Source of the DNA: Synergistaceae bacterium OttesenSCG-928-D05
Lineage (GTDB): Bacteria > Synergistota > Synergistia > Synergistales > Synergistaceae
Reading direction: 5' to 3'
Assembly (NCBI GenBank): GCA_030266985.1
Contig: JAJDJB010000002.1
Coordinates: forward strand, 1 to 64,000
Length of the DNA: 64,000 nt
Position numbers and translations under genes: made by a program. The first letter of the stretch is position 1, and every line of letters starts with the position of its first letter. The notes under the pieces are model-generated. The model was not told the origin of the DNA. It was given only the letters and a program-made list of their open reading frames with translations, and made no database searches. Positions 1 to 64,000 of the stretch are shown here, in pieces.

Positions 1-48
1 CGCCGAGCAGACGCCGGGGTTTTAGGGGTTGCTTTGCCGGCTTTTGTT

Positions 49-80
49 ATGTCAACTTATAAAATTTAAATAGTTGACAA
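49..80. promoter_or_regulatory. BirA-type biotin operator upstream of bioB
   Basis: A near-perfect inverted repeat has arms ATGTCAACT (49-57) and AGTTGACAA (72-80) separated by an AT-rich 14-nt spacer. The known BirA box of many bacteria is TTGTNAACC-N14/15-GGTTNACAA, and each arm here differs from it by one or two bases. The right arm contains the -35 hexamer of the bioB promoter, so bound BirA would block RNA polymerase. The match is seen directly; BirA control is inferred. Confidence 0.75.
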
Positions 81-102
81 ACATCAGGCGCGCGAATAGA
101 AT
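74..102 (+). promoter_or_regulatory. sigma70-type promoter of bioB
   Basis: TTGACA at 74-79 and TAGAAT at 97-102 are separated by 17 nt, and the bioB ribosome binding site follows about 20 nt downstream. The -35 lies inside the right arm of the BirA-type operator. Confidence 0.7.
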
Positions 103-133
103 TTTCCCGTTCTCATTCGCAGGAGGGATTTTT

Positions 134-1087
134 ATGCAAGCGCTATTTGAGAAAATTATGGACGGCGGCAAAATAAACAGAGAAGAGGCGCTTTCGCTTT
201 ACGAGGCCGATTTGGAAAATTTATGCGCGTGCGCGGATAAACTGCGCAAACATTTCTGTGGGAATCACTTCGATTTCTGCACGATCACAAGCGGAAAAAG
301 CGGCAAATGTTCCGAAAATTGCAAGTTCTGCGCACAGTCCGCCTATTACGACACAGAAACGGAAACCTTCCCGCTGCGCGACGCGGACGATCTTTGCAAG
401 GATGCGCAGTACAACGCGGACAAGGGCGTCATGCGTTTTTCTGTCGTGACTTCGGGGAAACGGCTTGCCGCGCAGGAAATCGACACGCTATGCGAAGCTT
501 ATAAAAAAATCACGAAGGAAACGAATATCGCGCTCTGCGCTTCGCACGGGCTTCTTGCTGAAAGTGATTTTGCAAAACTCAAAGCTTCGGGGGTGACGCG
601 CTGCCATAATAACCTTGAAACCTCCCGTAATTTTTTCCCGCAGGTCTGCACCTCCCATTCCTACGAAGAAAAAATCGCCGCCATAAAAGCCGCGCAAAAA
701 GCGGGGCTTTCCGTATGCAGCGGCGGAATCATCGGGCTTGGAGAAACGCTTGAAGATCGGGTCGATCTGGCGCTTGAGCTTCGCACGCTCGGCATTCAGT
801 CGGTGCCCGTTAATTTCCTGAACCCCATCCACGGAACACCGTTTGCCTACCTGCCCAAAATAACGCCGGAAGACGCCCGGCGCACCGTCGCCATTTTTCG
901 CTTCATTCTGCCCGGCGCCGCAATCCGGCTCGCGGGTGGGCGCGGCCTTTTTGCGGACAAAGGGGAAAGTCTTTTCTGTTCGGGCGCGAACGCCGCGATT
1001 TCGGGCGATATGCTGACCACCGCAGGCGTCTCCATCGACACGGATTTTCAAATGATCCGCGCGCTCGGCTTTCATATCGGAAAATAA
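134..1087 (+). CDS. bioB: Biotin synthase BioB
   Basis: Radical-SAM enzyme that inserts sulfur into dethiobiotin, the last step of biotin synthesis in the cytoplasm. The protein has 317 residues, a normal length. The CxxxCxxC cluster motif is C59, C63 and C66 in the context GKCSENCKFCAQS, which is typical of BioB rather than HydE or ThiH. I chose ATG 134 because AGGAGGG lies 7 nt upstream; an in-frame upstream start at 74 would fall inside the promoter. No other bio genes are visible here, so the rest of the pathway or dethiobiotin uptake must lie elsewhere. The BirA-type operator supports biotin control. Confidence 0.93.
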   Translation: MQALFEKIMDGGKINREEALSLYEADLENLCACADKLRKHFCGNHFDFCTITSGKSGKCSENCKFCAQSAYYDTETETFPLRDADDLCKDAQYNADKGVMRFSVVTSGKRLAAQEIDTLCEAYKKITKETNIALCASHGLLAESDFAKLKASGVTRCHNNLETSRNFFPQVCTSHSYEEKIAAIKAAQKAGLSVCSGGIIGLGETLEDRVDLALELRTLGIQSVPVNFLNPIHGTPFAYLPKITPEDARRTVAIFRFILPGAAIRLAGGRGLFADKGESLFCSGANAAISGDMLTTAGVSIDTDFQMIRALGFHIGK

Positions 1088-1104
1088 AAAATCAAACTAG
1101 CCTG

Positions 1105-1124
1105 CCCCGGACTCCAATCCGGGG
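1105..1124 (+). terminator. Possible hairpin terminator after bioB
   Basis: CCCCGGA (1105-1111) and TCCGGGG (1118-1124) form a 7-bp stem with a 6-nt loop 18 nt after the bioB stop. No immediate T-run follows; T-rich sequence starts about 25 nt further on. It is therefore a weak or processing hairpin rather than a textbook terminator. Confidence 0.4.
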
Positions 1125-1219
1125 TGTGAATTTCTTCGAAAACAATTTTTCACTCTTTTTTCCAAAATTTTTTTCGTTTTAGCGAATAAACACGGCCTGG
1201 AGTGTACGATGACACAAGA

Positions 1220-1282
1220 AACCCCGGCGAGACAACCGGAGACGCATGCTTTATGCGTTGAGGATTGTCGGGCCGGGGGTTC
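1220..1282. other. Long imperfect hairpin of unknown role between convergent genes
   Basis: This GC-rich stretch follows about 50 nt of AT-rich DNA. It folds into one extended hairpin. The outer stem is AACCCCGGC against GCCGGGGGTT with one bulged G. A 2x2 internal loop follows, then a GACAA/TTGTC stem, then a purine-rich symmetrical internal loop that could hold tandem G-A pairs. The apical stem is GACGCAT/ATGCGTT with a GCTTT loop. It has no T-run on either side. I do not recognise it as a tRNA, SRP RNA or known riboswitch. It could be a small structured RNA or a dispersed palindromic repeat. Confidence 0.4.
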
Positions 1283-1312
1283 GAAGTCAGCGCGCCCTAT
1301 AGGCTGCGTTTA

Positions 1313-1741
1313 TCAGATTGGGCGCTTATTCATCATCATCTCTTTGCGCTTCATCGCGCGCGCCATGAGAGACTCCACGTTCACAATACTGCGCCTGTGC
1401 GTGCCATGGCCGATTTCTCCCATTTCGTCAGAGAGCGTCATTACAATGTCAACATAGGTCGGCTGCACGTCGACAACTTTAGCCGTCATCCGCACCTCAA
1501 CGCCCATGAAGGTCGAGGCCGTGTGCTCGAAATCGATGTGACGGCCAATGCTTACAAAACCATCCGGCAGCAAAGCGTCGATCGCCGCGACAGAAGCCTG
1601 GATTCCCAAACCGATGCAAGTTGGCGTCGCAAGCAGGGTCTGCAACTGCGGCGAATAATTGGTCGCCGTATCCGACTCCTGCACGACGCGGGTCACAGTC
1701 CCAGATACTCCCACGGTCACCAAATCTCTCAAATCGTACAT
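1313..1741 (-). CDS. FlK-like hotdog-fold acyl-CoA thioesterase
   Basis: Small cytoplasmic thioesterase of 142 residues in the family of fluoroacetyl-CoA thioesterase FlK. Visible family features are the central helix segment after LLATPT, the active-site block HIDFEHTAST with His73, and the C-terminal GTHRR strand. The Glu used by true FlK is not in its usual place; the LATP segment is typical of the broader family, so the natural substrate is probably an ordinary short acyl-CoA. Start ATG 1741 follows AAGGAGG with good spacing, so longer in-frame starts were rejected. It is monocistronic and convergent with bioB. Confidence 0.75.
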   Translation of the reverse strand: MYDLRDLVTVGVSGTVTRVVQESDTATNYSPQLQTLLATPTCIGLGIQASVAAIDALLPDGFVSIGRHIDFEHTASTFMGVEVRMTAKVVDVQPTYVDIVMTLSDEMGEIGHGTHRRSIVNVESLMARAMKRKEMMMNKRPI

Positions 1742-1756
1742 GCCATCGACCTCCTT

Positions 1757-1788
1757 CGTATCTTGTGAGATACGGTGCTTTTGCACCG
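1757..1788 (-). promoter_or_regulatory. Two back-to-back hairpins in the thioesterase 5' leader
   Basis: On the minus strand the leader holds CGGTGC-AAAA-GCACCG (1788-1773) immediately followed by CGTATCT-CACA-AGATACG (1774-1757). The two share two bases, so they cannot both form fully. The second ends next to the AAGGAGG ribosome binding site. They could stabilise the mRNA or control translation. The structures are seen; any function is inferred. Confidence 0.4.
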
Positions 1789-1809
1789 CTGAACAGTTCC
1801 CGTGTTAAT

Positions 1810-1839
1810 AATATACATGCCTAACAATGAAAAGTCCAA
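1810..1839 (-). promoter_or_regulatory. Probable promoter of the thioesterase gene
   Basis: Read on the minus strand, TTGGAC (1839-1834) and TATATT (1815-1810) are spaced by 18 nt. This gives a leader of about 60 nt carrying the paired hairpins. Confidence 0.45.
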
Positions 1840-1884
1840 CGTAAACAGCACACTTTTACAAATAAGTTACAAAGCGTCGCTAGT

Positions 1885-2520
1885 CTAGATTAGGGTTGCC
1901 ATTTGCGCGATATCTTCAGATGCCATGTTAAATTTTGACTTCTCAATCAGAATGTTGCCGCCCGTCATGATATAGGAGGGAAAGACGCGCACGCCGTCGC
2001 AGTAAAAGGCCTCTTTGCGCAGTTTGTAGGTCGATCCGGACGGTATCGCCGCTTTCCCTGTCTTCGCTTTTGCGATCATGTTGAACGCTTTTTTCGCGAC
2101 GTCGCCCATCAGCATGACAATCTGCAAGTTTGGGAAAAGCGTAAGTTCCTCCGCGAGCAGCGGCAAATGCGCTTTTATTGTTTCCGTTTCTATTGTGTAA
2201 CCGGACTTCGGCGTTTTGACCGCGTTCGTGATGTATATGCCGTGCGCCAGAATGTCGTCCATATTTTTCATCGGTACGCCCGCCGCCGCAAAAAGGGGCA
2301 GCGTCGTTTTCAGATAGTCCGGCTCCGGCGATTTTCCGTAAAAATCGTCCGTTTCGTTCTGCGGAACGACTTCGTTGATCATTATGACCTTTATTTTTTC
2401 CGGTTCAAGCACGGCATCTGGCAAAAATAACGGCGCGCCTAAATTTGAAAGTTCGGGCACGAATTGCAGCAGGTGCTTTTTCACGTTGAGCTTCATCTGG
2501 CAGGCTCCCTCCGTCGGCAT
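1885..2520 (-). CDS. Uracil-DNA glycosylase-like superfamily protein
   Basis: Protein of 211 residues resembling the uracil-DNA glycosylase-like fold. An N-terminal strand reads KVIMINEVVPQNETDDFYG, comparable to the motif-A region. A central strand reads IVMLMGDVAKKAFN. A C-terminal segment, VFPSYIMTGGN, sits where the HPSP-type motif B lies in canonical enzymes but lacks its His. Enzymatic activity on uracil is therefore unproven, and it may bind another nucleotide or base. Start ATG 2520 follows GGAAGGA at 6-nt spacing; ATG 2496 (GGAGGG, 10 nt upstream) is a good alternative. It lies between the response regulator terminator and the thioesterase promoter. Confidence 0.6.
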   Translation of the reverse strand: MPTEGACQMKLNVKKHLLQFVPELSNLGAPLFLPDAVLEPEKIKVIMINEVVPQNETDDFYGKSPEPDYLKTTLPLFAAAGVPMKNMDDILAHGIYITNAVKTPKSGYTIETETIKAHLPLLAEELTLFPNLQIVMLMGDVAKKAFNMIAKAKTGKAAIPSGSTYKLRKEAFYCDGVRVFPSYIMTGGNILIEKSKFNMASEDIAQMATLI

Positions 2521-2579
2521 AAGAAATCCTTCCAATGCTATATTAAGGCATTCGCAGGATTCAAAAAAGAGCATATATA

Positions 2580-2607
2580 AAAAAAGACACCGGATTTTTC
2601 CGGCGTC
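2580..2607 (-). terminator. Rho-independent terminator after the response regulator
   Basis: On the minus strand GACGCCGGA and TCCGGTGTC (2607-2586) form a stem with one A-C mismatch, followed by a T-run. It separates the response-regulator gene from the UDG-like gene. Confidence 0.75.
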
Positions 2608-2639
2608 TCTTCTTCTATTATATAAATGTGGTATTTTTC

Positions 2640-3335
2640 TTACAGCAGCGCCATCCGGTAGCGTTTTTCAGGCCGTCCCACACGCCGGTATGCATATTCG
2701 ACAACGACGCGTTCGCTCATCGTGAGAAACTCCAGGTAACGCCGCGCGGTCGAGCGCGAAATGCCAAGTTTGTCCCCGACCTCCTGCGCTGAAAACGTGT
2801 CGCTGCTCTCCTTGAGGAAGGATTCGACGTCGTTCAGGCATTTAAGCTGAAGCCCTTTTGGGATTGAGCGATTATTCGCCCACGACGGGTCGCGCGCTTT
2901 CATGGAAATCAGCGTGTCGAGGTCCTCCTGCTGCCAGGGGCGCGTGCGTCCGGTGAGGCTGTGGTGGTAGACGTGGTAATTCCGCAGCGCCAGGCGCAGA
3001 CGCTCGAAGGAGAAGGGCTTGATCAGGAATTCAAATACGCCCTGGCAAAGCGCATTGCGTACAAGCTCCGGATTTTCGCCCGACGAGGCGATGATGTAAT
3101 CCAATCGCGGAAATTCTTTGCGCAGTTCATCCAGCCCCTCCAGCGCGTTGAAATCCTTGAGGTAAAGGTCCAACAAAACAAGATCGGCGCCAACGATGCG
3201 CAGCGTTTCAAACATCTGCGGCCCGGTCGAAACGCATTTCAAGACTGTGAAGGCATTTTCCTCCGCGATCAGGTCTGAATACAGCTTTTGCAGCAGCGGA
3301 TCGGCTTCCGCAATCAGCACCTTCAAAATTCGCAT
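2640..3335 (-). CDS. CitB/DcuR-type response regulator (orphan)
   Basis: Two-component response regulator of 231 residues. The receiver domain (about 1-120) has the acidic residues E10 and D12, the phosphoacceptor D56 in LLDLYL, S84/S85 and the conserved K106 in LIKPF. A linker leads to a C-terminal helix-turn-helix (about 180-206, SAQEVGDKLGISRSTARRYL) and a wing. This is the architecture of CitB, DcuR and DpiA regulators of citrate and C4-dicarboxylate use. Such genes normally sit beside a CitA/DcuS kinase; none is here, so its partner and targets are unknown. The start ATG follows GAAGGAGGACGTAG. The leader carries an attenuator-like structure. Confidence 0.85.
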   Translation of the reverse strand: MRILKVLIAEADPLLQKLYSDLIAEENAFTVLKCVSTGPQMFETLRIVGADLVLLDLYLKDFNALEGLDELRKEFPRLDYIIASSGENPELVRNALCQGVFEFLIKPFSFERLRLALRNYHVYHHSLTGRTRPWQQEDLDTLISMKARDPSWANNRSIPKGLQLKCLNDVESFLKESSDTFSAQEVGDKLGISRSTARRYLEFLTMSERVVVEYAYRRVGRPEKRYRMALL

Positions 3336-3364
3336 CTACGTCCTCCTTCATAATTTCGAAGCAC

Positions 3365-3460
3365 AAAAAAACGGCTTCGCTTTCGCAAAAACCGCACTCC
3401 GACATAAGGAACGGGCGCACACCACGTGCAAAATCCGTTCAATCCCCTTTCCAAGTGCGG
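3365..3460 (-). promoter_or_regulatory. Attenuator-like leader of the response-regulator gene
   Basis: Just before the ribosome binding site the minus strand can form a terminator: CGG and CCG (3394-3392 and 3374-3372) enclose a GC/AT stem capped by GAAA, followed by seven T (3371-3365). The segment AGTGCGG (3398-3392), which includes the terminator's 5' CGG, is perfectly complementary to CCGCACT (3460-3454) upstream. This gives a mutually exclusive antiterminator. A further hairpin GAACGG...CCGTTC lies inside. A 51-codon ORF starting at about 3508 and ending next to the regulator's ribosome binding site could act as a leader peptide but has no clear ribosome binding site. Confidence 0.45.
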
Positions 3461-3519
3461 GAGGCGCCTCCGTTTCCAGAGGAACCCATTGGCCGGCATC
3501 CATAGATAAAAATCCACAG

Positions 3520-3548
3520 GATATACGGCTCGGGGTCTACGTTGTCTA
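3520..3548 (-). promoter_or_regulatory. Possible promoter of the response-regulator leader
   Basis: On the minus strand TAGACA (3548-3543) and TATATC (3525-3520) have 17-nt spacing. This would give a leader of about 180 nt, long enough for the attenuator-like folds. The rest of the gap up to the methyltransferase is AT-rich and holds only a weak TATAAT near 3680. Confidence 0.35.
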
Positions 3549-3715
3549 ATTCTGTCTTAAGATTACATAAAAAATTTCTTTTCGTCAAGAAAAAGTGCGA
3601 TCTATTTAATTAATATCATTAAAACTCCATAAAATAAAAACCTACATCCGGAAGGTGCAAAGACCCGGCAACTAAAATATAATAGAGGCAGGAAGAAAAA
3701 GAGGAGGCTCCGTCA

Positions 3716-4471
3716 ATGGCAAATCAGAACTGGAATCCTTATGACTATGGGAAAAGCGCGGACTTTGTGCCGATTCTCGGCAGACCTGTGATTGAACTGC
3801 TCGCCCCGCGCCCGGGAGAGAAAATTTTGGACCTTGCCTGCGGCAACGGCACATTGACGAAGGAGCTCATGGATGCGGGCGTCGACGTGATCGGCGTCGA
3901 TGCAAGCCCGGAAATGGTCGAGGCGGCAAAGGCGAACGGCGTACATGCGATTCTTCTCAGAGCGGAGCATATGACGTTTCACGAAGAGTTCGACGCGGTG
4001 ATGAGCAACGCGGCGCTTCACTGGATGAGCGATCAATATGCGGTCGTGCGCAGCGTCTGGAATGCCCTCAAGCCCGGCGGCCGTTTCGCGGCGGAGTGCG
4101 GCGGCGAAGGATGCGTACGCATTATCCGGGAAGGAATGAAAATCGCGCTGATTAAACGAAACATCGACTACAAGGCGCGCAATCCGTGGAAATATCCCGA
4201 ACTTGGACCGTTTCAGAAAATTCTCGAAAACCAGGGCTTCAAGGTAAGTTATATCGCGCGCATCGACAGGCCGACGCCCCTTCCTAACGGCCTAAAGGGC
4301 TGGCTCGAGGTTTTCTCGAACAGCCACACGCAGGGGTTTACGGAAATCGAAAAAGAGAAATTTTACGCAGAAGTTGAGGACTATTGCAGGCCGTTCCTCT
4401 ACGACGAAAAGACTTCGACGTGGATCGCCGACTATGTCCGCCTTCGCTTTTTAGCGCAAAAAGACGCGTAA
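3716..4471 (+). CDS. Class I SAM-dependent methyltransferase (Tam-like)
   Basis: Cytoplasmic methyltransferase of 251 residues. SAM-binding motif I is ILDLACGNGTL (about 37-47), followed by the acidic loop VIGVDASPEMV and the strand FDAVMSNAALHWM typical of the trans-aconitate methyltransferase/UbiE-like group. The HWM motif and the later FSNSHTQGFT segment match trans-aconitate 2-methyltransferase relatives. The true acceptor is not provable from sequence. The start is set by GAGGAGG 8 nt upstream. It is monocistronic and closed by a strong terminator. Confidence 0.8.
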   Translation: MANQNWNPYDYGKSADFVPILGRPVIELLAPRPGEKILDLACGNGTLTKELMDAGVDVIGVDASPEMVEAAKANGVHAILLRAEHMTFHEEFDAVMSNAALHWMSDQYAVVRSVWNALKPGGRFAAECGGEGCVRIIREGMKIALIKRNIDYKARNPWKYPELGPFQKILENQGFKVSYIARIDRPTPLPNGLKGWLEVFSNSHTQGFTEIEKEKFYAEVEDYCRPFLYDEKTSTWIADYVRLRFLAQKDA

Positions 4472-4531
4472 CGATAAATGAGAGACAAGCGTTAAGGATT
4501 TTGTCCCTCGCAGTCGAAAAATATTTTTAAA

Positions 4532-4576
4532 CAAAAAACGCGCGGCTTTTCTTTTTCGAAAAGCCGCGCGTTTTTA
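4532..4576. terminator. Strong bidirectional terminator
   Basis: A 14-bp GC-rich stem, ACGCGCGGCTTTTC against GAAAAGCCGCGCGT (4538-4551 and 4558-4571), is flanked by A-run and T-run. It serves the methyltransferase on the plus strand and hydE on the minus strand. Confidence 0.88.
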
Positions 4577-4631
4577 TTGTCAATTTTTATGTGCCATGTA
4601 GAAGCGAATGTTGGCGCGTTGCGTTCACGCC

Positions 4632-5690
4632 CTATGCGAAATAATTTCTTTCCTGCCACGTGGTGTGGTCGCCGCGCCCGTATTCGGGGATATAGCCCGC
4701 GCGTTTCAGGCGCGCTTCAAGCGCGGCGCGGCTTTCGGCCGCTTCTTCGCCCGTACTGATTTTATTGTCGTAGATCGCGTAATCTTTTCTGTTTTCCTGC
4801 GGGGAGAGGTTTGGCATGACGACGTTCGCGCCCGCGTTCAGCGCATACTCGCGCCCTTCGGAATCGAGCGTGCCCAGTGCGGTCGTGGCCGGCAGCAGAA
4901 CTTCCGGCAGCAGCAAGCGTGTGATGGCGACCATATCAAGCGTGCGTTCGACCGTGCCTGCTGGTTCGTGCGCGAAGGGGGTCTCGCTGTGCGGCAGAAA
5001 CGGTCCGATTCCCACCATATGGGGATTAAATTTTTTGAGGAACAACAGGTCCAACACAAGGTTTTCAGTGGTCTGGAAGGGCGAGCCAACCATAAAACCC
5101 GCGCCAACCTGAAAGCCGATTTCATGTAAATCCGTCAGCGCCTGCATCCGGTCTGCCAGTCGCATATCGGACGGGTGCAGCCGGTTGTAATGGCAGTCGT
5201 CCGCTGTTTCATGGCGCAGCAGGTAACGGTCTGCGCCCGCGTCGTAGTATTTTTGATATGTTTCACGGGATTTTTCTCCGATCGACAGCGTGATCGCGCT
5301 ATCTGGAAAAGCGGTGCGAATCGTTCGAATCAAGGCAACGGTGCGATCGTCCGTCCACCATTCGTCCTCGCCGCTTTGCAGCACAAACGTGCGAAATCCC
5401 ATTTCGTGACCAACGCTGCACTGTTCAAGGATCGCTTCAGGCGAGAGGCGGTAGCGATGCGCGCCCTGGTTGCTGCGCCGGATTCCGCAGTAAAGACAGT
5501 CATTTTTGCAGTAGTTGCTGAATTCAATCAGCCCGCGCATGAAAACGCGCCTGCCGTAAATGCCGTCACGCAGCTCCCCGGCCGCGCCGTAAAGCGTTTT
5601 GCGCATGCCGTCGTCAAGGCGCTCTATGAGCGTGTGCATTTCTTGCTGTGTGAGGTTATGTTCCGCGATTAGCTTATCAAGTTCAAACAC
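4632..5690 (-). CDS. hydE: [FeFe]-hydrogenase maturation radical-SAM protein HydE
   Basis: Radical-SAM enzyme needed, with HydF and HydG, to build the 2Fe subcluster of [FeFe]-hydrogenase. The protein has 352 residues from the GTG start. The cluster motif CxxxCxxC is C61, C65 and C68 in NYCKNDCLYCGIRRSN, diagnostic of HydE. The VGIGPFLPHSETPFA and C-terminal NAGANVVMPNLSP segments also fit. GTG 5690 is chosen because AGGAG precedes it by 7 nt; the ATG at 5714 would overlap the upstream gene's stop. It is last in a five-gene operon. HydF and HydG are absent here, but a hydrogenase gene ends the window. Confidence 0.92.
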   Translation of the reverse strand: MFELDKLIAEHNLTQQEMHTLIERLDDGMRKTLYGAAGELRDGIYGRRVFMRGLIEFSNYCKNDCLYCGIRRSNQGAHRYRLSPEAILEQCSVGHEMGFRTFVLQSGEDEWWTDDRTVALIRTIRTAFPDSAITLSIGEKSRETYQKYYDAGADRYLLRHETADDCHYNRLHPSDMRLADRMQALTDLHEIGFQVGAGFMVGSPFQTTENLVLDLLFLKKFNPHMVGIGPFLPHSETPFAHEPAGTVERTLDMVAITRLLLPEVLLPATTALGTLDSEGREYALNAGANVVMPNLSPQENRKDYAIYDNKISTGEEAAESRAALEARLKRAGYIPEYGRGDHTTWQERNYFA

Positions 5691-5700
5691 TGTTTTTCTC

Positions 5701-6402
5701 CTAGATTTCCGCAACGGGTTCCGTCTGGCTGACGATCCCTTTTTTCAGCACTTTCGCGCCTATTTTCTCGAGTTCTTCCGCTAGCGCGTCAAGCCCCTGT
5801 TCGACGCTGCGCCACTCCGTGTCGAACGCCTGATCGACAAGAAAAAGCGCCTGTTTCGTTTCTTCTGACACGGAGGCGTCGCGCGTGTCGCGGTAGTTCC
5901 ATAGCCAGCAGCAGACTTTTTCATCGTCCGCGTACACAATGTTGCGCGGATCGACGTCGATCACTTCGTCTCCGGCGCCAAGCGGATAAAATTTTTCTCC
6001 CTCGCGCCCGTAGCGCAGGGTGAGGTCGCCTTTCAGCTTCGTGACATCGTGGCTGCCCATCGGCAGCAGATTGAGTGCCGAAACGCAGTCGTAAAGATCC
6101 ACGACATTTGAAACATCCCAGAGCATACCTTTAAAAATACGGCGCAGCAACGATTCGAGCGAGCAGCGGTACTTGCTGGGTTTGACGCCCATTTTCCCGT
6201 AAACGTCGCGCCAACCGCTGACGTCCGGATGCTGCATCATCGTGTCCGCGGAGATGCCAATGTCGTTCATCCTGTGTTCCAGCGTCTTTTTAAATCCGTC
6301 GACATAGGAATCCGAATCTTTGACGTCCACATCGGCAAGCAGCCAGCCAATTTTTGCTTCGGGGAATTCTTTGTAGATTGCCTTATCTATCGATAGTTTC
6401 AT
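5701..6402 (-). CDS. B3/B4 tRNA-binding-domain protein
   Basis: Protein of 233 residues made of a B3/4-type domain, the editing-like domain of phenylalanyl-tRNA synthetase beta that also occurs alone in many bacteria. Recognisable parts are the KYRCSLESLLRR segment and NVVDLYDCVSALNLLPMGSHD. The stand-alone family is thought to hydrolyse mischarged aminoacyl-tRNA or bind amino acids; the function is not established. Start ATG 6402 overlaps the Gx-transporter gene end by 20 nt, and the stop lies 10 nt before the hydE GTG, so translation is probably coupled. Confidence 0.72.
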   Translation of the reverse strand: MKLSIDKAIYKEFPEAKIGWLLADVDVKDSDSYVDGFKKTLEHRMNDIGISADTMMQHPDVSGWRDVYGKMGVKPSKYRCSLESLLRRIFKGMLWDVSNVVDLYDCVSALNLLPMGSHDVTKLKGDLTLRYGREGEKFYPLGAGDEVIDVDPRNIVYADDEKVCCWLWNYRDTRDASVSEETKQALFLVDQAFDTEWRSVEQGLDALAEELEKIGAKVLKKGIVSQTEPVAEI

Positions 6403-6913
6403 CGTCACGCACACTCCCAGTGAGGCGTATTTTTTTGATTCGAACCGCAAGCATTGCCGCAAGCACGCCAACCGTCCATCCCGTTGCAGTGCCGACAACA
6501 AGAAGGATCGGAAGGTAATAAAAAACCGCGAAACTTCCAACCAGCAGCGAAACAGCTACAACCTGGCCGATATTGAACGCCCACGCCCCCGCAACGCTGA
6601 TCCACGAAAGCGAGAAAAACCTGCCGAAACGAGTATACAGCAGTATCATGATCGTCGTCGAGAGCAATCCCCCCGTTAAGCTGCACGCAAACGCAAACGG
6701 GTTTCCGGAGATAAGCCACGCAAGCGAAATCCGCAGCAGCGTTACCGCAAAGGCCGCCCTCGCGCCCAGAACGACCAGCGCCGTGAGTGCGAATACGTTT
6801 GCCGCGCCGAGTTTAATGCCGGGCAGCGGCATAGGGAGGAGACCTTCCGCAAGGTTGAACACAAGCGCGAGTGCTGCAAACAGTGCGATCAGGACTGTTT
6901 CGCGCAAACGCAT
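6383..6913 (-). CDS. Gx transporter family membrane protein
   Basis: Integral membrane protein of 176 residues, matching the family once named heptaprenyl diphosphate synthase component I and now Gx transporter. It has five or six hydrophobic segments and the signature MPLPGIKLGAANVFAL with SLTGGLLSTTIM. Its ATG overlaps the upstream NusG-II stop in a TGATG junction, so the two are translationally coupled. The family recurs beside NusG-II and ApbE genes, and is inferred to deliver or exchange a small molecule, possibly a quinone or flavin precursor, for the electron-transfer system built there. Confidence 0.82.
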   Translation of the reverse strand: MRLRETVLIALFAALALVFNLAEGLLPMPLPGIKLGAANVFALTALVVLGARAAFAVTLLRISLAWLISGNPFAFACSLTGGLLSTTIMILLYTRFGRFFSLSWISVAGAWAFNIGQVVAVSLLVGSFAVFYYLPILLVVGTATGWTVGVLAAMLAVRIKKIRLTGSVRDDETIDR

Positions 6914-7341
6914 CAGAAAGCTACCGCGTCAACGGCGCCATAGCCGCGGATACGCAGGATGAAACGGTGCGGCAGGCAAACGGCGTTGTCCCCGGGGCGA
7001 TAGAGCCAGCCCGCTGAAACGCATTTTTGGTCCGGGCAGTCGGCGTCGACCACGCGGATTTTCTTGCCCTCTATGCGCACAGTATTGTAACCGAGCTCGT
7101 TTTCGAAAAGAATCTCCCGCTCCCCGCCGTGCCTCTGCAGGTCGATCGTCTGCACGACTTTGCCGTTTTGCAGGACTTCTGCGCGCAGAACTTCCGGCCT
7201 GTACCTGTAGTTGCGGAAGGCAAAAAGCAATATGGAGATCAAAATCAGGGCGCCCAGGATCGCAATCATCAGTTTGTCGCCGCTGCGCAGCTTCGCGAGT
7301 CGCTTTAGATATTTGTTATAACGGTTTTTGTTTGCTGACAT
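6913..7341 (-). CDS. NusG domain II-containing membrane-anchored protein
   Basis: Protein of 142 residues with a cytoplasmic basic N-terminus, one transmembrane segment (about 26-44, MIAILGALILISILLFAF) and an extracytoplasmic NusG domain II. That domain shows VVQTIDLQ, the conserved VDADCPDQKCV and the late LPHRFILRI. The Cys pair could bind metal or form a disulfide. It is not a transcription factor despite the domain name. It sits between ApbE and Gx-transporter genes, the usual context of this family. Confidence 0.83.
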   Translation of the reverse strand: MSANKNRYNKYLKRLAKLRSGDKLMIAILGALILISILLFAFRNYRYRPEVLRAEVLQNGKVVQTIDLQRHGGEREILFENELGYNTVRIEGKKIRVVDADCPDQKCVSAGWLYRPGDNAVCLPHRFILRIRGYGAVDAVAF

Positions 7342-7354
7342 TTACAACACCTTT

Positions 7355-8452
7355 TCATTCAAGCACTTCAAAGCGCATCGTTTTGTTGCTCAGCGAAAAA
7401 CGCGGCGCAAGATTCTGCGTAATATAAACACACGATTTTTCCCCTTCGTCGGAGACAAGAATCGCGTTGATTTCGGGATTTTGTTTCAGAAACTCTGCCG
7501 CCTTGCGCAAACCCATGACAAAAAGCGCGGTAGAAAGCGCGTCCGCGTCGGCGGAACGCTTGTCTACTATGGTCACAGAGCTCAGATCAGACTGCGAAGG
7601 CCGGCCCGTAGCGGGGTCGAAAATATGGTGATATCGCACGCCGCCGCTTTCGAAAAATCTTTCGTAGCGCCCGGAAGTGACGACGGACTCATCCGCAACG
7701 GCAATGACGCCGAAATATTCGCCGCGCGGCTTACCTGGATGCTGGATGCCCAACTTCCACATCTTACCGCGCGGGGCTTCGCCAAAAACGACGATATTGC
7801 CGCCGAGGTCTATGAGCGCGCTGCGCACGCCGCCGCGCTTCAGAGCGTCCGCCGCAAAGTCCGCGACCTGTCCCTTTGCGATCGCGCCAAAATCAAGCCT
7901 CTGCCCCTTTTGCGTCAAAAAAAGCGCGTAATCGTCCTCCATGCCGGAGCTAAAGCGCAGCTTTTCATACCCGAGCAACGATATGGCCTTTTCGATCTCC
8001 TCGTCCGCAGGGACTTTTGCGTGGTTCGTGCCGATGCCCCATAAAGCCACGACCGGGCCGATCGTTGGATCGAACGCGCCGTTGGTTTGCCTGGCCCAGT
8101 AAAGCGAACGGGAGGCAAGTTCATACGTTTCGCCGCTGACCCGAACGGGTAAAACGCCTGCGTTTTTATTGATTTCTGAAACTTCGGAATCGGGGATATT
8201 TGCGGAAAAAAGTTTTTCGAGCCTGTCGACTTCCTGCAGCGCGCCGTCAATCAGGCTGGCCACCTGCGTTTCGCTGCCGCCCCATGCGCTGATTCGCACA
8301 AGCGTACCAAGCTTAAACGACTCAACGTCAACGCGCTTTATCTGCCTGGCCTGTACGTACATGAGGGCAAGAACGCAAAGCGCAATCAGTAGAAACAGGG
8401 CCAATAATATTTTTTTATTCTGTTTTTGCCGGGTCACATTTTCCAAGTTCAT
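7355..8452 (-). CDS. apbE: FAD:protein FMN transferase ApbE
   Basis: Membrane-anchored flavin transferase that attaches FMN covalently to Thr/Ser of exported redox proteins. The protein has 365 residues, with an N-terminal membrane segment (about 15-33) followed by the ApbE domain. Diagnostic pieces are IDLGGNIVVFG, HHIFDPATGRPS and the metal-site block ADADALSTALFVMG. No lipobox is obvious, so it is probably anchored by the helix. ATG 8452 is preferred over an in-frame TTG four codons upstream. It opens the operon apbE-nusG2-gx-B3/4-hydE. No flavinylated partner gene is in the window. Confidence 0.88.
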   Translation of the reverse strand: MNLENVTRQKQNKKILLALFLLIALCVLALMYVQARQIKRVDVESFKLGTLVRISAWGGSETQVASLIDGALQEVDRLEKLFSANIPDSEVSEINKNAGVLPVRVSGETYELASRSLYWARQTNGAFDPTIGPVVALWGIGTNHAKVPADEEIEKAISLLGYEKLRFSSGMEDDYALFLTQKGQRLDFGAIAKGQVADFAADALKRGGVRSALIDLGGNIVVFGEAPRGKMWKLGIQHPGKPRGEYFGVIAVADESVVTSGRYERFFESGGVRYHHIFDPATGRPSQSDLSSVTIVDKRSADADALSTALFVMGLRKAAEFLKQNPEINAILVSDEGEKSCVYITQNLAPRFSLSNKTMRFEVLE

Positions 8453-8572
8453 CGGCACCACCAATTTTAAAAACGTTCACAGCGTATTATACAGGATGGG
8501 CCGACGAAAAATCTTTTTCAACATGTCTTGCGTATCGCGACAAAACCCCGCCGCCATCTCACAAGAAAACAT

Positions 8573-8605
8573 AAAAAAACCGCAGCGTGGGGAGTACCGC
8601 TGCGG
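8573..8605 (-). terminator. Rho-independent terminator of the M20 gene
   Basis: CCGCAGCG (8580-8587) pairs with CGCTGCGG (8598-8605). On the minus strand the stem is followed by seven T (8579-8573). A shorter A/T-rich run on the other side may let it act weakly in both directions. Confidence 0.78.
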
Positions 8606-8659
8606 CGTTTAAAAAATTTTATTTTAAAGTGTTCCGGTTTTATGCCGGACACAACAACC

Positions 8660-9853
8660 TTATTTCATCGCAAAAGCGATGTGGCACAAGAGCAAAGCTC
8701 CAGTAGGAAGGACGTCTTCGTCTATGTTGAACTTCGGGCTGTGCATGATCTCCGTGCAATTTTTTGCAGGATTGAACGTGCCAAGCCAGATAAACGCCGC
8801 GGGGATCGTTTGCGCAAAGATTGCAAAATCGTCCGCCCCCATCGCTGCTTTTTTCATAACCTCTACTTTGTCGTTGCCGAGCGCCATTTTCGCGATGATT
8901 TCAGCCTGCATCACTTTTTCGTCGTTATTGACAAGCGCGGGCACGCCTTTTCGTATGTCGATGCGGCATTCTGTATTGCTGTAAACGCTAAGCCCCTTGA
9001 GAAGACGACGTGCGCCTTCACAGATACGTTCTCGGGTTTCCTCCGATTGCGCACGAACCGTTCCCGATATCGACACGCTCTCTGCAATCGTGTTTCTGGA
9101 GTCGCCTGCGTGGAAGGTTCCCACAGCAAAAACGGCAGGGTCTAAGGGATCAACGCCGCGGGACATAAAACTTTCCATTTCGTAAACAAATTTTACACCC
9201 ATCGCGAGTGCGTCCTTCGCTTTGTGCGGCCAGCCACCGTGCCCGCCTTTCCCAATGATTTCAACGTCGAAATCATCGAGGGAACCTAGGACTGTCTCAT
9301 ATTTGATTCCAACTTTACCGCTTTTCAATTCAGAATTCATATGCAAAGCGGCAATCGCCTGGATGTTGGACAATAAACCCATCTTTTCGAAATCCTCAAG
9401 TAATACGCGTGCGCCGCCACCCAAGGGGCCTTCTGCGGCAGGCTGAAAAATAAGCAGGATACTATTTTGAAGCGCGGAGCGATTGCGGTTTATGACGCGC
9501 GCAGCACCGAGCAGCATTGCCGTATGCGCGTCGTGGCCACATGCATGCATTGTTCCCTTAGTCAATGATTTATACTCGACCTGGTTCTGTTCTTCTACAT
9601 GAATCGCGTCAATATCGGCCCGCAGTGCAATATAGTCATCCACATTGTCAGGCGCTGATATTTTTGCCACAACGCCAATCGTAGAGGGCAGGATTTCTAT
9701 GCCTTCTTTGATCAAAATGCTTCGAATATATGTCTCGGTATTTTTTGTTTCAAATCCGATCTCTGGGCGCGCGTGGATGTAACGGCGATCTTTGACGATA
9801 ACATCGCTGAATTCTTCAATCTGAGAGGCGATAATATCCGCAAAATCTTCCAA
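8660..9853 (-). CDS. M20 family amidohydrolase (hippurate/IAA-amino-acid hydrolase type)
   Basis: Cytoplasmic zinc or cobalt amidohydrolase of 397 residues. The metal site shows MHACGHDAHTAMLLGAA and the catalytic Glu in FQPAAEGP. The lid domain has GKGGHGGWPH, and the last metal His is in EIMHSPKFNIDED. This is the HipO/AmhX/ILL subfamily that removes acyl groups from N-acyl amino acids. The TTG start is supported by AAGGG 5 nt upstream; no ATG in frame fits better. It is monocistronic and divergent from korA with overlapping promoters. Confidence 0.85.
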   Translation of the reverse strand: MEDFADIIASQIEEFSDVIVKDRRYIHARPEIGFETKNTETYIRSILIKEGIEILPSTIGVVAKISAPDNVDDYIALRADIDAIHVEEQNQVEYKSLTKGTMHACGHDAHTAMLLGAARVINRNRSALQNSILLIFQPAAEGPLGGGARVLLEDFEKMGLLSNIQAIAALHMNSELKSGKVGIKYETVLGSLDDFDVEIIGKGGHGGWPHKAKDALAMGVKFVYEMESFMSRGVDPLDPAVFAVGTFHAGDSRNTIAESVSISGTVRAQSEETRERICEGARRLLKGLSVYSNTECRIDIRKGVPALVNNDEKVMQAEIIAKMALGNDKVEVMKKAAMGADDFAIFAQTIPAAFIWLGTFNPAKNCTEIMHSPKFNIDEDVLPTGALLLCHIAFAMK

Positions 9854-9932
9854 GATAGCCCTTCTTTCCCTGATCTAAACGACCCTATGTTTTGCCAAGC
9901 ACCCAATTTGCCGTGATGTGTCCCTATAGAGT

Positions 9933-9960
9933 ATTATCCGAAGATGACAAGGATTGTCAA
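9933..9960 (-). promoter_or_regulatory. Promoter of the M20 amidohydrolase gene
   Basis: On the minus strand TTGACA (9960-9955) and GATAAT (9938-9933) are spaced by 16 nt. The -35 physically overlaps the -35 of the plus-strand korA promoter. Confidence 0.6.
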
Positions 9961-9981
9961 GGCGAGAATGTCTTTTATATT
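9954..9981 (+). promoter_or_regulatory. Possible promoter of korAB
   Basis: TTGTCA (9954-9959) and TATATT (9976-9981) are spaced by 16 nt, giving a leader of about 130 nt before korA. It shares its -35 bases with the divergent M20 promoter. Confidence 0.45.
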
Positions 9982-10120
9982 TTATATCTTTACTTTGTTT
10001 TTGTAAAACCATGAGAACGCATAAATACGCGATTATCACCTTGCGCCTTTCTTTTCCGCTTGCGAAAATAAACTTACAACCGCATCCTGCTGCATTCGCC
10101 GTTTTAAAAGGAGGACAAAA

Positions 10121-11851
10121 ATGAGCGATCACACACATACTGAAGTAACGATCACTTTTTCAGCTGCCGCCGGCCTTGGGCTGCAAACGGCGGAGGATTT
10201 GGCGCGCTCGTTCCTTTCCGAGGCGGGCTATTATGTTTTCTCTTCGCGCGAGTATATGTCGCGCGTTAGAGGCGGCAACAATTCGACCCAGTTCAGAATT
10301 TCCACGAAACCCGTGCGCGCGCTTGCAGAGCACATCGACTGGCTCTTCGCGCTGTCGCCGGGTCTCCATTCCAATATTACGGAAAATATTTCATCACGGA
10401 CGAAAATTCTAGGGGACGCGGACGTCATCGGCGAAGAAATATCCAAAATGGGGTTCGAACTGATCGATCTCGCCCTGGCCAATAAAGCGGCGGAACTCGG
10501 CGGCGCCTATTACTCGTCCATGATCGTCGCGGGTGTAATCGCAGGTCTTTTCATGCTTAGTGATGAGACGGCGGATACTTTTATTCTTCAGAAATTTGCG
10601 GCAAAAGGAACGGAAACCGTGGAAAATAATAAACGCGCTTTCCGAATCGGACATCAATTCGGCGCGGACATCGTCGGCAAAAATGCGGTCCTGCCTCTGC
10701 CGCAGCAAAAGAACGCGTCAGAAATTTTCCTTGACGGAGATACGGCGCTGGCATTGGGCGCGGCGTCCGCCGGCTGCAATTACGTTACTACCTATCCGAT
10801 GTCTCCGGGCACCGGACTTTTCACTTTTTTTGCGAAACATGCACGGGAACTGGGCGCCGTTGTCGAACAGGCCGAGGACGAAATTTCCGTTATCAATATG
10901 GCGGTAGGTGCGGCATATGCGGGGGCACGCGCTATAACGACGACGTCCGACGGCGGTTTCGTGCTTATGTCGGAAGGAATCAGTCTCGCAGGCATAACGG
11001 AAACGCCCGTTGTGATTCATCTGGCGCAGAGGCCCGGACCGGCAACCGGCCTTGCAACGCGCACAGAGCAGGCGGGAATCGAAGTAGCGCTGCATGCAGG
11101 GCATGGCGAATTTCCGAAAGCGCTTTTCTCGCCAATAAATGTTGAAAGCTGTTTTAAATGCGCGGGCGCAGCAGTTCACACCGCACAGAAATTTCAGACG
11201 CCGGTCATTATTTTGACCGATCAGTACCTGCTCGACACGGGCTACGACGTAGAGCGGCCCGACCCGGCGGCGATCCCCGAACCGCTCCAGCCAGTAAAAG
11301 CGGAAAAAGGCTATAAGCGCTACGCGTTCCCAAATGACGGCAACGGGATATCCCCGTTTGCAGTGCCCGGCTACGGGGATGAATTCGTCAACTTCGACAG
11401 CCATGAACATACGGAAGACGCGCATATCACGGAAGATCGGGCGCTGCGCACGAAGATGAACGATAAACGCCTTGGGAAACTTGTCTCGATGCGAAAAGAA
11501 TCGCTCCCGCCGATCACGCTCGGAAACCCTGATGCCGAGATTATGCTCGTCTGCTGGGGCTCCGTGTTCGAGCCGCTGCGCGAGGCCTTTGAAGCGCTTG
11601 GCCGCAAAGACATCCTGCTCATCGGCTGCGAGCAGGTCTATCCGCTTGCGGAAGATTTCGTCAAATTGATGCGGAGCGATGCAAAGAAAATTTTCGTCGA
11701 GGGCAACGCGACGGGGCAATTCGCGCGGCTTGTTCGCGCTGAGACCGGCGTCGGATGTGACGCGAAAATCCTAAAATACAACGGATTCCAATATTCGGCG
11801 GAAGAGCTTCGCGTACGCGTGGAAAAAACGCTGAAAGACCTCGGACTATAG
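10121..11851 (+). CDS. korA: 2-oxoacid:acceptor oxidoreductase subunit alpha (gamma-alpha fusion)
   Basis: Large subunit of a ferredoxin-dependent 2-oxoacid oxidoreductase, probably acting on 2-oxoglutarate or branched 2-oxoacids. The protein has 576 residues, and both expected domains are visible. A gamma-type domain (about 1-190) begins with TFSAAAGLGLQTAEDL. An alpha pyrimidine-binding domain (about 200-430) contains YPMSPGT, EQAEDEISVINMAVGAAYAG and TTTSDGGFVLMSE. A C-terminal domain has VCWGSV and FVEGNATGQF. The start follows AAAGGAGG. It is paired with korB 14 nt downstream. No ferredoxin (delta) subunit is adjacent, so a free ferredoxin is the likely acceptor. Confidence 0.88.
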   Translation: MSDHTHTEVTITFSAAAGLGLQTAEDLARSFLSEAGYYVFSSREYMSRVRGGNNSTQFRISTKPVRALAEHIDWLFALSPGLHSNITENISSRTKILGDADVIGEEISKMGFELIDLALANKAAELGGAYYSSMIVAGVIAGLFMLSDETADTFILQKFAAKGTETVENNKRAFRIGHQFGADIVGKNAVLPLPQQKNASEIFLDGDTALALGAASAGCNYVTTYPMSPGTGLFTFFAKHARELGAVVEQAEDEISVINMAVGAAYAGARAITTTSDGGFVLMSEGISLAGITETPVVIHLAQRPGPATGLATRTEQAGIEVALHAGHGEFPKALFSPINVESCFKCAGAAVHTAQKFQTPVIILTDQYLLDTGYDVERPDPAAIPEPLQPVKAEKGYKRYAFPNDGNGISPFAVPGYGDEFVNFDSHEHTEDAHITEDRALRTKMNDKRLGKLVSMRKESLPPITLGNPDAEIMLVCWGSVFEPLREAFEALGRKDILLIGCEQVYPLAEDFVKLMRSDAKKIFVEGNATGQFARLVRAETGVGCDAKILKYNGFQYSAEELRVRVEKTLKDLGL

Positions 11852-11865
11852 GAGGGTGAACGAAA

Positions 11866-12717
11866 ATGATAAAGACTGCTTATGATTACGACGGCGAATT
11901 CTCCTGGTGTCCGGGATGCGGCGATTTTAAGATATTGGAAGCGCTCAAGCTCGCGCTGCATGAACTTGAGGTTGATCCGAAAAATCTTGTGCTCGCATCC
12001 GGGATCGGACAGGCCGCGAAAATGCCGCATTACATGCGCTGCAACTGCGTGCAAGGGCTGCATGGACGCGGGCTGCCGCTCGCGACGGGCATCAAGGCCG
12101 CGAATAAAAACCTGACCGTCATCGCGGTCGGCGGGGACGGCGATATGTACGGCGAAGGCGGAAATCATTTCATCCACGCAATCCGCCGCAATCCCGATAT
12201 TACAAATATCGTCTGCAACAACATGATCTACGGACTCACAAAAGGGCAGGGTTCGCCGACAACGCCGCGCGGCACAAAAACATCGACGCAGCCGTTCGGC
12301 GTGACCAGTCAGCCATTGAATCCTCTTCTGCTGGCTATCGCGGCAGGCGCAACTTTTGTCGCGAGAGGATCCGCCGCAGACGTACCAAAAACGAAGGAAC
12401 TGTTGAAACAGGCGATCCAGCACAAGGGCTACGCGCTCGTGGATATCATGCAACCCTGCGTTTCGTTCAATAAAACGCACTCATGGCAGTGGCTCATGCA
12501 GGAGACGAAATGGCTAGACGAAACCTACGATCCTTGCAATCTTGAAGAGGCGATGAAACTTACTTTGCAGACGGAGCCGTATCCGCTCGGTCTTTTCTAT
12601 AAAACGGAGCCGCGCGTCACGTTCGAAGAAGTTCAGGCGCCCTATCTTTCGGGCGACGACACACCGCTTTGGGCAAGGAAGCCGGCTTTGGACGCGGTAA
12701 AAAAGCTACTCGCATAA
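11866..12717 (+). CDS. korB: 2-oxoacid:ferredoxin oxidoreductase subunit beta
   Basis: TPP-binding beta subunit of 283 residues that works with KorA to convert a 2-oxoacid plus CoA to acyl-CoA, CO2 and reduced ferredoxin. WCPGCGDF supplies C15 and C18 for the 4Fe-4S cluster. The TPP/Mg site is AVGGDGDMYGEGGNHF with NNMIYGLTKGQ. KTSTQPFG resembles 2-oxoglutarate-type enzymes, but substrate cannot be fixed from this. The start follows GGAGGGTGAACGAAA. A good terminator follows. Confidence 0.88.
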   Translation: MIKTAYDYDGEFSWCPGCGDFKILEALKLALHELEVDPKNLVLASGIGQAAKMPHYMRCNCVQGLHGRGLPLATGIKAANKNLTVIAVGGDGDMYGEGGNHFIHAIRRNPDITNIVCNNMIYGLTKGQGSPTTPRGTKTSTQPFGVTSQPLNPLLLAIAAGATFVARGSAADVPKTKELLKQAIQHKGYALVDIMQPCVSFNKTHSWQWLMQETKWLDETYDPCNLEEAMKLTLQTEPYPLGLFYKTEPRVTFEEVQAPYLSGDDTPLWARKPALDAVKKLLA

Positions 12718-12755
12718 AACGCTCCGCATCGACAAGGCGGAAATAGAACACACAC

Positions 12756-12786
12756 AAAAGGGCTGCGCTGGCAGCCCTTTTTATTT
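12756..12786 (+). terminator. Rho-independent terminator of korAB
   Basis: AAAGGGCTGC (12757-12766) and GCAGCCCTTT (12771-12780) form a 10-bp stem with a GCTG loop, followed by TTTATTTA. Confidence 0.85.
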
Positions 12787-12858
12787 ATATGCACTTTTGC
12801 ACTTTTCCGTAAGGAAGCTTTCCCATAAGGAACGATTAGATCCCGGCTTGCAATAGAA

Positions 12859-13743
12859 TTATTTCGCGCCGCGCATTAAAAAATAAATACTCAAAAAAAT
12901 GAGCGCCGCGCCGGATGCGGAAACAAACGTTAAGCGTTCGCCCAGCAAAAAGACCGCAAGCATCGAAGCCGTGAGCGGCTCCGTCAAGCTCAGCGTATAG
13001 GCGCTTCCAAGCGCGATATGCTGCACGCTTTTGTTAAAAAGCATCATCGGAATCATCGTCGACACGATGCTTAAAATCAAAACCACCATAGCGCCGCGCA
13101 CCGTAAACATCCACGAAGTATCCAGGTAAATAAGGATTGGTAAAACCGCAATACCACTGAGCGTGTTGATCAAAGCGACGGACTGGATGGGATCTCGTTT
13201 TCCGATCATACGCATTCCAACGCCGGTCAATGTGTAGCCAAACGCAGCAAAAAACGCCAGCCCGCAACCCACAGCACTCACTCTCGATACGCCATGCGCC
13301 GTACCGAAAATAAGCAGCGCGCATCCGGTAATTGCGACCGCGGTAGAAAATGCCCATTTAATCGTAAGACGCTCACGAAAAAAGAATAATCCCAGGAACC
13401 CCGCCATAACAGGCGCCATGCCGATCGCGATCATTGTGCCGAGCGCAACGCCGGTAAGCCTGACCGCGGAGAAAAAGGAAAGCTGATAGGCAACCTGCCC
13501 GGCCGCTGCGATCAAAAGGCCGCGAATATTCCACCGTTCTTTAAAAATCGAGCTCCTGTCCTTGAACAGAGAAAACAGCAAAAGAAGAGAACCCGCCATC
13601 ACGAGGCGGATCGATCCTATCGTCAAAGAGCTGGCTCCCGCAGGCGCCAATGCCTGCAACGTGCCGGTAAAGCCCCAGCACACCCCTGCCGCGACGACAA
13701 AAAAATAATATTTCAAATCGGGAGTTTGTTTGGGATCGGTCAC
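12859..13743 (-). CDS. EamA/DMT-family transporter
   Basis: Inner-membrane exporter of 294 residues with ten predicted helices in two EamA repeats (about 10-145 and 155-290). GFTGTLQALAPAGASSLTIG in repeat one and TLSLTEPLTASMLAVFLLGERL in repeat two are typical of drug/metabolite transporters of the RhaT/YdcZ-like group. The substrate is unknown. The GTG start at 13743 is used because no in-frame ATG precedes it; its ribosome binding site is weak. It is convergent with korAB. Confidence 0.82.
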   Translation of the reverse strand: MTDPKQTPDLKYYFFVVAAGVCWGFTGTLQALAPAGASSLTIGSIRLVMAGSLLLLFSLFKDRSSIFKERWNIRGLLIAAAGQVAYQLSFFSAVRLTGVALGTMIAIGMAPVMAGFLGLFFFRERLTIKWAFSTAVAITGCALLIFGTAHGVSRVSAVGCGLAFFAAFGYTLTGVGMRMIGKRDPIQSVALINTLSGIAVLPILIYLDTSWMFTVRGAMVVLILSIVSTMIPMMLFNKSVQHIALGSAYTLSLTEPLTASMLAVFLLGERLTFVSASGAALIFLSIYFLMRGAK

Positions 13744-13845
13744 AAAACCACTCTCATCCGCAATAGTAAAAATCCGCCTGCCTATTCTAGCATGCCCTTC
13801 ACGCGCCTAGAAATACTTTTTCATAATAAACTATTATCTTGACTA

Positions 13846-13874
13846 TTGCAAAAAAATAATAGACGATGTATGAT
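13846..13874 (+). promoter_or_regulatory. Promoter of the amidohydrolase/YfcC operon
   Basis: TTGCAA (13846-13851) and TATGAT (13869-13874) are spaced by 17 nt. The -10 lies inside a perfect palindrome. Confidence 0.5.
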
Positions 13875-13912
13875 ATATCATACTTTATCGTATATCGTAT
13901 ATGATTTACGAT
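13868..13912. promoter_or_regulatory. Double palindromic operator
   Basis: The perfect 16-bp palindrome GTATGATATATCATAC (13868-13883) covers the -10. It is followed at 13887-13912 by an imperfect 26-bp inverted repeat with arms ATCGTATAT and ATTTACGAT and the inner copy CGTATATG. The placement is that of a repressor operator. The nearby FCD-type GntR gene (16815) is the obvious candidate regulator, by inference only. Confidence 0.55.
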
Positions 13913-13959
13913 CGCTTTGACGATACGGCGGATTTCAAAGACTGAAAGGCGGATTCTTT

Positions 13960-15192
13960 ATGCACTACACTCTTTTCAAAAATGCGACCCTAATCGACGG
14001 AAACGGCGGCGAGCCGAAATACTCCGTTTCTGTTTTGACCGAAGGGAATTTAATCAAAGAAATTTCCGATAAAGCCATCCATTTTTCAAATCCAGATATC
14101 GTGATCGACTGCAAGGGCAACACGCTCATGCCCGGCCTGATTGACGGACATATGCATCTCGGATTGGTAGAGATCGAAGTCGCGAACCTTTCAAGAAGAA
14201 ACGCACCTGGTCTCATGGCGGCGCGGATGTTTAAAAATATGCGGGAAGCGCTAGATCAGGGATACACATCCGCACGCGATCTGGGCGGCGCGGACATCGG
14301 CTTCAAGCAGGCTCAGGAAAGCGGGATTATGAAAGGCCCAAAACTCCAGATCTGCGGCAGCGCGATCGCACAGACGGGCGGACATGGAGACGACCGTCTG
14401 GCTTCCGAAACACGCCCTTACACGGAACCTTATTTGGGCTTTCGCTCCACACTCGCGGACGGCGTTCCGGAAGTCTTGCGCACGGCGCGTGAGAATGTAC
14501 GCCGCGGAGCGGATTTTCTTAAGGTAATGGTTGGCGGTGGCTGCGCCAGCCCCGCAAAAGGTCCCGACACTTCGCAGTATACGCTTGCGGAGCTCCAGGC
14601 TGTCGTCGACGTCGCGGACTCCGTCGGCACATACGTCGCAGCACACGCATACTCGAACAAAAGCATGGTGCTCAGTGCAAAAGCCGGTATTCGGACGATC
14701 GAGCACGGGAACCTTATGACACCGGAAACGGCGCGCCTGCTCGCCGAAAAGGGCGCATATCATGTGCCGACGCAAATCACATATGAAATCGTCATCGAAA
14801 AGAGTCGTGACCTGATTTCCAAGTTTATCTACGATAAATTTGTATCCGTCAATGAGAGCGGATACGAGGCTATCAGGAATGCGATGGCGGCCGGCGTTTC
14901 TGTCGCAGGGGGCAGCGATTTGACCGGCGAAAACACACAATACGCTTCCGCCGCGGTCTCCTACCAGGCGAAGACACAGGGCGCGCTCAAAGCGATCACC
15001 TCTTTCACGAAAATTAATGCCGAAATGATGGGTATTCTGAGCGAAACCGGAACGATTGAAGAGGGCAAACGGGCTGATATCCTCGTCGTAAAGGGCAACC
15101 CCGTCGAGAATATTGATTTGTTTAAAAATCATCTTGAAAATCTTCTCATTATCATGCAGGAAGGGGGCATCCATAAGAATATTATTTCCTGA
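13960..15192 (+). CDS. Amidohydrolase-superfamily enzyme (imidazolonepropionase-like)
   Basis: Metal-dependent hydrolase of 410 residues in the branch that includes Xaa-Pro/Xaa-Arg carboxypeptidases and imidazolonepropionase-like proteins. The metal site is complete: HxH in GLIDGHMHLG, the probable carboxylated Lys in GADFLKVMVGGG, His in AAHAYS and IEHGN, and Asp in AGGSDLT. It probably cleaves an amide or dipeptide. Its partner YfcC carrier 62 nt downstream suggests uptake of the substrate or release of its product. The ribosome binding site AAAGGCGG is moderate. Confidence 0.8.
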   Translation: MHYTLFKNATLIDGNGGEPKYSVSVLTEGNLIKEISDKAIHFSNPDIVIDCKGNTLMPGLIDGHMHLGLVEIEVANLSRRNAPGLMAARMFKNMREALDQGYTSARDLGGADIGFKQAQESGIMKGPKLQICGSAIAQTGGHGDDRLASETRPYTEPYLGFRSTLADGVPEVLRTARENVRRGADFLKVMVGGGCASPAKGPDTSQYTLAELQAVVDVADSVGTYVAAHAYSNKSMVLSAKAGIRTIEHGNLMTPETARLLAEKGAYHVPTQITYEIVIEKSRDLISKFIYDKFVSVNESGYEAIRNAMAAGVSVAGGSDLTGENTQYASAAVSYQAKTQGALKAITSFTKINAEMMGILSETGTIEEGKRADILVVKGNPVENIDLFKNHLENLLIIMQEGGIHKNIIS

Positions 15193-15254
15193 TCCTCTTT
15201 GTATTTTTTATCGCGCAAGGTCATATTACAAAATTGAGAAGGGAGCGATTTGTT

Positions 15255-16685
15255 ATGCTCAGCACAACACCAACACCTGAAACTTCTGAAAAAAAGAAAC
15301 GCGGATTTCGAGTACCACACGTATGGACGATCATACTGTTCTGTCTTATCCTTTCGGGAATCATGACATATATCGTACCTGCGGGCGAGTACGCGCGCGT
15401 AGAAGTTGCGGGGCGCAAAGTGATCGACCCGGCATCGTTCCACTACATCGAACAATCGCCGGTAACGCCGTTCAAGTGGTTTGTTTCTATTATTGAAGGA
15501 CTCACAGCTTCCATGGCGATTATGTCGATGATCTGGTTTACGATCTCAGCAACAGAAGTCTACACGCAGACCGGCACGCTTCGTAAGATGATCGCCTGGC
15601 TGCTTAAGGTGTGTAAAAATAATTACATTTTAGTCATGGTGGCAATCATGTCCTTCTTTGCGGTGCGGGGTGCAATGGGGGCTTTTGAGTTGCACATTCC
15701 GTTCGTTCCAATGACGATCGCTCTTGCGCTTGCGTGCGGATGCGATGTTATGACGGGGCTTGCGCTCGCGATCATACCGACATTCGCATCCTTTGCGATC
15801 GGACCGATCAACCCCTACACGGTTGCGGTCGCGCAGGGAATTGCCGGGTTGCCTGTTTACTCCGCGATGGGTTTCCGCGTTGTCATCTGGCTTGCGATCT
15901 GCATCACCGCAATGTGGTATGTCATTCGCTACGCCGCAAAAGTAAAAGCTGACCCATCCAAGAGCGTATCCGGTTTTATCAATCCGTCTCCGAGCGCAGA
16001 GACTTTCGACATCGAAGAAATGAAAAAAGAAACAATGACGGGACGTCAAAAAATTCTGACCGTTATGCTTCTTGTTACGATTGCACTGCAAATCGTCGGA
16101 CCTATGCAGTGGAAATGGGGATTTGCCGAAATCGGGGCGATGTGGCTGATCTCCGGTATTCTAGCTGGTGTTGTTGCGGGTTTTGATAACTATAAAATCT
16201 GTCATATCATGGCAGACGCCAGTGCGGCGATTTTTGCGGGCGTTATTTGTATCGGTCTTGCGCGTTCGGTTTCGGTCGTACTGGCAAAAGGCCAGATTCT
16301 TGATACCGTCATCTATGCGCTCTCGATCCCGCTGCAGAAAATCCCCTCCGCGTTTTCCGCGCTAGGGATGCTTGTCATCCAATCGATCATTAATTTCTTC
16401 ATCCCTTCGGGAAGCGGACAAGCCGCGGTTACGATGCCGATTATGGCGCCTCTTGCCGATGTTATCGGTGTTACTCGCCAGACGGCAGTCTTAGCCTTCC
16501 AGTTGGGAGACGGGCTCACGAACCTGATTATTCCGACAATGGGCGCTCTCGTCGTTTATATCGGCGTTGCCAAGATCGAATTCTCAACGTTTTTCAAATG
16601 GGTGCTGCCGCTTTACGGCATGCTCATGGCGATTGGCTCGGCAGGATTGATTATCGCGACAGTCATAAAACTCGGACCATTTTAG
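15255..16685 (+). CDS. YfcC-family secondary transporter
   Basis: Inner-membrane carrier of 476 residues with about 12 helices. The diagnostic YfcC/ArcD-like blocks are WTIILFCLILSGIMTYIVPAG at the N-terminus, FFAVRGAMGAFELHIPFVPM, IGPINPYTVAVAQGIAGLP and NFFIPSGSGQAAVTMPIMAP. The family moves amino acids, dipeptides or short carboxylates. The start is ATG 15255 behind AAGGGAG; an in-frame TTG lies seven codons upstream without a ribosome binding site. It is co-transcribed with the upstream amidohydrolase. A paralog lies at 58063-59460, also beside a peptidase. Confidence 0.85.
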   Translation: MLSTTPTPETSEKKKRGFRVPHVWTIILFCLILSGIMTYIVPAGEYARVEVAGRKVIDPASFHYIEQSPVTPFKWFVSIIEGLTASMAIMSMIWFTISATEVYTQTGTLRKMIAWLLKVCKNNYILVMVAIMSFFAVRGAMGAFELHIPFVPMTIALALACGCDVMTGLALAIIPTFASFAIGPINPYTVAVAQGIAGLPVYSAMGFRVVIWLAICITAMWYVIRYAAKVKADPSKSVSGFINPSPSAETFDIEEMKKETMTGRQKILTVMLLVTIALQIVGPMQWKWGFAEIGAMWLISGILAGVVAGFDNYKICHIMADASAAIFAGVICIGLARSVSVVLAKGQILDTVIYALSIPLQKIPSAFSALGMLVIQSIINFFIPSGSGQAAVTMPIMAPLADVIGVTRQTAVLAFQLGDGLTNLIIPTMGALVVYIGVAKIEFSTFFKWVLPLYGMLMAIGSAGLIIATVIKLGPF

Positions 16686-16705
16686 AAAAACATCAACTCC
16701 CCCTC

Positions 16706-16742
16706 GGGCGGAAATTCCGGTACGCTGGAATTTTCGCCCTTT
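16706..16742 (+). terminator. Terminator of the amidohydrolase/YfcC operon
   Basis: GGGCGGAAATTCC (16706-16718) pairs with GGAATTTTCGCCC (16727-16739) with two mismatches, followed by a short T-run. Confidence 0.7.
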
Positions 16743-16814
16743 CATCCTGAAATCCGACAAAATATATCCTATAATAAAATTCAGGTTATTCTATACCGGC
16801 AGGAGGACGTGCCC

Positions 16815-17507
16815 GTGATTAAGCCAATCGTAAAAGTGCCGACTCTCAGTGAGCTGGCTTATCAAAGCATAAAAGAACAAATTTTATCGGGGCAGATCAG
16901 GCCGGGAGAAAAAGTCAACGTGGATCAATACTCCGCAGGTTCGGGCATCAGCACGACGCCGATTCGGGAGGCGCTTTCGAAACTACAGCAGGAAGGGCTT
17001 GTCAAGCATGAGCCGCGCATCGGATGGCATGTTTCCAAAATTTCGAAAGAAGAATTCCGCAAGCTGCAGGAACTGAAAGCGCTGCTTGAAATCACATTGG
17101 CGGACAGGGCATTACCTTTTATCAGACCGAAAGACATTCCGCGCATCGAACAGTTGAATGACGAAATGCAGGAATTGATGCTCGCGATGAAGGATAAACC
17201 GAATTTAGAAAAACTGCTTGAGGCGAATGATAAATTCCACCGCGCGATCTTCGATTTCTATCCAAATGACATCATGATCGACACATTGCAGCAGACGTGG
17301 AATAACTTAAAATACGCCAGATTGCTATGGATTTCTTCCGCCGAATTTCAAGGCAGTTTTTACGAAGAACACAAAGAAATCATCGACGCGATCAAGAAAA
17401 ATGACCGAAAAGAATTGCACAACGCCGTTTCAAAACACCTACACCTGGGCCTTGATTATATGGAAGCATGTCTGGAAGGCCAGGATCCTAACCTTTTGTT
17501 CGACTAA
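16815..17507 (+). CDS. GntR-family regulator, FCD type
   Basis: DNA-binding regulator of 230 residues. The winged helix (about 10-75) has LAYQSIKEQILSGQIRPGEKV and ISTTPIREALSKLQQEGLVK. The FCD all-helical effector domain (about 85-215) has the metal-ligand pattern ending NAVSKHLHLG. GTG 16815 is chosen because AGGAGG lies 8 nt upstream; the GTG at 16809 would be only 2 nt from it. By position it probably controls the preceding amidohydrolase/YfcC operon through the palindromes at 13868-13912, although it has its own upstream region after a terminator. Confidence 0.85.
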   Translation: MIKPIVKVPTLSELAYQSIKEQILSGQIRPGEKVNVDQYSAGSGISTTPIREALSKLQQEGLVKHEPRIGWHVSKISKEEFRKLQELKALLEITLADRALPFIRPKDIPRIEQLNDEMQELMLAMKDKPNLEKLLEANDKFHRAIFDFYPNDIMIDTLQQTWNNLKYARLLWISSAEFQGSFYEEHKEIIDAIKKNDRKELHNAVSKHLHLGLDYMEACLEGQDPNLLFD

Positions 17508-17536
17508 CCCAGAAGCAGAGCCAACGCGGACAGTGA

Positions 17537-18514
17537 TCAGCCGGATGTTTCCGTCTGTTTTTTTGCTTCGTGGTCTAAATATTTCGTCCTGCCCTTCACA
17601 ATGAGCAACGAAACCAGCCCGACCGTCAGCGGGAGAATAAAATAGAAGAAACGATAAAGCACGAGCGCGCTGATTAGCTCCGCTTTATCGTAAAAAGGCG
17701 TCAGCATCCATACCAGAGCGGCGTCGAAAACACCAAGCCCGCTGGGGATCATGCTCATGTTGCCGACCAGCGCGGAAAGCGCGAACACACCGCAAAAACT
17801 AATATACCCGATTTCAGCGTGCGGAAGCAGCGCAAAAAGTATCAGCGCGGTAAAAAATGGCCTTATAAAACCGACCATAAGCTGCGTGATAAGAATTTTT
17901 GGCGCGGGAATCGGGACTTTGTATCCTAAAATGGAGTAGACTTTGCCCTCCTGCGCCCGAAATGAGAGCAAAAATGCCGCAGCGGGCGCACAGAAAAAAA
18001 GCGCGCCAAATATATAACGCAGCGAATATTGTGTATCGATTTGTACGAAAATTTTGGCCGGCCAGAAAAGTAAAATAGCGCCGTTCAGCGTAATCGTTCC
18101 AAGAATCGCCGACGTCTGCGCAAACGCAATAATGAGCCCGACCTGCACAGGTTCGAGTCCGAGCGCCAGATAAAGACTGTAGCGGATCGATCCGCCCGAA
18201 AACATCGCGGCTCCGATGTTGAAGCCGATTGCGTTGCTGATGAAAGAGGTGCGCGCGACCTCCGGATAAGCCACCCCGCCGCCGGCACATTCACGAACGC
18301 CCATGTATTCGTTCAGCGTCAGAAGACCATAAGAACAAATAACGGCGAAAAACGACAGGAGGATATAAGCGTTCGGTATTTGAGCAAACGCCTCCCACAA
18401 TTCCGTGAAAGAGGTGCCCTTTATCTCAAAATAAAAAATCCGTACGGCAACGAGAAAAAAAAGTACGATGAATGCCGGGGCTATTTTTTTTAAAAATGCA
18501 AGAATTTTTTGCAT
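17537..18514 (-). CDS. Lysylphosphatidylglycerol synthase TM-region / flippase-like protein
   Basis: Polytopic membrane protein of 325 residues with about eight hydrophobic segments, matching the N-terminal membrane domain of MprF without its synthase domain (UPF0104/YbhN type). FISNAIGFNIGAAMFSGGSIRY and GNMSMIPSGLGVFDAAL are the family hallmarks. Such stand-alone proteins are thought to translocate lipids; the substrate is unknown. The start ATG follows GGGAAGG. It is monocistronic, ending 29 nt from the converging gntR gene. Confidence 0.8.
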   Translation of the reverse strand: MQKILAFLKKIAPAFIVLFFLVAVRIFYFEIKGTSFTELWEAFAQIPNAYILLSFFAVICSYGLLTLNEYMGVRECAGGGVAYPEVARTSFISNAIGFNIGAAMFSGGSIRYSLYLALGLEPVQVGLIIAFAQTSAILGTITLNGAILLFWPAKIFVQIDTQYSLRYIFGALFFCAPAAAFLLSFRAQEGKVYSILGYKVPIPAPKILITQLMVGFIRPFFTALILFALLPHAEIGYISFCGVFALSALVGNMSMIPSGLGVFDAALVWMLTPFYDKAELISALVLYRFFYFILPLTVGLVSLLIVKGRTKYLDHEAKKQTETSG

Positions 18515-18602
18515 ACCGACGCCTTCCCATGAGAAGCGTTAAAAGTTTCTTCACGCTTGATTTTTCATTATACCCGCATGGCAAGGCGTGGGGCACGCTG
18601 CA

Positions 18603-19730
18603 TTACGTGCGAAGCATGAGCCGCAGTATGTTTTGCATGGTGATGCCGAGATTTTCTTTACTATGGTGTTTTGCCTCCGAAAACGGCAGCGGTGCAGTGT
18701 TGATACTGAAAATCGAAGTAACGCCCTCCGAATATGCGGCTTCCGCACCTTCTCCAATCTGCCCCACGACAGCGACGACAGGGACACCATGCTTCACGGC
18801 ACGGCGCGCGACGCCTACGACCACTTTGCCGCGCATGCTCTGCGCATCGATGCGCCCTTCACCTGTAAAAACAATTTTTGCCCCCCGAAGCCGATCTTCA
18901 AAATGCGCGGCCTCAAGGACAACGTCAATTCCCATTTTGAGCTTCGCACCGAAAAAAGCCGCCATCCCCGCACCCATTGCGCCTGCGGCGCCGCCGCCGG
19001 GCAGAGCGGAAACATCGCAGTCCAAATCTCTTGTTATCATTTTCGACAAGTGCCGAAGCCCGTCGTCGAGCGTGCGTACAATTTCAGCGTCCGCGCCTTT
19101 TTGCGGACCGAATATATAAGCCGCGCCATTTTCTCCGAACATAGGATTGTCAATGTCGCACATCGCGTCGATTTCGATTTTATGAAGTTCGGGATGGGAC
19201 GTTTTTTCTATCCGCGCAATTTTATGCAGCGTGCCGCCCGTCGGCACAAAGACTTCGCCTTTATCGTCAAAAAAACGCACGCCGCACGCAGCCGCTGCGC
19301 CGCACCCGCCGTCGTTCGTCGCGCTGCCGCCAAGACCGAGGATAATCTTTTTTGCGCCTCTTTGCACTGAATCCATGATCAGTTCACCGACGCCATATGT
19401 CGTAGCGCGCTCAGGATCCGGTCTGTCGCCTACGAGCGGTAAACCGGCGCAGGCAGCCATTTCAATGACTGCCGTCTTCCCCTCGCCGATCACCCCGTAA
19501 ACCGTTTTCATCTTTTCAAAAAATGGATTCGAAACGGTGGCTTCGATTCGTTCGCCTTGTATTGCGGCAAGAAACGCTTCCACCATTCCTTCGCCGCCGT
19601 CGGCGACAGGAATGGAGACGACTTCCGCTGCCGGGTCGAGTTTTAAAATTGCGCGAGCCATAATTTCGCATACTTCGACCGACGACATCGTCCCTTTGAA
19701 CGAATCGGGAACCAGGATGTATTTTGCCAA
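18603..19730 (-). CDS. Glycerate kinase (GlxK/GarK family)
   Basis: Cytoplasmic kinase of 375 residues that phosphorylates D-glycerate to 2-phosphoglycerate. Family landmarks are the N-terminal VPDSFKGTMSSVEV, PVADGGEGMVEA, GLGGSATNDGGCGAAAA, ALPGGGAAGAMGAG and VFTGEGRIDAQSMRGK. The TTG start lies 2 nt after the stop of the reductase gene, with GGGAGGG as ribosome binding site, so the two are co-translated. It completes the route from glyoxylate, hydroxypyruvate or tartronate semialdehyde to glycolysis with the reductase upstream and GarR across the divergent promoter. Confidence 0.9.
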   Translation of the reverse strand: MAKYILVPDSFKGTMSSVEVCEIMARAILKLDPAAEVVSIPVADGGEGMVEAFLAAIQGERIEATVSNPFFEKMKTVYGVIGEGKTAVIEMAACAGLPLVGDRPDPERATTYGVGELIMDSVQRGAKKIILGLGGSATNDGGCGAAAACGVRFFDDKGEVFVPTGGTLHKIARIEKTSHPELHKIEIDAMCDIDNPMFGENGAAYIFGPQKGADAEIVRTLDDGLRHLSKMITRDLDCDVSALPGGGAAGAMGAGMAAFFGAKLKMGIDVVLEAAHFEDRLRGAKIVFTGEGRIDAQSMRGKVVVGVARRAVKHGVPVVAVVGQIGEGAEAAYSEGVTSIFSINTAPLPFSEAKHHSKENLGITMQNILRLMLRT

Positions 19731-19732
19731 AA

Positions 19733-20713
19733 CTAGCCCTCCCAGACTCCCGGGTTTACCAGATTCGCAGGTTTCCGCCCCTCAAGGGCCGCCAATAAAT
19801 TCTCCGCGGACTTGCGCGCCATGCCGTCACGCGCCGCACGGCTCGCACTGCCAATGTGCGGCAGCGTCGTCACATTTTTTAAAGTAAGAAGCGGATCATC
19901 CAGCGGCAACGGCTCTTGCACAAAAACATCAAGCCCGGCGCCCCAGATCCAGCCCTCGGCGCACGCCCGGTAAAGGGCTTTTTGATCGACAAGCGCGCCG
20001 CGCGCCGCGTTGATCAGCACCGCTGTTTTTTTCATCGCGCGCAGCTCCGCTTCGCCGATCATATTTTTCGTTTTTTCGTTGAAAACAGTATGCAGCGAAA
20101 CAATATCGCTCTCTGCGAGAAGTTCTTCCATCGAAACGAGACGCGCACCGTACGCGGCTTCCGCTTCCGGTTTGCGCGTTGGGTTAAAGTACAGTACTTC
20201 CATATCAAAACTTTTCGCGCGTTTTGCGACCGCTTGCCCGATTTGCCCCATACCGATAATGCCGATCGTGCTCCCTGTCGCCTCGCGCCCTACCAGCAAC
20301 TCCGGCTCCCAGTTCTTCCAACTTCCGGAACGCAAAAATTCATTTGCTTCAATCACGCGGCGCATGGAAGCCAGGATCAACGCAAACGTAATATCCGCCG
20401 TCGCTGCGGTCAGTACGCCCGGCGTGTTTGTGACGCAGATGCCGCGCTTTGTCGCTTCTGCGACGTCGATATTGTCGTAGCCGACCGCATAATTGCTCAC
20501 AACCCTAAGTCCGGGCGCCGCGTCGAACAGTTCCGCGTCAACGCGAATCGGAATACCGGCAAGGAGTCCTTCGACACCCCTTACTTCTTCGAGCACTCTT
20601 TCGCGCGGCGGTACGTCAGTGCTCTCCCATATTCTATAATCGATTTTCCCCCGTAATACGGCGAGCCCAACCTCCTGGATCGGCAGGCCGACATAGGCTT
20701 TCGGCAACGACAT
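19733..20713 (-). CDS. D-2-hydroxyacid dehydrogenase, glyoxylate/hydroxypyruvate reductase type
   Basis: NAD(P)H-dependent reductase of 326 residues. The Rossmann motif is GMGQIGQ, followed by FNPTRKPE, where the basic residues hint at NADPH. The catalytic Arg is in NAARGALVD, Glu in VQEPLPLDD and His in LPHIGSAS. This pattern fits glyoxylate or hydroxypyruvate reductase yielding glycolate or D-glycerate. Start ATG 20713 is preferred with GGAG 9 nt upstream over in-frame starts at 20722 and 20728. It precedes glycerate kinase by 2 nt. Confidence 0.85.
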   Translation of the reverse strand: MSLPKAYVGLPIQEVGLAVLRGKIDYRIWESTDVPPRERVLEEVRGVEGLLAGIPIRVDAELFDAAPGLRVVSNYAVGYDNIDVAEATKRGICVTNTPGVLTAATADITFALILASMRRVIEANEFLRSGSWKNWEPELLVGREATGSTIGIIGMGQIGQAVAKRAKSFDMEVLYFNPTRKPEAEAAYGARLVSMEELLAESDIVSLHTVFNEKTKNMIGEAELRAMKKTAVLINAARGALVDQKALYRACAEGWIWGAGLDVFVQEPLPLDDPLLTLKNVTTLPHIGSASRAARDGMARKSAENLLAALEGRKPANLVNPGVWEG

Positions 20714-20756
20714 GCGTCTCATCTCCAACCTCTGTATTTTTTAAAACCCGACTACA

Positions 20757-20785
20757 ATAATAGTCCAGATCGCTCTTGTTGTCAT
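20757..20785 (-). promoter_or_regulatory. Promoter of the glyoxylate reductase-glycerate kinase operon
   Basis: On the minus strand ATGACA (20785-20780) and TATTAT (20762-20757) have 17-nt spacing. It diverges from the FadR-type regulator promoter about 80 nt away. Confidence 0.55.
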
Positions 20786-20866
20786 ACGCGTAAAACATCG
20801 CCCTGTCATGTCGGCGGTGTTTTTATAATATATGTGCCGGACAAAGAATGAATATTTGTGAACCAA

Positions 20867-20894
20867 TTGACAAAAATACATGGACATATATAAT
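20867..20894 (+). promoter_or_regulatory. Promoter of the fadR-type/tctCBA operon
   Basis: Consensus TTGACA (20867-20872) and TATAAT (20889-20894) have 16-nt spacing. The AT-rich stretch just downstream, with repeated CATA/TATG blocks, is where the regulator could bind; no clean palindrome was found. Confidence 0.7.
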
Positions 20895-20970
20895 ATAATC
20901 AATCCTTGTCATACATATAACATAAGATATGCGGCATTTCAAGTCCTATATAAGAAGAAGGGGAAGACAG

Positions 20971-21672
20971 ATGAAAGAGCTTTTTACAAGACAGGACTCA
21001 ACAAAAAAGCCAACCATCATTGTCAGGCAGATTCTGGATTTGATCGAAAAGGGCGAATTGACCCCCGGAGAAAAACTGCCGAATGAATTTGAAATCGTCA
21101 AACAGACGGACGTTAGCAGAGCGTCCGTGCGGGAAGCGTTTTCAGCCCTGGAACTTATGGGAATCATAAAGCGCATTCCAGGCGAGGGCACGTTCATTAG
21201 TGAAAATGCTTACGCAGGAAAATACACCTCGCGAATCATCCTCGAAAAATTTCTTGAAGACACGGAAAGCGTCGGCGGTTCTTTTGAAGCGCTTGAGGCG
21301 CGCATGGCGATCGAGCCGTCTGTCGCCGTAATGGCCGCACGCCGTGCGGAGCCGGAACAGATCGAGCGTATTGAACGTTTGATCACAGATTCCGAAAAAG
21401 CGCTTGAAGCCCATGATGTAGAAAAATTTCTGGACATCGACAGGGAGTTCCATATCGCCGTTGCTGACGCAACGAACAACGAAATCCTACAAAAAATGAG
21501 CCGCGAGTTACTCGAAAAAGCAGATGTCCACATGTGGCGCAGATATAAAGAAGACCTCGGACTCCTCGAGAAAACTGTGGACGCACATAAACAAATCCTG
21601 AACGCGATAAAGGAGCGTGATCCGGCCAAGGCAGCCTTTTACTCCGAGAAACACCTGGCACGTTGTGTATAA
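20971..21672 (+). CDS. FadR-subfamily GntR regulator
   Basis: Regulator of 233 residues. The winged helix (about 15-80) has GELTPGEKLPNEFEIVKQT and VSRASVREAFSALELMG, and the FCD domain follows (about 100-225). ATG 20971 follows AAGGGGA with good spacing; an in-frame ATG at 20929 lies too close to the promoter and has no ribosome binding site. It is the first gene of the TTT/dehydrogenase operon and diverges from the reductase/kinase operon, so it probably controls both arms of the glycerate pathway. Confidence 0.87.
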   Translation: MKELFTRQDSTKKPTIIVRQILDLIEKGELTPGEKLPNEFEIVKQTDVSRASVREAFSALELMGIIKRIPGEGTFISENAYAGKYTSRIILEKFLEDTESVGGSFEALEARMAIEPSVAVMAARRAEPEQIERIERLITDSEKALEAHDVEKFLDIDREFHIAVADATNNEILQKMSRELLEKADVHMWRRYKEDLGLLEKTVDAHKQILNAIKERDPAKAAFYSEKHLARCV

Positions 21673-21731
21673 CGTTATGACGCCAATCGCTGTGTAACAG
21701 CCCGGTTTCAAATATTAAAGGAGGTTTTTCC

Positions 21732-22712
21732 ATGTCCAGAAAGTTTGTTGTGTTAGTTGCTGTCCTGTTAATTTCCCTTTTCTCCGCCTCGGCGTGCTTT
21801 GCAAATGCCGAAAAATGGCCCGAGAAACCCATTACAATGCTAATCCCGTTTGCAACGGGCGGCGGCACAGACTTTAACGCCCGCCTCGTCGCCAAAATCC
21901 TGAGCGATATTACAGGCGTCCGCGTCAATCCCATTAACCGCACCGGCGGACAGGGCGTCGTTGGACACACAGCGATCGCCAAAGGCACGCCTGACGGCTA
22001 CACGATGGGCGATATCGAGTGCGAACTCTCCATGATGCACTGGCAGGGTTTAACGGACCTTACCTACAGAGACCTCACGCCAATCGCACTGATCGTCTCC
22101 GCGGGCGGCGCCGTTTACGTGAATGAAAAATCTCCTTTCAAAACAATCAATGAACTTTTTGATGCGATGAAGAAAAACCCCGGAAAACTGAAGGCTTCCG
22201 GCGCTCCCCACGGCGGCATCTGGCATCTCTGCGCGGCCGGCATGGTGCAGGCGGAAGGCATGAAGGTCACCGACTTCGTGTGGGTACCCAATGACGGCTC
22301 CGCACCTTCGCTGCAGGACCTCGCCGCTGGTGGACTTGATTTCGTCGTCTGCGGTCCGAAAGAAGCGGAATCTCTCGTCTCCGCGAAAAAAGTGCGTCCG
22401 CTCGTAACAGTTACGAAGGAACGCCTCGTTGATTACCCCGATCTCCCAACACTCAAAGAAGAGACCGGTTCCGACTGGATCGTCGACTCGTGGAGCGGAA
22501 TCGCTGCACCGGGCGGCCTGCCGGAAGATCTGAAAGTCAAACTTGGAGCGGCGATCAAACAGGTGTGGGAAACGGACGAATTCCAGGACACCATGAAAAA
22601 AGCCGGAAAAACGCTCGCTTACCTAGGCCCCGACGAATTCAAGGCATTTCTTGCCGAACAGGATGAAAACTACGGCAAAATCCTGAAATCGCTCGGCCTC
22701 GCAAAAGAATAA
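21732..22712 (+). CDS. tctC: TTT transporter substrate-binding protein TctC
   Basis: Exported solute receptor of 326 residues with a clear signal peptide (about 1-26, cut near SACFANA). The mature domain begins WPEKPITMLIPFATGGGTDF, the TctC/Bug signature, and continues with GGQGVVGHTAIAKGTPDGYT. Bug proteins bind carboxylates such as citrate, tartrate, glutamate or nicotinate. Genetic context favours a hydroxy- or keto-dicarboxylate feeding glycerate metabolism. AAAGGAGG precedes the start. It is followed by tctB and tctA. Confidence 0.9.
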   Translation: MSRKFVVLVAVLLISLFSASACFANAEKWPEKPITMLIPFATGGGTDFNARLVAKILSDITGVRVNPINRTGGQGVVGHTAIAKGTPDGYTMGDIECELSMMHWQGLTDLTYRDLTPIALIVSAGGAVYVNEKSPFKTINELFDAMKKNPGKLKASGAPHGGIWHLCAAGMVQAEGMKVTDFVWVPNDGSAPSLQDLAAGGLDFVVCGPKEAESLVSAKKVRPLVTVTKERLVDYPDLPTLKEETGSDWIVDSWSGIAAPGGLPEDLKVKLGAAIKQVWETDEFQDTMKKAGKTLAYLGPDEFKAFLAEQDENYGKILKSLGLAKE

Positions 22713-22769
22713 ATTTTATAGAGAAATAGAAAAAATTCGTTTTACCCGTTAGAAAGGGAAGGGATCTTC

Positions 22770-23228
22770 ATGAAAATCAGTGACGCAATATTTGGGATAA
22801 TCTTAATCGTTTTCTCCGTGCTCGTTCTCATATATTCGCGAACCCTTCCCTCTTTGCCGGGTTACGCTTATGGCTCAGGTTTCTTCCCGTCGCTGACCGC
22901 CATTTTTATCCTCGGCGGCGGGATACTCCTTCTTGTTCGCGGCGTACGCGCGAAACAGCCCCTCCTTGTTTTAGGGGCGTGGACAAAGTCGCCAAAACTT
23001 ATTTCGAACATCTGTCTTATCCCGCTTAATCTGGTTTTCTACATTCTGGTATCGGACAAACTCGGATTTATTTTGACAACTTTCCTCATGATGACAGCAA
23101 CGATCTGGTGGCTGCGCAAAAAAGTGGCGTCGACAATTATCGTCGCCGCTGTGAGCGCCGTCATTACTTACGCTTTTTTTGCAAAACTCATGTTAGTGCC
23201 CCTGCCCGCGGGCATTTTTGGAATTTAG
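22770..23228 (+). CDS. tctB: TTT transporter small membrane subunit TctB
   Basis: Membrane protein of 152 residues with four hydrophobic segments, the normal size and topology of TctB. The first helix begins ISDAIFGIILIVFSVLVLI and is followed by the family-typical YGSGFFPSL loop. It lies 12 nt upstream of tctA and is required with it for Bug-dependent uptake. Confidence 0.88.
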   Translation: MKISDAIFGIILIVFSVLVLIYSRTLPSLPGYAYGSGFFPSLTAIFILGGGILLLVRGVRAKQPLLVLGAWTKSPKLISNICLIPLNLVFYILVSDKLGFILTTFLMMTATIWWLRKKVASTIIVAAVSAVITYAFFAKLMLVPLPAGIFGI

Positions 23229-23240
23229 GGGGTTACTGAA

Positions 23241-24734
23241 ATGTTGGATACAGTTATCGAAGCACTCGGCATCGTTTTAAAACCAAACATTCTACTCGTT
23301 ATGCTGGCATCTTCCTGCTACGGCATTGTCATCGGCGCGATTCCCGGACTGACGGCGGTCATGGCTGTCTCTCTCATTATGCCGATCGCAATCTTCCTCG
23401 ACCCAGTTCCCGCACTCGCGGCGATTATCGCGTGCGACGCGATGGCGGTTTTTGCGGGCGATATCCCCGGCACGCTGCTGCGGATTCCCGGGACGCCTGC
23501 GTCGGGCGCTTACACGGACGACTCTTATAAATTGACGCAAATGGGCAAAGCGGAGACCGTCCTTGGCGCAAACTGCTTCTTTTCGGCAGTCGGCGGGCTG
23601 GTCGGCCTTGTTGTCCTTATGACATCCGCCCCCATGCTTGCCGAAGTCGCGTTAAACTTCAGCACGTACGAATATTTTTGGCTTGCATGCCTCGGACTGA
23701 CCTGCGCAACGTTCATGACCTCCCAAGATAAGGTCAAGGGTATCATTTCGCTCTTTCTCGGCCTGTTCATTACAACGGTTGGCTTTGACGCAATCACAGG
23801 ACAGGCGAGATTTACTTTCGGCGTAACAGAACTTCTGGGCAGGATCCACGTCATTCCCGTTTTGATCGGTTTATTTGCGGTTTCAGAAATTATGCGCCGC
23901 GTCAGCTCCACAACGCCGCCTGCGGCTATGTACGACGGAAAAATAAAACATATCTACAAAGGTATTTTTAAAGTATGGCGGGAACATATTCCGCAGTTTC
24001 TGCGCGGCAATACTGTCGGCGTAATCGTCGGCGCGTTGCCGGGAGCCGGGGCGGATATCGCCGCCTGGCTCGCCTACGCGATCAGCAAGAAATTTTCGAA
24101 ACACCCCGAGGAATTCGGGCAAGGCAGTATGGAGGGCATCATTGAAAGTACTTCAGCGAACAACGCCGCGCTTGCGTCCGCATGGATTCCCGCTTTTGTC
24201 TTCGGTATCCCGGGCGACGTTACAACGGCGATGGTGATTGGAATCCTCTATATAAAAGACCTCAAGCCGGGGCCGACAGCCTTTTTACATCACCCGGAGA
24301 TCATTTACAGCGTTTTCATCTGCTTCGCGATCGCCAATATTTTCATGCTCATTCTCGGATATTTTTCGATCAAGGCATTCCGGCATATCCTGCGAATTCC
24401 GCCCTTTATGCTGCTGCCGATTATTCTGATTTTCTGCATCGTGGGCGCTTATTCGATCAACAACAGCCTGTTCGGCGTTGGCGTTATGCTCTTCTTCGGT
24501 CTTTTGGGTTACATCATGGAAGAAAACGATTTCCCGATCTCGCCGATGCTGCTTGCAATCGTACTGGGCGAACTTCTTGAAAAAAACTTCATTATCTCAA
24601 TGGTCAAGTCCGGCGGAAACTGGGTCGACTTCTTCAGTCGTCCGATTGCCGGAACGCTTGGAGTTTTAACAATCGTTTTCTGGACTCTCCCGGTAATCAA
24701 AAATATATACAAGAAATGCCGCGCTGCGGCATAA
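23241..24734 (+). CDS. tctA: TTT transporter large membrane subunit TctA
   Basis: Permease of 497 residues with about 12 helices. The TctA signatures are IGAIPGLTAVMAVSLIMPI near the N-terminus, GDIPGTLLRIPGTPAS, VGALPGAGADIAAWLAYAIS and GIPGDVTTAMVIG. It couples proton or sodium gradients to uptake of the ligand delivered by TctC. The set is closely spaced with the downstream dehydrogenases. Confidence 0.92.
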   Translation: MLDTVIEALGIVLKPNILLVMLASSCYGIVIGAIPGLTAVMAVSLIMPIAIFLDPVPALAAIIACDAMAVFAGDIPGTLLRIPGTPASGAYTDDSYKLTQMGKAETVLGANCFFSAVGGLVGLVVLMTSAPMLAEVALNFSTYEYFWLACLGLTCATFMTSQDKVKGIISLFLGLFITTVGFDAITGQARFTFGVTELLGRIHVIPVLIGLFAVSEIMRRVSSTTPPAAMYDGKIKHIYKGIFKVWREHIPQFLRGNTVGVIVGALPGAGADIAAWLAYAISKKFSKHPEEFGQGSMEGIIESTSANNAALASAWIPAFVFGIPGDVTTAMVIGILYIKDLKPGPTAFLHHPEIIYSVFICFAIANIFMLILGYFSIKAFRHILRIPPFMLLPIILIFCIVGAYSINNSLFGVGVMLFFGLLGYIMEENDFPISPMLLAIVLGELLEKNFIISMVKSGGNWVDFFSRPIAGTLGVLTIVFWTLPVIKNIYKKCRAAA

Positions 24735-24759
24735 GAAAAGAACGGAGGCTTCTACCGCG

Positions 24760-25791
24760 ATGTATAACGACAAAATTCATATCCACATAGAAAACAGTCG
24801 CAGTTCCGCGCCGGTTTTCATCGCAAGTGAAGAACAGGTGCGTCAGCTTCTGGAGCGGAATCCAGATCTTGCGGACAAACTCCACATTACGATCGGCAGC
24901 AGCGCTTACGACGAAGTCGAACGCTGGACAGACGCTGATTTCAAAGAGTTTTATGACTATATGAAAACGGCGGATGTGCTCGTCGGTTACTGTTTTCCCG
25001 TTGAAAACCTGGCGACTCACGCGCCAAATCTACGCTGGATTCACTTTATCAGCTCCGGCGTGGAGCACCTGGCGCCTTTCGGCTGGGTTCCCGAAAACAT
25101 TACGCTGATCAACAATCGCGGCGTCCACCTGCCAAAATCGGGAGAATCCTTCGCCATGTTCCTTGGCATGCTGAATGCGCAGATTCCGCGCCTCGTGACA
25201 GCGCAGCGCAACGGAAAATGGGATCGCGCGTTCACCTCGGTAATCAAGGGCAAAACCCTCGTTATCTACGGCGTTGGCCATCAGGGCGGCGAGATGGCCC
25301 GGCAGGCCGTGAACATGGGACTCACCGTTATTGGCGTTGATCCCTATGTAAAAGAACATCCCTATTGCCAGCAAGTGGTCTCCACTGACAAAATGAAAGA
25401 AGTATTTGCGAAAGCGGATTTCCTCGCAATTGCCGCGCCCCTTACGGAAGAAACGCGCGGGATCATAAGCGAAGAAGCGCTCGGCTGGCTGCCAAAACAC
25501 GCGGGGGTCATGAACGTATCGCGCGGGCCGCTGCTTGACCAGGAAGCGCTGCACAGGAAACTCTCGGCGGGCGAACTCTCCGGCGCCGTGTTGGATGTTT
25601 TCGATATCGAGCCGCTGCCGGAAGATTCCGTTCTTTGGACAACGCCGAACCTTATCATCACGCCGCACGTATCGTCCGATGACCTTGTGCACTATATGCC
25701 CCTGACGCTTGACCTGACGATCGAAAATATTCGCAACGAGCTAGCGGGGCAACCGTTCAAAAACGTCGTCGACACAAGCAAGGCATTTTAA
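24760..25791 (+). CDS. D-2-hydroxyacid dehydrogenase, paralog 1
   Basis: NAD(P)-dependent dehydrogenase of 343 residues. It shows the Rossmann motif GVGHQGGEMA, catalytic Arg in NVSRGPLLD, Glu in FDIEPLPED and His in ITPHVSSDD. The N-terminal half (WIHFISSGVEHLAPFGWVP) is shared with paralog 2, 24 nt downstream, so the pair arose by duplication. Both retain all catalytic residues. Substrates are unknown; with a TctCBA importer they probably oxidise or reduce the imported hydroxyacid. The ribosome binding site GGAGG lies 11 nt upstream. Confidence 0.83.
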   Translation: MYNDKIHIHIENSRSSAPVFIASEEQVRQLLERNPDLADKLHITIGSSAYDEVERWTDADFKEFYDYMKTADVLVGYCFPVENLATHAPNLRWIHFISSGVEHLAPFGWVPENITLINNRGVHLPKSGESFAMFLGMLNAQIPRLVTAQRNGKWDRAFTSVIKGKTLVIYGVGHQGGEMARQAVNMGLTVIGVDPYVKEHPYCQQVVSTDKMKEVFAKADFLAIAAPLTEETRGIISEEALGWLPKHAGVMNVSRGPLLDQEALHRKLSAGELSGAVLDVFDIEPLPEDSVLWTTPNLIITPHVSSDDLVHYMPLTLDLTIENIRNELAGQPFKNVVDTSKAF

Positions 25792-25815
25792 GTTACCGCG
25801 AACGGAGGACTTCCC

Positions 25816-26853
25816 TTGTCGCAAAAGAAATACAACGTCATGATCCTGACCGCGCATGACAGCCTGAAGGTTTTTCGCATGACAGAAGAACGTTTGACGT
25901 CTGCTCTTGAGCGTCACCCGCATGTTCGTGACTATGCGGAATTTTCCATTGTAAAAACGTCGACAAGTTTCGAGAATGAGCCCGGCTGGAACGACGAAGA
26001 CTATGTAGTTTTCCGGGACGGCATTAAAAACGCGGACATCCTCGTGGGATATATGTTTCCGCTCGAAGAGATTCGTACGATAGCGCCGCAGCTGAAATGG
26101 ATCCACATCATCGGCGCCGGTATCGAACATCTGCACCCGCTCACATGGCTACCCGAGAATGTCATGCTCACAAACAACAGAGGCGCGCACGCTCCAAAAA
26201 CGCGCGAATACGCGATGATGGCGATGCTGATGCTCGGCAACCACATGCCGCGCCTTGCGACAGCGCAGAGAAATTCACATTGGGACGGTCATTTCGTTTC
26301 TATTATAGAAGGCAGTACCGTGCTTGTCGTCGGGGCGGGCAAACAGGGTTCCGCCGTTGCGAACGCGGCAAGAACCCTTGGCGTCCGGGCGATTGGCGTA
26401 GACCCCGATACAGCACCGCGCGGAGATTTCGATGAAATCGCACCGCCATCAGAGTTGCACTCCCTTTTGCCGAAAGCGGATTTCGTCGTGCTGACTCTGC
26501 CCTATACGCAGGAAACGCATAAATTTTTCGGCGCAAAAGAGTTTGGTCTCATGAAGGAAAGCGCGGGCTTCGTCAATATCTGCCGCGGCAAGGTCGTCGA
26601 TCACACGGCGCTGATAGAAGCATTGAAAAACGGAAAAATTTCCGGTGCGATTCTTGACGCTCTTGAAGAAGAACCGCTCCCCGAAAATTCTCCGCTCTGG
26701 AGCACGCCCAATTTGACGATCACACCCCATATGGGCTGCGACGACGAAGAAAACTATATTCACAGAACCTTTGATATCGTGATGGAAAACATTGACAAAC
26801 TTATCAGGGGCGAGCGCCTGGATAACTTGATCGACCCAAAGAAAGGTTACTAA
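25816..26853 (+). CDS. D-2-hydroxyacid dehydrogenase, paralog 2
   Basis: Dehydrogenase of 345 residues from a TTG start supported by GGAGG 7 nt upstream. It shows the nucleotide motif GAGKQGSAVA, Arg in NICRGKVVD, Glu in LEEEPLPEN and His in ITPHMGCDD. After the cofactor motif it reads GVDPDTAPRGD, giving an acidic residue after the second strand as expected for NAD. Divergence from paralog 1 in the substrate half suggests a different but related hydroxyacid or the opposite stereo-branch. Confidence 0.83.
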   Translation: MSQKKYNVMILTAHDSLKVFRMTEERLTSALERHPHVRDYAEFSIVKTSTSFENEPGWNDEDYVVFRDGIKNADILVGYMFPLEEIRTIAPQLKWIHIIGAGIEHLHPLTWLPENVMLTNNRGAHAPKTREYAMMAMLMLGNHMPRLATAQRNSHWDGHFVSIIEGSTVLVVGAGKQGSAVANAARTLGVRAIGVDPDTAPRGDFDEIAPPSELHSLLPKADFVVLTLPYTQETHKFFGAKEFGLMKESAGFVNICRGKVVDHTALIEALKNGKISGAILDALEEEPLPENSPLWSTPNLTITPHMGCDDEENYIHRTFDIVMENIDKLIRGERLDNLIDPKKGY

Positions 26854-26893
26854 ACGATTACATTGCCGGAAGGGCTGGAAGGAGTCTCTAAAA

Positions 26894-27790
26894 ATGGAAC
26901 GGATCGGTTTTATCGGACTTGGCATCATGGGATTGCCGATGGCAAAAAATCTTTTGAGCGCAGGGTTCCCACTTTGTGTTTATGACCTTAATCAATCTGC
27001 GGTAGATACGCTCGTCTCGTGCGGCGCAGAAGCGTGCGCTTCTCCGGCGGATGTTGCCGCAAAATCTGACCGGGTCGTTATCACGATGCTGCCCGACTCC
27101 CCACACGTCAAAGAAGTCGTAACGGGAGAAAACGGAATCCTGAAGGGATGCAAAAGCGGACAGGTTATCGTTGATATGAGCTCGATCGCGCCGATGGTAA
27201 GCCGCGAACTGGGTGCGCTGTTGGCGGAAAAAGGCGTCGAAATGATTGACGCGCCGGTCAGCGGCGGACAGGAAAAAGCAGAAAAAGGAACGCTCGCAAT
27301 TATGTGCGGCGGAAAAGAAAATATTTTTGAAAGCGTAAAAGGCATTCTCGAAAGAATAGGTGCTTCCGTTGCTTTGGTCGGAGAATTGGGCGCCGGACAA
27401 ATAACAAAGCTCGTAAACCAGATGATCGTCGGCGTCAACATCGCCGTAATCGCGGAAGGCATGGCGCTTGCGCAGAAAGCGGGCGTCGATCCCCAGAAAG
27501 TTTTTGCTGCAATTCGTAGAGGACTTGCGGGAAGCCAGTGTATGGAAGACAAAGCGCCCCGGATGTTCGAGGCAAAATACGATCCGGGATTCCGAATCAA
27601 CTTGCATATCAAAGATTTGTGGAATGTATTGGAAACGAGCCGCTCGTTGAAAAATTCGGTTCCGCTGAGCGCGCAGGTTTTGGAAATGATGGTTGCGCTT
27701 GCGAACGATGGTTTCGAGACAAAAGATCACGCCGCGCTTGGCCTTTACTATGAAAAACTTAACAACGTGCGCTTGACGACGAATAATTAA
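26894..27790 (+). CDS. garR: 2-hydroxy-3-oxopropionate (tartronate semialdehyde) reductase
   Basis: Beta-hydroxyacid dehydrogenase of 298 residues that interconverts tartronate semialdehyde and D-glycerate. The cofactor motif is FIGLGIMGLPMAKNL, the substrate motif DAPVSGGQEKAEKGTLAIM, the catalytic Lys is in GAGQITKLVNQM, and KDLWNVLE follows. A 3-hydroxyisobutyrate dehydrogenase is the main alternative, but glycerate kinase in the divergent operon favours GarR. The start follows GGAAGGAG. It is last in the operon, before a terminator. Confidence 0.85.
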   Translation: MERIGFIGLGIMGLPMAKNLLSAGFPLCVYDLNQSAVDTLVSCGAEACASPADVAAKSDRVVITMLPDSPHVKEVVTGENGILKGCKSGQVIVDMSSIAPMVSRELGALLAEKGVEMIDAPVSGGQEKAEKGTLAIMCGGKENIFESVKGILERIGASVALVGELGAGQITKLVNQMIVGVNIAVIAEGMALAQKAGVDPQKVFAAIRRGLAGSQCMEDKAPRMFEAKYDPGFRINLHIKDLWNVLETSRSLKNSVPLSAQVLEMMVALANDGFETKDHAALGLYYEKLNNVRLTTNN

Positions 27791-27819
27791 CCTGCATATT
27801 TTTCTTTGAGAATCTTTTG

Positions 27820-27845
27820 GGCCGCCTTGCAATAGGGCGGCCTTT
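27820..27845 (+). terminator. Terminator of the tct/dehydrogenase/garR operon
   Basis: GGCCGCC (27820-27826) pairs with GGGCGGCC (27835-27842) over an 8-nt loop, followed by TTT. Confidence 0.75.
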
Positions 27846-27947
27846 CACATAGCTCAAGAAATAAAATTTCCAACTCATGTATAATCAATTTCGGCACGCT
27901 CGGAAAAATCTTTTACTACGGGCAACCTGACTGAGGGAGGGATCTAC

Positions 27948-29282
27948 ATGCGAAACGATATGACGCAAGGTACACCGTGGAAAACGATCCTCGCTTTCGC
28001 GCTCCCCGTCATGGGCTCCAACCTCCTGCAGGTCCTATACAACTTTGCAGACGCTGTTATCGTTGGTAATTTTATCGGACCGACGGCGCTGGGCGCGGTT
28101 GGACTGACCGGCTCCCCGACGTGGCTTTTGATCTCCTGCTCCGTCAGCCTCGGAACGGGCACGAGTATCATTATCGCGCAATATTACGGCGCAAAGGACG
28201 CGCATAACATTCGTGTCAGCGTCACCGCGGCTTATACAATCTCCATTTTTTTAAGCGCCGTAATCACGCCGCTCTGCTTTCTGATCGCAAAACCTCTGAT
28301 TTGGGATTTTCTTGCGGCCCCTCCCGAAATGCGAACGATGAGCGTCATTTATTTCTGTATTTGCGCGCTCGGCATCCTGCCGCAGATGCTCTACAACGTG
28401 ACGTCCGGCATCCTGCGCGCGCACGGGGATTCCCGCGGCGGCCTGTATTTTTTGTTTGCCGCCTCAATTTTAAATATCCTCTTCGATATCATATTGATCG
28501 CATATTTTGGAATGGGAGTTGGCGGCGCGGCGGCGGCAACCGTTTTTGCGCAAGCCTGCTGCGCGGCCTTCAGCATAGTTTATTTGATTTATTTCTTCCC
28601 GGAACTTCGTCCGAAATTTGCCGCAAAACGTTCTGAACGCGAGAAAATGCGCACCATTACGCGCGTTTCATTTCCGATTTTTGTACAATCCGCGATATTT
28701 GCAGTCGGCTTCACGATCATGCAGCGCTTTGTGAACACGTTCGGAACGGCGAGCATCGAAGGATACACGTCGATGGGGCGAATCGAAAACGTCGCGCATG
28801 TGCCTTCCATTAGTTTCAACGCGGCGGTCAGCGCGTTTACGGGACAAAACATCGGTGCGAAAAAAATTGCGCGCGCGCAGGAAGGCTACCGCGCGTCATT
28901 AAAAATGGGAAACATCATCGCCGTCACGATTGCGATTGTCGTTATTATTTTTGCAAAACCAATGCTTGGCATGTTTAACATCTCCGGCGAATCCATGCGC
29001 CGCGGATGGGAACATTTGATCCTGCTGATGATTTTCATGCCGGTCAGCACAACAAGCAACATCACGTCCGGCTTTTTACAAGGAGCAGGCGACGTAAAAG
29101 TTCCCGCCGTCGCGGGATTCGCGAATTTGGCAGTACGTTTGGGCGCAACTTATTTCATGATGGCGACCGTCGTCGACTTCAGAAGCGTTTATTTCAGCAT
29201 GCCACCCGCGTGGATCGCCGGATGTCTGATCGTCGTGCTGCGCTACCGAAGCGAAAAATGGAAAGATATGGCGCTCATATAA
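27948..29282 (+). CDS. MATE-family efflux transporter
   Basis: Inner-membrane exporter of 444 residues with 12 helices in two homologous halves. ILAFALPVMGSNLLQVLYNFAD and GAVGLTGSPTWLL mark the first half, and SFNAAVSAFTGQNIGAKK the second. The family exports drugs or metabolites with Na+ or H+. The substrate is unknown. The start follows GAGGGAGGG. It is a single-gene unit between two terminators. Confidence 0.88.
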   Translation: MRNDMTQGTPWKTILAFALPVMGSNLLQVLYNFADAVIVGNFIGPTALGAVGLTGSPTWLLISCSVSLGTGTSIIIAQYYGAKDAHNIRVSVTAAYTISIFLSAVITPLCFLIAKPLIWDFLAAPPEMRTMSVIYFCICALGILPQMLYNVTSGILRAHGDSRGGLYFLFAASILNILFDIILIAYFGMGVGGAAAATVFAQACCAAFSIVYLIYFFPELRPKFAAKRSEREKMRTITRVSFPIFVQSAIFAVGFTIMQRFVNTFGTASIEGYTSMGRIENVAHVPSISFNAAVSAFTGQNIGAKKIARAQEGYRASLKMGNIIAVTIAIVVIIFAKPMLGMFNISGESMRRGWEHLILLMIFMPVSTTSNITSGFLQGAGDVKVPAVAGFANLAVRLGATYFMMATVVDFRSVYFSMPPAWIAGCLIVVLRYRSEKWKDMALI

Positions 29283-29304
29283 AACGATTAAAAGTATAAA
29301 TTCA

Positions 29305-29346
29305 AACAAAAAAACAGATGCGTTTTTTCACCGCATCTGTTTTTTG
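29305..29346. terminator. Bidirectional terminator between MATE gene and citF
   Basis: AAAACAGATGCG (29311-29322) pairs with CGCATCTGTTTT (29332-29343), with A-run and T-run flanks. It serves the MATE gene and the converging citrate lyase operon. Confidence 0.85.
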
Positions 29347-29373
29347 TTTTTATATGGTTCGTAACTTTTGCGT

Positions 29374-30924
29374 TTATTTTTTCTTCAGCTGTTTGACCGT
29401 GTCGATGACTGTGCCGTCGCGCCATTCGATGACGCCGATGATCCTGTCTTCGGTTTCGACGGGATCGGTTGGGCCGGACATTTTTTTTGCGCGGGCAGAG
29501 AGTTCTTCCATCGAAACGAGCGGCAGCCCTTTGACTTCCGCGCACGCGTCAAGCAGGTCTTTGCGGCGCGGGTTGATCGTGATGCCGTATTCCGTGACGA
29601 TTGCGTCGATGACTTCGCCCGGCGTCGTGACGCTGTAAACGCTGTCCGTTACACAGGGGATGCGTCCGCGGAGCAGCGGCTGCGCGATAATCGTGAGCTT
29701 CGCTCCGGCCGCCGTATCCTGGTGACCGCCCGTGCCGTGCAGGAGCGCGCCGTCCGCTTCCGTGTTGACATTCGCGTTGAAGTCCGTGTCGACTTCCGTC
29801 GCGCCTAGAATGACGACGTCAAGCATATTGACCGCAGCTCCGTTGTTCCATGGGTTCGCGTACCAGTCCGCCGAAATTTCAATGTGCTTCGGATTTTCGG
29901 CAATCGACTGCACGGCCCCAAGGTCGAAAGACTGCACGTCCATAAGTTTCTCGACCAGGCCTTCCTTGAGAAGTTCGACAAAGTAGCTCGTTATGCCGCC
30001 AAGGCCGAAGCTGCCCTTAATGCCGCGCTTGATCATCGCTTCTTTCATGAACGCGGTGACCGCCAGCGGAATTCCGCCCGCGCCAGTCTGGAAGGAAATC
30101 CCGTCCTGGAAATAGGGGCTGGCTTCAATCAGCTGCGAAGCATATTTTGCGATCAAAAGACGCAGCGGGTCACGCGTGACGCGCGTCGTACCGGAAACGA
30201 TACCCGCGGGGTCGCCAATGCTTTCGACTTCGACGACAAAGTCCGCGTGAACCTGCGAAATGGAAACCGGTGACGCAGGATAGGGCTGAATGTTGTCCGT
30301 GATGACGACGACACAGTCCGCGTATTGCGCGTCCGTGAAGGCATAGCCGAGTGAACCGCAGGCAGATTTTCCAACGGTGCCGCAGATATTGCCGTATTTG
30401 TCGGAAGCCGGCGCCGCGATAAACGCGACGTCGATATGCACGTCGCCCGCTTTGACCGCGCGCGGACGTCCGCCGTGGCTGCGCAGCGTAACGGGAACTT
30501 CCATGCCGCCTTCGGACACGAGCTGCCCGATCGGCCCGTTGACGGAGCCCATGATTTTTGTGATAACACCGCTCTTGATGTGTTCGATTAATTTTTTATG
30601 CACGCCGAAGAGCGCCGTCGGGAAGAGCGTCAGATTGTTGATGCCCAGCTCCGCGCACGCATCGATAACCTGATTGACCACAAAGTCGCCGTTGCGAAGG
30701 TGGTGGTGGAACGAGACGGTCATTCCGCTTTTCAGGCCGGATGCGATAATCGCGGCTTTGACGTCCGGCAGACGTTTATCTGTGCTGTCGTTATTGACGC
30801 AGCGAATTTTTGCGCCGACCGCGTTTCCCTCCGGCTTCCTTGCAAACGCGCCGCCAAAAAGAAGTGGTTTGCCGTAGCCCTCTATGAATTCTGGAATTTC
30901 ACGGCCTAGTATATTCTTCGCCAT
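29374..30924 (-). CDS. citF: Citrate lyase alpha subunit (citrate CoA-transferase)
   Basis: Alpha subunit of citrate lyase, 516 residues, which exchanges acetyl for citryl on the acyl-carrier subunit. Conserved features are the N-terminal GYGKPLLFGGAFARKPEG, SFHHHLRNGD, the CoA-transferase segments FQTGAGGIPLAV and GLGGITSYFV, and the late ILGATEVDTDFNANV. Start ATG 30924 has GGAGG at the correct distance; an in-frame extension to 31023 would lie inside citE and is rejected. It is last of citD-citE-citF, 1 nt after citE. Confidence 0.92.
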   Translation of the reverse strand: MAKNILGREIPEFIEGYGKPLLFGGAFARKPEGNAVGAKIRCVNNDSTDKRLPDVKAAIIASGLKSGMTVSFHHHLRNGDFVVNQVIDACAELGINNLTLFPTALFGVHKKLIEHIKSGVITKIMGSVNGPIGQLVSEGGMEVPVTLRSHGGRPRAVKAGDVHIDVAFIAAPASDKYGNICGTVGKSACGSLGYAFTDAQYADCVVVITDNIQPYPASPVSISQVHADFVVEVESIGDPAGIVSGTTRVTRDPLRLLIAKYASQLIEASPYFQDGISFQTGAGGIPLAVTAFMKEAMIKRGIKGSFGLGGITSYFVELLKEGLVEKLMDVQSFDLGAVQSIAENPKHIEISADWYANPWNNGAAVNMLDVVILGATEVDTDFNANVNTEADGALLHGTGGHQDTAAGAKLTIIAQPLLRGRIPCVTDSVYSVTTPGEVIDAIVTEYGITINPRRKDLLDACAEVKGLPLVSMEELSARAKKMSGPTDPVETEDRIIGVIEWRDGTVIDTVKQLKKK

Positions 30925-30925
30925 T

Positions 30926-31795
30926 TTATTCCACCTCCGTGATGCCGGCTTTGAGCAGGACGTATTCCGCGCGCTTGACGACCGGCACGTCGACCATGCG
31001 TCCGTCGACGGAAACCGCGCCAAGACCGCGGGCCGCCGCTTCTTTGGCCGCCGCTACGATTTTGAGTGCGCTTTCGATTTCTTTTTCCGTCGGGTTGAAA
31101 ACATCGTGGATGATTGGGATCTGGTTCGGGTGAATGACGCTCTTTCCGTCAAAACCAAGCTGCTTGATAAACGCCGCTTCGCGACGCAGTCCTTCGTCGT
31201 CGGTCACACGCGGGAAAACCGTATCGAGTGCGTCAACGCCTGCCGCACGCGCTGCAAAAACCATCATGCGGCGCGCCCATTCAAGTTCGGTTCCTTCCGG
31301 GGAACGGCTTGTTTTGAGGTCCGCGACTAGATCTTCACCGCCAGGGATGATTGCCGCCACGCGCGGTGAGGCTTTTGCCACGTCATACGCATTCCATACG
31401 CCTTGCGCGGTCTCGAGCAGGCAGAAGATTTTCGTGCGTCCAACGGGGATACCGTTCTTTTCTTCTACGTGCGAGAGTTCTTCATCTAATATCTTAACCA
31501 TGCCGGCGTCTTCAACCTTCGGTACGCGCACGCCCTGCAGCGATTTATGGGGGACAATTGCGGCAAGGTCGTCTTTCCAATATTCCGTATCAAGTCCGTT
31601 GATACGAACCGTCACTTCGCAGTCGCCGAATTCGCCCTGACGCAGGAAGTGGCTTACAAGAATCCGTGCGTTTTCCTTCTCGGCCACCGCGACGGCGTCT
31701 TCGAGGTCCAGAATCAGCCCGTCCGAGCCGAACAGATATCCGCGAACGAGCATGTTCGGGTTGTTGCCCGGGAGATAAAGCATCGTACGACGCAT
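30926..31795 (-). CDS. citE: Citrate lyase beta subunit (citryl-ACP lyase)
   Basis: Beta subunit of 289 residues that cleaves citryl-thioester to oxaloacetate and acetyl-thioester. The TIM-barrel Mg site is seen as RRTMLYLPGNNP, DGLILDLEDAV, VRINGLDTEYW, the Glu in CLLETAQGV and PGGEDLVADL. Its ATG overlaps the citD stop by one base (TAATG), indicating coupled synthesis of subunits. No citC ligase or citX/citG prosthetic-group genes are in the window. Confidence 0.93.
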   Translation of the reverse strand: MRRTMLYLPGNNPNMLVRGYLFGSDGLILDLEDAVAVAEKENARILVSHFLRQGEFGDCEVTVRINGLDTEYWKDDLAAIVPHKSLQGVRVPKVEDAGMVKILDEELSHVEEKNGIPVGRTKIFCLLETAQGVWNAYDVAKASPRVAAIIPGGEDLVADLKTSRSPEGTELEWARRMMVFAARAAGVDALDTVFPRVTDDEGLRREAAFIKQLGFDGKSVIHPNQIPIIHDVFNPTEKEIESALKIVAAAKEAAARGLGAVSVDGRMVDVPVVKRAEYVLLKAGITEVE

Positions 31796-32067
31796 TATTT
31801 CGCACCTCCCATGAGCTTTTTAAGGGCGGCTTCAACGCGCGCGCCCAGTACCAGGTCGATCGCGCCGTTGTCCTGAATCGAGAGGTCTATATCTTTTGCT
31901 CCTAGTGAAACGACAACTTCGTTCACTTTCTTTTCCATCGCCGATTTAAAACGCGCCGCACTGCTCCCGGTGATCTCAACCTTCACACCGGAACCGGGCA
32001 CGCCCTGAGTTGCCGTTACAAGGCAGTCCATCGACTCAAGTGTTCCTGCCTGCGCAGTGTTGCTCAT
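31795..32067 (-). CDS. citD: Citrate lyase acyl-carrier subunit gamma
   Basis: Acyl carrier protein of 90 residues that carries the triphosphoribosyl-dephospho-CoA arm. The N-terminal AGTLESMDCLVT contains the attachment Ser12 expected for CitD. The length is typical. Its start lies only 17 nt from the T-run of an intrinsic terminator, leaving no room for a separate promoter after the hairpin, so it probably depends on read-through from the idh-like gene or on a promoter overlapping the hairpin. Confidence 0.9.
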   Translation of the reverse strand: MSNTAQAGTLESMDCLVTATQGVPGSGVKVEITGSSAARFKSAMEKKVNEVVVSLGAKDIDLSIQDNGAIDLVLGARVEAALKKLMGGAK

Positions 32068-32084
32068 CTTTATCCCTGCCTCTC

Positions 32085-32121
32085 AAAAAACGGCCCGCCT
32101 GCCAAAAGGCAAGCAGGCCGT
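32085..32121 (-). terminator. Intrinsic terminator between the idh-like gene and citD
   Basis: On the minus strand ACGGCCTGCTTGCC pairs with GGCAGGCGGGCCGT around TTTT, with wobble pairs and one bulge, followed by six T. It ends 18 nt before citD, so it may act as an attenuator setting the dehydrogenase to citrate lyase ratio. Confidence 0.7.
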
Positions 32122-32150
32122 CATTTCTTGATTTTTTAAACCTAACCGAC

Positions 32151-32172
32151 CTTCGCGCGAGATTGCGCGAAG
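32151..32172 (-). other. Perfect 8-bp hairpin after the idh-like gene
   Basis: CTTCGCGC and GCGCGAAG enclose a 6-nt loop 23 nt after the dehydrogenase stop. No T-run follows. It may protect the 3' end of the upstream mRNA, or work with the neighbouring terminator. Confidence 0.5.
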
Positions 32173-32195
32173 AGTTTATCTTGCAATCCTATTGT

Positions 32196-33458
32196 TTAGT
32201 TGAAGCCGACGAGATCGCCTTCGCTCCATGCACACATCTTGTGCACTTTTTCCTTCGCCGCATCGAGTTTCGCGCCGGAGAAGGCAGGGTCGATCTTCTG
32301 TGCGATTGCTGCCGCCATTTCGATCGTGCTCGCCGCGTTCTTCTCCCAGTTGGGATCGCCGCGGAAGTCGCGAAGGACGTCGTAGGTCAGCGTGCCGGGT
32401 TTGCTTTCGACGAGGACTTCGCCAAGCGCTTTTTCGATCTTCTTCGCTGCATCGTCGAGGCCAAGGTACTCGAGCATCATCTTCGCGGTTAGGATCATTG
32501 CACTCGGGTTGACTTTGTACTGGTGAGCATACTTCGGCACGGAACCGCTGCTGGGCTCAAAGAGCGCCGCGTCTTTACCGATATTGCCGGAGGGTGCGAA
32601 GCCAAGGCCGCCCGTGAGCTGCGAGCCTTCGTCAGAGAGGATGTCGCCAAAGACGTTGCTCGCCACGATGACGCTGTAATCCTGCGGGTTCTTAATCAGC
32701 CACATTGCCGTCGCGTCTGCGTTTTCTTCGATTCCCTTGATGCCGTACTGCTCGTATTCTTTCGCAACTTCAAGGAAGATGCGTTTCATCATGCCGTCTG
32801 TTTCGCGGATGACGTTCGCCTTGTTGCAGCAGTGGACAGTCTTGCGACCGGTTGCCTTCGCATATTCGAACGCTGCGCGGATAATGCGCTCGCAGCCCTT
32901 CTTCGAGAAGACGCGCCAGGAGACTGCAACTTCTTCGCCCTTGAAGCGCTCCATACCTTTGTGGAGGTTGAACATTTCTTCGGGCAGCGGGAAAAACTCG
33001 ACCGCCGCATAGAGGTCTTCCGTGTTTTCACGGAAAAGCACGATGTCGATGTTCGGGTCGCCCTTAAGCGGTGTGCCGATGCCGGGCAGCGTCTTCGCGG
33101 GACGCAGGTTGATGTAGAGGTCGAACAGCTGGCGCATCTGAAGGATCGCAGATTTGAAGCCCTTCACGCCTGCCTTTGAGGTAATTGCTGCCATGAGCGT
33201 TGCGTCGGTGTTGCGGATCGTCTCGATCGTTTCGGGCGGAACTGTGTTGCAGCGTGCGTCGCCTTCGCCGAATTTCTTATTCGACTTTTCCCACATGCAC
33301 CAGCCGAGGTCTGCGCGAACCCAGTCGATGGGCAGGTTCAGCGATTCGAGGACCAGCAGCGCCCCCTCCATCATGTCGAATCCGGAGTCGTCACCGGACA
33401 TATAGCATACCTTGTAGCGGTCTTTCTGTTCCTTTACTTTAAGCACGTTCCCAGACAT
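32196..33458 (-). CDS. Isocitrate/isopropylmalate-family decarboxylating dehydrogenase
   Basis: Beta-decarboxylating dehydrogenase of 420 residues. The substrate-binding blocks are LRPAKTLPGIGTPLK and FRENTEDLYAAVEF with the catalytic Tyr. The KTVHCCNKANVIRETDG block holds the second-subunit Lys, and the Mg Asp residues lie in SNVFGDILSDEGSQL. The substrate helix reads KSAILQMR. It keeps a Ser where isocitrate dehydrogenase has its phosphorylatable Ser, but the Asn two residues on is replaced by Ile. Isocitrate is the first guess given the aconitase-type neighbours; a longer or methylated analogue is possible. The start follows AAGGAGG. Confidence 0.8.
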   Translation of the reverse strand: MSGNVLKVKEQKDRYKVCYMSGDDSGFDMMEGALLVLESLNLPIDWVRADLGWCMWEKSNKKFGEGDARCNTVPPETIETIRNTDATLMAAITSKAGVKGFKSAILQMRQLFDLYINLRPAKTLPGIGTPLKGDPNIDIVLFRENTEDLYAAVEFFPLPEEMFNLHKGMERFKGEEVAVSWRVFSKKGCERIIRAAFEYAKATGRKTVHCCNKANVIRETDGMMKRIFLEVAKEYEQYGIKGIEENADATAMWLIKNPQDYSVIVASNVFGDILSDEGSQLTGGLGFAPSGNIGKDAALFEPSSGSVPKYAHQYKVNPSAMILTAKMMLEYLGLDDAAKKIEKALGEVLVESKPGTLTYDVLRDFRGDPNWEKNAASTIEMAAAIAQKIDPAFSGAKLDAAKEKVHKMCAWSEGDLVGFN

Positions 33459-33583
33459 TGAAATGCCTCCTTAGAAAGTTTGTATATGGAGCTGTTTTAT
33501 TTTTTCTATCAACGGCACTTGCCTATATTGCGCGTACCAATTGATCCGATACCTAACTTACCCTTACTTAAGGCTGTCATATT

Positions 33584-33620
33584 GTGCCAAGGGCTGCAAT
33601 GCGAGCGAAGCCCTCGGCAC
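33584..33620 (-). other. Intercistronic hairpin between small subunit A and the idh-like gene
   Basis: Arms GTGCCGAGGGCT and AGCCCTTGGCAC (minus strand) pair over 12 bp with one G-T wobble. No T-run follows. The 174-nt gap holds nothing else I recognise; the hairpin may be an mRNA processing or stability element. Confidence 0.45.
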
Positions 33621-33632
33621 GAGATTCACGTC

Positions 33633-34130
33633 CTACAACCCCAAAGATTTCTTGACGTGCGGAATAAGCCCGCCGTCTTCGATCAGACCTTTGACAAAAT
33701 CCGGATACGCGGGGAACTGAAAGACATTTCCCTTTTCCGTCCTAATCTCGCCCTTGTCGAAATCGACTTCAACCTGCTCGCCCGCCTGGATCGCGTCAAC
33801 CGCGTCCGGACAGATGATGATCGCGAGACCTTCGTTCAGGCAGTTGCGATAGTAAATACGAGCAAAGCTTTTCGCGATGATCACGGCAATCCCGCGTTCC
33901 TTCACGCAGCTGACGGCCTGCTCACGGCTCGAACCGCAGCCCCAGTTTTTTCCGCCGACGATGATGTCGCCCGGCTTCGCGTTCTGGTTGAAATCCATGT
34001 CGAGGTCCTCAAGCGCGACCTTCGCCATGTCTGCACGTTCTTTGATCGTATAGGTATATTTTCCGGGGAAGATGACGTCGGTATTGATGTCGTCCCCGTA
34101 TTTCCAGACTTTACCTTTGACTGTTGCCAT
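33633..34130 (-). CDS. Aconitase/isopropylmalate dehydratase small subunit, copy A
   Basis: Swivel-domain subunit of 165 residues that pairs with the large subunit encoded 1 nt upstream. It begins KVWKYGDDINTDVIFPG and has the substrate-phosphate-loop motif GCGSSREQA. The loop that selects the side chain of the substrate reads KYTYT, whereas known isopropylmalate and homoaconitate enzymes carry YLxx motifs there. Substrate is therefore uncertain. The ribosome binding site GGAGG lies inside the end of the large-subunit gene, so translation is coupled. Confidence 0.82.
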   Translation of the reverse strand: MATVKGKVWKYGDDINTDVIFPGKYTYTIKERADMAKVALEDLDMDFNQNAKPGDIIVGGKNWGCGSSREQAVSCVKERGIAVIIAKSFARIYYRNCLNEGLAIIICPDAVDAIQAGEQVEVDFDKGEIRTEKGNVFQFPAYPDFVKGLIEDGGLIPHVKKSLGL

Positions 34131-34131
34131 C

Positions 34132-35388
34132 TTACAGCACCTCCCTGGGGTCGGTGATTTCGCCCTTCAGAGCGGAAGCGGCGACTGTGAGCGGGCTTGC
34201 GAGATAGATGAAGCTCTCTTTGTCGCCCATGCGTCCCTTAAAGTTTCTGTTCGCCGTGCTGATCGCGGCTTCGCCGGGGGCGAGAATGCCTTCATGGTTG
34301 CCCATGCAGGGACCGCAGCCCGGGTTGCAAATCACGCAGCCGGAATCGAGGAAAATGTCGATCAGGCCTTCCTTCATTGCCTGGCGGTATACTTTCCAGG
34401 ATGCGGGAATGACAACCGTGCGAATTGCGATTTTCTTGCCTTTCAACAGGCTCGCTGCTTCACGCAGGTCTTCGATACGGCCATTGGTGCAGCTTCCGAG
34501 GAACGCTTCGTGAATCGGCGTGCCTTTTACTTCTGCGACAGTCGCGTAGTTGTCGACCTTATGCGGTTTCGCCACGCCGGGGACAATGTCACCCAGATCA
34601 TAGTGATACTCCGCCGCGTAAACTGCATCGTCGTCCGCCCAAAGGGGCTCCCAGCGGTCGCATTTCGCATTGTCCTTGATCGCGTCGAGAACCTTCTGGT
34701 CCGGTTTGCAGACCGCGTTCTTCGCGCCAAATTCAATGCCCATGTTGCAAAGCGTCATACGCTCCGCAATGCTCATATTTTCGATGCCCTCGCCGTGGAA
34801 TTCGACGCTCATGTAGTCCGCGCCGTCCGCCTTGACGTCGCCGATGAACTTCAGGATGAAGTCCTTCGCTGTGACGCCCGGCTTGAATTTCCCGGTTACG
34901 ACAACCTTCATGCTCTCAGGAACCTTAAACCAGATGCTGCCCGTGGCCCACGCCGCTGCCATCTCGGAACGGCCGATGCCGGTCGAGAACGCGCCGTACG
35001 CGCCGTAGGTGCAGGTGTGGCTGTCGCTGCCGACCATGATGAGCCCCGGAAGCGCATAGCCTTCCTCACACATCTTCTGGTGGCAAACGCCGCCGTCGCT
35101 CATGACGTCGTAGAAATTCTTAATGCCCTGCTCCGCAGAGAATTCGCGAACTTCCTTGTGGTTGACGGCATGGTCGCTCGAAGGAGCGGGAATCGCGTGG
35201 TCGAGAATGAACACGATACGCTCGGGTTTCCACACGTTCTTTACACCAATTTTTTTGAACGTCCTGGCAATCGGCGCCGCGTTGTCGTGGCTCATGCACC
35301 AGTCCGGCTCTACCGTAACGACCTGGTTGGCGACGACGTCCTGGCCGGCTGCCCTGCCGAGTGCTTTTTCAGCAAACGTCTTTCCCAT
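34132..35388 (-). CDS. Aconitase/isopropylmalate dehydratase large subunit, copy A
   Basis: 4Fe-4S dehydratase of 418 residues of the LeuC/HacA type. Catalytic and cluster features are intact: VFILDHAIPAPSSDH with the Asp-His pair, GVCHQ, GSDSHTCTYGALG-like VGSDSHTCTYG, and cluster Cys in FLGSCTNGR and GCGPCMG, followed by STANRNFKGRMG. It forms a dehydratase with small subunit A. The start follows GGGGTGTAGAAG, 12 nt after small subunit B. Confidence 0.85.
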   Translation of the reverse strand: MGKTFAEKALGRAAGQDVVANQVVTVEPDWCMSHDNAAPIARTFKKIGVKNVWKPERIVFILDHAIPAPSSDHAVNHKEVREFSAEQGIKNFYDVMSDGGVCHQKMCEEGYALPGLIMVGSDSHTCTYGAYGAFSTGIGRSEMAAAWATGSIWFKVPESMKVVVTGKFKPGVTAKDFILKFIGDVKADGADYMSVEFHGEGIENMSIAERMTLCNMGIEFGAKNAVCKPDQKVLDAIKDNAKCDRWEPLWADDDAVYAAEYHYDLGDIVPGVAKPHKVDNYATVAEVKGTPIHEAFLGSCTNGRIEDLREAASLLKGKKIAIRTVVIPASWKVYRQAMKEGLIDIFLDSGCVICNPGCGPCMGNHEGILAPGEAAISTANRNFKGRMGDKESFIYLASPLTVAASALKGEITDPREVL

Positions 35389-35400
35389 CTTCTACACCCC

Positions 35401-35925
35401 TTATTTCTTCGCGGCTTGCTCTTTGAGGTACTCGATCAGACCGCCGGCGGACATAATATCTTTTTCAAGATCGCTGACCGCATCGCCGTGGAACTCTGCG
35501 CCTGTCGTCAGGTCTTTGATATTTCCGGTGTCAAGGCTGACTTCAAGCTCGTCGCCGTCTTTGATCTTCCCTGCTTTGATTGCATCCGAAATGCCCTTGA
35601 TGAAAAGGACCGGATATCCGTTATTGATCGCGTTGCGGTAGTAGATACGCGAGCAGGTTTCCGCCAGAACGACGGGGACTCCTGCGTACTCGATGCAATA
35701 GACCGCGTGCTCACGGCTTGAGCCGCAGCCGAAGTTCTTCCCTGCGACGACAAAGTCGCCCGGTTTTACTTCTTTCGCGAAATGCTCTTTGCCGGGGAAG
35801 TACTCAAACGCGTACTGCGGCATATTTTTCGGATCTGTCTCCGCAAGATATTTATTGTGGTAGATGAGGTCTGTGTCGACGTCGTCGCCAAAGACCCACG
35901 CTCTGCCTCTTAGGACTTCACTCAT
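35401..35925 (-). CDS. Aconitase/isopropylmalate dehydratase small subunit, copy B
   Basis: Second swivel-domain subunit, 174 residues. It has [23 protein letters not shown] and [12 protein letters not shown], then [11 protein letters not shown]. The specificity loop KYLAE differs from the KYTYT of copy A, so the two dehydratases very likely act on different substrates. It lies 18 nt downstream of large subunit B with AGGGAGG as ribosome binding site. Confidence 0.82.
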
Positions 35926-35943
35926 CGTTTTTTCCTCCCTCGC

Positions 35944-37224
35944 TTAACCCAGAATATCTCTGGGGTCCGTGATAACGCCTTTGACCGCTGTTGCCATCGC
36001 GGACATCGGGCTCATGAGGTAAGTGTGGCTGCCTTTACCGACCTTGCCGATAAAGTTGCGGTTCGTCGTCGAGCATCCTACGTCTCCGCTCGGAAGCACA
36101 CCGTAGTGCTCCGCCGTGCAAAGGGAGCAGGTCGGGTTCGTGAACACGACGCCGGCTTCGAGGAACTTCTCGACCATACCCGCTTTTGTCGCCTGAATTT
36201 GTACTTCACGCGTGCTCGGCGTGATGATCACGCGAACGTTCGGATTGACCTTACAGCCAGCGGCCTTAAACACTTCGAACGCTGCTTCGATGTCTTCGAA
36301 ACGGCCGTTGGAGCAGGAGCCGATGTGAATCTGGTCTACGTACGTACCCGCGATTTCGCGAACCGGTTTGACGTTATCCGGCGCATCCGGGCAGGAAGCG
36401 AGCGGCTCGAGGTTCGTGACATCGTACTTGAGAACCGTAATGTACTCCGCATCCGGATCCGCCGCAAATTCCTTCGCGCGCTCCGCAACGACCGGGCCCG
36501 CACGCTCGACCATCCACTTAAGAACTTCGCCGTTCGGCATAATAAGAGGAACCTTACCGCTCATTTCCGTAACCATCGAGCAAAGCGTGATGCGCTCCGC
36601 AAGCGTCGCGTTCTCGATTGTCTCGCCCGTGAACTCGACCGCAAGGAAGTCCATGCCGCCCGCGCCGAGGTCGCCGACGATTTTGGTGAGAAGGTCGCGC
36701 ATTGTAACGCCCTTCTGGAATTTCCCCGTCACTTCTATTTTCATCGTCTCGGGGACGCGGAACCAGTTTGTGCCGTTGATCCACGACGCGGCGATGTCGG
36801 AGTTGCCGACGCCCGTCGCAAACGAACCGACCGCACCCAAAAGGTTCATGTGGCTGTCCGTTCCGAGGACGACGTCACCCGGTTTGATCATGCCGGCTTC
36901 GAGCATAACGTGCTGGCCGATGCCGTGGTTGATGTCAAATACGCGTTTGATGCCCTGGCGCTTCGCGAAGTCGCGGATGATCTTCTGGTTGACCGCAACT
37001 TTCTCCGAGTGCGCCGGCGCCTGAAGGTCGAATGTGAACGCGATCTTATCGGGATCCCAAACCTTCGCTTCCATTCCCATCTCTTTTTCGAACTGCAGCA
37101 CGCAGTTCGCGCCGCCAAAGTCGCGAGCGGTCGACCAGTCTATGTTGCACCAGACGCGATCTCCGACTTTAACAGGCTTGCCCGACGCACGTTCCATGAT
37201 CTTGACGATAGATGTCTTGCCCAT
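35944..37224 (-). CDS. Aconitase-superfamily large subunit, copy B (divergent active site)
   Basis: LeuC-like 4Fe-4S subunit of 426 residues. Cluster Cys are in HIGSCSNGR and NPTCSLCTAEH, and TDSHMNLLGAVG keeps the Asp-Ser-His motif. Two differences stand out. The Asp-His pair normally in DHxxP reads FDLQAP, so the His is lost. The GxxHQ block reads GIGQHV, with the His shifted. This suggests altered chemistry or substrate rather than a decayed gene, since the frame and the other motifs are intact. The start follows GGAGGAGG, just after the HD gene. Confidence 0.8.
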   Translation of the reverse strand: MGKTSIVKIMERASGKPVKVGDRVWCNIDWSTARDFGGANCVLQFEKEMGMEAKVWDPDKIAFTFDLQAPAHSEKVAVNQKIIRDFAKRQGIKRVFDINHGIGQHVMLEAGMIKPGDVVLGTDSHMNLLGAVGSFATGVGNSDIAASWINGTNWFRVPETMKIEVTGKFQKGVTMRDLLTKIVGDLGAGGMDFLAVEFTGETIENATLAERITLCSMVTEMSGKVPLIMPNGEVLKWMVERAGPVVAERAKEFAADPDAEYITVLKYDVTNLEPLASCPDAPDNVKPVREIAGTYVDQIHIGSCSNGRFEDIEAAFEVFKAAGCKVNPNVRVIITPSTREVQIQATKAGMVEKFLEAGVVFTNPTCSLCTAEHYGVLPSGDVGCSTTNRNFIGKVGKGSHTYLMSPMSAMATAVKGVITDPRDILG

Positions 37225-37253
37225 GTCGTTCCTCCTCCGTTTTTCAGAAAAAT

Positions 37254-37814
37254 TTATTTCATCCCAAGGAATGACTTCACGCTCTCAAAGTTCATGAAGT
37301 CCGCTTTATTAACCATAACGCCCTCCGGGCTGCGAAGTGCGCTGTCGCCTTCGTGGGCGTGGTTTGCAATGATGTGTCCGATCTCGTCGGGGCAGCCGTT
37401 GCGCAGTGCAATGACCGTACCAGAGAACGGGTGGCGCAGGTTTTTGCCGTTACGGGATTTGACCGTCTCGCCCGCGGCGTTCTTCTCATATTCAACGAGC
37501 TTGCCGACGTCGTGAAGGAGCGCGCCCGCTACGAGCAGATCGTTGTCCATCATGAACTTCGGATCTTTCACCGCGTAGACGTCGTTGAAAATATCCATCG
37601 ACTTTTTCGCCATCTGCGTTACGCCGCGCACGTGGTCGAGATAAGAGAAGGGACAATTCGGGATAAGAAGCGTGAACGGAATTTTGTCCATATCGTCGGG
37701 ATCCCAGCCACCCTGCGTAAGCGCGTCCACATAAGACGCAACAACCTTGTCCTGCATCTCTTTGCTCTTGATCCACTCGATTTCCGGGAACAGCTCTCTG
37801 ATTCTTTTCTCCAT
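37254..37814 (-). CDS. HD-domain phosphohydrolase-like protein
   Basis: Cytoplasmic protein of 186 residues with a full HD metal site: His in YLDHVRG, the HD dyad in GALLHDVGK, and His residues in IIANHAHEGD. HD proteins hydrolyse phosphoesters or nucleotides, but this family member is not one I can name. It is the first gene of the dehydratase operon, immediately after the GntR operator, which suggests a role tied to that pathway. ATG 37814 is chosen for AAGGAGG 8 nt upstream; an in-frame start at 37841 has no ribosome binding site. Confidence 0.75.
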   Translation of the reverse strand: MEKRIRELFPEIEWIKSKEMQDKVVASYVDALTQGGWDPDDMDKIPFTLLIPNCPFSYLDHVRGVTQMAKKSMDIFNDVYAVKDPKFMMDNDLLVAGALLHDVGKLVEYEKNAAGETVKSRNGKNLRHPFSGTVIALRNGCPDEIGHIIANHAHEGDSALRSPEGVMVNKADFMNFESVKSFLGMK

Positions 37815-37868
37815 TATTTTTTCCTCCTTCGCGTAGTACATGCTGTGTTATTATTTATCGTTTTCTCA

Positions 37869-37885
37869 AACTGGTCGGACCAGTT
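37869..37885. promoter_or_regulatory. FadR-type operator upstream of the HD/dehydratase operon
   Basis: The 17-bp perfect palindrome AACTGGTCGGACCAGTT has the TGG-N5-CCA geometry known for FadR-subfamily GntR proteins. It overlaps the stop codon of the upstream regulator gene and lies 55 nt before the HD start. A second, weaker TGG-N5-CCA site precedes the regulator gene itself. Confidence 0.75.
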
Positions 37886-38591
37886 ATTGACTATCTCCGC
37901 GCGCCGCGATTCCGCGGTGCAGCGTCCTGTAAATGCGGTCGATATGCTTTGCCGCCATGTCGCGCGCCAATTCTACGTTGTGGTCCAGAATGGCTTCGTA
38001 CATCGCCTTATGCTCCTGCAAAAACGCGTCCTTATCGTCCAGCAGGTTATAAATTTTGTCGTGCGTTGCAAGGATCAGGTCGAAATTCATGCGAGTGATA
38101 TTTACGAAAACGAAATTATGCGTCGCCTCCGCAAGTACCAGGTGGAAATCGAAATCCACCTGTGCGCGAAGCGCCGGGGAATCGAGTTTGCGCTCTGTGT
38201 CGGTAATGACGCGCAGCATGCGGGTAAGGTCGGAAGGCGTCGCCTTCATCGCGCTCTCGGCTGCGATTGCCGGGTCTAACACGCGGCGCGCTTCCATCAG
38301 CTCCAAAACAGCGGAGTCCTCAAGCTGGATATCGCCTTCGGCATCCGAGCCCGCCCTGGGAAGGCGAACAAAACGGCCTTTGCCGGGGATCGATTCGATC
38401 AGACCAAGAAGCTCCATCACGCGGAAACCCTCGCGCAGCGAACTGCGGCTCACGCCGAATTCCTTCATCAGTTGACGCTCAGAGGGAAGGGGATCGCCCG
38501 GTAACAGCTCCCCTAGCGCAATCGATTCCTTGAGTTTTTCGACTACTTTTTCATATATCCGCGTGCCGCGGGAGATATGATTCTCAGTCAT
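37884..38591 (-). CDS. FadR-subfamily GntR regulator of the dehydratase operon
   Basis: Regulator of 235 residues. The winged helix (about 10-75) has LLPGDPLPSERQLMKEFGVS and RSSLREGFRVMELLGLI, and the FCD ligand domain (about 95-225) includes DFDFHLVLAEATHN and AAKHIDRIYRTLHRG. The start follows AAAGGAG. It lies directly upstream of the HD/LeuCD-like operon on the same strand. Matching operator sites in front of itself and in front of the operon argue for autoregulation plus control of the pathway. The ligand is probably a pathway carboxylate. Confidence 0.88.
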   Translation of the reverse strand: MTENHISRGTRIYEKVVEKLKESIALGELLPGDPLPSERQLMKEFGVSRSSLREGFRVMELLGLIESIPGKGRFVRLPRAGSDAEGDIQLEDSAVLELMEARRVLDPAIAAESAMKATPSDLTRMLRVITDTERKLDSPALRAQVDFDFHLVLAEATHNFVFVNITRMNFDLILATHDKIYNLLDDKDAFLQEHKAMYEAILDHNVELARDMAAKHIDRIYRTLHRGIAARGDSQ

Positions 38592-38607
38592 GTGAAAAAA
38601 CTCCTTT

Positions 38608-38655
38608 CTTGGTCCGCCCAGTATACCTTATACTCCTTTTTTCGACGAAACGCAA
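38608..38655 (-). promoter_or_regulatory. Promoter and second FadR-type operator of the regulator gene
   Basis: On the minus strand TTGCGT (38655-38650) and TATAAG (38632-38627) are spaced by 17 nt. Immediately downstream CTGGGCGGACCAAG (38621-38608) is a degenerate copy of the operator at 37869, with the same TGG-N5-CCA core. The remaining AT-rich DNA to 38886 holds nothing I recognise. Confidence 0.6.
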
Positions 38656-38885
38656 GTACCTTTTATATGTTCGAAATTATCAGAAAATTTAAAACCGGCG
38701 TCCTTGATCACCGATTTTGATTTTCCAAAACATTAAATAAGACAAGCAATAGCAAGGATCAAACTAGAAATTTTAAAAAATTCCGAGCAATATTTTCGGA
38801 GATATTTCTAATAACTACATTTTTCACAAATGGTATTATTTTTACGGAAGTTTTAAGAGCCAAAACGACAACACCCGATTTGCCA

Positions 38886-38920
38886 ATAAAAAAACGGGGC
38901 TGCGCGCTTGCGCAACCCCG
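38886..38920 (-). terminator. Terminator of iadA
   Basis: CGGGGTTGCGC and GCGCAGCCCCG (minus strand) form a near-perfect 11-bp stem followed by seven T. Confidence 0.85.
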
Positions 38921-38950
38921 CCGCCGTCATATTAACGATCCGTAATGCCG

Positions 38951-40123
38951 CTAGTCTTCGAACGTTCCTTTCACAAGCACACGTCCGTTTTCCATCATTT
39001 TCCGACCGCGTGAAAAAACAAACTGCACATCCAGTTTCTCATCCAAAAGCACGATGTCCGCGTCAAATCCTTCCTTTATATATCCCTTGCGCGGCAGTTT
39101 GAAATGGTCGGCGGAGGTCGTAGAAACAACGCGGACCGCATCTTCGATCAACACTTTTTCCTGCACAATTGCATCCTTAAATTCCCCCGCTATCGAAGTC
39201 ACGCGCCCGATCGTCATCCCGGCAAAGTTTCCCTTTGCATCGAACACAGGCATTGAGCCCTGCCCGTCGGAGCTAAAGGAAATCCGAGACGCTGGCACGC
39301 CGTCTTCGAGCAAAATTTTTAGCGCCTTGCTACACTTAACTTCTCCTTCGTCCAAAAACTGCTGCGTCGTGCTCGTTGTAAAATCGACATACCCGCCGAT
39401 TTTCGCAAATTCGCGCGCCTGCTCGAAAAGATCGGGGTTGCGGTTCATATGAGTTGGGACAAATTGTGAAATCGGCACCTCCGTCTCCGTGCCCGCGCGG
39501 AACAGATATTCTATGCCGCCCGGTCCATCACCCAAATGTACGTTCACCAGTCCGCTCTTCCCCGCAAGCATCCCTCCAACCCTCGCCGCCGCCGCGACAT
39601 ACATAAACTCTTCGAAAGTCGGGTTCGATGACCTGTGATCCGAAAGCGCAATCTCGCCAACGCCAATGACCTTGTCGATCAGCACGATATCTTCGCGGAT
39701 ACCGCCGCACAGCGATTTGACCGGCAACTGATACGAACCGGTCAAACACCAGGCGCTTACACCCTCCGCAATAAGACCGTTCGTTTTCGCAACAAGCGCT
39801 TCCATACTTCGCGAAACGTCGTCCGTGCCGCGCACGCCGATCACCGTCGTCACGCCGCCCTTTACCATATCGGAAAGCAGCAGCTCCGGCGTGCGCATAT
39901 GCGGGCCGCCCTCGCTTCCTCCGCCGGTAACATGCACATGATTGTCGATGATGCCGGGCATGAGCATCATACCCTTTGCGTCGACCGCCTTAAGCCCTGG
40001 CAGGTTTTTTTCAGCAGGAAAATCATCCCCCACCCATGCAATTCGCTCCCCGCAAACCAAAACCGATTTTTTCCCAAGATGTTCCGGAGCATATACATCC
40101 GCGTTCTTTATCAAAGTAAACAT
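38951..40123 (-). CDS. iadA: Isoaspartyl dipeptidase (beta-aspartyl peptidase)
   Basis: Amidohydrolase-superfamily peptidase of 390 residues that cleaves beta-aspartyl dipeptides from damaged proteins. Conserved parts are MLMPGIIDNHVHVTGGGSEG (HxH), VTTVIGVRGTDD, the GEIALSDHRSS segment, NVHLGDGPGG with a metal His, PTHMNRNPDLF and SSDGQGSMP with the catalytic Asp. The length equals that of the E. coli enzyme. The start follows GGGAGGAG. It is monocistronic. Confidence 0.92.
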   Translation of the reverse strand: MFTLIKNADVYAPEHLGKKSVLVCGERIAWVGDDFPAEKNLPGLKAVDAKGMMLMPGIIDNHVHVTGGGSEGGPHMRTPELLLSDMVKGGVTTVIGVRGTDDVSRSMEALVAKTNGLIAEGVSAWCLTGSYQLPVKSLCGGIREDIVLIDKVIGVGEIALSDHRSSNPTFEEFMYVAAAARVGGMLAGKSGLVNVHLGDGPGGIEYLFRAGTETEVPISQFVPTHMNRNPDLFEQAREFAKIGGYVDFTTSTTQQFLDEGEVKCSKALKILLEDGVPASRISFSSDGQGSMPVFDAKGNFAGMTIGRVTSIAGEFKDAIVQEKVLIEDAVRVVSTTSADHFKLPRKGYIKEGFDADIVLLDEKLDVQFVFSRGRKMMENGRVLVKGTFED

Positions 40124-40257
40124 ATTTTCTCCTCCCGAAGCCGCCGGATTTTTCGCCGTAATTTTTTTCCCTCTGAATTTTGAGCACGTTTATGCTTCAT
40201 ATCTACAGGCATAATACTGTCCTTATGCGCAAACCGTCAAGAATCCCAATGCGCACA

Positions 40258-40286
40258 AAAAAAACGGGGCCTTTCGCCTCGTTTTC
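40258..40286 (-). terminator. Probable terminator downstream of the MarR gene and small ORF
   Basis: On the minus strand AACGAGGC and GGCCCCGTT form a short stem with one mismatch and a GAAA loop, followed by eight T. Confidence 0.55.
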
Positions 40287-40323
40287 AATAAGTTGTATTT
40301 TAGTCTGTCATTAAATCGACTTT

Positions 40324-40392
40324 TTAGGTCGCACAAAAAATCGTCGCCAATAAAGCGAGGCTGTGGGTGACGATTAGTAAGATCGAAAACAT
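40324..40392 (-). CDS. Putative 22-residue hydrophobic membrane peptide
   Basis: A 23-codon ORF has a perfect AAGGAGG (40405-40399) exactly 6 nt before its ATG. The product begins MFSILLIVTH and ends ATIFCAT, and is hydrophobic enough for one membrane helix. It lies 75 nt downstream of the marR stop on the same strand. It resembles the many single-helix small proteins that modulate membrane complexes or act as toxins, but I cannot assign it to a family. Support is only the ribosome binding site, the composition and the position before a terminator. Confidence 0.45.
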   Translation of the reverse strand: MFSILLIVTHSLALLATIFCAT

Positions 40393-40467
40393 CGCAGACC
40401 TCCTTCCTTTCGTGCAAAAGGGAAAAGGAACTCCCTTTCGCACGATTTTTTGTTTGCTCACCTTGCG

Positions 40468-41094
40468 TCAGCGAAAGTCGCCGCCGAAACCGCGCCCGCC
40501 GAAACCAAACATCCTCGGGCGTCCTTGTCCGCGATGTTCCGGGCCGTGCCCACGCCCGTGTCCGCAGTGTTCACGGTCGTGTCCGTGAAATTCGTGGGGC
40601 GTTCCGCAGCGGCCGTGCGGCGCACCAAAGCGGTCGTCTGTCTGCATCTGCGCTTCCCTTTCTTTCCAGGAAACGATTAATTTTTCCAGCAAGCCCGAAA
40701 GTGTTTCGCGTTCTGCTTCGTTGAGCGGCGCAAAAATCCCATCGAGTCTTTCACCCATTGAGTCCGCGAACTGCTGCGCAATTTCGCGTCCTTTATCCGT
40801 CAGGAAAACGTTCGACACGCGCTTATCCTCCTCGTTGACGCTTTTTGTTACATAACCGGCGCTTTCCAGTTTCGCGACAAGTTCACTCTCGGAAGAAGGC
40901 CGAATGTCGAGCGCTTCGACGATATCTTTATGGGACATTCCGTCCCGTTCTAATAGAAGAACAAGTAAGCGTCCCTGCCCCCGTTCCGGGAGATTTTCTT
41001 TTCGCTCGCGAACGTCGCAGTGCCCGCGGCGGTGCATGAGGATTGTGCATTGGTGCAGTTGTGTCAATAGTTTTTCGTTAATCTCACGGTTCAT
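40468..41094 (-). CDS. MarR-family regulator with His/Gly-rich tail
   Basis: Regulator of 208 residues. The winged-helix core (about 1-150) includes QGRLLVLLLERDGMSHKDIV, the recognition helix RPSSESELVAKLESAGYV and the wing EEDKRVSNVFLTDKG. A C-terminal extension (about 165-208) is rich in His, Gly and Arg with HGHDREHCGHGRGHGPEH, absent from ordinary MarR proteins and suggestive of metal or nucleic-acid binding. The start follows AAAGGGG. A perfect palindrome next to its promoter suggests autorepression. Confidence 0.85.
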   Translation of the reverse strand: MNREINEKLLTQLHQCTILMHRRGHCDVRERKENLPERGQGRLLVLLLERDGMSHKDIVEALDIRPSSESELVAKLESAGYVTKSVNEEDKRVSNVFLTDKGREIAQQFADSMGERLDGIFAPLNEAERETLSGLLEKLIVSWKEREAQMQTDDRFGAPHGRCGTPHEFHGHDREHCGHGRGHGPEHRGQGRPRMFGFGGRGFGGDFR

Positions 41095-41124
41095 TTTATC
41101 GAACCCCTTTCGTTTTAATTTTAT

Positions 41125-41175
41125 TTAGGCGCCTAAGTATTAATCATATTGTACGGCGAATTTAATATTTGTCAA
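41125..41175 (-). promoter_or_regulatory. Promoter and MarR-type operator
   Basis: On the minus strand TTGACA (41175-41170) and TACAAT (41153-41148) have 16-nt spacing. Immediately downstream lies the perfect 12-bp palindrome TTAGGCGCCTAA (41125-41136), a form typical of MarR-family operators. Confidence 0.7.
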
Positions 41176-41235
41176 TAGCTTCGGTGCCGAAATATTTTTA
41201 AATCCTAAATTTCTCGAATCCAACAAAATAAAAGC

Positions 41236-41300
41236 GCAACATGGTTGCATAAAAAAGAGAGTTCTCTTATAATTATCTCTGCGATGAAACTTAGTTGCAT
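41236..41300 (+). promoter_or_regulatory. modABC promoter with GTTGC repeats
   Basis: TTGCAT (41245-41250) and TATAAT (41268-41273) have 17-nt spacing. The inverted repeat GCAAC-ATG-GTTGC (41236-41248) overlaps the -35, and the direct copy GTTGCAT recurs at 41294-41300, about 50 nt on. This could bind a molybdate-sensing repressor; it does not match the ModE box I know. Confidence 0.6.
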
Positions 41301-41368
41301 CAAAGGCGCAGTCGCATCATTTCTTATATTCAAAAGGAAGCGCGCTTCCGGAAAAGAGGAGACCTCAT

Positions 41369-42190
41369 ATGAAAGTTCTGAAACGTTTTGCGTACGTGAT
41401 GGCGGTACTGCTGCTTTGCGCGGCCGTATTCGCAGCCCCGCAGCAGGCCTTTGCTGCAAAGGAAGTAACGGTGTTCGCGGCTGCGTCGATGACCGAATCG
41501 ATGAACCAGATCGCCGAGCTGTACAAGAAGGTTGCTCCCGACGTGAAGATCGTTTACAACTTCGACTCGAGCGGCACGCTGAAAACCCAGATCGAACAGG
41601 GCGCGGACTGCGATGTTTTCATCTCTGCCGGACAGAAGCAGATGAACGAGCTCGACGTGAAAGCGGACGAAAAAGCCAATCCGAAAAAAGCGGACTTCTT
41701 AATGGAAGGAACGCGTTTTAATATCGTCGCGAACCAGGTCGTAATGATCGTGCCGAAGGGCGTGAACCCGAAGGACATCAACGACTTCAAAGACGTTGCG
41801 ACGGATAAAGTGAAGTTAATCGCACTCGGCAACTCGGATGTTCCTGTCGGCCAGTACTCCGAAGAAATTTACAAGAACCTTGGACTCTGGGAGCAGATCA
41901 ATAAAGAGAGCAAGATCACGTTCGCAAGCAACGTGAAAGAAGTTCTTTCGCAAGTAGCGGCAGGCGCGGTGGACTGCGGCATCGTCTACGGTACGGACGC
42001 GGCGACATCGAAGGCGGTCGACGTCGTTGCGAAGGCCCCTGCTGACTCGCACAAACCTATCGTATATCCCGCGGCAATCATGAAGAAGGCGAAGGACGCC
42101 GACGCTGCGAAGGCGTTCATCGCATTCCTGAAGGGCCCCGAGGCATCGGCGGCGTTCGAAGCCGTCGGCTTTGTGATCCCCGCGAAGTAA
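41369..42190 (+). CDS. modA: Molybdate ABC transporter substrate-binding protein
   Basis: Exported molybdate/tungstate receptor of 273 residues. The signal peptide spans about 1-29 and is cut near AFAAKE. ModA signatures are VTVFAAASMTESMNQIAELY, FDSSGTLKTQIEQGADCDVF, SAGQKQM, and ALGNSDVPVGQYSEEIY, where oxyanion-binding Ser residues lie. The ribosome binding site is GAGGAG. It heads modABC and adjoins a molybdenum-hydroxylase cluster, which is the likely consumer of the metal. Confidence 0.93.
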   Translation: MKVLKRFAYVMAVLLLCAAVFAAPQQAFAAKEVTVFAAASMTESMNQIAELYKKVAPDVKIVYNFDSSGTLKTQIEQGADCDVFISAGQKQMNELDVKADEKANPKKADFLMEGTRFNIVANQVVMIVPKGVNPKDINDFKDVATDKVKLIALGNSDVPVGQYSEEIYKNLGLWEQINKESKITFASNVKEVLSQVAAGAVDCGIVYGTDAATSKAVDVVAKAPADSHKPIVYPAAIMKKAKDADAAKAFIAFLKGPEASAAFEAVGFVIPAK

Positions 42191-42215
42191 TCGCAGATCG
42201 AAGCAGGATACGCAT

Positions 42216-42245
42216 CTGTGGGCGCAGCGATATATGCGCCCACAG
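42216..42245 (+). other. Intercistronic hairpin between modA and modB
   Basis: CTGTGGGCGC (42216-42225) and GCGCCCACAG (42236-42245) form a perfect 10-bp stem with a 10-nt loop, followed only by TTATT. It probably stabilises modA mRNA or partly terminates, giving more receptor than permease. Confidence 0.65.
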
Positions 42246-42266
42246 TTATTCCGTATAATCTGACGC

Positions 42267-42968
42267 ATGGACTGGTTTCCGCTTTATAATTCTCTGCGCG
42301 TTGCGTCGATCTCCACGTTCATCACCTTTTTCTTGGGGATATTCGCCGCGCATTATATCGCAAAAACACCTAGGCTTCTCAAGGGCGTCCTGGATGTAAT
42401 CCTCACGCTTCCGATGGTCTTGCCTCCGACTGTCGTCGGCTTTTTTCTTTTAAAAACGATTGGACCGCTCGGTCCGGTCGGCTCGTGGGTGCTGGAGCAC
42501 TGGGGCTTTAAAATGACGATGACGTGGTACTCGGCGATTTTCGCGACGACCATCGTCACCTTCCCGCTCATGTACAGAACGGTTCGCGGTGCGTTTGAAT
42601 CCTTCGACACGACGCTTTTATATTCCGGGCAAACGCTCGGCCTTTCCAACACATTCCTTTTCTGGCGCGTGATTATGCCGAACTGCAAGCAGGGTATTCT
42701 GGCCGGTACGGTGCTCGCCTTTGCGCGCGCGCTCGGAGAATACGGTGCGACGACGATGGTGACGGGGTATATCCCCGGCCGAACGGCCACGATTTCGACC
42801 ACCGTTTACCAGCTTTGGCGCGAGGGGAACGACGCGCTCGCCTATAAATGGGTCTTTGTAAATCTCGCGATTTCTTTCGTCGTGCTCGTCACGGTCAACA
42901 TGCTCGAAAACCGCTACACGCGCCCCAAAGGGCGCGGGCAGCAGAATTCGCTCACGGGCGAGGTTTAA
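42267..42968 (+). CDS. modB: Molybdate ABC transporter permease
   Basis: Membrane permease of 233 residues with five or six helices. It starts MDWFPLYNSLRVASISTFI. It has the LPMVLPPTVVGFFLL segment typical of ModB and the EAA loop RALGEYGATTMVTGY that contacts the ATPase. Its ribosome binding site is weak and the intercistronic hairpin precedes it, consistent with lower expression than modA. It lies 9 nt upstream of modC. Confidence 0.92.
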   Translation: MDWFPLYNSLRVASISTFITFFLGIFAAHYIAKTPRLLKGVLDVILTLPMVLPPTVVGFFLLKTIGPLGPVGSWVLEHWGFKMTMTWYSAIFATTIVTFPLMYRTVRGAFESFDTTLLYSGQTLGLSNTFLFWRVIMPNCKQGILAGTVLAFARALGEYGATTMVTGYIPGRTATISTTVYQLWREGNDALAYKWVFVNLAISFVVLVTVNMLENRYTRPKGRGQQNSLTGEV

Positions 42969-42977
42969 GTTCGCGCT

Positions 42978-44048
42978 ATGACGATTCTTGTTGATATCAA
43001 AAAAAATCTCGGCAACTTTAAACTGAACGTGCAGTTTGAGGCGCGCGACGAAATCCTTGCGTTGCTTGGCGCGTCCGGCTGCGGCAAGAGCATGACGCTG
43101 AAATGTATCGCGGGGATCGTAAAACCGGACGAAGGCGTGATCGTCGTAAACGGCAGCACGCTTTTCGATTCGAAAAAAGGGATCAACCTTACGCCGCAGA
43201 AGCGCAACGTCGGCCTGCTTTTTCAAAATTACGCGCTTTTCCCGAACATGACGGTCGAAGAAAATATTATGGCCGTGCTGACGCGCGTGAAAAAAGCGAA
43301 GGACGCGCCAGCGCGTTTCCGGTCGCTCTGCGAGCGTTTTTACATCACGGGGCTCGAGCGGCACTACCCGGCGCAGCTCTCGGGCGGTCAGCAGCAGCGC
43401 GTTGCGCTTGCGCGTATCATGGCAAGCGACCCTTCGATCATCATGCTCGACGAGCCGCTTTCGGCGCTCGACAGCTACCTGCGCTGGCAGCTTGAGCTCG
43501 AGCTGATTCAGATGCTTGAGGATTTTCCGGCGACGACGCTCTACGTATCGCACAATCGCGACGAAGTATTCCGCATCTGCGATCGCGTCTGCGCAATGAG
43601 CGCCGGACACGCCGAAAAAGTTTGTTCCACGGAAGAATTGTTTGAAAAGCCAAGTTCTCTTGCCGCCGCGTTTCTTTCGGGCTGCAAAAATTATTCGCGC
43701 ATAGAAACGCGCGGGCAGGACGTCGTTTTCGCAAAAGACTGGGGTATTGAGCTGCTCTGTGCGGAGCGCGTCCCCGCAAACGCGGCGTACATCGGCGTGC
43801 GCGCGCATTTTATCGCGCCGGTCAGGGCGGGCGAAGGTCAAAACATTGTCCCGTGCCGCGTGCTGCGCGTCATGCAGGACGTTTTTTCAACCATTATTAT
43901 GCTGCTGCCGCAGGGCGCAGCGCCCGGCGGCAACGACTATGCAAAAATCCGAATGGAAATTCCGAAAGAAGAGGCGAAAGGCATCCGGGAGGGAGACACT
44001 GTCAGCGTCAAAATCCAACCCCGGGACATCATGCTTCTGAAACGGTAA
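42978..44048 (+). CDS. modC: Molybdate ABC transporter ATP-binding protein
   Basis: ATPase of 356 residues. Walker A is GASGCGKS (about 31-38), the Q-loop lies in LLFQNYALFPNM, the signature is LSGGQQQR, Walker B is IIMLDEPLSALD and the H-loop is YVSHNRDE. A C-terminal TOBE/Mop-like region (about 285-356) is expected for oxyanion regulation. Both junctions in modABC are short. The gene is convergent with a GntR gene 13 nt away and has no clear terminator of its own. Confidence 0.92.
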   Translation: MTILVDIKKNLGNFKLNVQFEARDEILALLGASGCGKSMTLKCIAGIVKPDEGVIVVNGSTLFDSKKGINLTPQKRNVGLLFQNYALFPNMTVEENIMAVLTRVKKAKDAPARFRSLCERFYITGLERHYPAQLSGGQQQRVALARIMASDPSIIMLDEPLSALDSYLRWQLELELIQMLEDFPATTLYVSHNRDEVFRICDRVCAMSAGHAEKVCSTEELFEKPSSLAAAFLSGCKNYSRIETRGQDVVFAKDWGIELLCAERVPANAAYIGVRAHFIAPVRAGEGQNIVPCRVLRVMQDVFSTIIMLLPQGAAPGGNDYAKIRMEIPKEEAKGIREGDTVSVKIQPRDIMLLKR

Positions 44049-44061
44049 TTTTTATATCCTT

Positions 44062-44730
44062 CTATATATTAGAAACAAATCCCTCAGCAAAATCCCTGCC
44101 GGAAAGAATCGCCGCCTTACTTTTGTCCAAATGCAGATAGACTGTTTTCAACACGCGCTCGCGGTCCTTTTTCCAGAACGCGTCGACGAGGTTGGCATGC
44201 TCCACAACCACATCGTGCGCACCGGCGTGACCGTCTGAACGCAAGGAAATAACAACCGCGCGCGAAGTTTCTTCATAAAGTCCCTGCCAGAAGCGCGTCA
44301 ATTTTTCATTCCCGACGTTGCGCACAATCGTTGTGTGGAACTCCGTATCCATACGGGCAAAGGCGAAGTCATCTTCCTCGATTTTTGAAATGTCGCTCAC
44401 GATTTCGTCCAGGCTCGCCGCAACGAGGCGTCCCTTTCCCTGTTTCAGAATCTCTTCTGCCGCAAACGGCTCGATCAGGTAGCGAAGCTGATAGAGGTCT
44501 TCGATATCCTTGCGCGTGACCTCGCTTACGACGATCCGTTTTTTATCGCCGATCTGCACCCATCCCTCATGACCAAGACGCTGCAGCGCCTCTCGAATCG
44601 GCGTCCTGCTCATGCCCAGCATGTCTGCAAGTTCCTGTTCACGAAGTGGGGACCCTGGCGGAAAGTGCAAAGAGATCAGCATATCCTTAATTTCTCTGTA
44701 CGCGATTACTGATAGATTCTTACTGTCCAT
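44062..44730 (-). CDS. GntR-family regulator, FCD type, paralog 1
   Basis: Regulator of 222 residues. The winged helix (about 8-72) has HFPPGSPLREQELADMLGMS and RTPIREALQRLGHEGWV, and the FCD domain follows. Its sequence closely parallels the divergent regulator at 45000, including DxxQLRxLxEPxAxEE, DTEFH against DMDFH, and LTRFWxxLxEETSR. The two are therefore recent paralogs flanking a shared intergenic region of about 270 nt. It may report on a metabolite of the downstream molybdenum-hydroxylase operon. The ribosome binding site is weak (AAGGCAGTGAAGCA). Confidence 0.87.
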   Translation of the reverse strand: MDSKNLSVIAYREIKDMLISLHFPPGSPLREQELADMLGMSRTPIREALQRLGHEGWVQIGDKKRIVVSEVTRKDIEDLYQLRYLIEPFAAEEILKQGKGRLVAASLDEIVSDISKIEEDDFAFARMDTEFHTTIVRNVGNEKLTRFWQGLYEETSRAVVISLRSDGHAGAHDVVVEHANLVDAFWKKDRERVLKTVYLHLDKSKAAILSGRDFAEGFVSNI

Positions 44731-44922
44731 TGCTTCACTGCCTTTGTTTTTTTCTTACGACATTGTATCTCTTAATGAAAGATAGGGCAATTGTTCCGGA
44801 AACACATAATTCATACCCTCTTTATGTTACTTTAAAAAACCATTCTCTCCAAAGAGATGAACACAAAAATTTAAATTTTTAACGAGATTTTCTTTCCAAT
44901 CTAAAAAACTTTACTTGAATAC

Positions 44923-44961
44923 TTGACACGGTTTTGCATGTGTTATACTATTCTGGTATAC
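44923..44961 (+). promoter_or_regulatory. Promoter and operator of the second GntR gene
   Basis: TTGACA (44923-44928) and TACTAT (44946-44951) have 17-nt spacing. The inverted repeat TATAC (44944-44948) and GTATA (44956-44960) overlaps and follows the -10, a plausible GntR operator for either paralog. Confidence 0.55.
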
Positions 44962-44999
44962 AAGACAGGCGTAAATATGCAAGAAAGGAGTGCCTATTG

Positions 45000-45728
45000 A
45001 TGAAACCGCCAAATTTGTCATCCAAAGTTTATCTGGATATCAAATACATGCTGATGACGCTCTCCTTTCCCCCAGGCACGCAGATACGCGAGCAGCTCGT
45101 TGCCGATAAACTCGGTGTGAGCAGGACCCCGGTACGCGAAGCGTTCCAGCGGCTCGCACACGAAGGCTGGCTCCAAATCGGCCAGGGCAAACGCGTTATC
45201 GTCAGCCCCGTTACCGTAAAGGACATTGACGATATTTTCCAGCTCCGGATGCTTCTGGAGCCTTACGCGCTGGAAGAAACTTTCCGCAAAGAACAGAGCC
45301 GCATGCTCGCCGGTGAACTGGACAGACTCCTTAACATTATGCAGCAGGTCAAAGTAGACCGCGTTGCTTTCGCGCAGCTAGATATGGATTTTCACGCATT
45401 GCTCATGCAGAACGCGGATAACAAACGGCTCACGCGCTTTTGGAAAAACCTGCACGAAGAAACTTCCCGCATCGCGATTATGACGCTCCAAAACGGGGAC
45501 GGCGGCTCGGACCGACGGACGCCTTACGTTGTACAGGAGCACATCGAAATTCTCAACAGCCTGTGGGACAAAGATCTCAGCCATTCTCTGAACGCCCTCA
45601 ACAAACATCTGATCAATAGCAAAAACGCCCTGTTCGAAAAAATGGGTGTGCCACTCGATACATATGGTGAAGTCAGTAAATCGACAAATATCATAGATCT
45701 GAATACGATTTTATCGCAATTGAAATAG
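45000..45728 (+). CDS. GntR-family regulator, FCD type, paralog 2
   Basis: Regulator of 242 residues. The winged helix (about 8-72) has SFPPGTQIREQLVADKLGVS and RTPVREAFQRLAHEGWL, then the FCD domain with QLDMDFHALLMQNAD and LNKHLINSKNAL. ATG 45000 has AAAGGAG at good distance; in-frame upstream codons overlap the promoter. It is the first gene upstream of the DUF2848/molybdenum-hydroxylase operon, separated by about 100 nt, and is its most likely regulator. Confidence 0.88.
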   Translation: MKPPNLSSKVYLDIKYMLMTLSFPPGTQIREQLVADKLGVSRTPVREAFQRLAHEGWLQIGQGKRVIVSPVTVKDIDDIFQLRMLLEPYALEETFRKEQSRMLAGELDRLLNIMQQVKVDRVAFAQLDMDFHALLMQNADNKRLTRFWKNLHEETSRIAIMTLQNGDGGSDRRTPYVVQEHIEILNSLWDKDLSHSLNALNKHLINSKNALFEKMGVPLDTYGEVSKSTNIIDLNTILSQLK

Positions 45729-45829
45729 TCTTTGTTTTCTCACAATTTTTTCCACGTTGATCACCTTCGCAATTTGAATGTGACTGGATGTTTTTTGCAA
45801 AAAAACAGAAGCGGAAGGGAGGGAAACGA

Positions 45830-46537
45830 ATGAAAATGCAATTTCAGCTGCAGCAGGCTTCCGGCAAGAAGGAAGAAATCACACTCGACCTACAAAAAAT
45901 AATCAACGCCGGCTATACGGGACGCGATCAGGCGGCCGTACAGGCACACATTGACGAACTGAAAGAAGAGGGCATCCCCGCCCCCGACAAGACGCCGACC
46001 TATTTTCCGAAGTTCATAGACAGACTGAGCCAGACGGAAGATATCGAAGTACTTGACGAGAGTGACCACTCTGGGGAAGCGGAGTTCGTGCTTATTTTTG
46101 ACGGCAAAAATGTGTACGTCGGCGTAGGCAGCGACCATACGGACAGAAAACTGGAAACGGTCGACATCCCCAAAGCGAAGCAAGTTTACATCAATACAAT
46201 CAGCAAGGATCTTTGGAATCTGGCGGACGTCGTCGGTCATTGGGACGAGATGATCCTCAGAAGCTGGGTTAAGCAGGACGGCAAGAAAGTCCTGTTCCAG
46301 GAAGCGACGCTGGACGCGATGCTCGCACCGGAAGACCTCATCGCGCGCGTGAAAAAACTGCTTGTAAAACCGGACAATACCGATGGACTGGTCGTCTATT
46401 CCGGCACCGTCGCCGCATTGTGCAAAACGGACTACAGCAATTATTTCGAAGTCGAAATCGAGGACCCGAAACTGGGGAGAAAGCTGTCCCAGAAATACAC
46501 GCTGAACCCCGTAAGCAACTGGTATAAAGGCGATTAA
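45830..46537 (+). CDS. DUF2848 family protein
   Basis: Cytoplasmic protein of 235 residues matching the DUF2848 family, with the hallmark VYVGVGSDHTDRKLE and KQVYINTISKDLW. The fold is predicted to be related to fumarylacetoacetate-hydrolase-like proteins, but no activity is established. Its conserved His and Asp in GSDHTDR could bind metal. AAGGGAGGG lies 6 nt upstream of ATG 45830, so the longer in-frame start at 45788 is rejected. It opens the operon with cupin, PreA-like and molybdenum-hydroxylase genes, so it probably acts on a ring-opened or carboxylated intermediate. Confidence 0.72.
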   Translation: MKMQFQLQQASGKKEEITLDLQKIINAGYTGRDQAAVQAHIDELKEEGIPAPDKTPTYFPKFIDRLSQTEDIEVLDESDHSGEAEFVLIFDGKNVYVGVGSDHTDRKLETVDIPKAKQVYINTISKDLWNLADVVGHWDEMILRSWVKQDGKKVLFQEATLDAMLAPEDLIARVKKLLVKPDNTDGLVVYSGTVAALCKTDYSNYFEVEIEDPKLGRKLSQKYTLNPVSNWYKGD

Positions 46538-46566
46538 TTTTTTACCTACAAGAGGAGGTATGAAAC

Positions 46567-46968
46567 ATGGCGAAACAGGAATATGAAATTCGCGATATCG
46601 AACTAAACGGCGAGTGGCGTCTTGTCGAAGGCGGCTACAACGGCACGATGGAAAAGATTCTTTCTTACGATCCCGAGACCGGGAACTATACGCGCATTTT
46701 GAAGTTCCCCCCGCAGACGAACGTACCGGACGTGCTCGTACATGATTTTTGCGAAGAAGTCTACGTAGTCGACGGCTATCTCATCGACACACAGAAGAAA
46801 ATCACGATCGCGAAGGGTTCCTATGGATCTCGCCTGCCCGGCATGAAGCACGGCCCCTATGAGATCCCCTTCGGATGCACGACGGTCGAGTTCCGTTATC
46901 AGGACCCGTCGAAACCGATCGACCAGGGATGTTCGCTGATAAAGGCAAAACTAGGCGCTCCCAGGTAA
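46567..46968 (+). CDS. Cupin-domain protein
   Basis: Small beta-barrel protein of 133 residues with a cupin fold. The first motif is seen as VLVHDFCEEVYVVDGYLID (His and Glu ligands) and the second as SRLPGMKHGPYEIPFGC (His). The metal ligands are therefore mostly conserved. It could be an isomerase, a decarboxylase or a sensor. It lies between DUF2848 and PreA-like genes, with GAGGAGG as ribosome binding site. Confidence 0.75.
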   Translation: MAKQEYEIRDIELNGEWRLVEGGYNGTMEKILSYDPETGNYTRILKFPPQTNVPDVLVHDFCEEVYVVDGYLIDTQKKITIAKGSYGSRLPGMKHGPYEIPFGCTTVEFRYQDPSKPIDQGCSLIKAKLGAPR

Positions 46969-46977
46969 ACAGGCTGA

Positions 46978-47004
46978 GCGGGGCCGACTCCCCTTCGGCC
47001 CCGC
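46978..47004 (+). other. GC-rich intercistronic hairpin before the preA-like gene
   Basis: GCGGGGCCGA (46978-46987) and TCGGCCCCGC (46995-47004) form a perfect 10-bp stem followed by A-rich sequence, not T. It cannot be a standard terminator on either strand; mRNA processing or protection of the 5' genes is likely. Confidence 0.6.
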
Positions 47005-47033
47005 AAAAAGAGAAACGCTAGGAGGTTTTTTTC

Positions 47034-48254
47034 ATGGCACCGAATCTTTCTGTAGAATATTGCGGCGTAAAATTTAAGAATCCTATGGTCATCGCATCCG
47101 CTTCGCCGAGCAAAAACGGCGAATACATGCGGCGTTGCGCGGACTCCGGCGCAGGCGGCGTAATTGCAAAAACGTTCAGCCCGGAACCGCTCGCACAAAA
47201 GTATGTCTCCCCCCGTTTCACCGTGCTTCATAAAAAAGGCTGGCCCAACAACTATTCCAATTATTCCTGTGAATTCCTTGCGACTTATGATACCGATCAG
47301 TGGATGAAAGAAATGGTTATCGCGAAAAAAGCGTGCGACGAGCAAAACTGCACGCTGGTAGGCAGCATCTCCGGCGATTCTGCGGAAAGCTGGAAATCAC
47401 TCGCGAAACGCATGGAAGACATCGGTCTTCCCATGCTCGAGCTGAACTTCGGCTGCCCGCACCCGAAGGACCTCGGCTACAAGAGCGGCCAGGAACTCGG
47501 CAACTCGCCCGAAATGGCCGCTGAGGTCACGAAAATAGTCTGCGACGCGGTGAACATTCCTGTTTTTGTGAAGCTCACAAGCGAAGCGGTCAATATCGTA
47601 GACGTCGCGGAACGCTGCAAGAGCGCCGGTGCGGCAGGGTTTACGGTCGTCAACCGTTTCTCTGCGCTCGATGTGGACATCGAAACCGGGCGTCCGCTGC
47701 TTCACGGCGGATTTGCCGGTATCGGCGGCCCGTGGATGCGTCCAATCACGCTCAAATGGATTGCGAAAATCGCGGCGGCAACCGGTATGCCAATTTCGGC
47801 AACGAACGGAATTTTCAGCTGGGAAGACGTGATCAAGTGCATCATGTGCGGCGCAACGACGGTGCAGACCTGCACGGCGATTATGTACGGCCCGAAACAG
47901 TTCGGCGAAGTCGCGGTGTTCCTGAAGGGCGTCGAGAAATATCTCACGGACCGCAAGATCGACGACATCAACAAACTGCGCGGCATCACCCTGCCCCAGA
48001 TTATTCCCTGGGACAAGGTCGACCGGGATCACACGGCTGTCAGCGTCGTGGACGAGCATAAGTGCATCGGCTGCGGCATGTGCCCGAAGTGGTGCTTCTA
48101 CGATGCAATCGAGATCGTCGAAAAAGAGGGCAAACGGAAATCCGTCATCGACCCGAATAAATGCGATGGCTGCGGTCTTTGCCCCGCACTTTGTCCGTCG
48201 GATGCAATTTCAATGAAAGGCGAAGTTCCCATTTATCTGGGAGACTTCCAATAA
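47034..48254 (+). CDS. PreA-like dihydropyrimidine dehydrogenase/ring reductase with two 4Fe-4S sites
   Basis: Flavoprotein of 406 residues. An FMN barrel of the dihydroorotate/dihydropyrimidine dehydrogenase family (about 5-310) has LSVEYCGVKFKNPMVIASAS, ELNFGCPHP and FVKLTSE. A C-terminal ferredoxin domain has two CxxCxxCxxxC motifs, CIGCGMCPKWC and CDGCGLCPALC. It probably reduces a C=C bond of an N-heterocycle. The usual NAD/FAD partner PreT is not encoded nearby, so electrons may come from ferredoxin or another subunit. The ribosome binding site is GGAGG. Confidence 0.85.
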   Translation: MAPNLSVEYCGVKFKNPMVIASASPSKNGEYMRRCADSGAGGVIAKTFSPEPLAQKYVSPRFTVLHKKGWPNNYSNYSCEFLATYDTDQWMKEMVIAKKACDEQNCTLVGSISGDSAESWKSLAKRMEDIGLPMLELNFGCPHPKDLGYKSGQELGNSPEMAAEVTKIVCDAVNIPVFVKLTSEAVNIVDVAERCKSAGAAGFTVVNRFSALDVDIETGRPLLHGGFAGIGGPWMRPITLKWIAKIAAATGMPISATNGIFSWEDVIKCIMCGATTVQTCTAIMYGPKQFGEVAVFLKGVEKYLTDRKIDDINKLRGITLPQIIPWDKVDRDHTAVSVVDEHKCIGCGMCPKWCFYDAIEIVEKEGKRKSVIDPNKCDGCGLCPALCPSDAISMKGEVPIYLGDFQ

Positions 48255-48269
48255 TTCGAGTAACAGACG

Positions 48270-49142
48270 ATGTTCCGATCGAATTGCACGAGACATCTAT
48301 TTGACAGAACCGCCGTCGTTCGGGGCGGAGGCGACCTTGCCACCGGAATTATCTACAGGCTCTGGCGCACCGGATTCAAGGTCATTTCCCTCGAAGTCGA
48401 ACGTCCGCTTGTCGTGCGCCGAACCGTTTCGGTCGCGCAGGCCGTGTTCGATGGCGCGTGTGAAATTGAAGGCATGCGCGCGACGCGTATCGACTCCGTT
48501 CGGGAGTTTGCGTACACAGACGACGTTTCTGTTCTGGTAGATCCGACGGGCGATTCGATCGATTTTTTGAGCCCCGTTTTATTGGTGGACGCCATTATGG
48601 CAAAAAAGAATATGGGCACTTCTATCGATATGGCGCCTCTGGTCGTTGGTATCGGGCCCGGTTTCACCGCGGGTGAAGACGTGCATTGCGTCGTCGAGAC
48701 AAAAAGGGGCCATCATCTAGGCCGCCTGCTCTCGAAAGGTTCCGCGATTCCGAATACCGGAGTTCCCGGTATGGAGATGGGCTATACGACAGAACGCCTC
48801 CTTCGCGCGCCGGCTGCGGGTTATGTCGAACCGCTGCTGGAAATCGGCACGCATGTCGAGGCGAATCAAATCATTGCGTACGTCGCCGGAATCCCTGTAC
48901 GTGCGCAAATTTCCGGAATGCTGCGCGGATTGATCCACCCCTCCGTTTATGTCAAACAGGGGCTCAAAATCGGGGACATCGATCCGCGAAACGAGCGTTC
49001 GCATTGCTTTTCCATCACGGATAAAGCGCTTGCCATCGCTGGTGGCGTACTGGAAGCCGTGATGCAGCACGAAGCTTTTTACATGGGGCAAGGCTACAGG
49101 GAGGAAGGGATTGAATATGCAGCACAAAGAATTATGTTTTAA
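48270..49142 (+). CDS. yqeB: YqeB/EF2563-type selenium-dependent molybdenum hydroxylase accessory protein
   Basis: Protein of 290 residues with the family N-terminus VVRGGGDLATGIIYRLWRTG, a Rossmann-like segment shared with XdhC. It continues with SIDMAPLVVGIGPGFTAGED and NTGVPGMEMGYTTERLLRAP, then a lipoyl-like C-terminal lobe. YqeB accompanies molybdenum hydroxylases thought to carry a labile selenium ligand and is used as their genomic marker. The position directly ahead of the hydroxylase subunits, overlapping the small-subunit gene by 26 nt, supports that. The ribosome binding site is weak. Confidence 0.83.
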   Translation: MFRSNCTRHLFDRTAVVRGGGDLATGIIYRLWRTGFKVISLEVERPLVVRRTVSVAQAVFDGACEIEGMRATRIDSVREFAYTDDVSVLVDPTGDSIDFLSPVLLVDAIMAKKNMGTSIDMAPLVVGIGPGFTAGEDVHCVVETKRGHHLGRLLSKGSAIPNTGVPGMEMGYTTERLLRAPAAGYVEPLLEIGTHVEANQIIAYVAGIPVRAQISGMLRGLIHPSVYVKQGLKIGDIDPRNERSHCFSITDKALAIAGGVLEAVMQHEAFYMGQGYREEGIEYAAQRIMF

Positions 49143-49602
49143 GGTCAACGGCCGCGAACAGCATCTTTTGGTGCGGACAAACTGGACTCTGGCACAGGTT
49201 CTTCGTGAGCAGCTGGGATTGCTCGGCACCAAAATCGGATGCGGCGAAGGAGAATGCGGTGCCTGCACCGTACTCATGAACGGAAAGAGCGTAACTTCCT
49301 GCCTGGTTATGGCAGTACAGGCGGAGGGCGCGGAAATTATTACGATCGAAGGACTGGCGGAGGGGGAGACCCTGCACCCGGTCCAGGAAGCTTTTGTCGA
49401 AGCCGGTGCGATCCAGTGCGGGTACTGCACGCCCGGTATGGTCATCTCCACGGTAGCTCTTCTTGAGAAACACCCGACCCCGAACGACGAGCAAATTCGT
49501 GAGGGTCTGACCGGCAATCTCTGCCGCTGCACCGGATACCAGAAAATTTTTGAAGCGGTCAACATCGCATCCAAGAAAATGGCGGGAGGCGAAAAAGAAT
49601 GA
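49117..49602 (+). CDS. Molybdenum hydroxylase small (2x[2Fe-2S]) subunit
   Basis: Iron-sulfur subunit of 161 residues of the xanthine dehydrogenase/CoxS type. The plant-type 2Fe-2S domain has KIGCGEGECGACTVLMNG, and the C-terminal helical 2Fe-2S domain has QCGYCTPGM and NLCRCTGYQ. It passes electrons from the Mo site to FAD. ATG 49117 has AAGGG 7 nt upstream; TTG 49111 is an alternative. The next gene overlaps by ATGA. Confidence 0.92.
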   Translation: MQHKELCFKVNGREQHLLVRTNWTLAQVLREQLGLLGTKIGCGEGECGACTVLMNGKSVTSCLVMAVQAEGAEIITIEGLAEGETLHPVQEAFVEAGAIQCGYCTPGMVISTVALLEKHPTPNDEQIREGLTGNLCRCTGYQKIFEAVNIASKKMAGGEKE

Positions 49603-51947
49603 GCAGCACCGCAAAAGAAGTTCGCTATGAAAAGGGCGACTATTCTGTCATAGGTTCCAGGAAACCGTACGTCGACGCCATCGACAAGGTAACGGGAAAA
49701 ACCGTCTATGTAACAGATATGACGCTGCCGGGCATGCTGCATGGCAAAGCATTGCGCAGCCCGCACGCACACGCAAAGGTCTTGAATATCGATACGTCGG
49801 CAGCCGAGAAGCTACCGGGCGTTAAATGCGTCCTGACCGGCAAAAACGTTCAGCAGAACAAATGGGGCCCGGTCACGAAAGACGAGTATCTGCTCGCAGT
49901 GGATAAAGTCAACTTTGTCGGCGACGAAGTGGCCGCGGTGGCCGCGGTCGACGAAGAGACCTGCGAAGAAGCGCTGTCCCTGATCAAAGTCGAATACGAA
50001 CCCCTTCCCGCGGTGCTTTCCATGCACGACGCGATGAAAGAGGGCGCGCCGCTGATCCACGAAGCGTTTCCCGGAAACGTAAATCATCATTTTAATATTC
50101 CGCGCGGCGACATCGAAGAAGTGTTCCGCAACGCTTATTTCGTCCACGAGGGGGAATATGAAGCGAGCCTTGAGTATCAGGCGTATATCGAACCTATGGG
50201 CGGCATTTCGACGTGGGATAACAGGGGCAACGTTACAATTTACGCCGGTATCCAGACCCCGACGTGGTCGCGCAACGATTATGCGGTCGCGCTCGATATC
50301 CCAGTCGAAAAAGTGCGCATCGTGCAGCCGCCGTTCGGCGGCGGGTTCGGCGCAAAACTTTCGCAGCAGGTGCACCCGCTCGGCGCACTGATCGCGAAAT
50401 ACGCGAAGCAACCGGTTCGTTTCTGCCTCGACAGGCTCGAAGATTTCCAGTGCGGCCTGCCGCGCGTTCCCATGCACTTCAAACTCAAGACCGCGTGGAG
50501 CAAAGAGGGAAAATATCTCGCGAAACAGGTAAAAATCATTGCGGACCAGGGCGCGTACGCGTCCTACGGAGCGGCCATCACGCTGACGGCAATGTACCGC
50601 ATCGACATTATGTACCAGGTGCCCGTCGTTCACTCGGAGTCGCACCTCGTATATACCAACAAAGTTCCGACGGGATGCTTCCGCGGGTTCGGAAATTCCC
50701 AGAAACATTTCGCACACGAGACCCATCTCGATGAAGTTGCCGAACGCCTCAGCATCGCGCCCGACGATCTGCGCCTCCGCAATATCGCGGTTCCGGGCTA
50801 CATGAATCCGCATGGCTGGAAGGCGAACAGCGTTGAAGTCGAAGCCTGCATCAAAAAAGGCATGGAGCGCTCCGACTTCCATGAAAAACGCAAAAATTTC
50901 CTGGTTTTAAATAAAGAAGACAACCCGATCAAAAAAGGCATCGGCATGGCGCCCTGCGTTCACGTTTCCGGCAACCGTTCCTTCATCAAGCCATTTGAAG
51001 GCGGCGCGGTCCTGCTCCGGATGAACGAACAGGGGAAAGTTTTCGTCTATTGCAATGAGCCCGATATGGGGCAGGGCATTCGTACGACGCTTACGATGTG
51101 CGTGTCGGATGCGCTAAAAATGGATTTCGAGCACATCTCCGTGCCGGACCCCGATACGGATATCGTTCCGTTCGGACTCGGCTGCTTCGCAAGCCGCGGC
51201 ACCTACATGGCAACCGGCGCGATGCACATGGCGGTTGCCGATATGAAAAATAAATTGATCAAACTGGCATCGGAACTGCTTGAACTGCCGGAAAGCGACC
51301 TCGAACTGAAAGACGGCGCTGTCGTCTCGACCTCGAATCCATCGAAGAGCGCGGGGTATCCGGAGCTCGCATGGAAACACGTCTGCGACAACCCCGGACA
51401 GCATCTGCTGGGAATCGGTTATTTCACGCCCGCAGGCGTTGACTATCCCGACGACAAAAAATACAACAACATTTCCGGCGGCTACGCATTCGGTTGTCAT
51501 GTCGCAGAAGTCGAAGTCAACACGGAAACGGGACAGGTCAAAGTGAGCAAAATGTGGGGCATCCACGATGTCGGCCAACCGATCAACGAGCTCGCGCTCG
51601 AAGGCCAAATTCAGGGCGGCATCGCGCAGGGCTACGGCTGGACGTTGATGGAGCATCTCCGCCACGGCCCAGACGGCAAGATCATCAACGCCTGCTTCCT
51701 GGATTATCAGGTGCCAACGGCAGCGGATATCCCGGAAATTCACGCGGAAGTCGTCGACAGTTTCGAGTGGACCACGGGCTTCGGCGCTAAGTCGATCGGT
51801 GAAGCTTGCTTTATCGGCACCGCTCCCGCAATTCAAAACGCGATCTATAACGCGATCGGCATCCGTTTCAACGAGTTGCCGATCACGGCAGAAAAAATAT
51901 TGAGCGCTCTCGGCGAAAAAAAGAAAGGAGGTGAAGGGCATGCATAA
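49599..51947 (+). CDS. Molybdenum hydroxylase large (Mo-cofactor) subunit
   Basis: Catalytic subunit of 782 residues of the xanthine dehydrogenase family. An aldehyde oxidase a/b hammerhead (about 18-125) is followed by Mo-cofactor domains with PFGGGFGAKLSQQ, GCFRGFGNSQK, CNEPDMGQGI and the C-terminal AKSIGEACFIGTAPAIQNA, which includes the catalytic Glu. It probably hydroxylates a carbon next to ring nitrogen. Nicotinate, purine and other N-heterocycles are all possible; the residues visible do not decide. It shares overlapping ends with the small and FAD subunits. Confidence 0.92.
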   Translation: MSSTAKEVRYEKGDYSVIGSRKPYVDAIDKVTGKTVYVTDMTLPGMLHGKALRSPHAHAKVLNIDTSAAEKLPGVKCVLTGKNVQQNKWGPVTKDEYLLAVDKVNFVGDEVAAVAAVDEETCEEALSLIKVEYEPLPAVLSMHDAMKEGAPLIHEAFPGNVNHHFNIPRGDIEEVFRNAYFVHEGEYEASLEYQAYIEPMGGISTWDNRGNVTIYAGIQTPTWSRNDYAVALDIPVEKVRIVQPPFGGGFGAKLSQQVHPLGALIAKYAKQPVRFCLDRLEDFQCGLPRVPMHFKLKTAWSKEGKYLAKQVKIIADQGAYASYGAAITLTAMYRIDIMYQVPVVHSESHLVYTNKVPTGCFRGFGNSQKHFAHETHLDEVAERLSIAPDDLRLRNIAVPGYMNPHGWKANSVEVEACIKKGMERSDFHEKRKNFLVLNKEDNPIKKGIGMAPCVHVSGNRSFIKPFEGGAVLLRMNEQGKVFVYCNEPDMGQGIRTTLTMCVSDALKMDFEHISVPDPDTDIVPFGLGCFASRGTYMATGAMHMAVADMKNKLIKLASELLELPESDLELKDGAVVSTSNPSKSAGYPELAWKHVCDNPGQHLLGIGYFTPAGVDYPDDKKYNNISGGYAFGCHVAEVEVNTETGQVKVSKMWGIHDVGQPINELALEGQIQGGIAQGYGWTLMEHLRHGPDGKIINACFLDYQVPTAADIPEIHAEVVDSFEWTTGFGAKSIGEACFIGTAPAIQNAIYNAIGIRFNELPITAEKILSALGEKKKGGEGHA

Positions 51948-52785
51948 CATTTCCTATCATGCGCCCTGCAAACTTTCCGACGCAGTTTCTCTGCTTCTGG
52001 AACTCGAAGGTTCGCGCATCCTGGCGGGCGGGACCGACCTGATTGCGAAATGGAAAAAATCGCACTTTTTCGACATGACCTTGGTAGACATCAGAAACAT
52101 TCCCGAACTTTCGGTCATCGAAGAAGTAGAAGAGGGGCTCTTTATCGGGGCAGGCGTAACAATGGACAGAGTATCGGAAGACGAAAGAATCCTTTCAAAA
52201 TTTCCGATCCTCGCAGAAGCTGCAAGTAAGGTTGGCTCCGTTCAGGTACGAAACCTCGCAACGATCGGAGGCAACGCCTGCAACGCGGCGCCTTCCGCGG
52301 ATACCGTTCTGCCGCTCATGGTCTATGGAGCGGAAGCGGTGATTGCCGCAAAAGAAGGCGAACGGCGCGTTGCTTTGCGCGAATTCTTTATCGGGCCGGG
52401 AAAGACGGTTCTGAAGAAAGGCGATGTTTTAAAAGGTTTTGTTATTCCGAATCCGCCGGCGAACTCTTTCGCATACTTCGTCAAACACAGCAGAAGGCCG
52501 GGCATGGATCTCGCGACTGTAGGCGTGGCAGTTCTTCTGGTTTTGGAGAGCGAAAAAACAGCGGACATAAAAGTTATTCTTGGAGCAGTCGGTCCTACGC
52601 CGATTTTTGTGAAAGGTCTCGACATATTCTTTGGCGGCAAAATCGATCCCGACTTCGTCACACGCATTGCTGAGCATTGCGCGAACGCGGCAAGCCCCAT
52701 CACGGACGTTCGGGGAAGTAAGACGTACAGAGAAGCAATGATTAAAAGAAGCGTTGCACTTTGTTTTAGGAACCATACCAGGTAG
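51940..52785 (+). CDS. Molybdenum hydroxylase FAD-binding subunit
   Basis: FAD subunit of 281 residues of the CoxM/XdhB type. FAD-binding segments are ILAGGTDLIAKWK and VQVRNLATIGGNACNAAPSAD. The CO-dehydrogenase-like C-terminal domain includes RRPGMDLATVGVAV. ATG 51940 follows AAGGAGG at 8 nt and overlaps the large-subunit stop; an in-frame GTG at 51931 overlaps the ribosome binding site. Confidence 0.9.
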   Translation: MHNISYHAPCKLSDAVSLLLELEGSRILAGGTDLIAKWKKSHFFDMTLVDIRNIPELSVIEEVEEGLFIGAGVTMDRVSEDERILSKFPILAEAASKVGSVQVRNLATIGGNACNAAPSADTVLPLMVYGAEAVIAAKEGERRVALREFFIGPGKTVLKKGDVLKGFVIPNPPANSFAYFVKHSRRPGMDLATVGVAVLLVLESEKTADIKVILGAVGPTPIFVKGLDIFFGGKIDPDFVTRIAEHCANAASPITDVRGSKTYREAMIKRSVALCFRNHTR

Positions 52786-52855
52786 CAGACAGCCGCGTTT
52801 TTGGCTGGCAAGCAACAAAGTTCCATCAAACTTCCTGTTTAAGGAGATGAATGTA

Positions 52856-54142
52856 ATGGCACTATTTGGTTGGGAGAAAGGCCCAGGACTTGCATCAGGT
52901 ATCAAGTCTTTTTGGGGTGATCAGTGTTTCGGAAGCGTCAGCAACGGAATCATCGACGGCTTGGCTTTTGGTATTATCGCAATTCCTTTGATTCAAAAAG
53001 CGGCTGCGTCGGCAAGCCTTCCGCCTGAGATACTTGAGAGCTGGCTTGTGACGGTCTACGTCGGCGGCGGTCTCCTCAGTATTTTCATGGCGCTTTACTA
53101 CAAGCTGCCGATCGTCGGCGCGTGGTCCATTCCGGGCGCGTTCGCACTTGCGCAGGTTCTTGGGAACTATACGTTCAACGAAGCAGTAGGCGGATTCTTC
53201 ACGGCAGGTGTCATCGTCTTCCTGTTGGGAATCACAGGAACTATAAAATTATTGGTTTCAAAGATTCCGGTGCCAGTCATGATGGCAATGGTCGCGGGTA
53301 CGCTCTTCGGCTGGGGCGCGAAGCTCGTAAGCTCTTTCCAGACCGCGCCCGTCATTTCCCTGATCGGCGTCGCCGGATATGTAATCAGTAAGAAAGTCAT
53401 GAAGAAAGTCCCCGCAGTCGTTGGAACCATGGTCTTTACGCTGATCGGCGCCATCGTGATGGGACAGGTCAATTTCGTCGGCATCGACTGGAGCATTGCG
53501 AAACCCGTGTTCATCATGCCGCATTTCAACTTCTCCGCGTGTCTTTCAATCGGTATTCCGCTTGCGCTGCTCGTCGTCTGCGCGGAAAACATGCAGGCAA
53601 TCGGCGTCCAGATCGCAATCGGCAGGAAACCCCCGGTCAACGCGATGACGATTATCTCCGGCATCGGCGGTATGCTTGCGCCCTTCGGCGGCGGCCATAA
53701 CTGCAACATCGCAGGCCCCATGACCGCATGGGCAGCTTTGGACGAATGCGGCGACGTTGACAAACGTTACGTAGCGGCAGTATGGTGCGGTATCGTGTTC
53801 GCAATCACGGGTATCTTCGCGAAAGCGACGATGAGCCTGCTCAACATGCTTCCCATGGAAGCGACGAACGTCATCGTGGGCCTGGTTTTGATGAGCATGA
53901 TCATCGGCGGCCTCGAGGATTCCTTCGGAACAGGCAAGTTTAAGTTCGGAAACTTCGCATCCTTCACGATCGCAGTCTCCGGCGTCGCGTTCTTCGGCAT
54001 CGGCAGCGCGTTCTGGGCGCTCGTCGTTGGTACGGCCGTTACCCTGCTGCTTGAGAAGAAAGACTACGACGAGATGAAGAGCGTCTTCGACGACCCGCAC
54101 TTTGCTGCAACCGCAATCGAAGACACCGTCGACGCGGCATAA
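52856..54142 (+). CDS. BenE-like membrane permease
   Basis: Polytopic carrier of 428 residues with about 12 helices, resembling the benzoate/H+ symporter (BenE) family. Family-like segments are PIVGAWSIPGAFALAQVLGN, YTFNEAVGGFFTAG and FGGGHNCNIAGPMTAW. BenE is related to the nucleobase-ascorbate transporter superfamily, so the cargo could be an aromatic or N-heterocyclic acid. Start ATG 52856 lies 9 nt after AAGGAG. Its place between hydroxylase and amidase genes makes it the likely importer of the pathway substrate. Confidence 0.75.
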   Translation: MALFGWEKGPGLASGIKSFWGDQCFGSVSNGIIDGLAFGIIAIPLIQKAAASASLPPEILESWLVTVYVGGGLLSIFMALYYKLPIVGAWSIPGAFALAQVLGNYTFNEAVGGFFTAGVIVFLLGITGTIKLLVSKIPVPVMMAMVAGTLFGWGAKLVSSFQTAPVISLIGVAGYVISKKVMKKVPAVVGTMVFTLIGAIVMGQVNFVGIDWSIAKPVFIMPHFNFSACLSIGIPLALLVVCAENMQAIGVQIAIGRKPPVNAMTIISGIGGMLAPFGGGHNCNIAGPMTAWAALDECGDVDKRYVAAVWCGIVFAITGIFAKATMSLLNMLPMEATNVIVGLVLMSMIIGGLEDSFGTGKFKFGNFASFTIAVSGVAFFGIGSAFWALVVGTAVTLLLEKKDYDEMKSVFDDPHFAATAIEDTVDAA

Positions 54143-54164
54143 ATCACCGAAAAGAGGTTTCGCT

Positions 54165-54983
54165 ATGGCTACAGAGAAAAAATTCAGAACCGGTCTGGTC
54201 CAGATCCCGGTAAAACTTGGAGACAGGAAAGAAAACCAGGAAACCGTACGGAGATGGATGAAGGAATTCTATAAACCGGCGGAGATGACGACCGCGTTGG
54301 TTCTCCCGGAACTTTGGGACGTGGGATATGCGCTGGATTCCGTTCCGCGGCTTGCGGACCCGAACGCCGCGCAGGCGGTTGAGTTCCTCGGCGCGCTTGC
54401 AAAACAGCACAACTGCTGGTTCGCAGGGGGCTCCGTGATGACTGAAGACGGCGGGAAGCATTACAACCGCACGCTTGTCATCAACCCGAAGGGCGAACTT
54501 GTCACCCACTATGACAAAGTGCATCTCGTGCCGTTTATCACAGTCGAGGACGGCGTCTTCGAAATGGGAGACAAGCCCTGCATATTCGATATGGACGGAA
54601 TAAAGGCGGGGACCGTGATCTGCTACGATATTCGTTTCCCTGAGTGGATCCGGATTTACGCGCTGCGCGGCGTCGAAGTGTTTTTTATCTGCAGCCAGTG
54701 GACAAGAAACCGCATGGATCTCTATCGGACAATGATTCGCGCGCACGCGATCGAAAATATGTTCTACACGGTCGCGGTGAATAACTGCGATTTATCGGGC
54801 GACATCGACTTCGGCGGAGAATCCTTCGTAAGCAGTCCGACCGGAGAGGTAATCGCAGAGTGCTCCGGCACCTACGACGGGAAATTCGCGGACATCGACG
54901 CGACAAGCATCGATGAAAACCGGAAGTTCCTGAAAGTAATCGAAAAAAGACGGCCAACACTCTACCGCGAACTGGTTTCATAA
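54165..54983 (+). CDS. Carbon-nitrogen hydrolase (nitrilase superfamily amidase)
   Basis: Cytoplasmic amidase of 272 residues with the complete Glu-Lys-Cys triad: Glu in LVLPELWDVGY, Lys in HYDKVHLVPF and Cys in VICYDIRFPEW. It most resembles omega-amidase and beta-ureidopropionase-type enzymes, so a product with a terminal amide or carbamoyl group is likely, fitting hydrolytic ring opening. ATG 54165 has AAGAGG upstream. It is the last gene of the operon before a strong terminator. Confidence 0.87.
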   Translation: MATEKKFRTGLVQIPVKLGDRKENQETVRRWMKEFYKPAEMTTALVLPELWDVGYALDSVPRLADPNAAQAVEFLGALAKQHNCWFAGGSVMTEDGGKHYNRTLVINPKGELVTHYDKVHLVPFITVEDGVFEMGDKPCIFDMDGIKAGTVICYDIRFPEWIRIYALRGVEVFFICSQWTRNRMDLYRTMIRAHAIENMFYTVAVNNCDLSGDIDFGGESFVSSPTGEVIAECSGTYDGKFADIDATSIDENRKFLKVIEKRRPTLYRELVS

Positions 54984-54998
54984 CCGGTTCTTTGCACC

Positions 54999-55042
54999 GC
55001 CGGGTCGCGCTATTCCGCTAGGTAGCGCGGCCCGGCTTTTTT
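54999..55042 (+). terminator. Terminator of the molybdenum-hydroxylase operon
   Basis: GCCGGGTCGCGCTA (54999-55012) pairs with TAGCGCGGCCCGGC (55023-55036) with one mismatch, then a T-run. Confidence 0.85.
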
Positions 55043-55107
55043 CTGGAAACAGTCTGCCTGCAATTTTTTCGCATATTGCTTCACCCGTTTTTCTTTTCCC
55101 GCGCGTT

Positions 55108-55167
55108 TTGCGAATATCGCCTTGACAAAGTGTATACATTGTAGGATATTGCTTATATTCGCAATAT
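55108..55167 (+). promoter_or_regulatory. MFS gene promoter with nested inverted repeats
   Basis: TTGACA (55122-55127) and GATATT (55145-55150) have 17-nt spacing. A 10-bp inverted repeat flanks it, with TTGCGAATAT (55108-55117) and ATATTCGCAA (55155-55164). A second, ATATTGC (55146-55152) with GCAATAT (55161-55167), covers the -10. This looks like an operator that could close a small loop. Confidence 0.6.
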
Positions 55168-55182
55168 TTTGGAGGTAAGTGG

Positions 55183-56400
55183 ATGTTCAGGGACAGTTCG
55201 CCGGAAAATCGCGCCAAAAACCTAAAAATCCTTTTTCTGGCGCTTAGTTTTTATTTTGTATTCGCCGTTTCAAACGTCAGTTATTTGCTCCCCCTTTATT
55301 ACGCGGATATCGGTTACGACGCAAAAACAGCGGGCTGGCTTGTCTCCGTGTTTTATCTGGCTTCCGTCACATCGCGTCTTTTTCTTGCAAACGCGGTTAC
55401 CTCTTTTGGCTTTCGAAACATTTTTCTGGTCGCCGGGGTTTTGTCCGTAGTCAGTTCCGTCGGCATCGCCGTTTCGGGACTCGCGTTCTGGCCGGCCCTC
55501 CTTTTCCGTGTGACGCTCGGCGTGTGCGCAGCGCTTTTTCAAATCGGGCTTGCCACATATCAAGCCGTCGCCTTTAAGGAAAATGAACGCGGAAACGCTT
55601 TTTCACTGATCATGGCAGGCGGGCTTGCGCCGATGATGACGGCGGTTCCGCTTGCGGACTGGCTGCTTCATCACGGTTTCAGCAAGCTTTATATTTTACT
55701 GCCGCTTGCGCTCTCCGTTGGCGCGGCTTGCATCACACCAGCGATACCCGGTTTGAAGGAGACGAAGCTCGCTTCGATCAACGGTCAGAAATCTGTGAAC
55801 CCGCTGCTTGGCGTCGCCGCGTGCTGGAGACTGCCGTTTTTTCGCCTGGCGCTTTTTTCAATGCTGCTCTTCACGATGATCGACGCGACCTGCGCGTTCA
55901 TGTCGCCGATGACGAATAGCTTCGGCCTCATGGCGTCTTATTTTCTTTCTTTCAACGCGATCGTCGGCGTCTGTATTCGCCTTTTCTTTGGAAAACTGCT
56001 TGATCGGTTCCCGCGTTGGCTTCTCTCCACGCCGATTCTGCTGCTGATGTCGGCGCTGCTTTTTCTCGCCACGATCAGTCCGACGGAGAAGCGGCTCATC
56101 ATTTTGGGACTTTGTTTCGGCGTTGGGATGGGATTCGGTTTTCCGCTCAACCTTGCGCTTGTGTCCGACGCCGTAACTTACGAATTGCAGCCCTATGCCG
56201 TCGCCGTATCCTGGTTTGTTATGGGGCTGAATTTTGCGCTGATCCCGATGCTCATGGGCTGGCTCTCAAATTTGACCGGCCCCGTCGTTGCCTTCCGCTG
56301 TATTTCGGGATTCATTTTTATCGGCTCCGTATTCCTGGGCTTTTTGTGGTTCCGCAGATGGAAGGCACGGAAGAACGGCGATTTTCTCCTTTCAGAATAA
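55183..56400 (+). CDS. MFS transporter
   Basis: Major facilitator carrier of 405 residues with 12 helices. It has LLPLYYADIGYDAKTAGWLVS near the first loop, the RxxxG-like motif after helix 2-3, and a central cytoplasmic loop near GLKETKLASINGQKS. It most resembles small-molecule exporters of the AraJ/YfcJ type; substrate unknown. GGAGG lies 8 nt upstream of the ATG. It is a single-gene unit with an elaborate operator, so an inducible efflux role is plausible. Confidence 0.83.
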   Translation: MFRDSSPENRAKNLKILFLALSFYFVFAVSNVSYLLPLYYADIGYDAKTAGWLVSVFYLASVTSRLFLANAVTSFGFRNIFLVAGVLSVVSSVGIAVSGLAFWPALLFRVTLGVCAALFQIGLATYQAVAFKENERGNAFSLIMAGGLAPMMTAVPLADWLLHHGFSKLYILLPLALSVGAACITPAIPGLKETKLASINGQKSVNPLLGVAACWRLPFFRLALFSMLLFTMIDATCAFMSPMTNSFGLMASYFLSFNAIVGVCIRLFFGKLLDRFPRWLLSTPILLLMSALLFLATISPTEKRLIILGLCFGVGMGFGFPLNLALVSDAVTYELQPYAVAVSWFVMGLNFALIPMLMGWLSNLTGPVVAFRCISGFIFIGSVFLGFLWFRRWKARKNGDFLLSE

Positions 56401-56499
56401 AATCGCCCGCGGCTACGCCATTAAAAAACAGGGCAGGGTAAAGCGGAACGTTGCGAAGCGAATAGAATTTTTTCCGAAATTATTGCCGCAAAAAATTAA

Positions 56500-56534
56500 A
56501 ACGCCGTCGCAGATATCTGCGGCGGTGTTTTTTT
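56500..56534 (+). terminator. Terminator downstream of the MFS gene
   Basis: ACGCCGTCGCAGA pairs with TCTGCGGCGGT around the centre of the palindrome, followed by seven T. It is about 100 nt after the stop; the gap holds no gene I recognise. Confidence 0.75.
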
Positions 56535-56605
56535 AATTGCCTGCTTTTTTCGGCGCGTTCAAACGGCGGATGCAAAATGGCTGTAAAAGCGCGCGCAAAA
56601 AACAA

Positions 56606-56648
56606 TAAAAATCAAAGGCCTCCCGCTCTTTTTTGGAAAGCCTTTGAT
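56606..56648 (-). terminator. Terminator of the DUF6530 gene
   Basis: On the minus strand ATCAAAGGC (56648-56640) pairs with GCCTTTGAT (56619-56611), followed by TTTTATTG. Confidence 0.75.
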
Positions 56649-56658
56649 GCGTTATGAT

Positions 56659-57138
56659 TTAATATCCCATCTCCTGAAGGATGTTCGCAAGCGTTCTGAT
56701 ACGCTCGCTCAGAAGTTCGTCGTCCTTTGAAAGCGCCTGGCTGAAAAGCTGAATATCTTCGTCGATCTTTTCATTATCCGTACACACTTCCATCGTCATT
56801 GCGTCTCCCTGAAGACCCACGCGGTCGATCACGGGGTTTTCGGGATCGTAAAGTTTCTTGTGGCGATAGGCGCTCTGAAAATATTGTTTTGCGCGGCAGA
56901 TGAAAATTGCCAGGTCCAGCACACGATGCAGCGGCATTTCTTCCGACTGGCGCGACCATTTTTCACCCGTATAGCGCCAAATCTTCGCGGAAACGTCCAC
57001 TTTTCCTCGGTCATTCCATTGCGCAAGCCCGAGCGAAAGTCCCTTCGCATCGGAATCATGCGCGTAACGGCCGTCGATATTTTCGTAATCCTCCGCGACG
57101 ACGACTGGTTTATGCTTGAGCGTTGTCGGTATCTTCAA
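56659..57138 (-). CDS. DUF6530 family protein
   Basis: Cytoplasmic protein of 159 residues that I match from memory to the DUF6530 family by IPTTLKHKPVVVAEDYENID, SLGLAQWNDRGKVDVSAKI and the EEMPLHRVLDLAIF segment. Its function is unknown; it is all-helical toward the C-terminus. TTG is the start, with GGAGAG upstream; no in-frame ATG precedes it. It is monocistronic. Confidence 0.65.
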   Translation of the reverse strand: MKIPTTLKHKPVVVAEDYENIDGRYAHDSDAKGLSLGLAQWNDRGKVDVSAKIWRYTGEKWSRQSEEMPLHRVLDLAIFICRAKQYFQSAYRHKKLYDPENPVIDRVGLQGDAMTMEVCTDNEKIDEDIQLFSQALSKDDELLSERIRTLANILQEMGY

Positions 57139-57238
57139 TTTAATCTCTCTCCTTATCGTTTTTACTAAATGAGTAATTTACTAAATTACTAACGACAATA
57201 TATCATACGAAGTAATTTTTGTCAAACAAGGGGGCGAT

Positions 57239-57664
57239 TTAAAGATTTTGGAGGGATTCTTCCGAAAAAACGAGGATGCCGTTTTCTTTGAGCAATTTTG
57301 CCGTGACTCCGTCGCCGTCGATCAGCGTTCCGGAAAAAGTTCCGTCGTAAATTTTTCCGGAACCACAGGAAGGACTGCGGCTTTTTAAAACCGCGTGCGT
57401 GCAGCCGAGCAGTTTTGCGATTTTTAAAACTTCCCGCGCACCTTTTTCAAACGAACGTGTGAATTTATTTCCGTTTTTTGTCATAACTTCGCCGCCGACG
57501 ATTTCGTTTGGCTCGCGCGGCGTGGGCAATCCGCCAAGCTGTTCCGGACAGACGGGGATAAGTTCGTGCGCTGCAGCAAGTGCAGCAACGGCTTCGTTGT
57601 AACAGCCGTCCCCGGAATATCTGCAATGGATTCCAAGCAAACATGCGCTGACAATGATCTTCAT
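57239..57664 (-). CDS. DUF523/TudS-domain protein
   Basis: Protein of 141 residues of the DUF523 family, which includes the 4Fe-4S thiouracil desulfidase TudS. The three Cys blocks are present: SACLLGIHCRYSG, PVCPEQLGGLPTPR and LKSRSPSCGSG. They could hold a 4Fe-4S cluster for desulfuration of thiolated nucleobases. ATG 57664 follows GGGTG. Length is normal for the stand-alone domain. Confidence 0.83.
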   Translation of the reverse strand: MKIIVSACLLGIHCRYSGDGCYNEAVAALAAAHELIPVCPEQLGGLPTPREPNEIVGGEVMTKNGNKFTRSFEKGAREVLKIAKLLGCTHAVLKSRSPSCGSGKIYDGTFSGTLIDGDGVTAKLLKENGILVFSEESLQNL

Positions 57665-57849
57665 GACAATCACCCATCTTGTTATATCACAAACCGGCAA
57701 GGCCAAACTTATTGATATAATAAAATGTGTCCAATATGAATGTACGCCGTCGTTTGGAGAAATTTTTCCAACGTGAAAAACGGCGCAATTTTTACCGCAA
57801 TGCAATGAACGGATCCTGTTTCGAAATTTTTTTGCGAAAGGGAAGACGA

Positions 57850-58011
57850 ATGAATAAAAAATTTTTGAACGTTGTCTTTGTATGGGCGATTATTTTTGTG
57901 TGGGTGTTTTTGCGCGGCGGGAAAATGAGTCCGCCGGGTTATATGGCAATAACCGCCGCGACGGCAATCACGGGATATTTACTTTATTCGGCTTTTAAGG
58001 GCAAACGATAA
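57850..58011 (+). CDS. Small two-helix membrane protein, unknown function
   Basis: A 53-residue product with two hydrophobic segments (about 5-22, LNVVFVWAIIFVWVFLRG, and 30-48, YMAITAATAITGYLLYSAF) separated by a short loop. AAAGGGAAG lies 6 nt before ATG 57850. It ends just before a strong terminator, which supports it being a real transcription unit. I do not recognise a family. Confidence 0.6.
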   Translation: MNKKFLNVVFVWAIIFVWVFLRGGKMSPPGYMAITAATAITGYLLYSAFKGKR

Positions 58012-58012
58012 T

Positions 58013-58056
58013 AAAAAATATCGGGGCAAACCAACGTTTGCCCCGATATTTTTTAT
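58013..58056. terminator. Strong bidirectional terminator
   Basis: AAATATCGGGGCAAAC pairs with GTTTGCCCCGATATTT with a short loop and A/T flanks. It serves the small membrane gene and the converging yfcC gene. Confidence 0.88.
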
Positions 58057-58062
58057 TTATTT

Positions 58063-59460
58063 TTACCAGCCGATCTGGATCGCAACCGCGATCAAAACAG
58101 CCTGTGTAAGCAGGATCAGTAGGAAAAGCGGAACGAACCACTTCCACCATTTTTCAAGTTTCACACCTGCAATTCCGCAGATGACCGGAGCAAACGCTGT
58201 CGGCCACAAAATGTTCGATATGCCGTCGCCAAACTGGAAGGCAAGCACGGCAACCTGGCGTGAAATCCCGAGTAGGTCGGAAAGCGGCGCCATAATCGGC
58301 ATGCTGGTCGCAGCCTGACCCGATCCGGAGGGGATTAAGAAGTTCAGCAATGTTTGCATGACAAGCATCGCCTCTCCCGCGACCCAGCGCGGAAAGGCGG
58401 CGAGCGGCAGCGACATGCCGTAGACAACCGTGTCGATGATATGCCCTTCCTGAAGTACGATCAGAATTCCGCGCGCGAGACCGATCATCATACAGGCCAT
58501 CGCGATTTCGGAGAAGCCGGATGCCATTTTTTCGGCGATAATGTTCGGCCCCCATCCCATAAGCACCGCGGAAATAACGCCCATGCAGATGAAAACGGCG
58601 CAAAGCTCGGTGAAGTACCAGTGATGGACTTTCGAGCCATACACAACGACCGCGATTCCCGCAGCGAGCGTAAGCAGCACTAATTTTTCGCGAATGCCGA
58701 AGGGATGTTCTTCAAGCGCTTTTTCATCCATCTCGAACTTACTGAAATCCCCGCCATAGACAAGGCTTTTTGTGGGATCCGCCTCAATTTTGAGCGCGTA
58801 ACGCATTGTATAAATAGAAGCGACCGTGATCATCGCAATGTGGCAGATGACGCGATATCCTGCGCCGGACATCGGAACAAGCTCAGCGATGCCCTGTGCC
58901 GTTCCGACGGTAAACGGATTCATCGCTGCGCCGCTGTATCCGAGCCCCGCGCCAAGCGCCACGATTGCCATACCGACGATTGCATCGTATCCCATGGCAA
59001 TCGAGATGCCGACAAAAATCGGGATAAAGGGCAACGTTTCTTCGAAAAGTCCGATTGTAGAAGAAGCCGCGCCGATGATTGTGATAAAGATCGGTATGAC
59101 CGCCGTACGCGCTTTACCTTTGAATAATTTTAAAAGCCCCGCAACAAGTCCGTTGAACGCACCCGTCGAGATCATGATGCTGATCGACGCATAGGCGATA
59201 AAGACAAAGAAAACGACGGAGCCGGCGTTGACCATGCCGGTATAGATTGCCTTAATCGCGCCGAACAACCCGACTGGTGTCGACTCAACGGTGTGAAATG
59301 TTCCGGGGACTACGACCATGCGTCCCGCTTCATTTTTGACCCTGTCGAATTCTCCCGCCGGCAGAACCCAGGACGCCGCCGCACATGCCAAAATGATACA
59401 GACGATTAATACATATATGTGCGGCATTCTGCTTTTTTTTGCTTTATTTTCTTCTTGCAT
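58063..59460 (-). CDS. YfcC-family secondary transporter, paralog 2
   Basis: Inner-membrane carrier of 465 residues with about 12 helices. It has the same signatures as the gene at 15255: SWVLPAGEFDRV, NPFTVGTAQGIAELVPM and NFLIPSGSGQAATSMPIMAP. It lies 38 nt downstream of an M20 peptidase gene on the same strand, repeating the carrier-plus-hydrolase pairing. ATG 59460 with GGGTGG upstream is used; GTG 59469 is in frame. The cargo is probably a dipeptide, acyl-amino acid or amino acid. Confidence 0.85.
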   Translation of the reverse strand: MQEENKAKKSRMPHIYVLIVCIILACAAASWVLPAGEFDRVKNEAGRMVVVPGTFHTVESTPVGLFGAIKAIYTGMVNAGSVVFFVFIAYASISIMISTGAFNGLVAGLLKLFKGKARTAVIPIFITIIGAASSTIGLFEETLPFIPIFVGISIAMGYDAIVGMAIVALGAGLGYSGAAMNPFTVGTAQGIAELVPMSGAGYRVICHIAMITVASIYTMRYALKIEADPTKSLVYGGDFSKFEMDEKALEEHPFGIREKLVLLTLAAGIAVVVYGSKVHHWYFTELCAVFICMGVISAVLMGWGPNIIAEKMASGFSEIAMACMMIGLARGILIVLQEGHIIDTVVYGMSLPLAAFPRWVAGEAMLVMQTLLNFLIPSGSGQAATSMPIMAPLSDLLGISRQVAVLAFQFGDGISNILWPTAFAPVICGIAGVKLEKWWKWFVPLFLLILLTQAVLIAVAIQIGW

Positions 59461-59498
59461 GAAAACCACCCGATTCTTGAGAAATTTTTATAATTTGA

Positions 59499-60683
59499 TT
59501 AAAGCTTTGCGTCTCTGCTGCGAACAAACTCCGATTGAACCTCCTTCCTGAACGCATCGTCGTTTAGCACCCGCAACGCCAAAAGTGCCAGTGTTTCCGC
59601 GCCAGTTTTCATCGCCTCGTGCGCCTGCGGCGTTTTTGTCGCGTCCGCAAATTCTGTCGTATGCCAGACGAACGGTTCGTCTGAAATGCAAATCATCGGC
59701 TGTATAGAAGGGCAGCGGTAACTGACGTTACCAACGTCGGTCGAGCCGGCAGCAGGCGGAACGGCTTCCACTTTCATGCCTTTTTCGGCCAGGATCTGTG
59801 CCACTTCGTCTTCAAGCACACGCACGCGGATCATGTCGGCGAAATCCGCACCAGTTTTTCCCCATGACACCTCGCAGTCGAGCGCCATCGCAGCACCTTT
59901 TGCGCATTTCAGGATAACATCGTCAAGTTTTTCAAGCTTGCGCATCGAATCGGTGCGGAATTCCACGCGTACCTCGGCGCGCTTCGGGATGATGTTCGGC
60001 GCCCGCCCGCCGTCCGTGATGATCGCGTTCACGCGAATATCCGGCGTAAAGCATTCCCGGCGCGCGTCAATCAGGTCAAGAAATTTTCGCGCGGCGGCAA
60101 GGGCAGAATGCCCCTCCCACGGCGCACCCGCAGCGTGGGCTGGTTGACCGTTGAACGTCACGGCATAACTGCGCAGCGAAAGCGCATCCATATCTGGCTG
60201 GCATGCGCCGCCCGCGGCGCAGTGCATCATCGCGACGAGCGCCATATCGTCAAAAACGCCTTTGTCCGCCATGCCGACTTTTGCGCCGTCCTGCTCCTCC
60301 GCAGGCGTGCCAACCACATAGAGCGTGCCCTTAAATTCGTCCTTCAGCTCCGACAGAGCCGCCCCGGCCAGAACGGAAAGCGCGCCGTGCAGATTGTGCC
60401 CGCAGGCGTGTCCGATATCAGGCAAAGCGTCGTATTCGACCAAAAGCGCGACGCTTGGACCTTCGCCATTTTTTATTACCGCGTTAAAGGCCGTCGGGAA
60501 CCCAAGATAAGGATATTCGACCGCGAACCCCGCGTTATTCAGAATTTCGACAATCTTTTTGCTCGACTCATATTCGACTCCAGAAAGCTCCGGATGCGCC
60601 CAAAGGTCGTCGCTTAAATTTTTCGCTGTTTCAAAATGACGCGCCACCGCCGCAGTTACTTTTTTTTCAAGATTCTTATCCAT
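59499..60683 (-). CDS. M20 family amidohydrolase (AbgB/ACY1L2 type)
   Basis: Metallo-amidohydrolase of 394 residues. The metal site is EYDALPDIGHACGHNLHG and the catalytic Glu pair lies in GTPAEEQDG. The lid domain includes FNGQPAHAAGAPWEGHSA, and ISDEPFVWHTTEFAD supplies the late His. EYDALPxxGHACGHN marks the p-aminobenzoyl-glutamate hydrolase / aminoacylase-1-like-2 branch rather than HipO. ATG 60683 has AGGAG 9 nt upstream. It forms an operon with yfcC. Confidence 0.85.
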   Translation of the reverse strand: MDKNLEKKVTAAVARHFETAKNLSDDLWAHPELSGVEYESSKKIVEILNNAGFAVEYPYLGFPTAFNAVIKNGEGPSVALLVEYDALPDIGHACGHNLHGALSVLAGAALSELKDEFKGTLYVVGTPAEEQDGAKVGMADKGVFDDMALVAMMHCAAGGACQPDMDALSLRSYAVTFNGQPAHAAGAPWEGHSALAAARKFLDLIDARRECFTPDIRVNAIITDGGRAPNIIPKRAEVRVEFRTDSMRKLEKLDDVILKCAKGAAMALDCEVSWGKTGADFADMIRVRVLEDEVAQILAEKGMKVEAVPPAAGSTDVGNVSYRCPSIQPMICISDEPFVWHTTEFADATKTPQAHEAMKTGAETLALLALRVLNDDAFRKEVQSEFVRSRDAKL

Positions 60684-60883
60684 CAAAATCACTCCTGCGT
60701 TTTATATTAAAAAAGGAATAAAGAGTTACCAAAACCAGGAAAAACAAAATCATGACCCTGCCGGCGCCATGACCTTGTTTTAATTTTTCACAGAATTATT
60801 ATAGCAGGACTTTATCTGGAACAGATTATTTTCATCAACTGATTCCCCAAACTGCGATAAATCGAATGCTCTTCGTTCCGCAT

Positions 60884-60923
60884 AAAAAAGAAACCAGATG
60901 CATTTTGCACCTGGCTTCTTTTT
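60884..60923 (-). terminator. Terminator downstream of tRNA-Arg
   Basis: On the minus strand AAGAAGCCAGGTGCA pairs with TGCATCTGGTTTCTT with three mismatches, followed by a T-run. It ends the tRNA transcript before the M20 gene. The 200 nt between it and the M20 start show no clear promoter. Confidence 0.65.
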
Positions 60924-60931
60924 AAATATAT

Positions 60932-61008
60932 TGGCGTCCCCGAGACGATTCGAACGTCCGACCCCATGCTTAGGAGGCATGTGCTCTATCCTGCTGAGCT
61001 ACGGGGAC
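60932..61008 (-). tRNA. tRNA-Arg (CCU anticodon)
   Basis: A 77-nt cloverleaf can be folded by eye on the minus strand. The acceptor stem GTCCCCG pairs with CGGGGAC, and CCA is encoded. The D-arm GCTC pairs with GAGC. The anticodon loop CTCCTAA lies between CATGC and GCATG, and the T-arm GGACG-TTCGAAT-CGTCT follows. Anticodon CCU reads AGG. Confidence 0.95.
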
Positions 61009-61173
61009 TTATTGGTTTTTTCTTTTGCACAAAACCCGGTGAAAACGTTTCCACCGCAAAGATTCGCACAGCTAGAGTAGTCTATCACGTATCTTGCTTT
61101 TTTTGCAACTATTCTATCTCCGCGAATTCGTTTCTCCAGAGAATCCCCGATTCTCGCGCGTTTATCTTTGGCG

Positions 61174-62160
61174 TCACAAAGAGAGTTTCAGTTTGTAGCT
61201 TTCCGCAAGCGTGCGGAAATATTCCAGATTTTTTTCGTGGTCCTGATACGCGATGCCCACGAGCACATGGCAGGTGCCATGGTCAAAGAGTATGGTTTGA
61301 TACACAAGCACTTCCTGCTCGTTGTCGGTAACGGCCACGATCTCTTTTCCCGACATTTTATCGATCGTCACATCGCGTAGCGATGCGACTTCAAGCTCAT
61401 CGCCAAGCACAATCCCGTTGCATTTTTCCTTCACGAACTCGTCCCGCTTATTCACGGGTGTATAGATGTTATGGATACGCGAGAGCACGAAAAGTGCGCC
61501 GTCTTCGCTTTGCGTCGGCATCATGCCGTCTTTTGAATAAACGATTGCTCCCTGCGACAGTCCGGCGAGCTGGAACGGCGTACCTTCGGTCTCGATTGTA
61601 CCGTGCGTTATGGTCGCTCCCTGCGTGTCGTTCAATTCGTTTTCATCCCACCATGCGGATTGCAATATCTCCAGAACTTCCGCTGAACTGCTTTGGTTTT
61701 TCGCCTCATATGCGCCGTTAATCAGCCAACAGTGGTCCTTTCGGTCGATCAAAAGGACCCATTGTCCTTTTATTTTTTCGTCGTCTAAGGGCTGAAAAAT
61801 TTTTAAAAGCAGCGCGGGCTTACCGTTCCAGAGGAACTCGGATCTGGATTTTAGCTCGAGGCCGCGTTCTTTCAGCTTGTTTTCTTCAAATTCAATGCGA
61901 AGAGTGGAAAATGGCGTAGCCAAAGTAGAGGCATCAAGCGTAATGCGCGAACCTTTGTCCATCGCACCCGTCGGCGTTTTGAGAAAACCGCGGTTCCGTG
62001 GCAGCACAACATAGACAGGAAGTTCGAAAATCTTTCTATGCGCCAGTGTTTTGGCGGTAAGGATCGTTTTGATCGTTCCCTCTGACTCCGCGGCACATAC
62101 CGGCGAGAATGCTGAAAAAAGCAGCAAAAAGAGCGCCCCGATGATCAGTTTCGTTTTCAT
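61174..62160 (-). CDS. Exported protein of unknown function
   Basis: Protein of 328 residues with a signal peptide (about 1-24, MKTKLIIGALFLLLFSAFSP, cut near VCAAES). The mature part is mixed alpha/beta with no motif I recognise; it includes WVLLIDRKDHCWLINGAYEA, a pattern seen in lipoprotein-like proteins assessed for stress or binding. ATG 62160 is chosen because it places the signal peptide at the N-terminus; its ribosome binding site is weak. It is third in an operon with a phosphatase-like and a TPR gene. Confidence 0.65.
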   Translation of the reverse strand: MKTKLIIGALFLLLFSAFSPVCAAESEGTIKTILTAKTLAHRKIFELPVYVVLPRNRGFLKTPTGAMDKGSRITLDASTLATPFSTLRIEFEENKLKERGLELKSRSEFLWNGKPALLLKIFQPLDDEKIKGQWVLLIDRKDHCWLINGAYEAKNQSSSAEVLEILQSAWWDENELNDTQGATITHGTIETEGTPFQLAGLSQGAIVYSKDGMMPTQSEDGALFVLSRIHNIYTPVNKRDEFVKEKCNGIVLGDELEVASLRDVTIDKMSGKEIVAVTDNEQEVLVYQTILFDHGTCHVLVGIAYQDHEKNLEYFRTLAESYKLKLSL

Positions 62161-62199
62161 ATTCAGAATCTGCAACTCGACCTAGAACGACTTTAACGT

Positions 62200-62823
62200 C
62201 TAGTCGGGCGTGCGCTCCATGCTTTCTTCTTCGCCGTCCAATGTCGTCGGTTCTTCGATGTCCGGCGATACATCGGGGGAAGCTAGGTCTCCGAAAAGAT
62301 AGGACGGCAAATTCGGAAGATGAGGCGTGATTTTGTCATAAAGACCTTGGAAGAGTCCTTTCATCTTCGTCTTCTGAAGCGCTTCGGAGAGCTGATCTGC
62401 TTGCGCATATGCTTCGTCCGTGCCAATCGCGGTCAATTTTTTTACTTGATCCTCGGCTTTTTCAAACTCACGAAGCCGAACAAAGAGGATGCCGAGGTTA
62501 TACTGCACCTTTACGCTGTCCTTTTTTTCCGATTCGATCAGGGAATAATAATGTACCGCACTCTCGTTTTCCTGCAGCCCGAAGTAACTTTCCGCAATCC
62601 CTTCAAGGATCGCCGCATTGGGGCGCATCGTATATTTATTATATTTTTCCGCATCGCGATAAGTCGCGAGCGCCTGTGTGTAATCTTCGCCGGCCAAAAG
62701 CGTTTCCGCTTTTGTGAGCGATCGGTCCGCAAGAGCGGCCAGTGCAAAATAAGCGGTCGCAGCCAAAAGTGCGAGTACAACGATCACCAGAAGTATAGTG
62801 AAAAATCCTCCGCGACGTTTCAT
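62200..62823 (-). CDS. Membrane-anchored TPR-like protein
   Basis: Protein of 207 residues with an N-terminal membrane anchor (about 7-30, FFTILLVIVVLALLAATAYF). At least two tetratricopeptide-like repeats follow (about 38-130): AETLLAGEDYTQALATYRDA and the LGILFVRLREFEKAEDQVKK segment. A Pro/Glu-rich tail ends the protein. It probably scaffolds an envelope complex with the next exported protein. GGGGTGG precedes the start. Confidence 0.72.
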   Translation of the reverse strand: MKRRGGFFTILLVIVVLALLAATAYFALAALADRSLTKAETLLAGEDYTQALATYRDAEKYNKYTMRPNAAILEGIAESYFGLQENESAVHYYSLIESEKKDSVKVQYNLGILFVRLREFEKAEDQVKKLTAIGTDEAYAQADQLSEALQKTKMKGLFQGLYDKITPHLPNLPSYLFGDLASPDVSPDIEEPTTLDGEEESMERTPD

Positions 62824-62846
62824 GCAATACCACCCCTAATCTCGTT

Positions 62847-63530
62847 TTACCAGAACTTACCCTCAAGCAGTTCCGAGTTCCAATTATACCGCATCAAGCG
62901 TAAGAGCCCGTTTGCGTTATATAAGAGATGCATCCCGCAAAAATCCAACGGATAGAAAAAAAGATCATTCAGCTTGAACGAAAAATAGTGACACATGACG
63001 GACCAGATAAACGCGGCGTGCGCGACGACCAGAATGTTGCCGGAAGGACTCTCTTCGAGGATCGAAGCGAACGCCGGAACAGAGCGCCGCTGCAAATCCA
63101 AAAAGCTTTCGCCGCCCGGAGGCGGCACCGAATCGAACGACGCGCCTCTTTTTTCGTACAGTTCTTCCCATGTGGTGCGTACTTCGTCGAAACTTTTGCC
63201 CTCCCAGTCACCGAGAAAAATTTCTCTAAGCGAAGGTGTTACATTAAGTTTCGAATCCCGGCCTTCCAGAATGAGCTCTGCTGTCTGCCGCGCACGCGTC
63301 AAATCGCTGCAATAGATACGGTCAAAAGCAACATCGCGCAGTTCGTTTCCCAACTGCCTCGCTCTTGCAACGCCAATCTCCGAAAGCGGATAATCGGTAT
63401 GACCGTAGTAAAGTTTTCCTTCATGCGGAAGTTCCGGTTTCGCATGACGCACAAAAAAGATTTTCTGCGACTTATCGCGCGGCGCACGCGCCTGTTCAGC
63501 GTTCAATTTCAACGGCGACAATCCTTTCAC
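62847..63530 (-). CDS. Histidine phosphatase superfamily protein
   Basis: Protein of 227 residues with the catalytic motif FFVRHAKPE (the usual RHG appears as RHA), DLTRARQTAELI, a Glu in REIFLGDWEGKSFDEV and the second catalytic His in LVVAHAAFIW. This pattern fits the cobalamin-pathway alpha-ribazole phosphatase/CobC-like and broad phosphatase group; exact substrate unknown. The GTG start at 63530 is provisional; in-frame TTG codons a few residues on also have AAAGGA upstream. It opens the three-gene envelope operon. Confidence 0.78.
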   Translation of the reverse strand: MKGLSPLKLNAEQARAPRDKSQKIFFVRHAKPELPHEGKLYYGHTDYPLSEIGVARARQLGNELRDVAFDRIYCSDLTRARQTAELILEGRDSKLNVTPSLREIFLGDWEGKSFDEVRTTWEELYEKRGASFDSVPPPGGESFLDLQRRSVPAFASILEESPSGNILVVAHAAFIWSVMCHYFSFKLNDLFFYPLDFCGMHLLYNANGLLRLMRYNWNSELLEGKFW

Positions 63531-63712
63531 CCTGCTAAATCATTTTATGCGCCGGAACCGGATTTTGCCTCCGTATACAACGCAAACTCTTCATATTTTA
63601 TCATACAGATTTTCGGCCGATCTTTCATAGATAGCGTTCCCAGCGAATTCTTTTCGTTATGTTTCGACAAATTCCCGCATAGACAACCCCAATAAAATTG
63701 AATGATGTGCGT

Positions 63713-63745
63713 AAAAGAACCCCCTCGGAAACTCCAAGGGGGCTC
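63713..63745 (-). terminator. Terminator of the hydrogenase gene
   Basis: On the minus strand GCCCCCTTGG pairs with CCGAGGGGGTT, followed by CTTTT. It lies about 30 nt after the hydrogenase stop. Confidence 0.7.
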
Positions 63746-63775
63746 TTCGACAGATTTTTCTTTTAGCGCTTAAGG

Positions 63776-64000
63776 TTAAAGCTCGCGCTCCTGCACTCCG
63801 TAATGCGTGTGGAGCAGATGGTGCGACTTTTCGCCAAGCGGCTTGCCGAGCCAGTCTTCGTAAAGTTTCTGGACGTCGGGGTTCATATGCGACTGGCGAA
63901 GCGTTTTCGCCTCGTCTACGCTGTAGAGAGCCGCCATACGCTGCTTGCGAATCTCTTCGTTGACGGGCTGCGGCTGACCGCCGCCGCCGATGCAGCCGCC
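63776..64000 (-). CDS. [FeFe]-hydrogenase catalytic subunit, C-terminal fragment
   Basis: The last 74 codons plus stop of a minus-strand gene that continues past the window edge. The fragment begins GGCIGGGGQPQP, the end of the H-cluster motif whose Cys bridges the cubane and the 2Fe site. It continues with the small-subunit-like tail LYSVDEAKTLRQSHMNPDVQ and HHLLHTHYG. This matches HydA or the HndD subunit of NAD(P)/ferredoxin-linked hydrogenases; the missing N-terminus would decide. It is the probable client of HydE at 4632. Confidence 0.92.
   Translation of the reverse strand, partial: GGCIGGGGQPQPVNEEIRKQRMAALYSVDEAKTLRQSHMNPDVQKLYEDWLGKPLGEKSHHLLHTHYGVQEREL

Follow-up and report, generated by a model that had tools for sequence, protein, structure and literature searches.

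The locus and its leader

The window analysed here comprises positions 1-64,000 of contig JAJDJB010000002.1 (GCA_030266985.1) from Synergistaceae bacterium OttesenSCG-928-D05, a Synergistaceae draft genome that is 67% complete. On its minus strand, 2640..3335 encodes a 231-residue orphan response regulator of the DcuR/DpiA (CitB) type with Response_reg and HTH_64 domains. A Shine-Dalgarno (SD) sequence, AAGGAGG, reads at 3342..3348, ahead of the ATG at 3335. All leader elements described below lie on the same strand. The initial annotation had described an attenuator-like leader, with a seven-T terminator directly before the ribosome binding site and an AGTGCGG at the terminator 5′ arm complementary to a CCGCACT about 55 nt upstream. 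Both elements are present as described. The intrinsic terminator (3365..3395) consists of the hairpin GCGGUUUUUGCGAAAGCGAAGCCG (3395-3372; −10.8 kcal/mol) and U7 (3371-3365), with the SD starting at 3348. The antiterminator 3′ arm, AGUGCGG (3398-3392), overlaps the 5′ arm of this hairpin and is the exact complement of CCGCACU (3460-3454), with 55 nt between them and 8 bp when one G-U pair is counted. A simple terminator scan did not pick up the hairpin at 3395-3372, probably because it is bulged.

Upstream of the terminator, cmscan found one RNA family, RF01055, the Moco/Tuco riboswitch. The match covers 3428..3547 (3547-3428) and the complete model (1-135), and it scores 70 bits against a gathering cut-off of 36 (E 5.1e-17). 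The leader is thus a full-length member of a known riboswitch class, which overturns the earlier statement that none was recognisable and rules out an unknown RNA class. P1 pairs CCCC (3535-3532) with GGGG (3447-3444), and P2 with its tetraloop receptor, P4 with its GAAA tetraloop, and P5 can all be traced. The P4 loop reads GGAAAC; the 3′ half of the receptor in P2 is present as UAUGG, and its 5′ half is CCUGUGG instead of CCUAAG. Stem P3 is absent, appearing as a gap in the Rfam alignment. The window element is therefore a P3-less variant.

A putative sigma-70 promoter, read from the sequence at 3560..3588 (−35 TTGACG, 3588-3583; 17-nt spacer; −10 TAATCT, 3565-3560), would start transcription at about 3551-3554. 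A consensus promoter scan of the window did not list TTGACG-N17-TAATCT because its −10 element is weak. Relatives carry a promoter at the matching place upstream of the aptamer, often with a perfect TATAAT, which argues against a transcription start downstream of the terminator.

Mutually exclusive folds

The CCGCACU arm sits in the conserved RF01055 core, in the P5 region, so that the antiterminator can form only at the expense of the aptamer. For the transcript ending at U7, partition-function calculations gave a mean pair probability of 0.97 for the antiterminator and 0.03 for the terminator when nothing was enforced. With the aptamer enforced, the antiterminator fell to 0 and the terminator rose to 0.78. 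As modeled, the free aptamer favours the antiterminator and the formed aptamer the terminator, and ligand should hence turn the gene OFF. The whole leader also folds more stably than its shuffles (z = −2.6). When the 92-nt stretch was dinucleotide-shuffled, 2 of 3000 sequences combined an equally stable terminator with a 7-nt complement to the 3′ part of the aptamer overlapping the terminator 5′ arm.

Conservation of the aptamer-regulator pair

RF01055 occurs in 47 of the 61 genomes searched. Of the 129 matches for which the sequence downstream was available, 51 lie before the tungstate-transporter gene tupA, 26 before a molybdopterin-dependent aldehyde oxidoreductase (MOP; NF045668), 21 before this regulator, 4 before ModA, and 1 before a gene of the tungsten aldehyde oxidoreductase (AOR) family; the other 26 were left without a class. 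In all 21 regulator aptamers, P2 and the P4 tetraloop are separated by just 14-16 nt, too few to accommodate P3. A covariance model based on these RNAs added six more genomes with the RNA ahead of the regulator, which raises to 27 the Synergistota genomes where a P3-less aptamer precedes an orthologue of this DcuR/CitB-type protein. No such RNA was found by the covariance-model search at the regulator homologues of six others, G004 and G023 among them.

Base pairing within the aptamer is supported by covariation. In the alignment of 29 RNAs, both partners vary at 24 of the 33 pairs, and compensatory changes occur in P1, P2, P4, and P5. The covariation score was 0.384 in an alignment that was model-fitted to the structure and so biased towards it, against far lower values in all controls (0.168 in shuffles and 0.07-0.11 with slid partners).

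Conservation does not extend to the alternative stems, for which covariation had been proposed as a check. A U-tract terminator is missing from the closest relative (G010), whose regulator is 91% identical, and three distant relatives (G046, G037, and G005) place the SD in the 3′ strand of P1. A conserved antiterminator/terminator is ruled out, given that expression platforms differ among relatives: the aptamer is conserved and the platform is not. The attenuator-like reading of the leader thus holds for the terminator and antiterminator of the window and for the lack of an adjoining kinase gene, and fails for conservation of the alternative stems. Regulski et al. (2008, PMC2408646) showed that an SD in the 3′ strand of P1 represses in the leader of E. 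coli moa, and the resemblance suggests that the relatives with this arrangement also switch OFF. We infer that the sign in vivo is OFF, although predicted SD accessibility in several relatives is the same in both states.

The same lack of conservation might favour a constitutive terminator, a non-riboswitch attenuator (acting through a leader peptide or a bound protein), or a chance arrangement. We regard these readings as highly improbable in view of the full-length RF01055 match, the strong covariation of the upstream domain, and the odds of about 2 in 3000 for the terminator arrangement arising by chance.

Tungsten or molybdenum cofactor

P3-less aptamers correlate with the tungsten cofactor (Tuco), with listed exceptions (PMC2408646). 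Together with the tupA association, this correlation points to Tuco rather than Moco as the probable ligand of the window aptamer. TupA itself gave no match in the host draft, at 67% completeness, and is present in most relatives. The riboswitch might instead sense Moco, or both cofactors, in which case the regulator would report a general shortage of molybdopterin cofactor. RF01055 does not split the two ligands, P3 is a correlate with exceptions (PMC2408646), and the host genome has modABC and a xanthine-dehydrogenase-type cluster. Against this, every one of the 21 regulator aptamers lacks P3 and resembles those before tupA, whereas the same-family elements at MOP have the P3 form, and we consider Moco sensing rather unlikely.

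Some tupA genes are preceded by tandem RF01055 elements. In about a dozen genomes the second, downstream aptamer shares an alteration of the most conserved junction, with CTGAA or TTGAA for CCGAG and GTCTCCC for GCCTCCC (examples are G029:C1:2928647-2928767, G014:C1:517270-517390, G025:C2:87173-87290, and G026:C38:11841-11961); the single tupA aptamers of G004 and G023 are altered as well. These are possibly variants with a changed ligand preference.

An orphan regulator with a modified phosphorylation pocket

The regulator is closest to DcuR and DpiA, with which it shares the Response_reg and HTH_64 architecture, yet its scores lie far below the equivalog cut-offs (109.8 against 262 bits and 88.2 against 264 bits, respectively). 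It thus belongs to the same superfamily without being an equivalog of either. It also differs from the DcuR/DpiA systems in lacking a CitA/DcuS-type kinase: no kinase gene adjoins it, and the SPOB_a domain of CitA-type kinases was found in 0 of 37 genomes of the family, including the host genome. The phosphorylation pocket keeps the phospho-Asp and Lys, and the acidic pair is changed from E-D to E-A. Among riboswitch-linked regulators the second acidic residue is A, S, or Q (E-A, E-S, or E-Q) in 18 of 21; all of them retain the phospho-Asp and nearly all the Lys. Regulator homologues beside a CitA-type kinase keep E-D. In two homologues without the riboswitch, L097 (G023) and L098 (G004), N replaces the phospho-Asp and S replaces the Lys; the former adjoins a patatin-like gene.

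Because there is no CitA-type partner kinase, one of the main inputs is probably how much regulator the riboswitch allows to be made. Alternatively, the protein could act as a conventional two-component regulator that receives its phosphate from an unlinked kinase or from acetyl phosphate, with the riboswitch only trimming its level; this would account for the conserved phospho-Asp and Lys. The host genome encodes eight HATPase_c proteins, some probably gyrase-type, so phosphorylation by a non-cognate kinase could occur. The family-wide lack of a CitA-type kinase and the replaced acidic residue speak against this arrangement, to which we give a limited chance.

Candidate targets

Gene neighbourhood connects the regulator to aldehyde oxidation. 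MOP directly follows the regulator in eight genomes, and MOP or its leader lies near it in three more (G007, G025, and G033), which brings the genomes with this linkage to 11. Four more distant relatives (G046, G037, G045, and G005) have P5CDH-like or other aldehyde dehydrogenases of the NAD type after the regulator. AOR-family genes are present in 46 of the 61 genomes, host included.

Upstream of the MOP promoter we found a 66-bp block conserved over several genera in 16 genomes, all of which have the regulator. In the host genome it occupies about 3076-3141 of contig C2. Leave-one-genus-out scores in the 16 genomes range from 31 to 65 bits, while six genomes that lack a riboswitch-linked regulator (G009, G016, G018, G044, G053, and G060) score below 0 at their MOP promoters. 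Among the genomes tested, this footprint therefore occurs only where the regulator is present. Neighbourhood and footprint together suggest that the regulator activates MOP, although the 66-bp block could belong to another factor.

The host genome departs from this linkage. Its MOP (1409 bits against the NF045668 cut-off of 1100) is on contig C2, unlinked to the regulator, and carries its own P3-containing RF01055 element at 3212-3366, which makes regulation at MOP more complex. Most genomes with MOP near the regulator likewise have a second RF01055 element at MOP, about 150-165 nt long and with P3. The P3-containing elements before MOP (for example L092:3212-3366, L078, and L081) have an extra hairpin in the P5 loop, CCCGGGACGC...GCGTCCG before TTGGAAAGG, which P3-less RF01055 elements do not have. 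In more distant relatives (G005, G037, G041, G044, G053, G058, and G060), a P3-less RF01055 directly precedes MOP, with no intermediary regulator or in addition to one; the regulator is thus not always the intermediary.

The main target may also be something other than MOP, such as tungstate/molybdate uptake or an unrelated carboxylate/aldehyde pathway, with the footprint belonging to another factor. That MOP is unlinked in the host genome would fit, as would the NAD-type aldehyde dehydrogenases beside the regulator in distant relatives and a second operator-like motif in MOP promoters that is not the regulator's. Given the proximity of regulator and MOP in 11 genomes, and a footprint that accompanies the regulator, we think another main target somewhat improbable, and MOP is the target we retain below.

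The second motif is a pseudo-palindrome, TGCAAC-N3-GTTGCA, that is rare in the genome. It occurs in the host at C2:3206-3220 (L092), in 13 other MOP promoters, and at ten further loci. It lies ahead of genes for MOP, P5CDH-like dehydrogenases, ModA-type proteins, and a molybdopterin-binding protein. It also adjoins FUR-family regulator genes and is a candidate operator for a molybdenum regulator of that family. As a binding site of the regulator studied here it was rejected: it precedes MOP in G053 and G060, which lack the regulator, and its positions before modA-type and molybdopterin-binding genes and beside FUR-family genes count further against that assignment. In the window, two copies with one mismatch each (41235-41249 and 41285-41299) stand before modA at 41369; the number of near-matches within the window alone is within chance. 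The MarR-like regulator gene beside modA (40468-41094, minus strand), which has a His/Gly-rich tail and is divergent from modABC (41369-44048), is hardly conserved in relatives. It was dismissed as the binder, as it is not conserved together with the motif. Near modABC, positions 48270-54142 hold a selenium-dependent molybdenum hydroxylase cluster with YqeB, xanthine-dehydrogenase-type subunits, and a permease-like gene, at which no RF01055 match was found.

Proposed mechanism and relation to known systems

The explanation that we favour, and hold to be fairly likely as a whole, is a P3-less Tuco-type OFF switch through which cofactor shortage induces the regulator and, in turn, tungsten-independent aldehyde oxidation. 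With cofactor plentiful, the aptamer would fold with P1 and P5 closed and hold CCGCACU within it. AGUGCGG would then be free for the terminator, and transcription would stop before the response-regulator gene. With cofactor short, CCGCACU would pair with AGUGCGG, the terminator would be blocked, and the regulator would be made. It would most likely activate MOP in close relatives and NAD-type aldehyde/semialdehyde dehydrogenases in more distant ones.

Regulators that tie tungsten status to transport and tungstoenzyme genes were reportedly described in sulfate reducers by Kazakov et al. in 2013 and Rajeev et al. in 2019. Those are described as protein families, whereas sensing in the window would be by an RNA before a response regulator. 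The logic also recalls the B12 riboswitches of B12-independent isoenzyme genes (metE, for example), where ample cofactor turns off the cofactor-independent isoenzyme. The B12 switch acts directly on the enzyme gene; the window switch would act via a regulator.

The RNA class itself is already known, as is riboswitch control of a transcription-factor gene. The window aptamer matches the RF01055 Moco RNA motif (Regulski et al. 2008, PMC2408646) in sequence and structure, in the absence of P3 as in the Tuco variant, and in its predicted OFF logic, and known platforms of this motif include a downstream terminator, as in the window (PMC2408646). Described RF01055 targets serve transport or biosynthesis or are enzymes that use the cofactor; in the window an orphan response regulator takes that place, and the association is conserved across Synergistota. 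The main text of PMC2408646 does not mention response regulators or two-component systems, and we found no published report in the open-access literature that places a Moco/Tuco riboswitch ahead of a response-regulator gene. In Bacillus thuringiensis, a guanine riboswitch ends transcription early before the transcription-factor gene nupR, whose product controls a ligand-related pathway (PMC9430930). Early termination before a transcription-factor gene is shared with the window; the ligand differs, the factor belongs to the GntR family, and no isoenzyme exchange is involved (PMC9430930).

A broader reading is that in Synergistota a Tuco riboswitch has replaced the sensor kinase and sets the level of an orphan, partly phosphorylation-degenerate regulator, which swaps tungsten-dependent aldehyde oxidation for a molybdenum-dependent or metal-independent backup. 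We offer this tentatively, as a proposal less likely than not. If true, it would constitute an RNA-sensed metal-isoenzyme switch, and an instance in which the mRNA leader of a response regulator has taken over from a kinase as its input. Moco/Tuco riboswitches have so far been tied to synthesis, import, or use of the cofactor. Because both aptamer types occur in one genome, the proposed rule that P3 marks Moco and its absence Tuco is open to direct test in vivo. With a P3-less switch at the regulator and a P3-containing one at MOP, the system would reveal how anaerobes select between their tungsten- and molybdenum-based enzymes.
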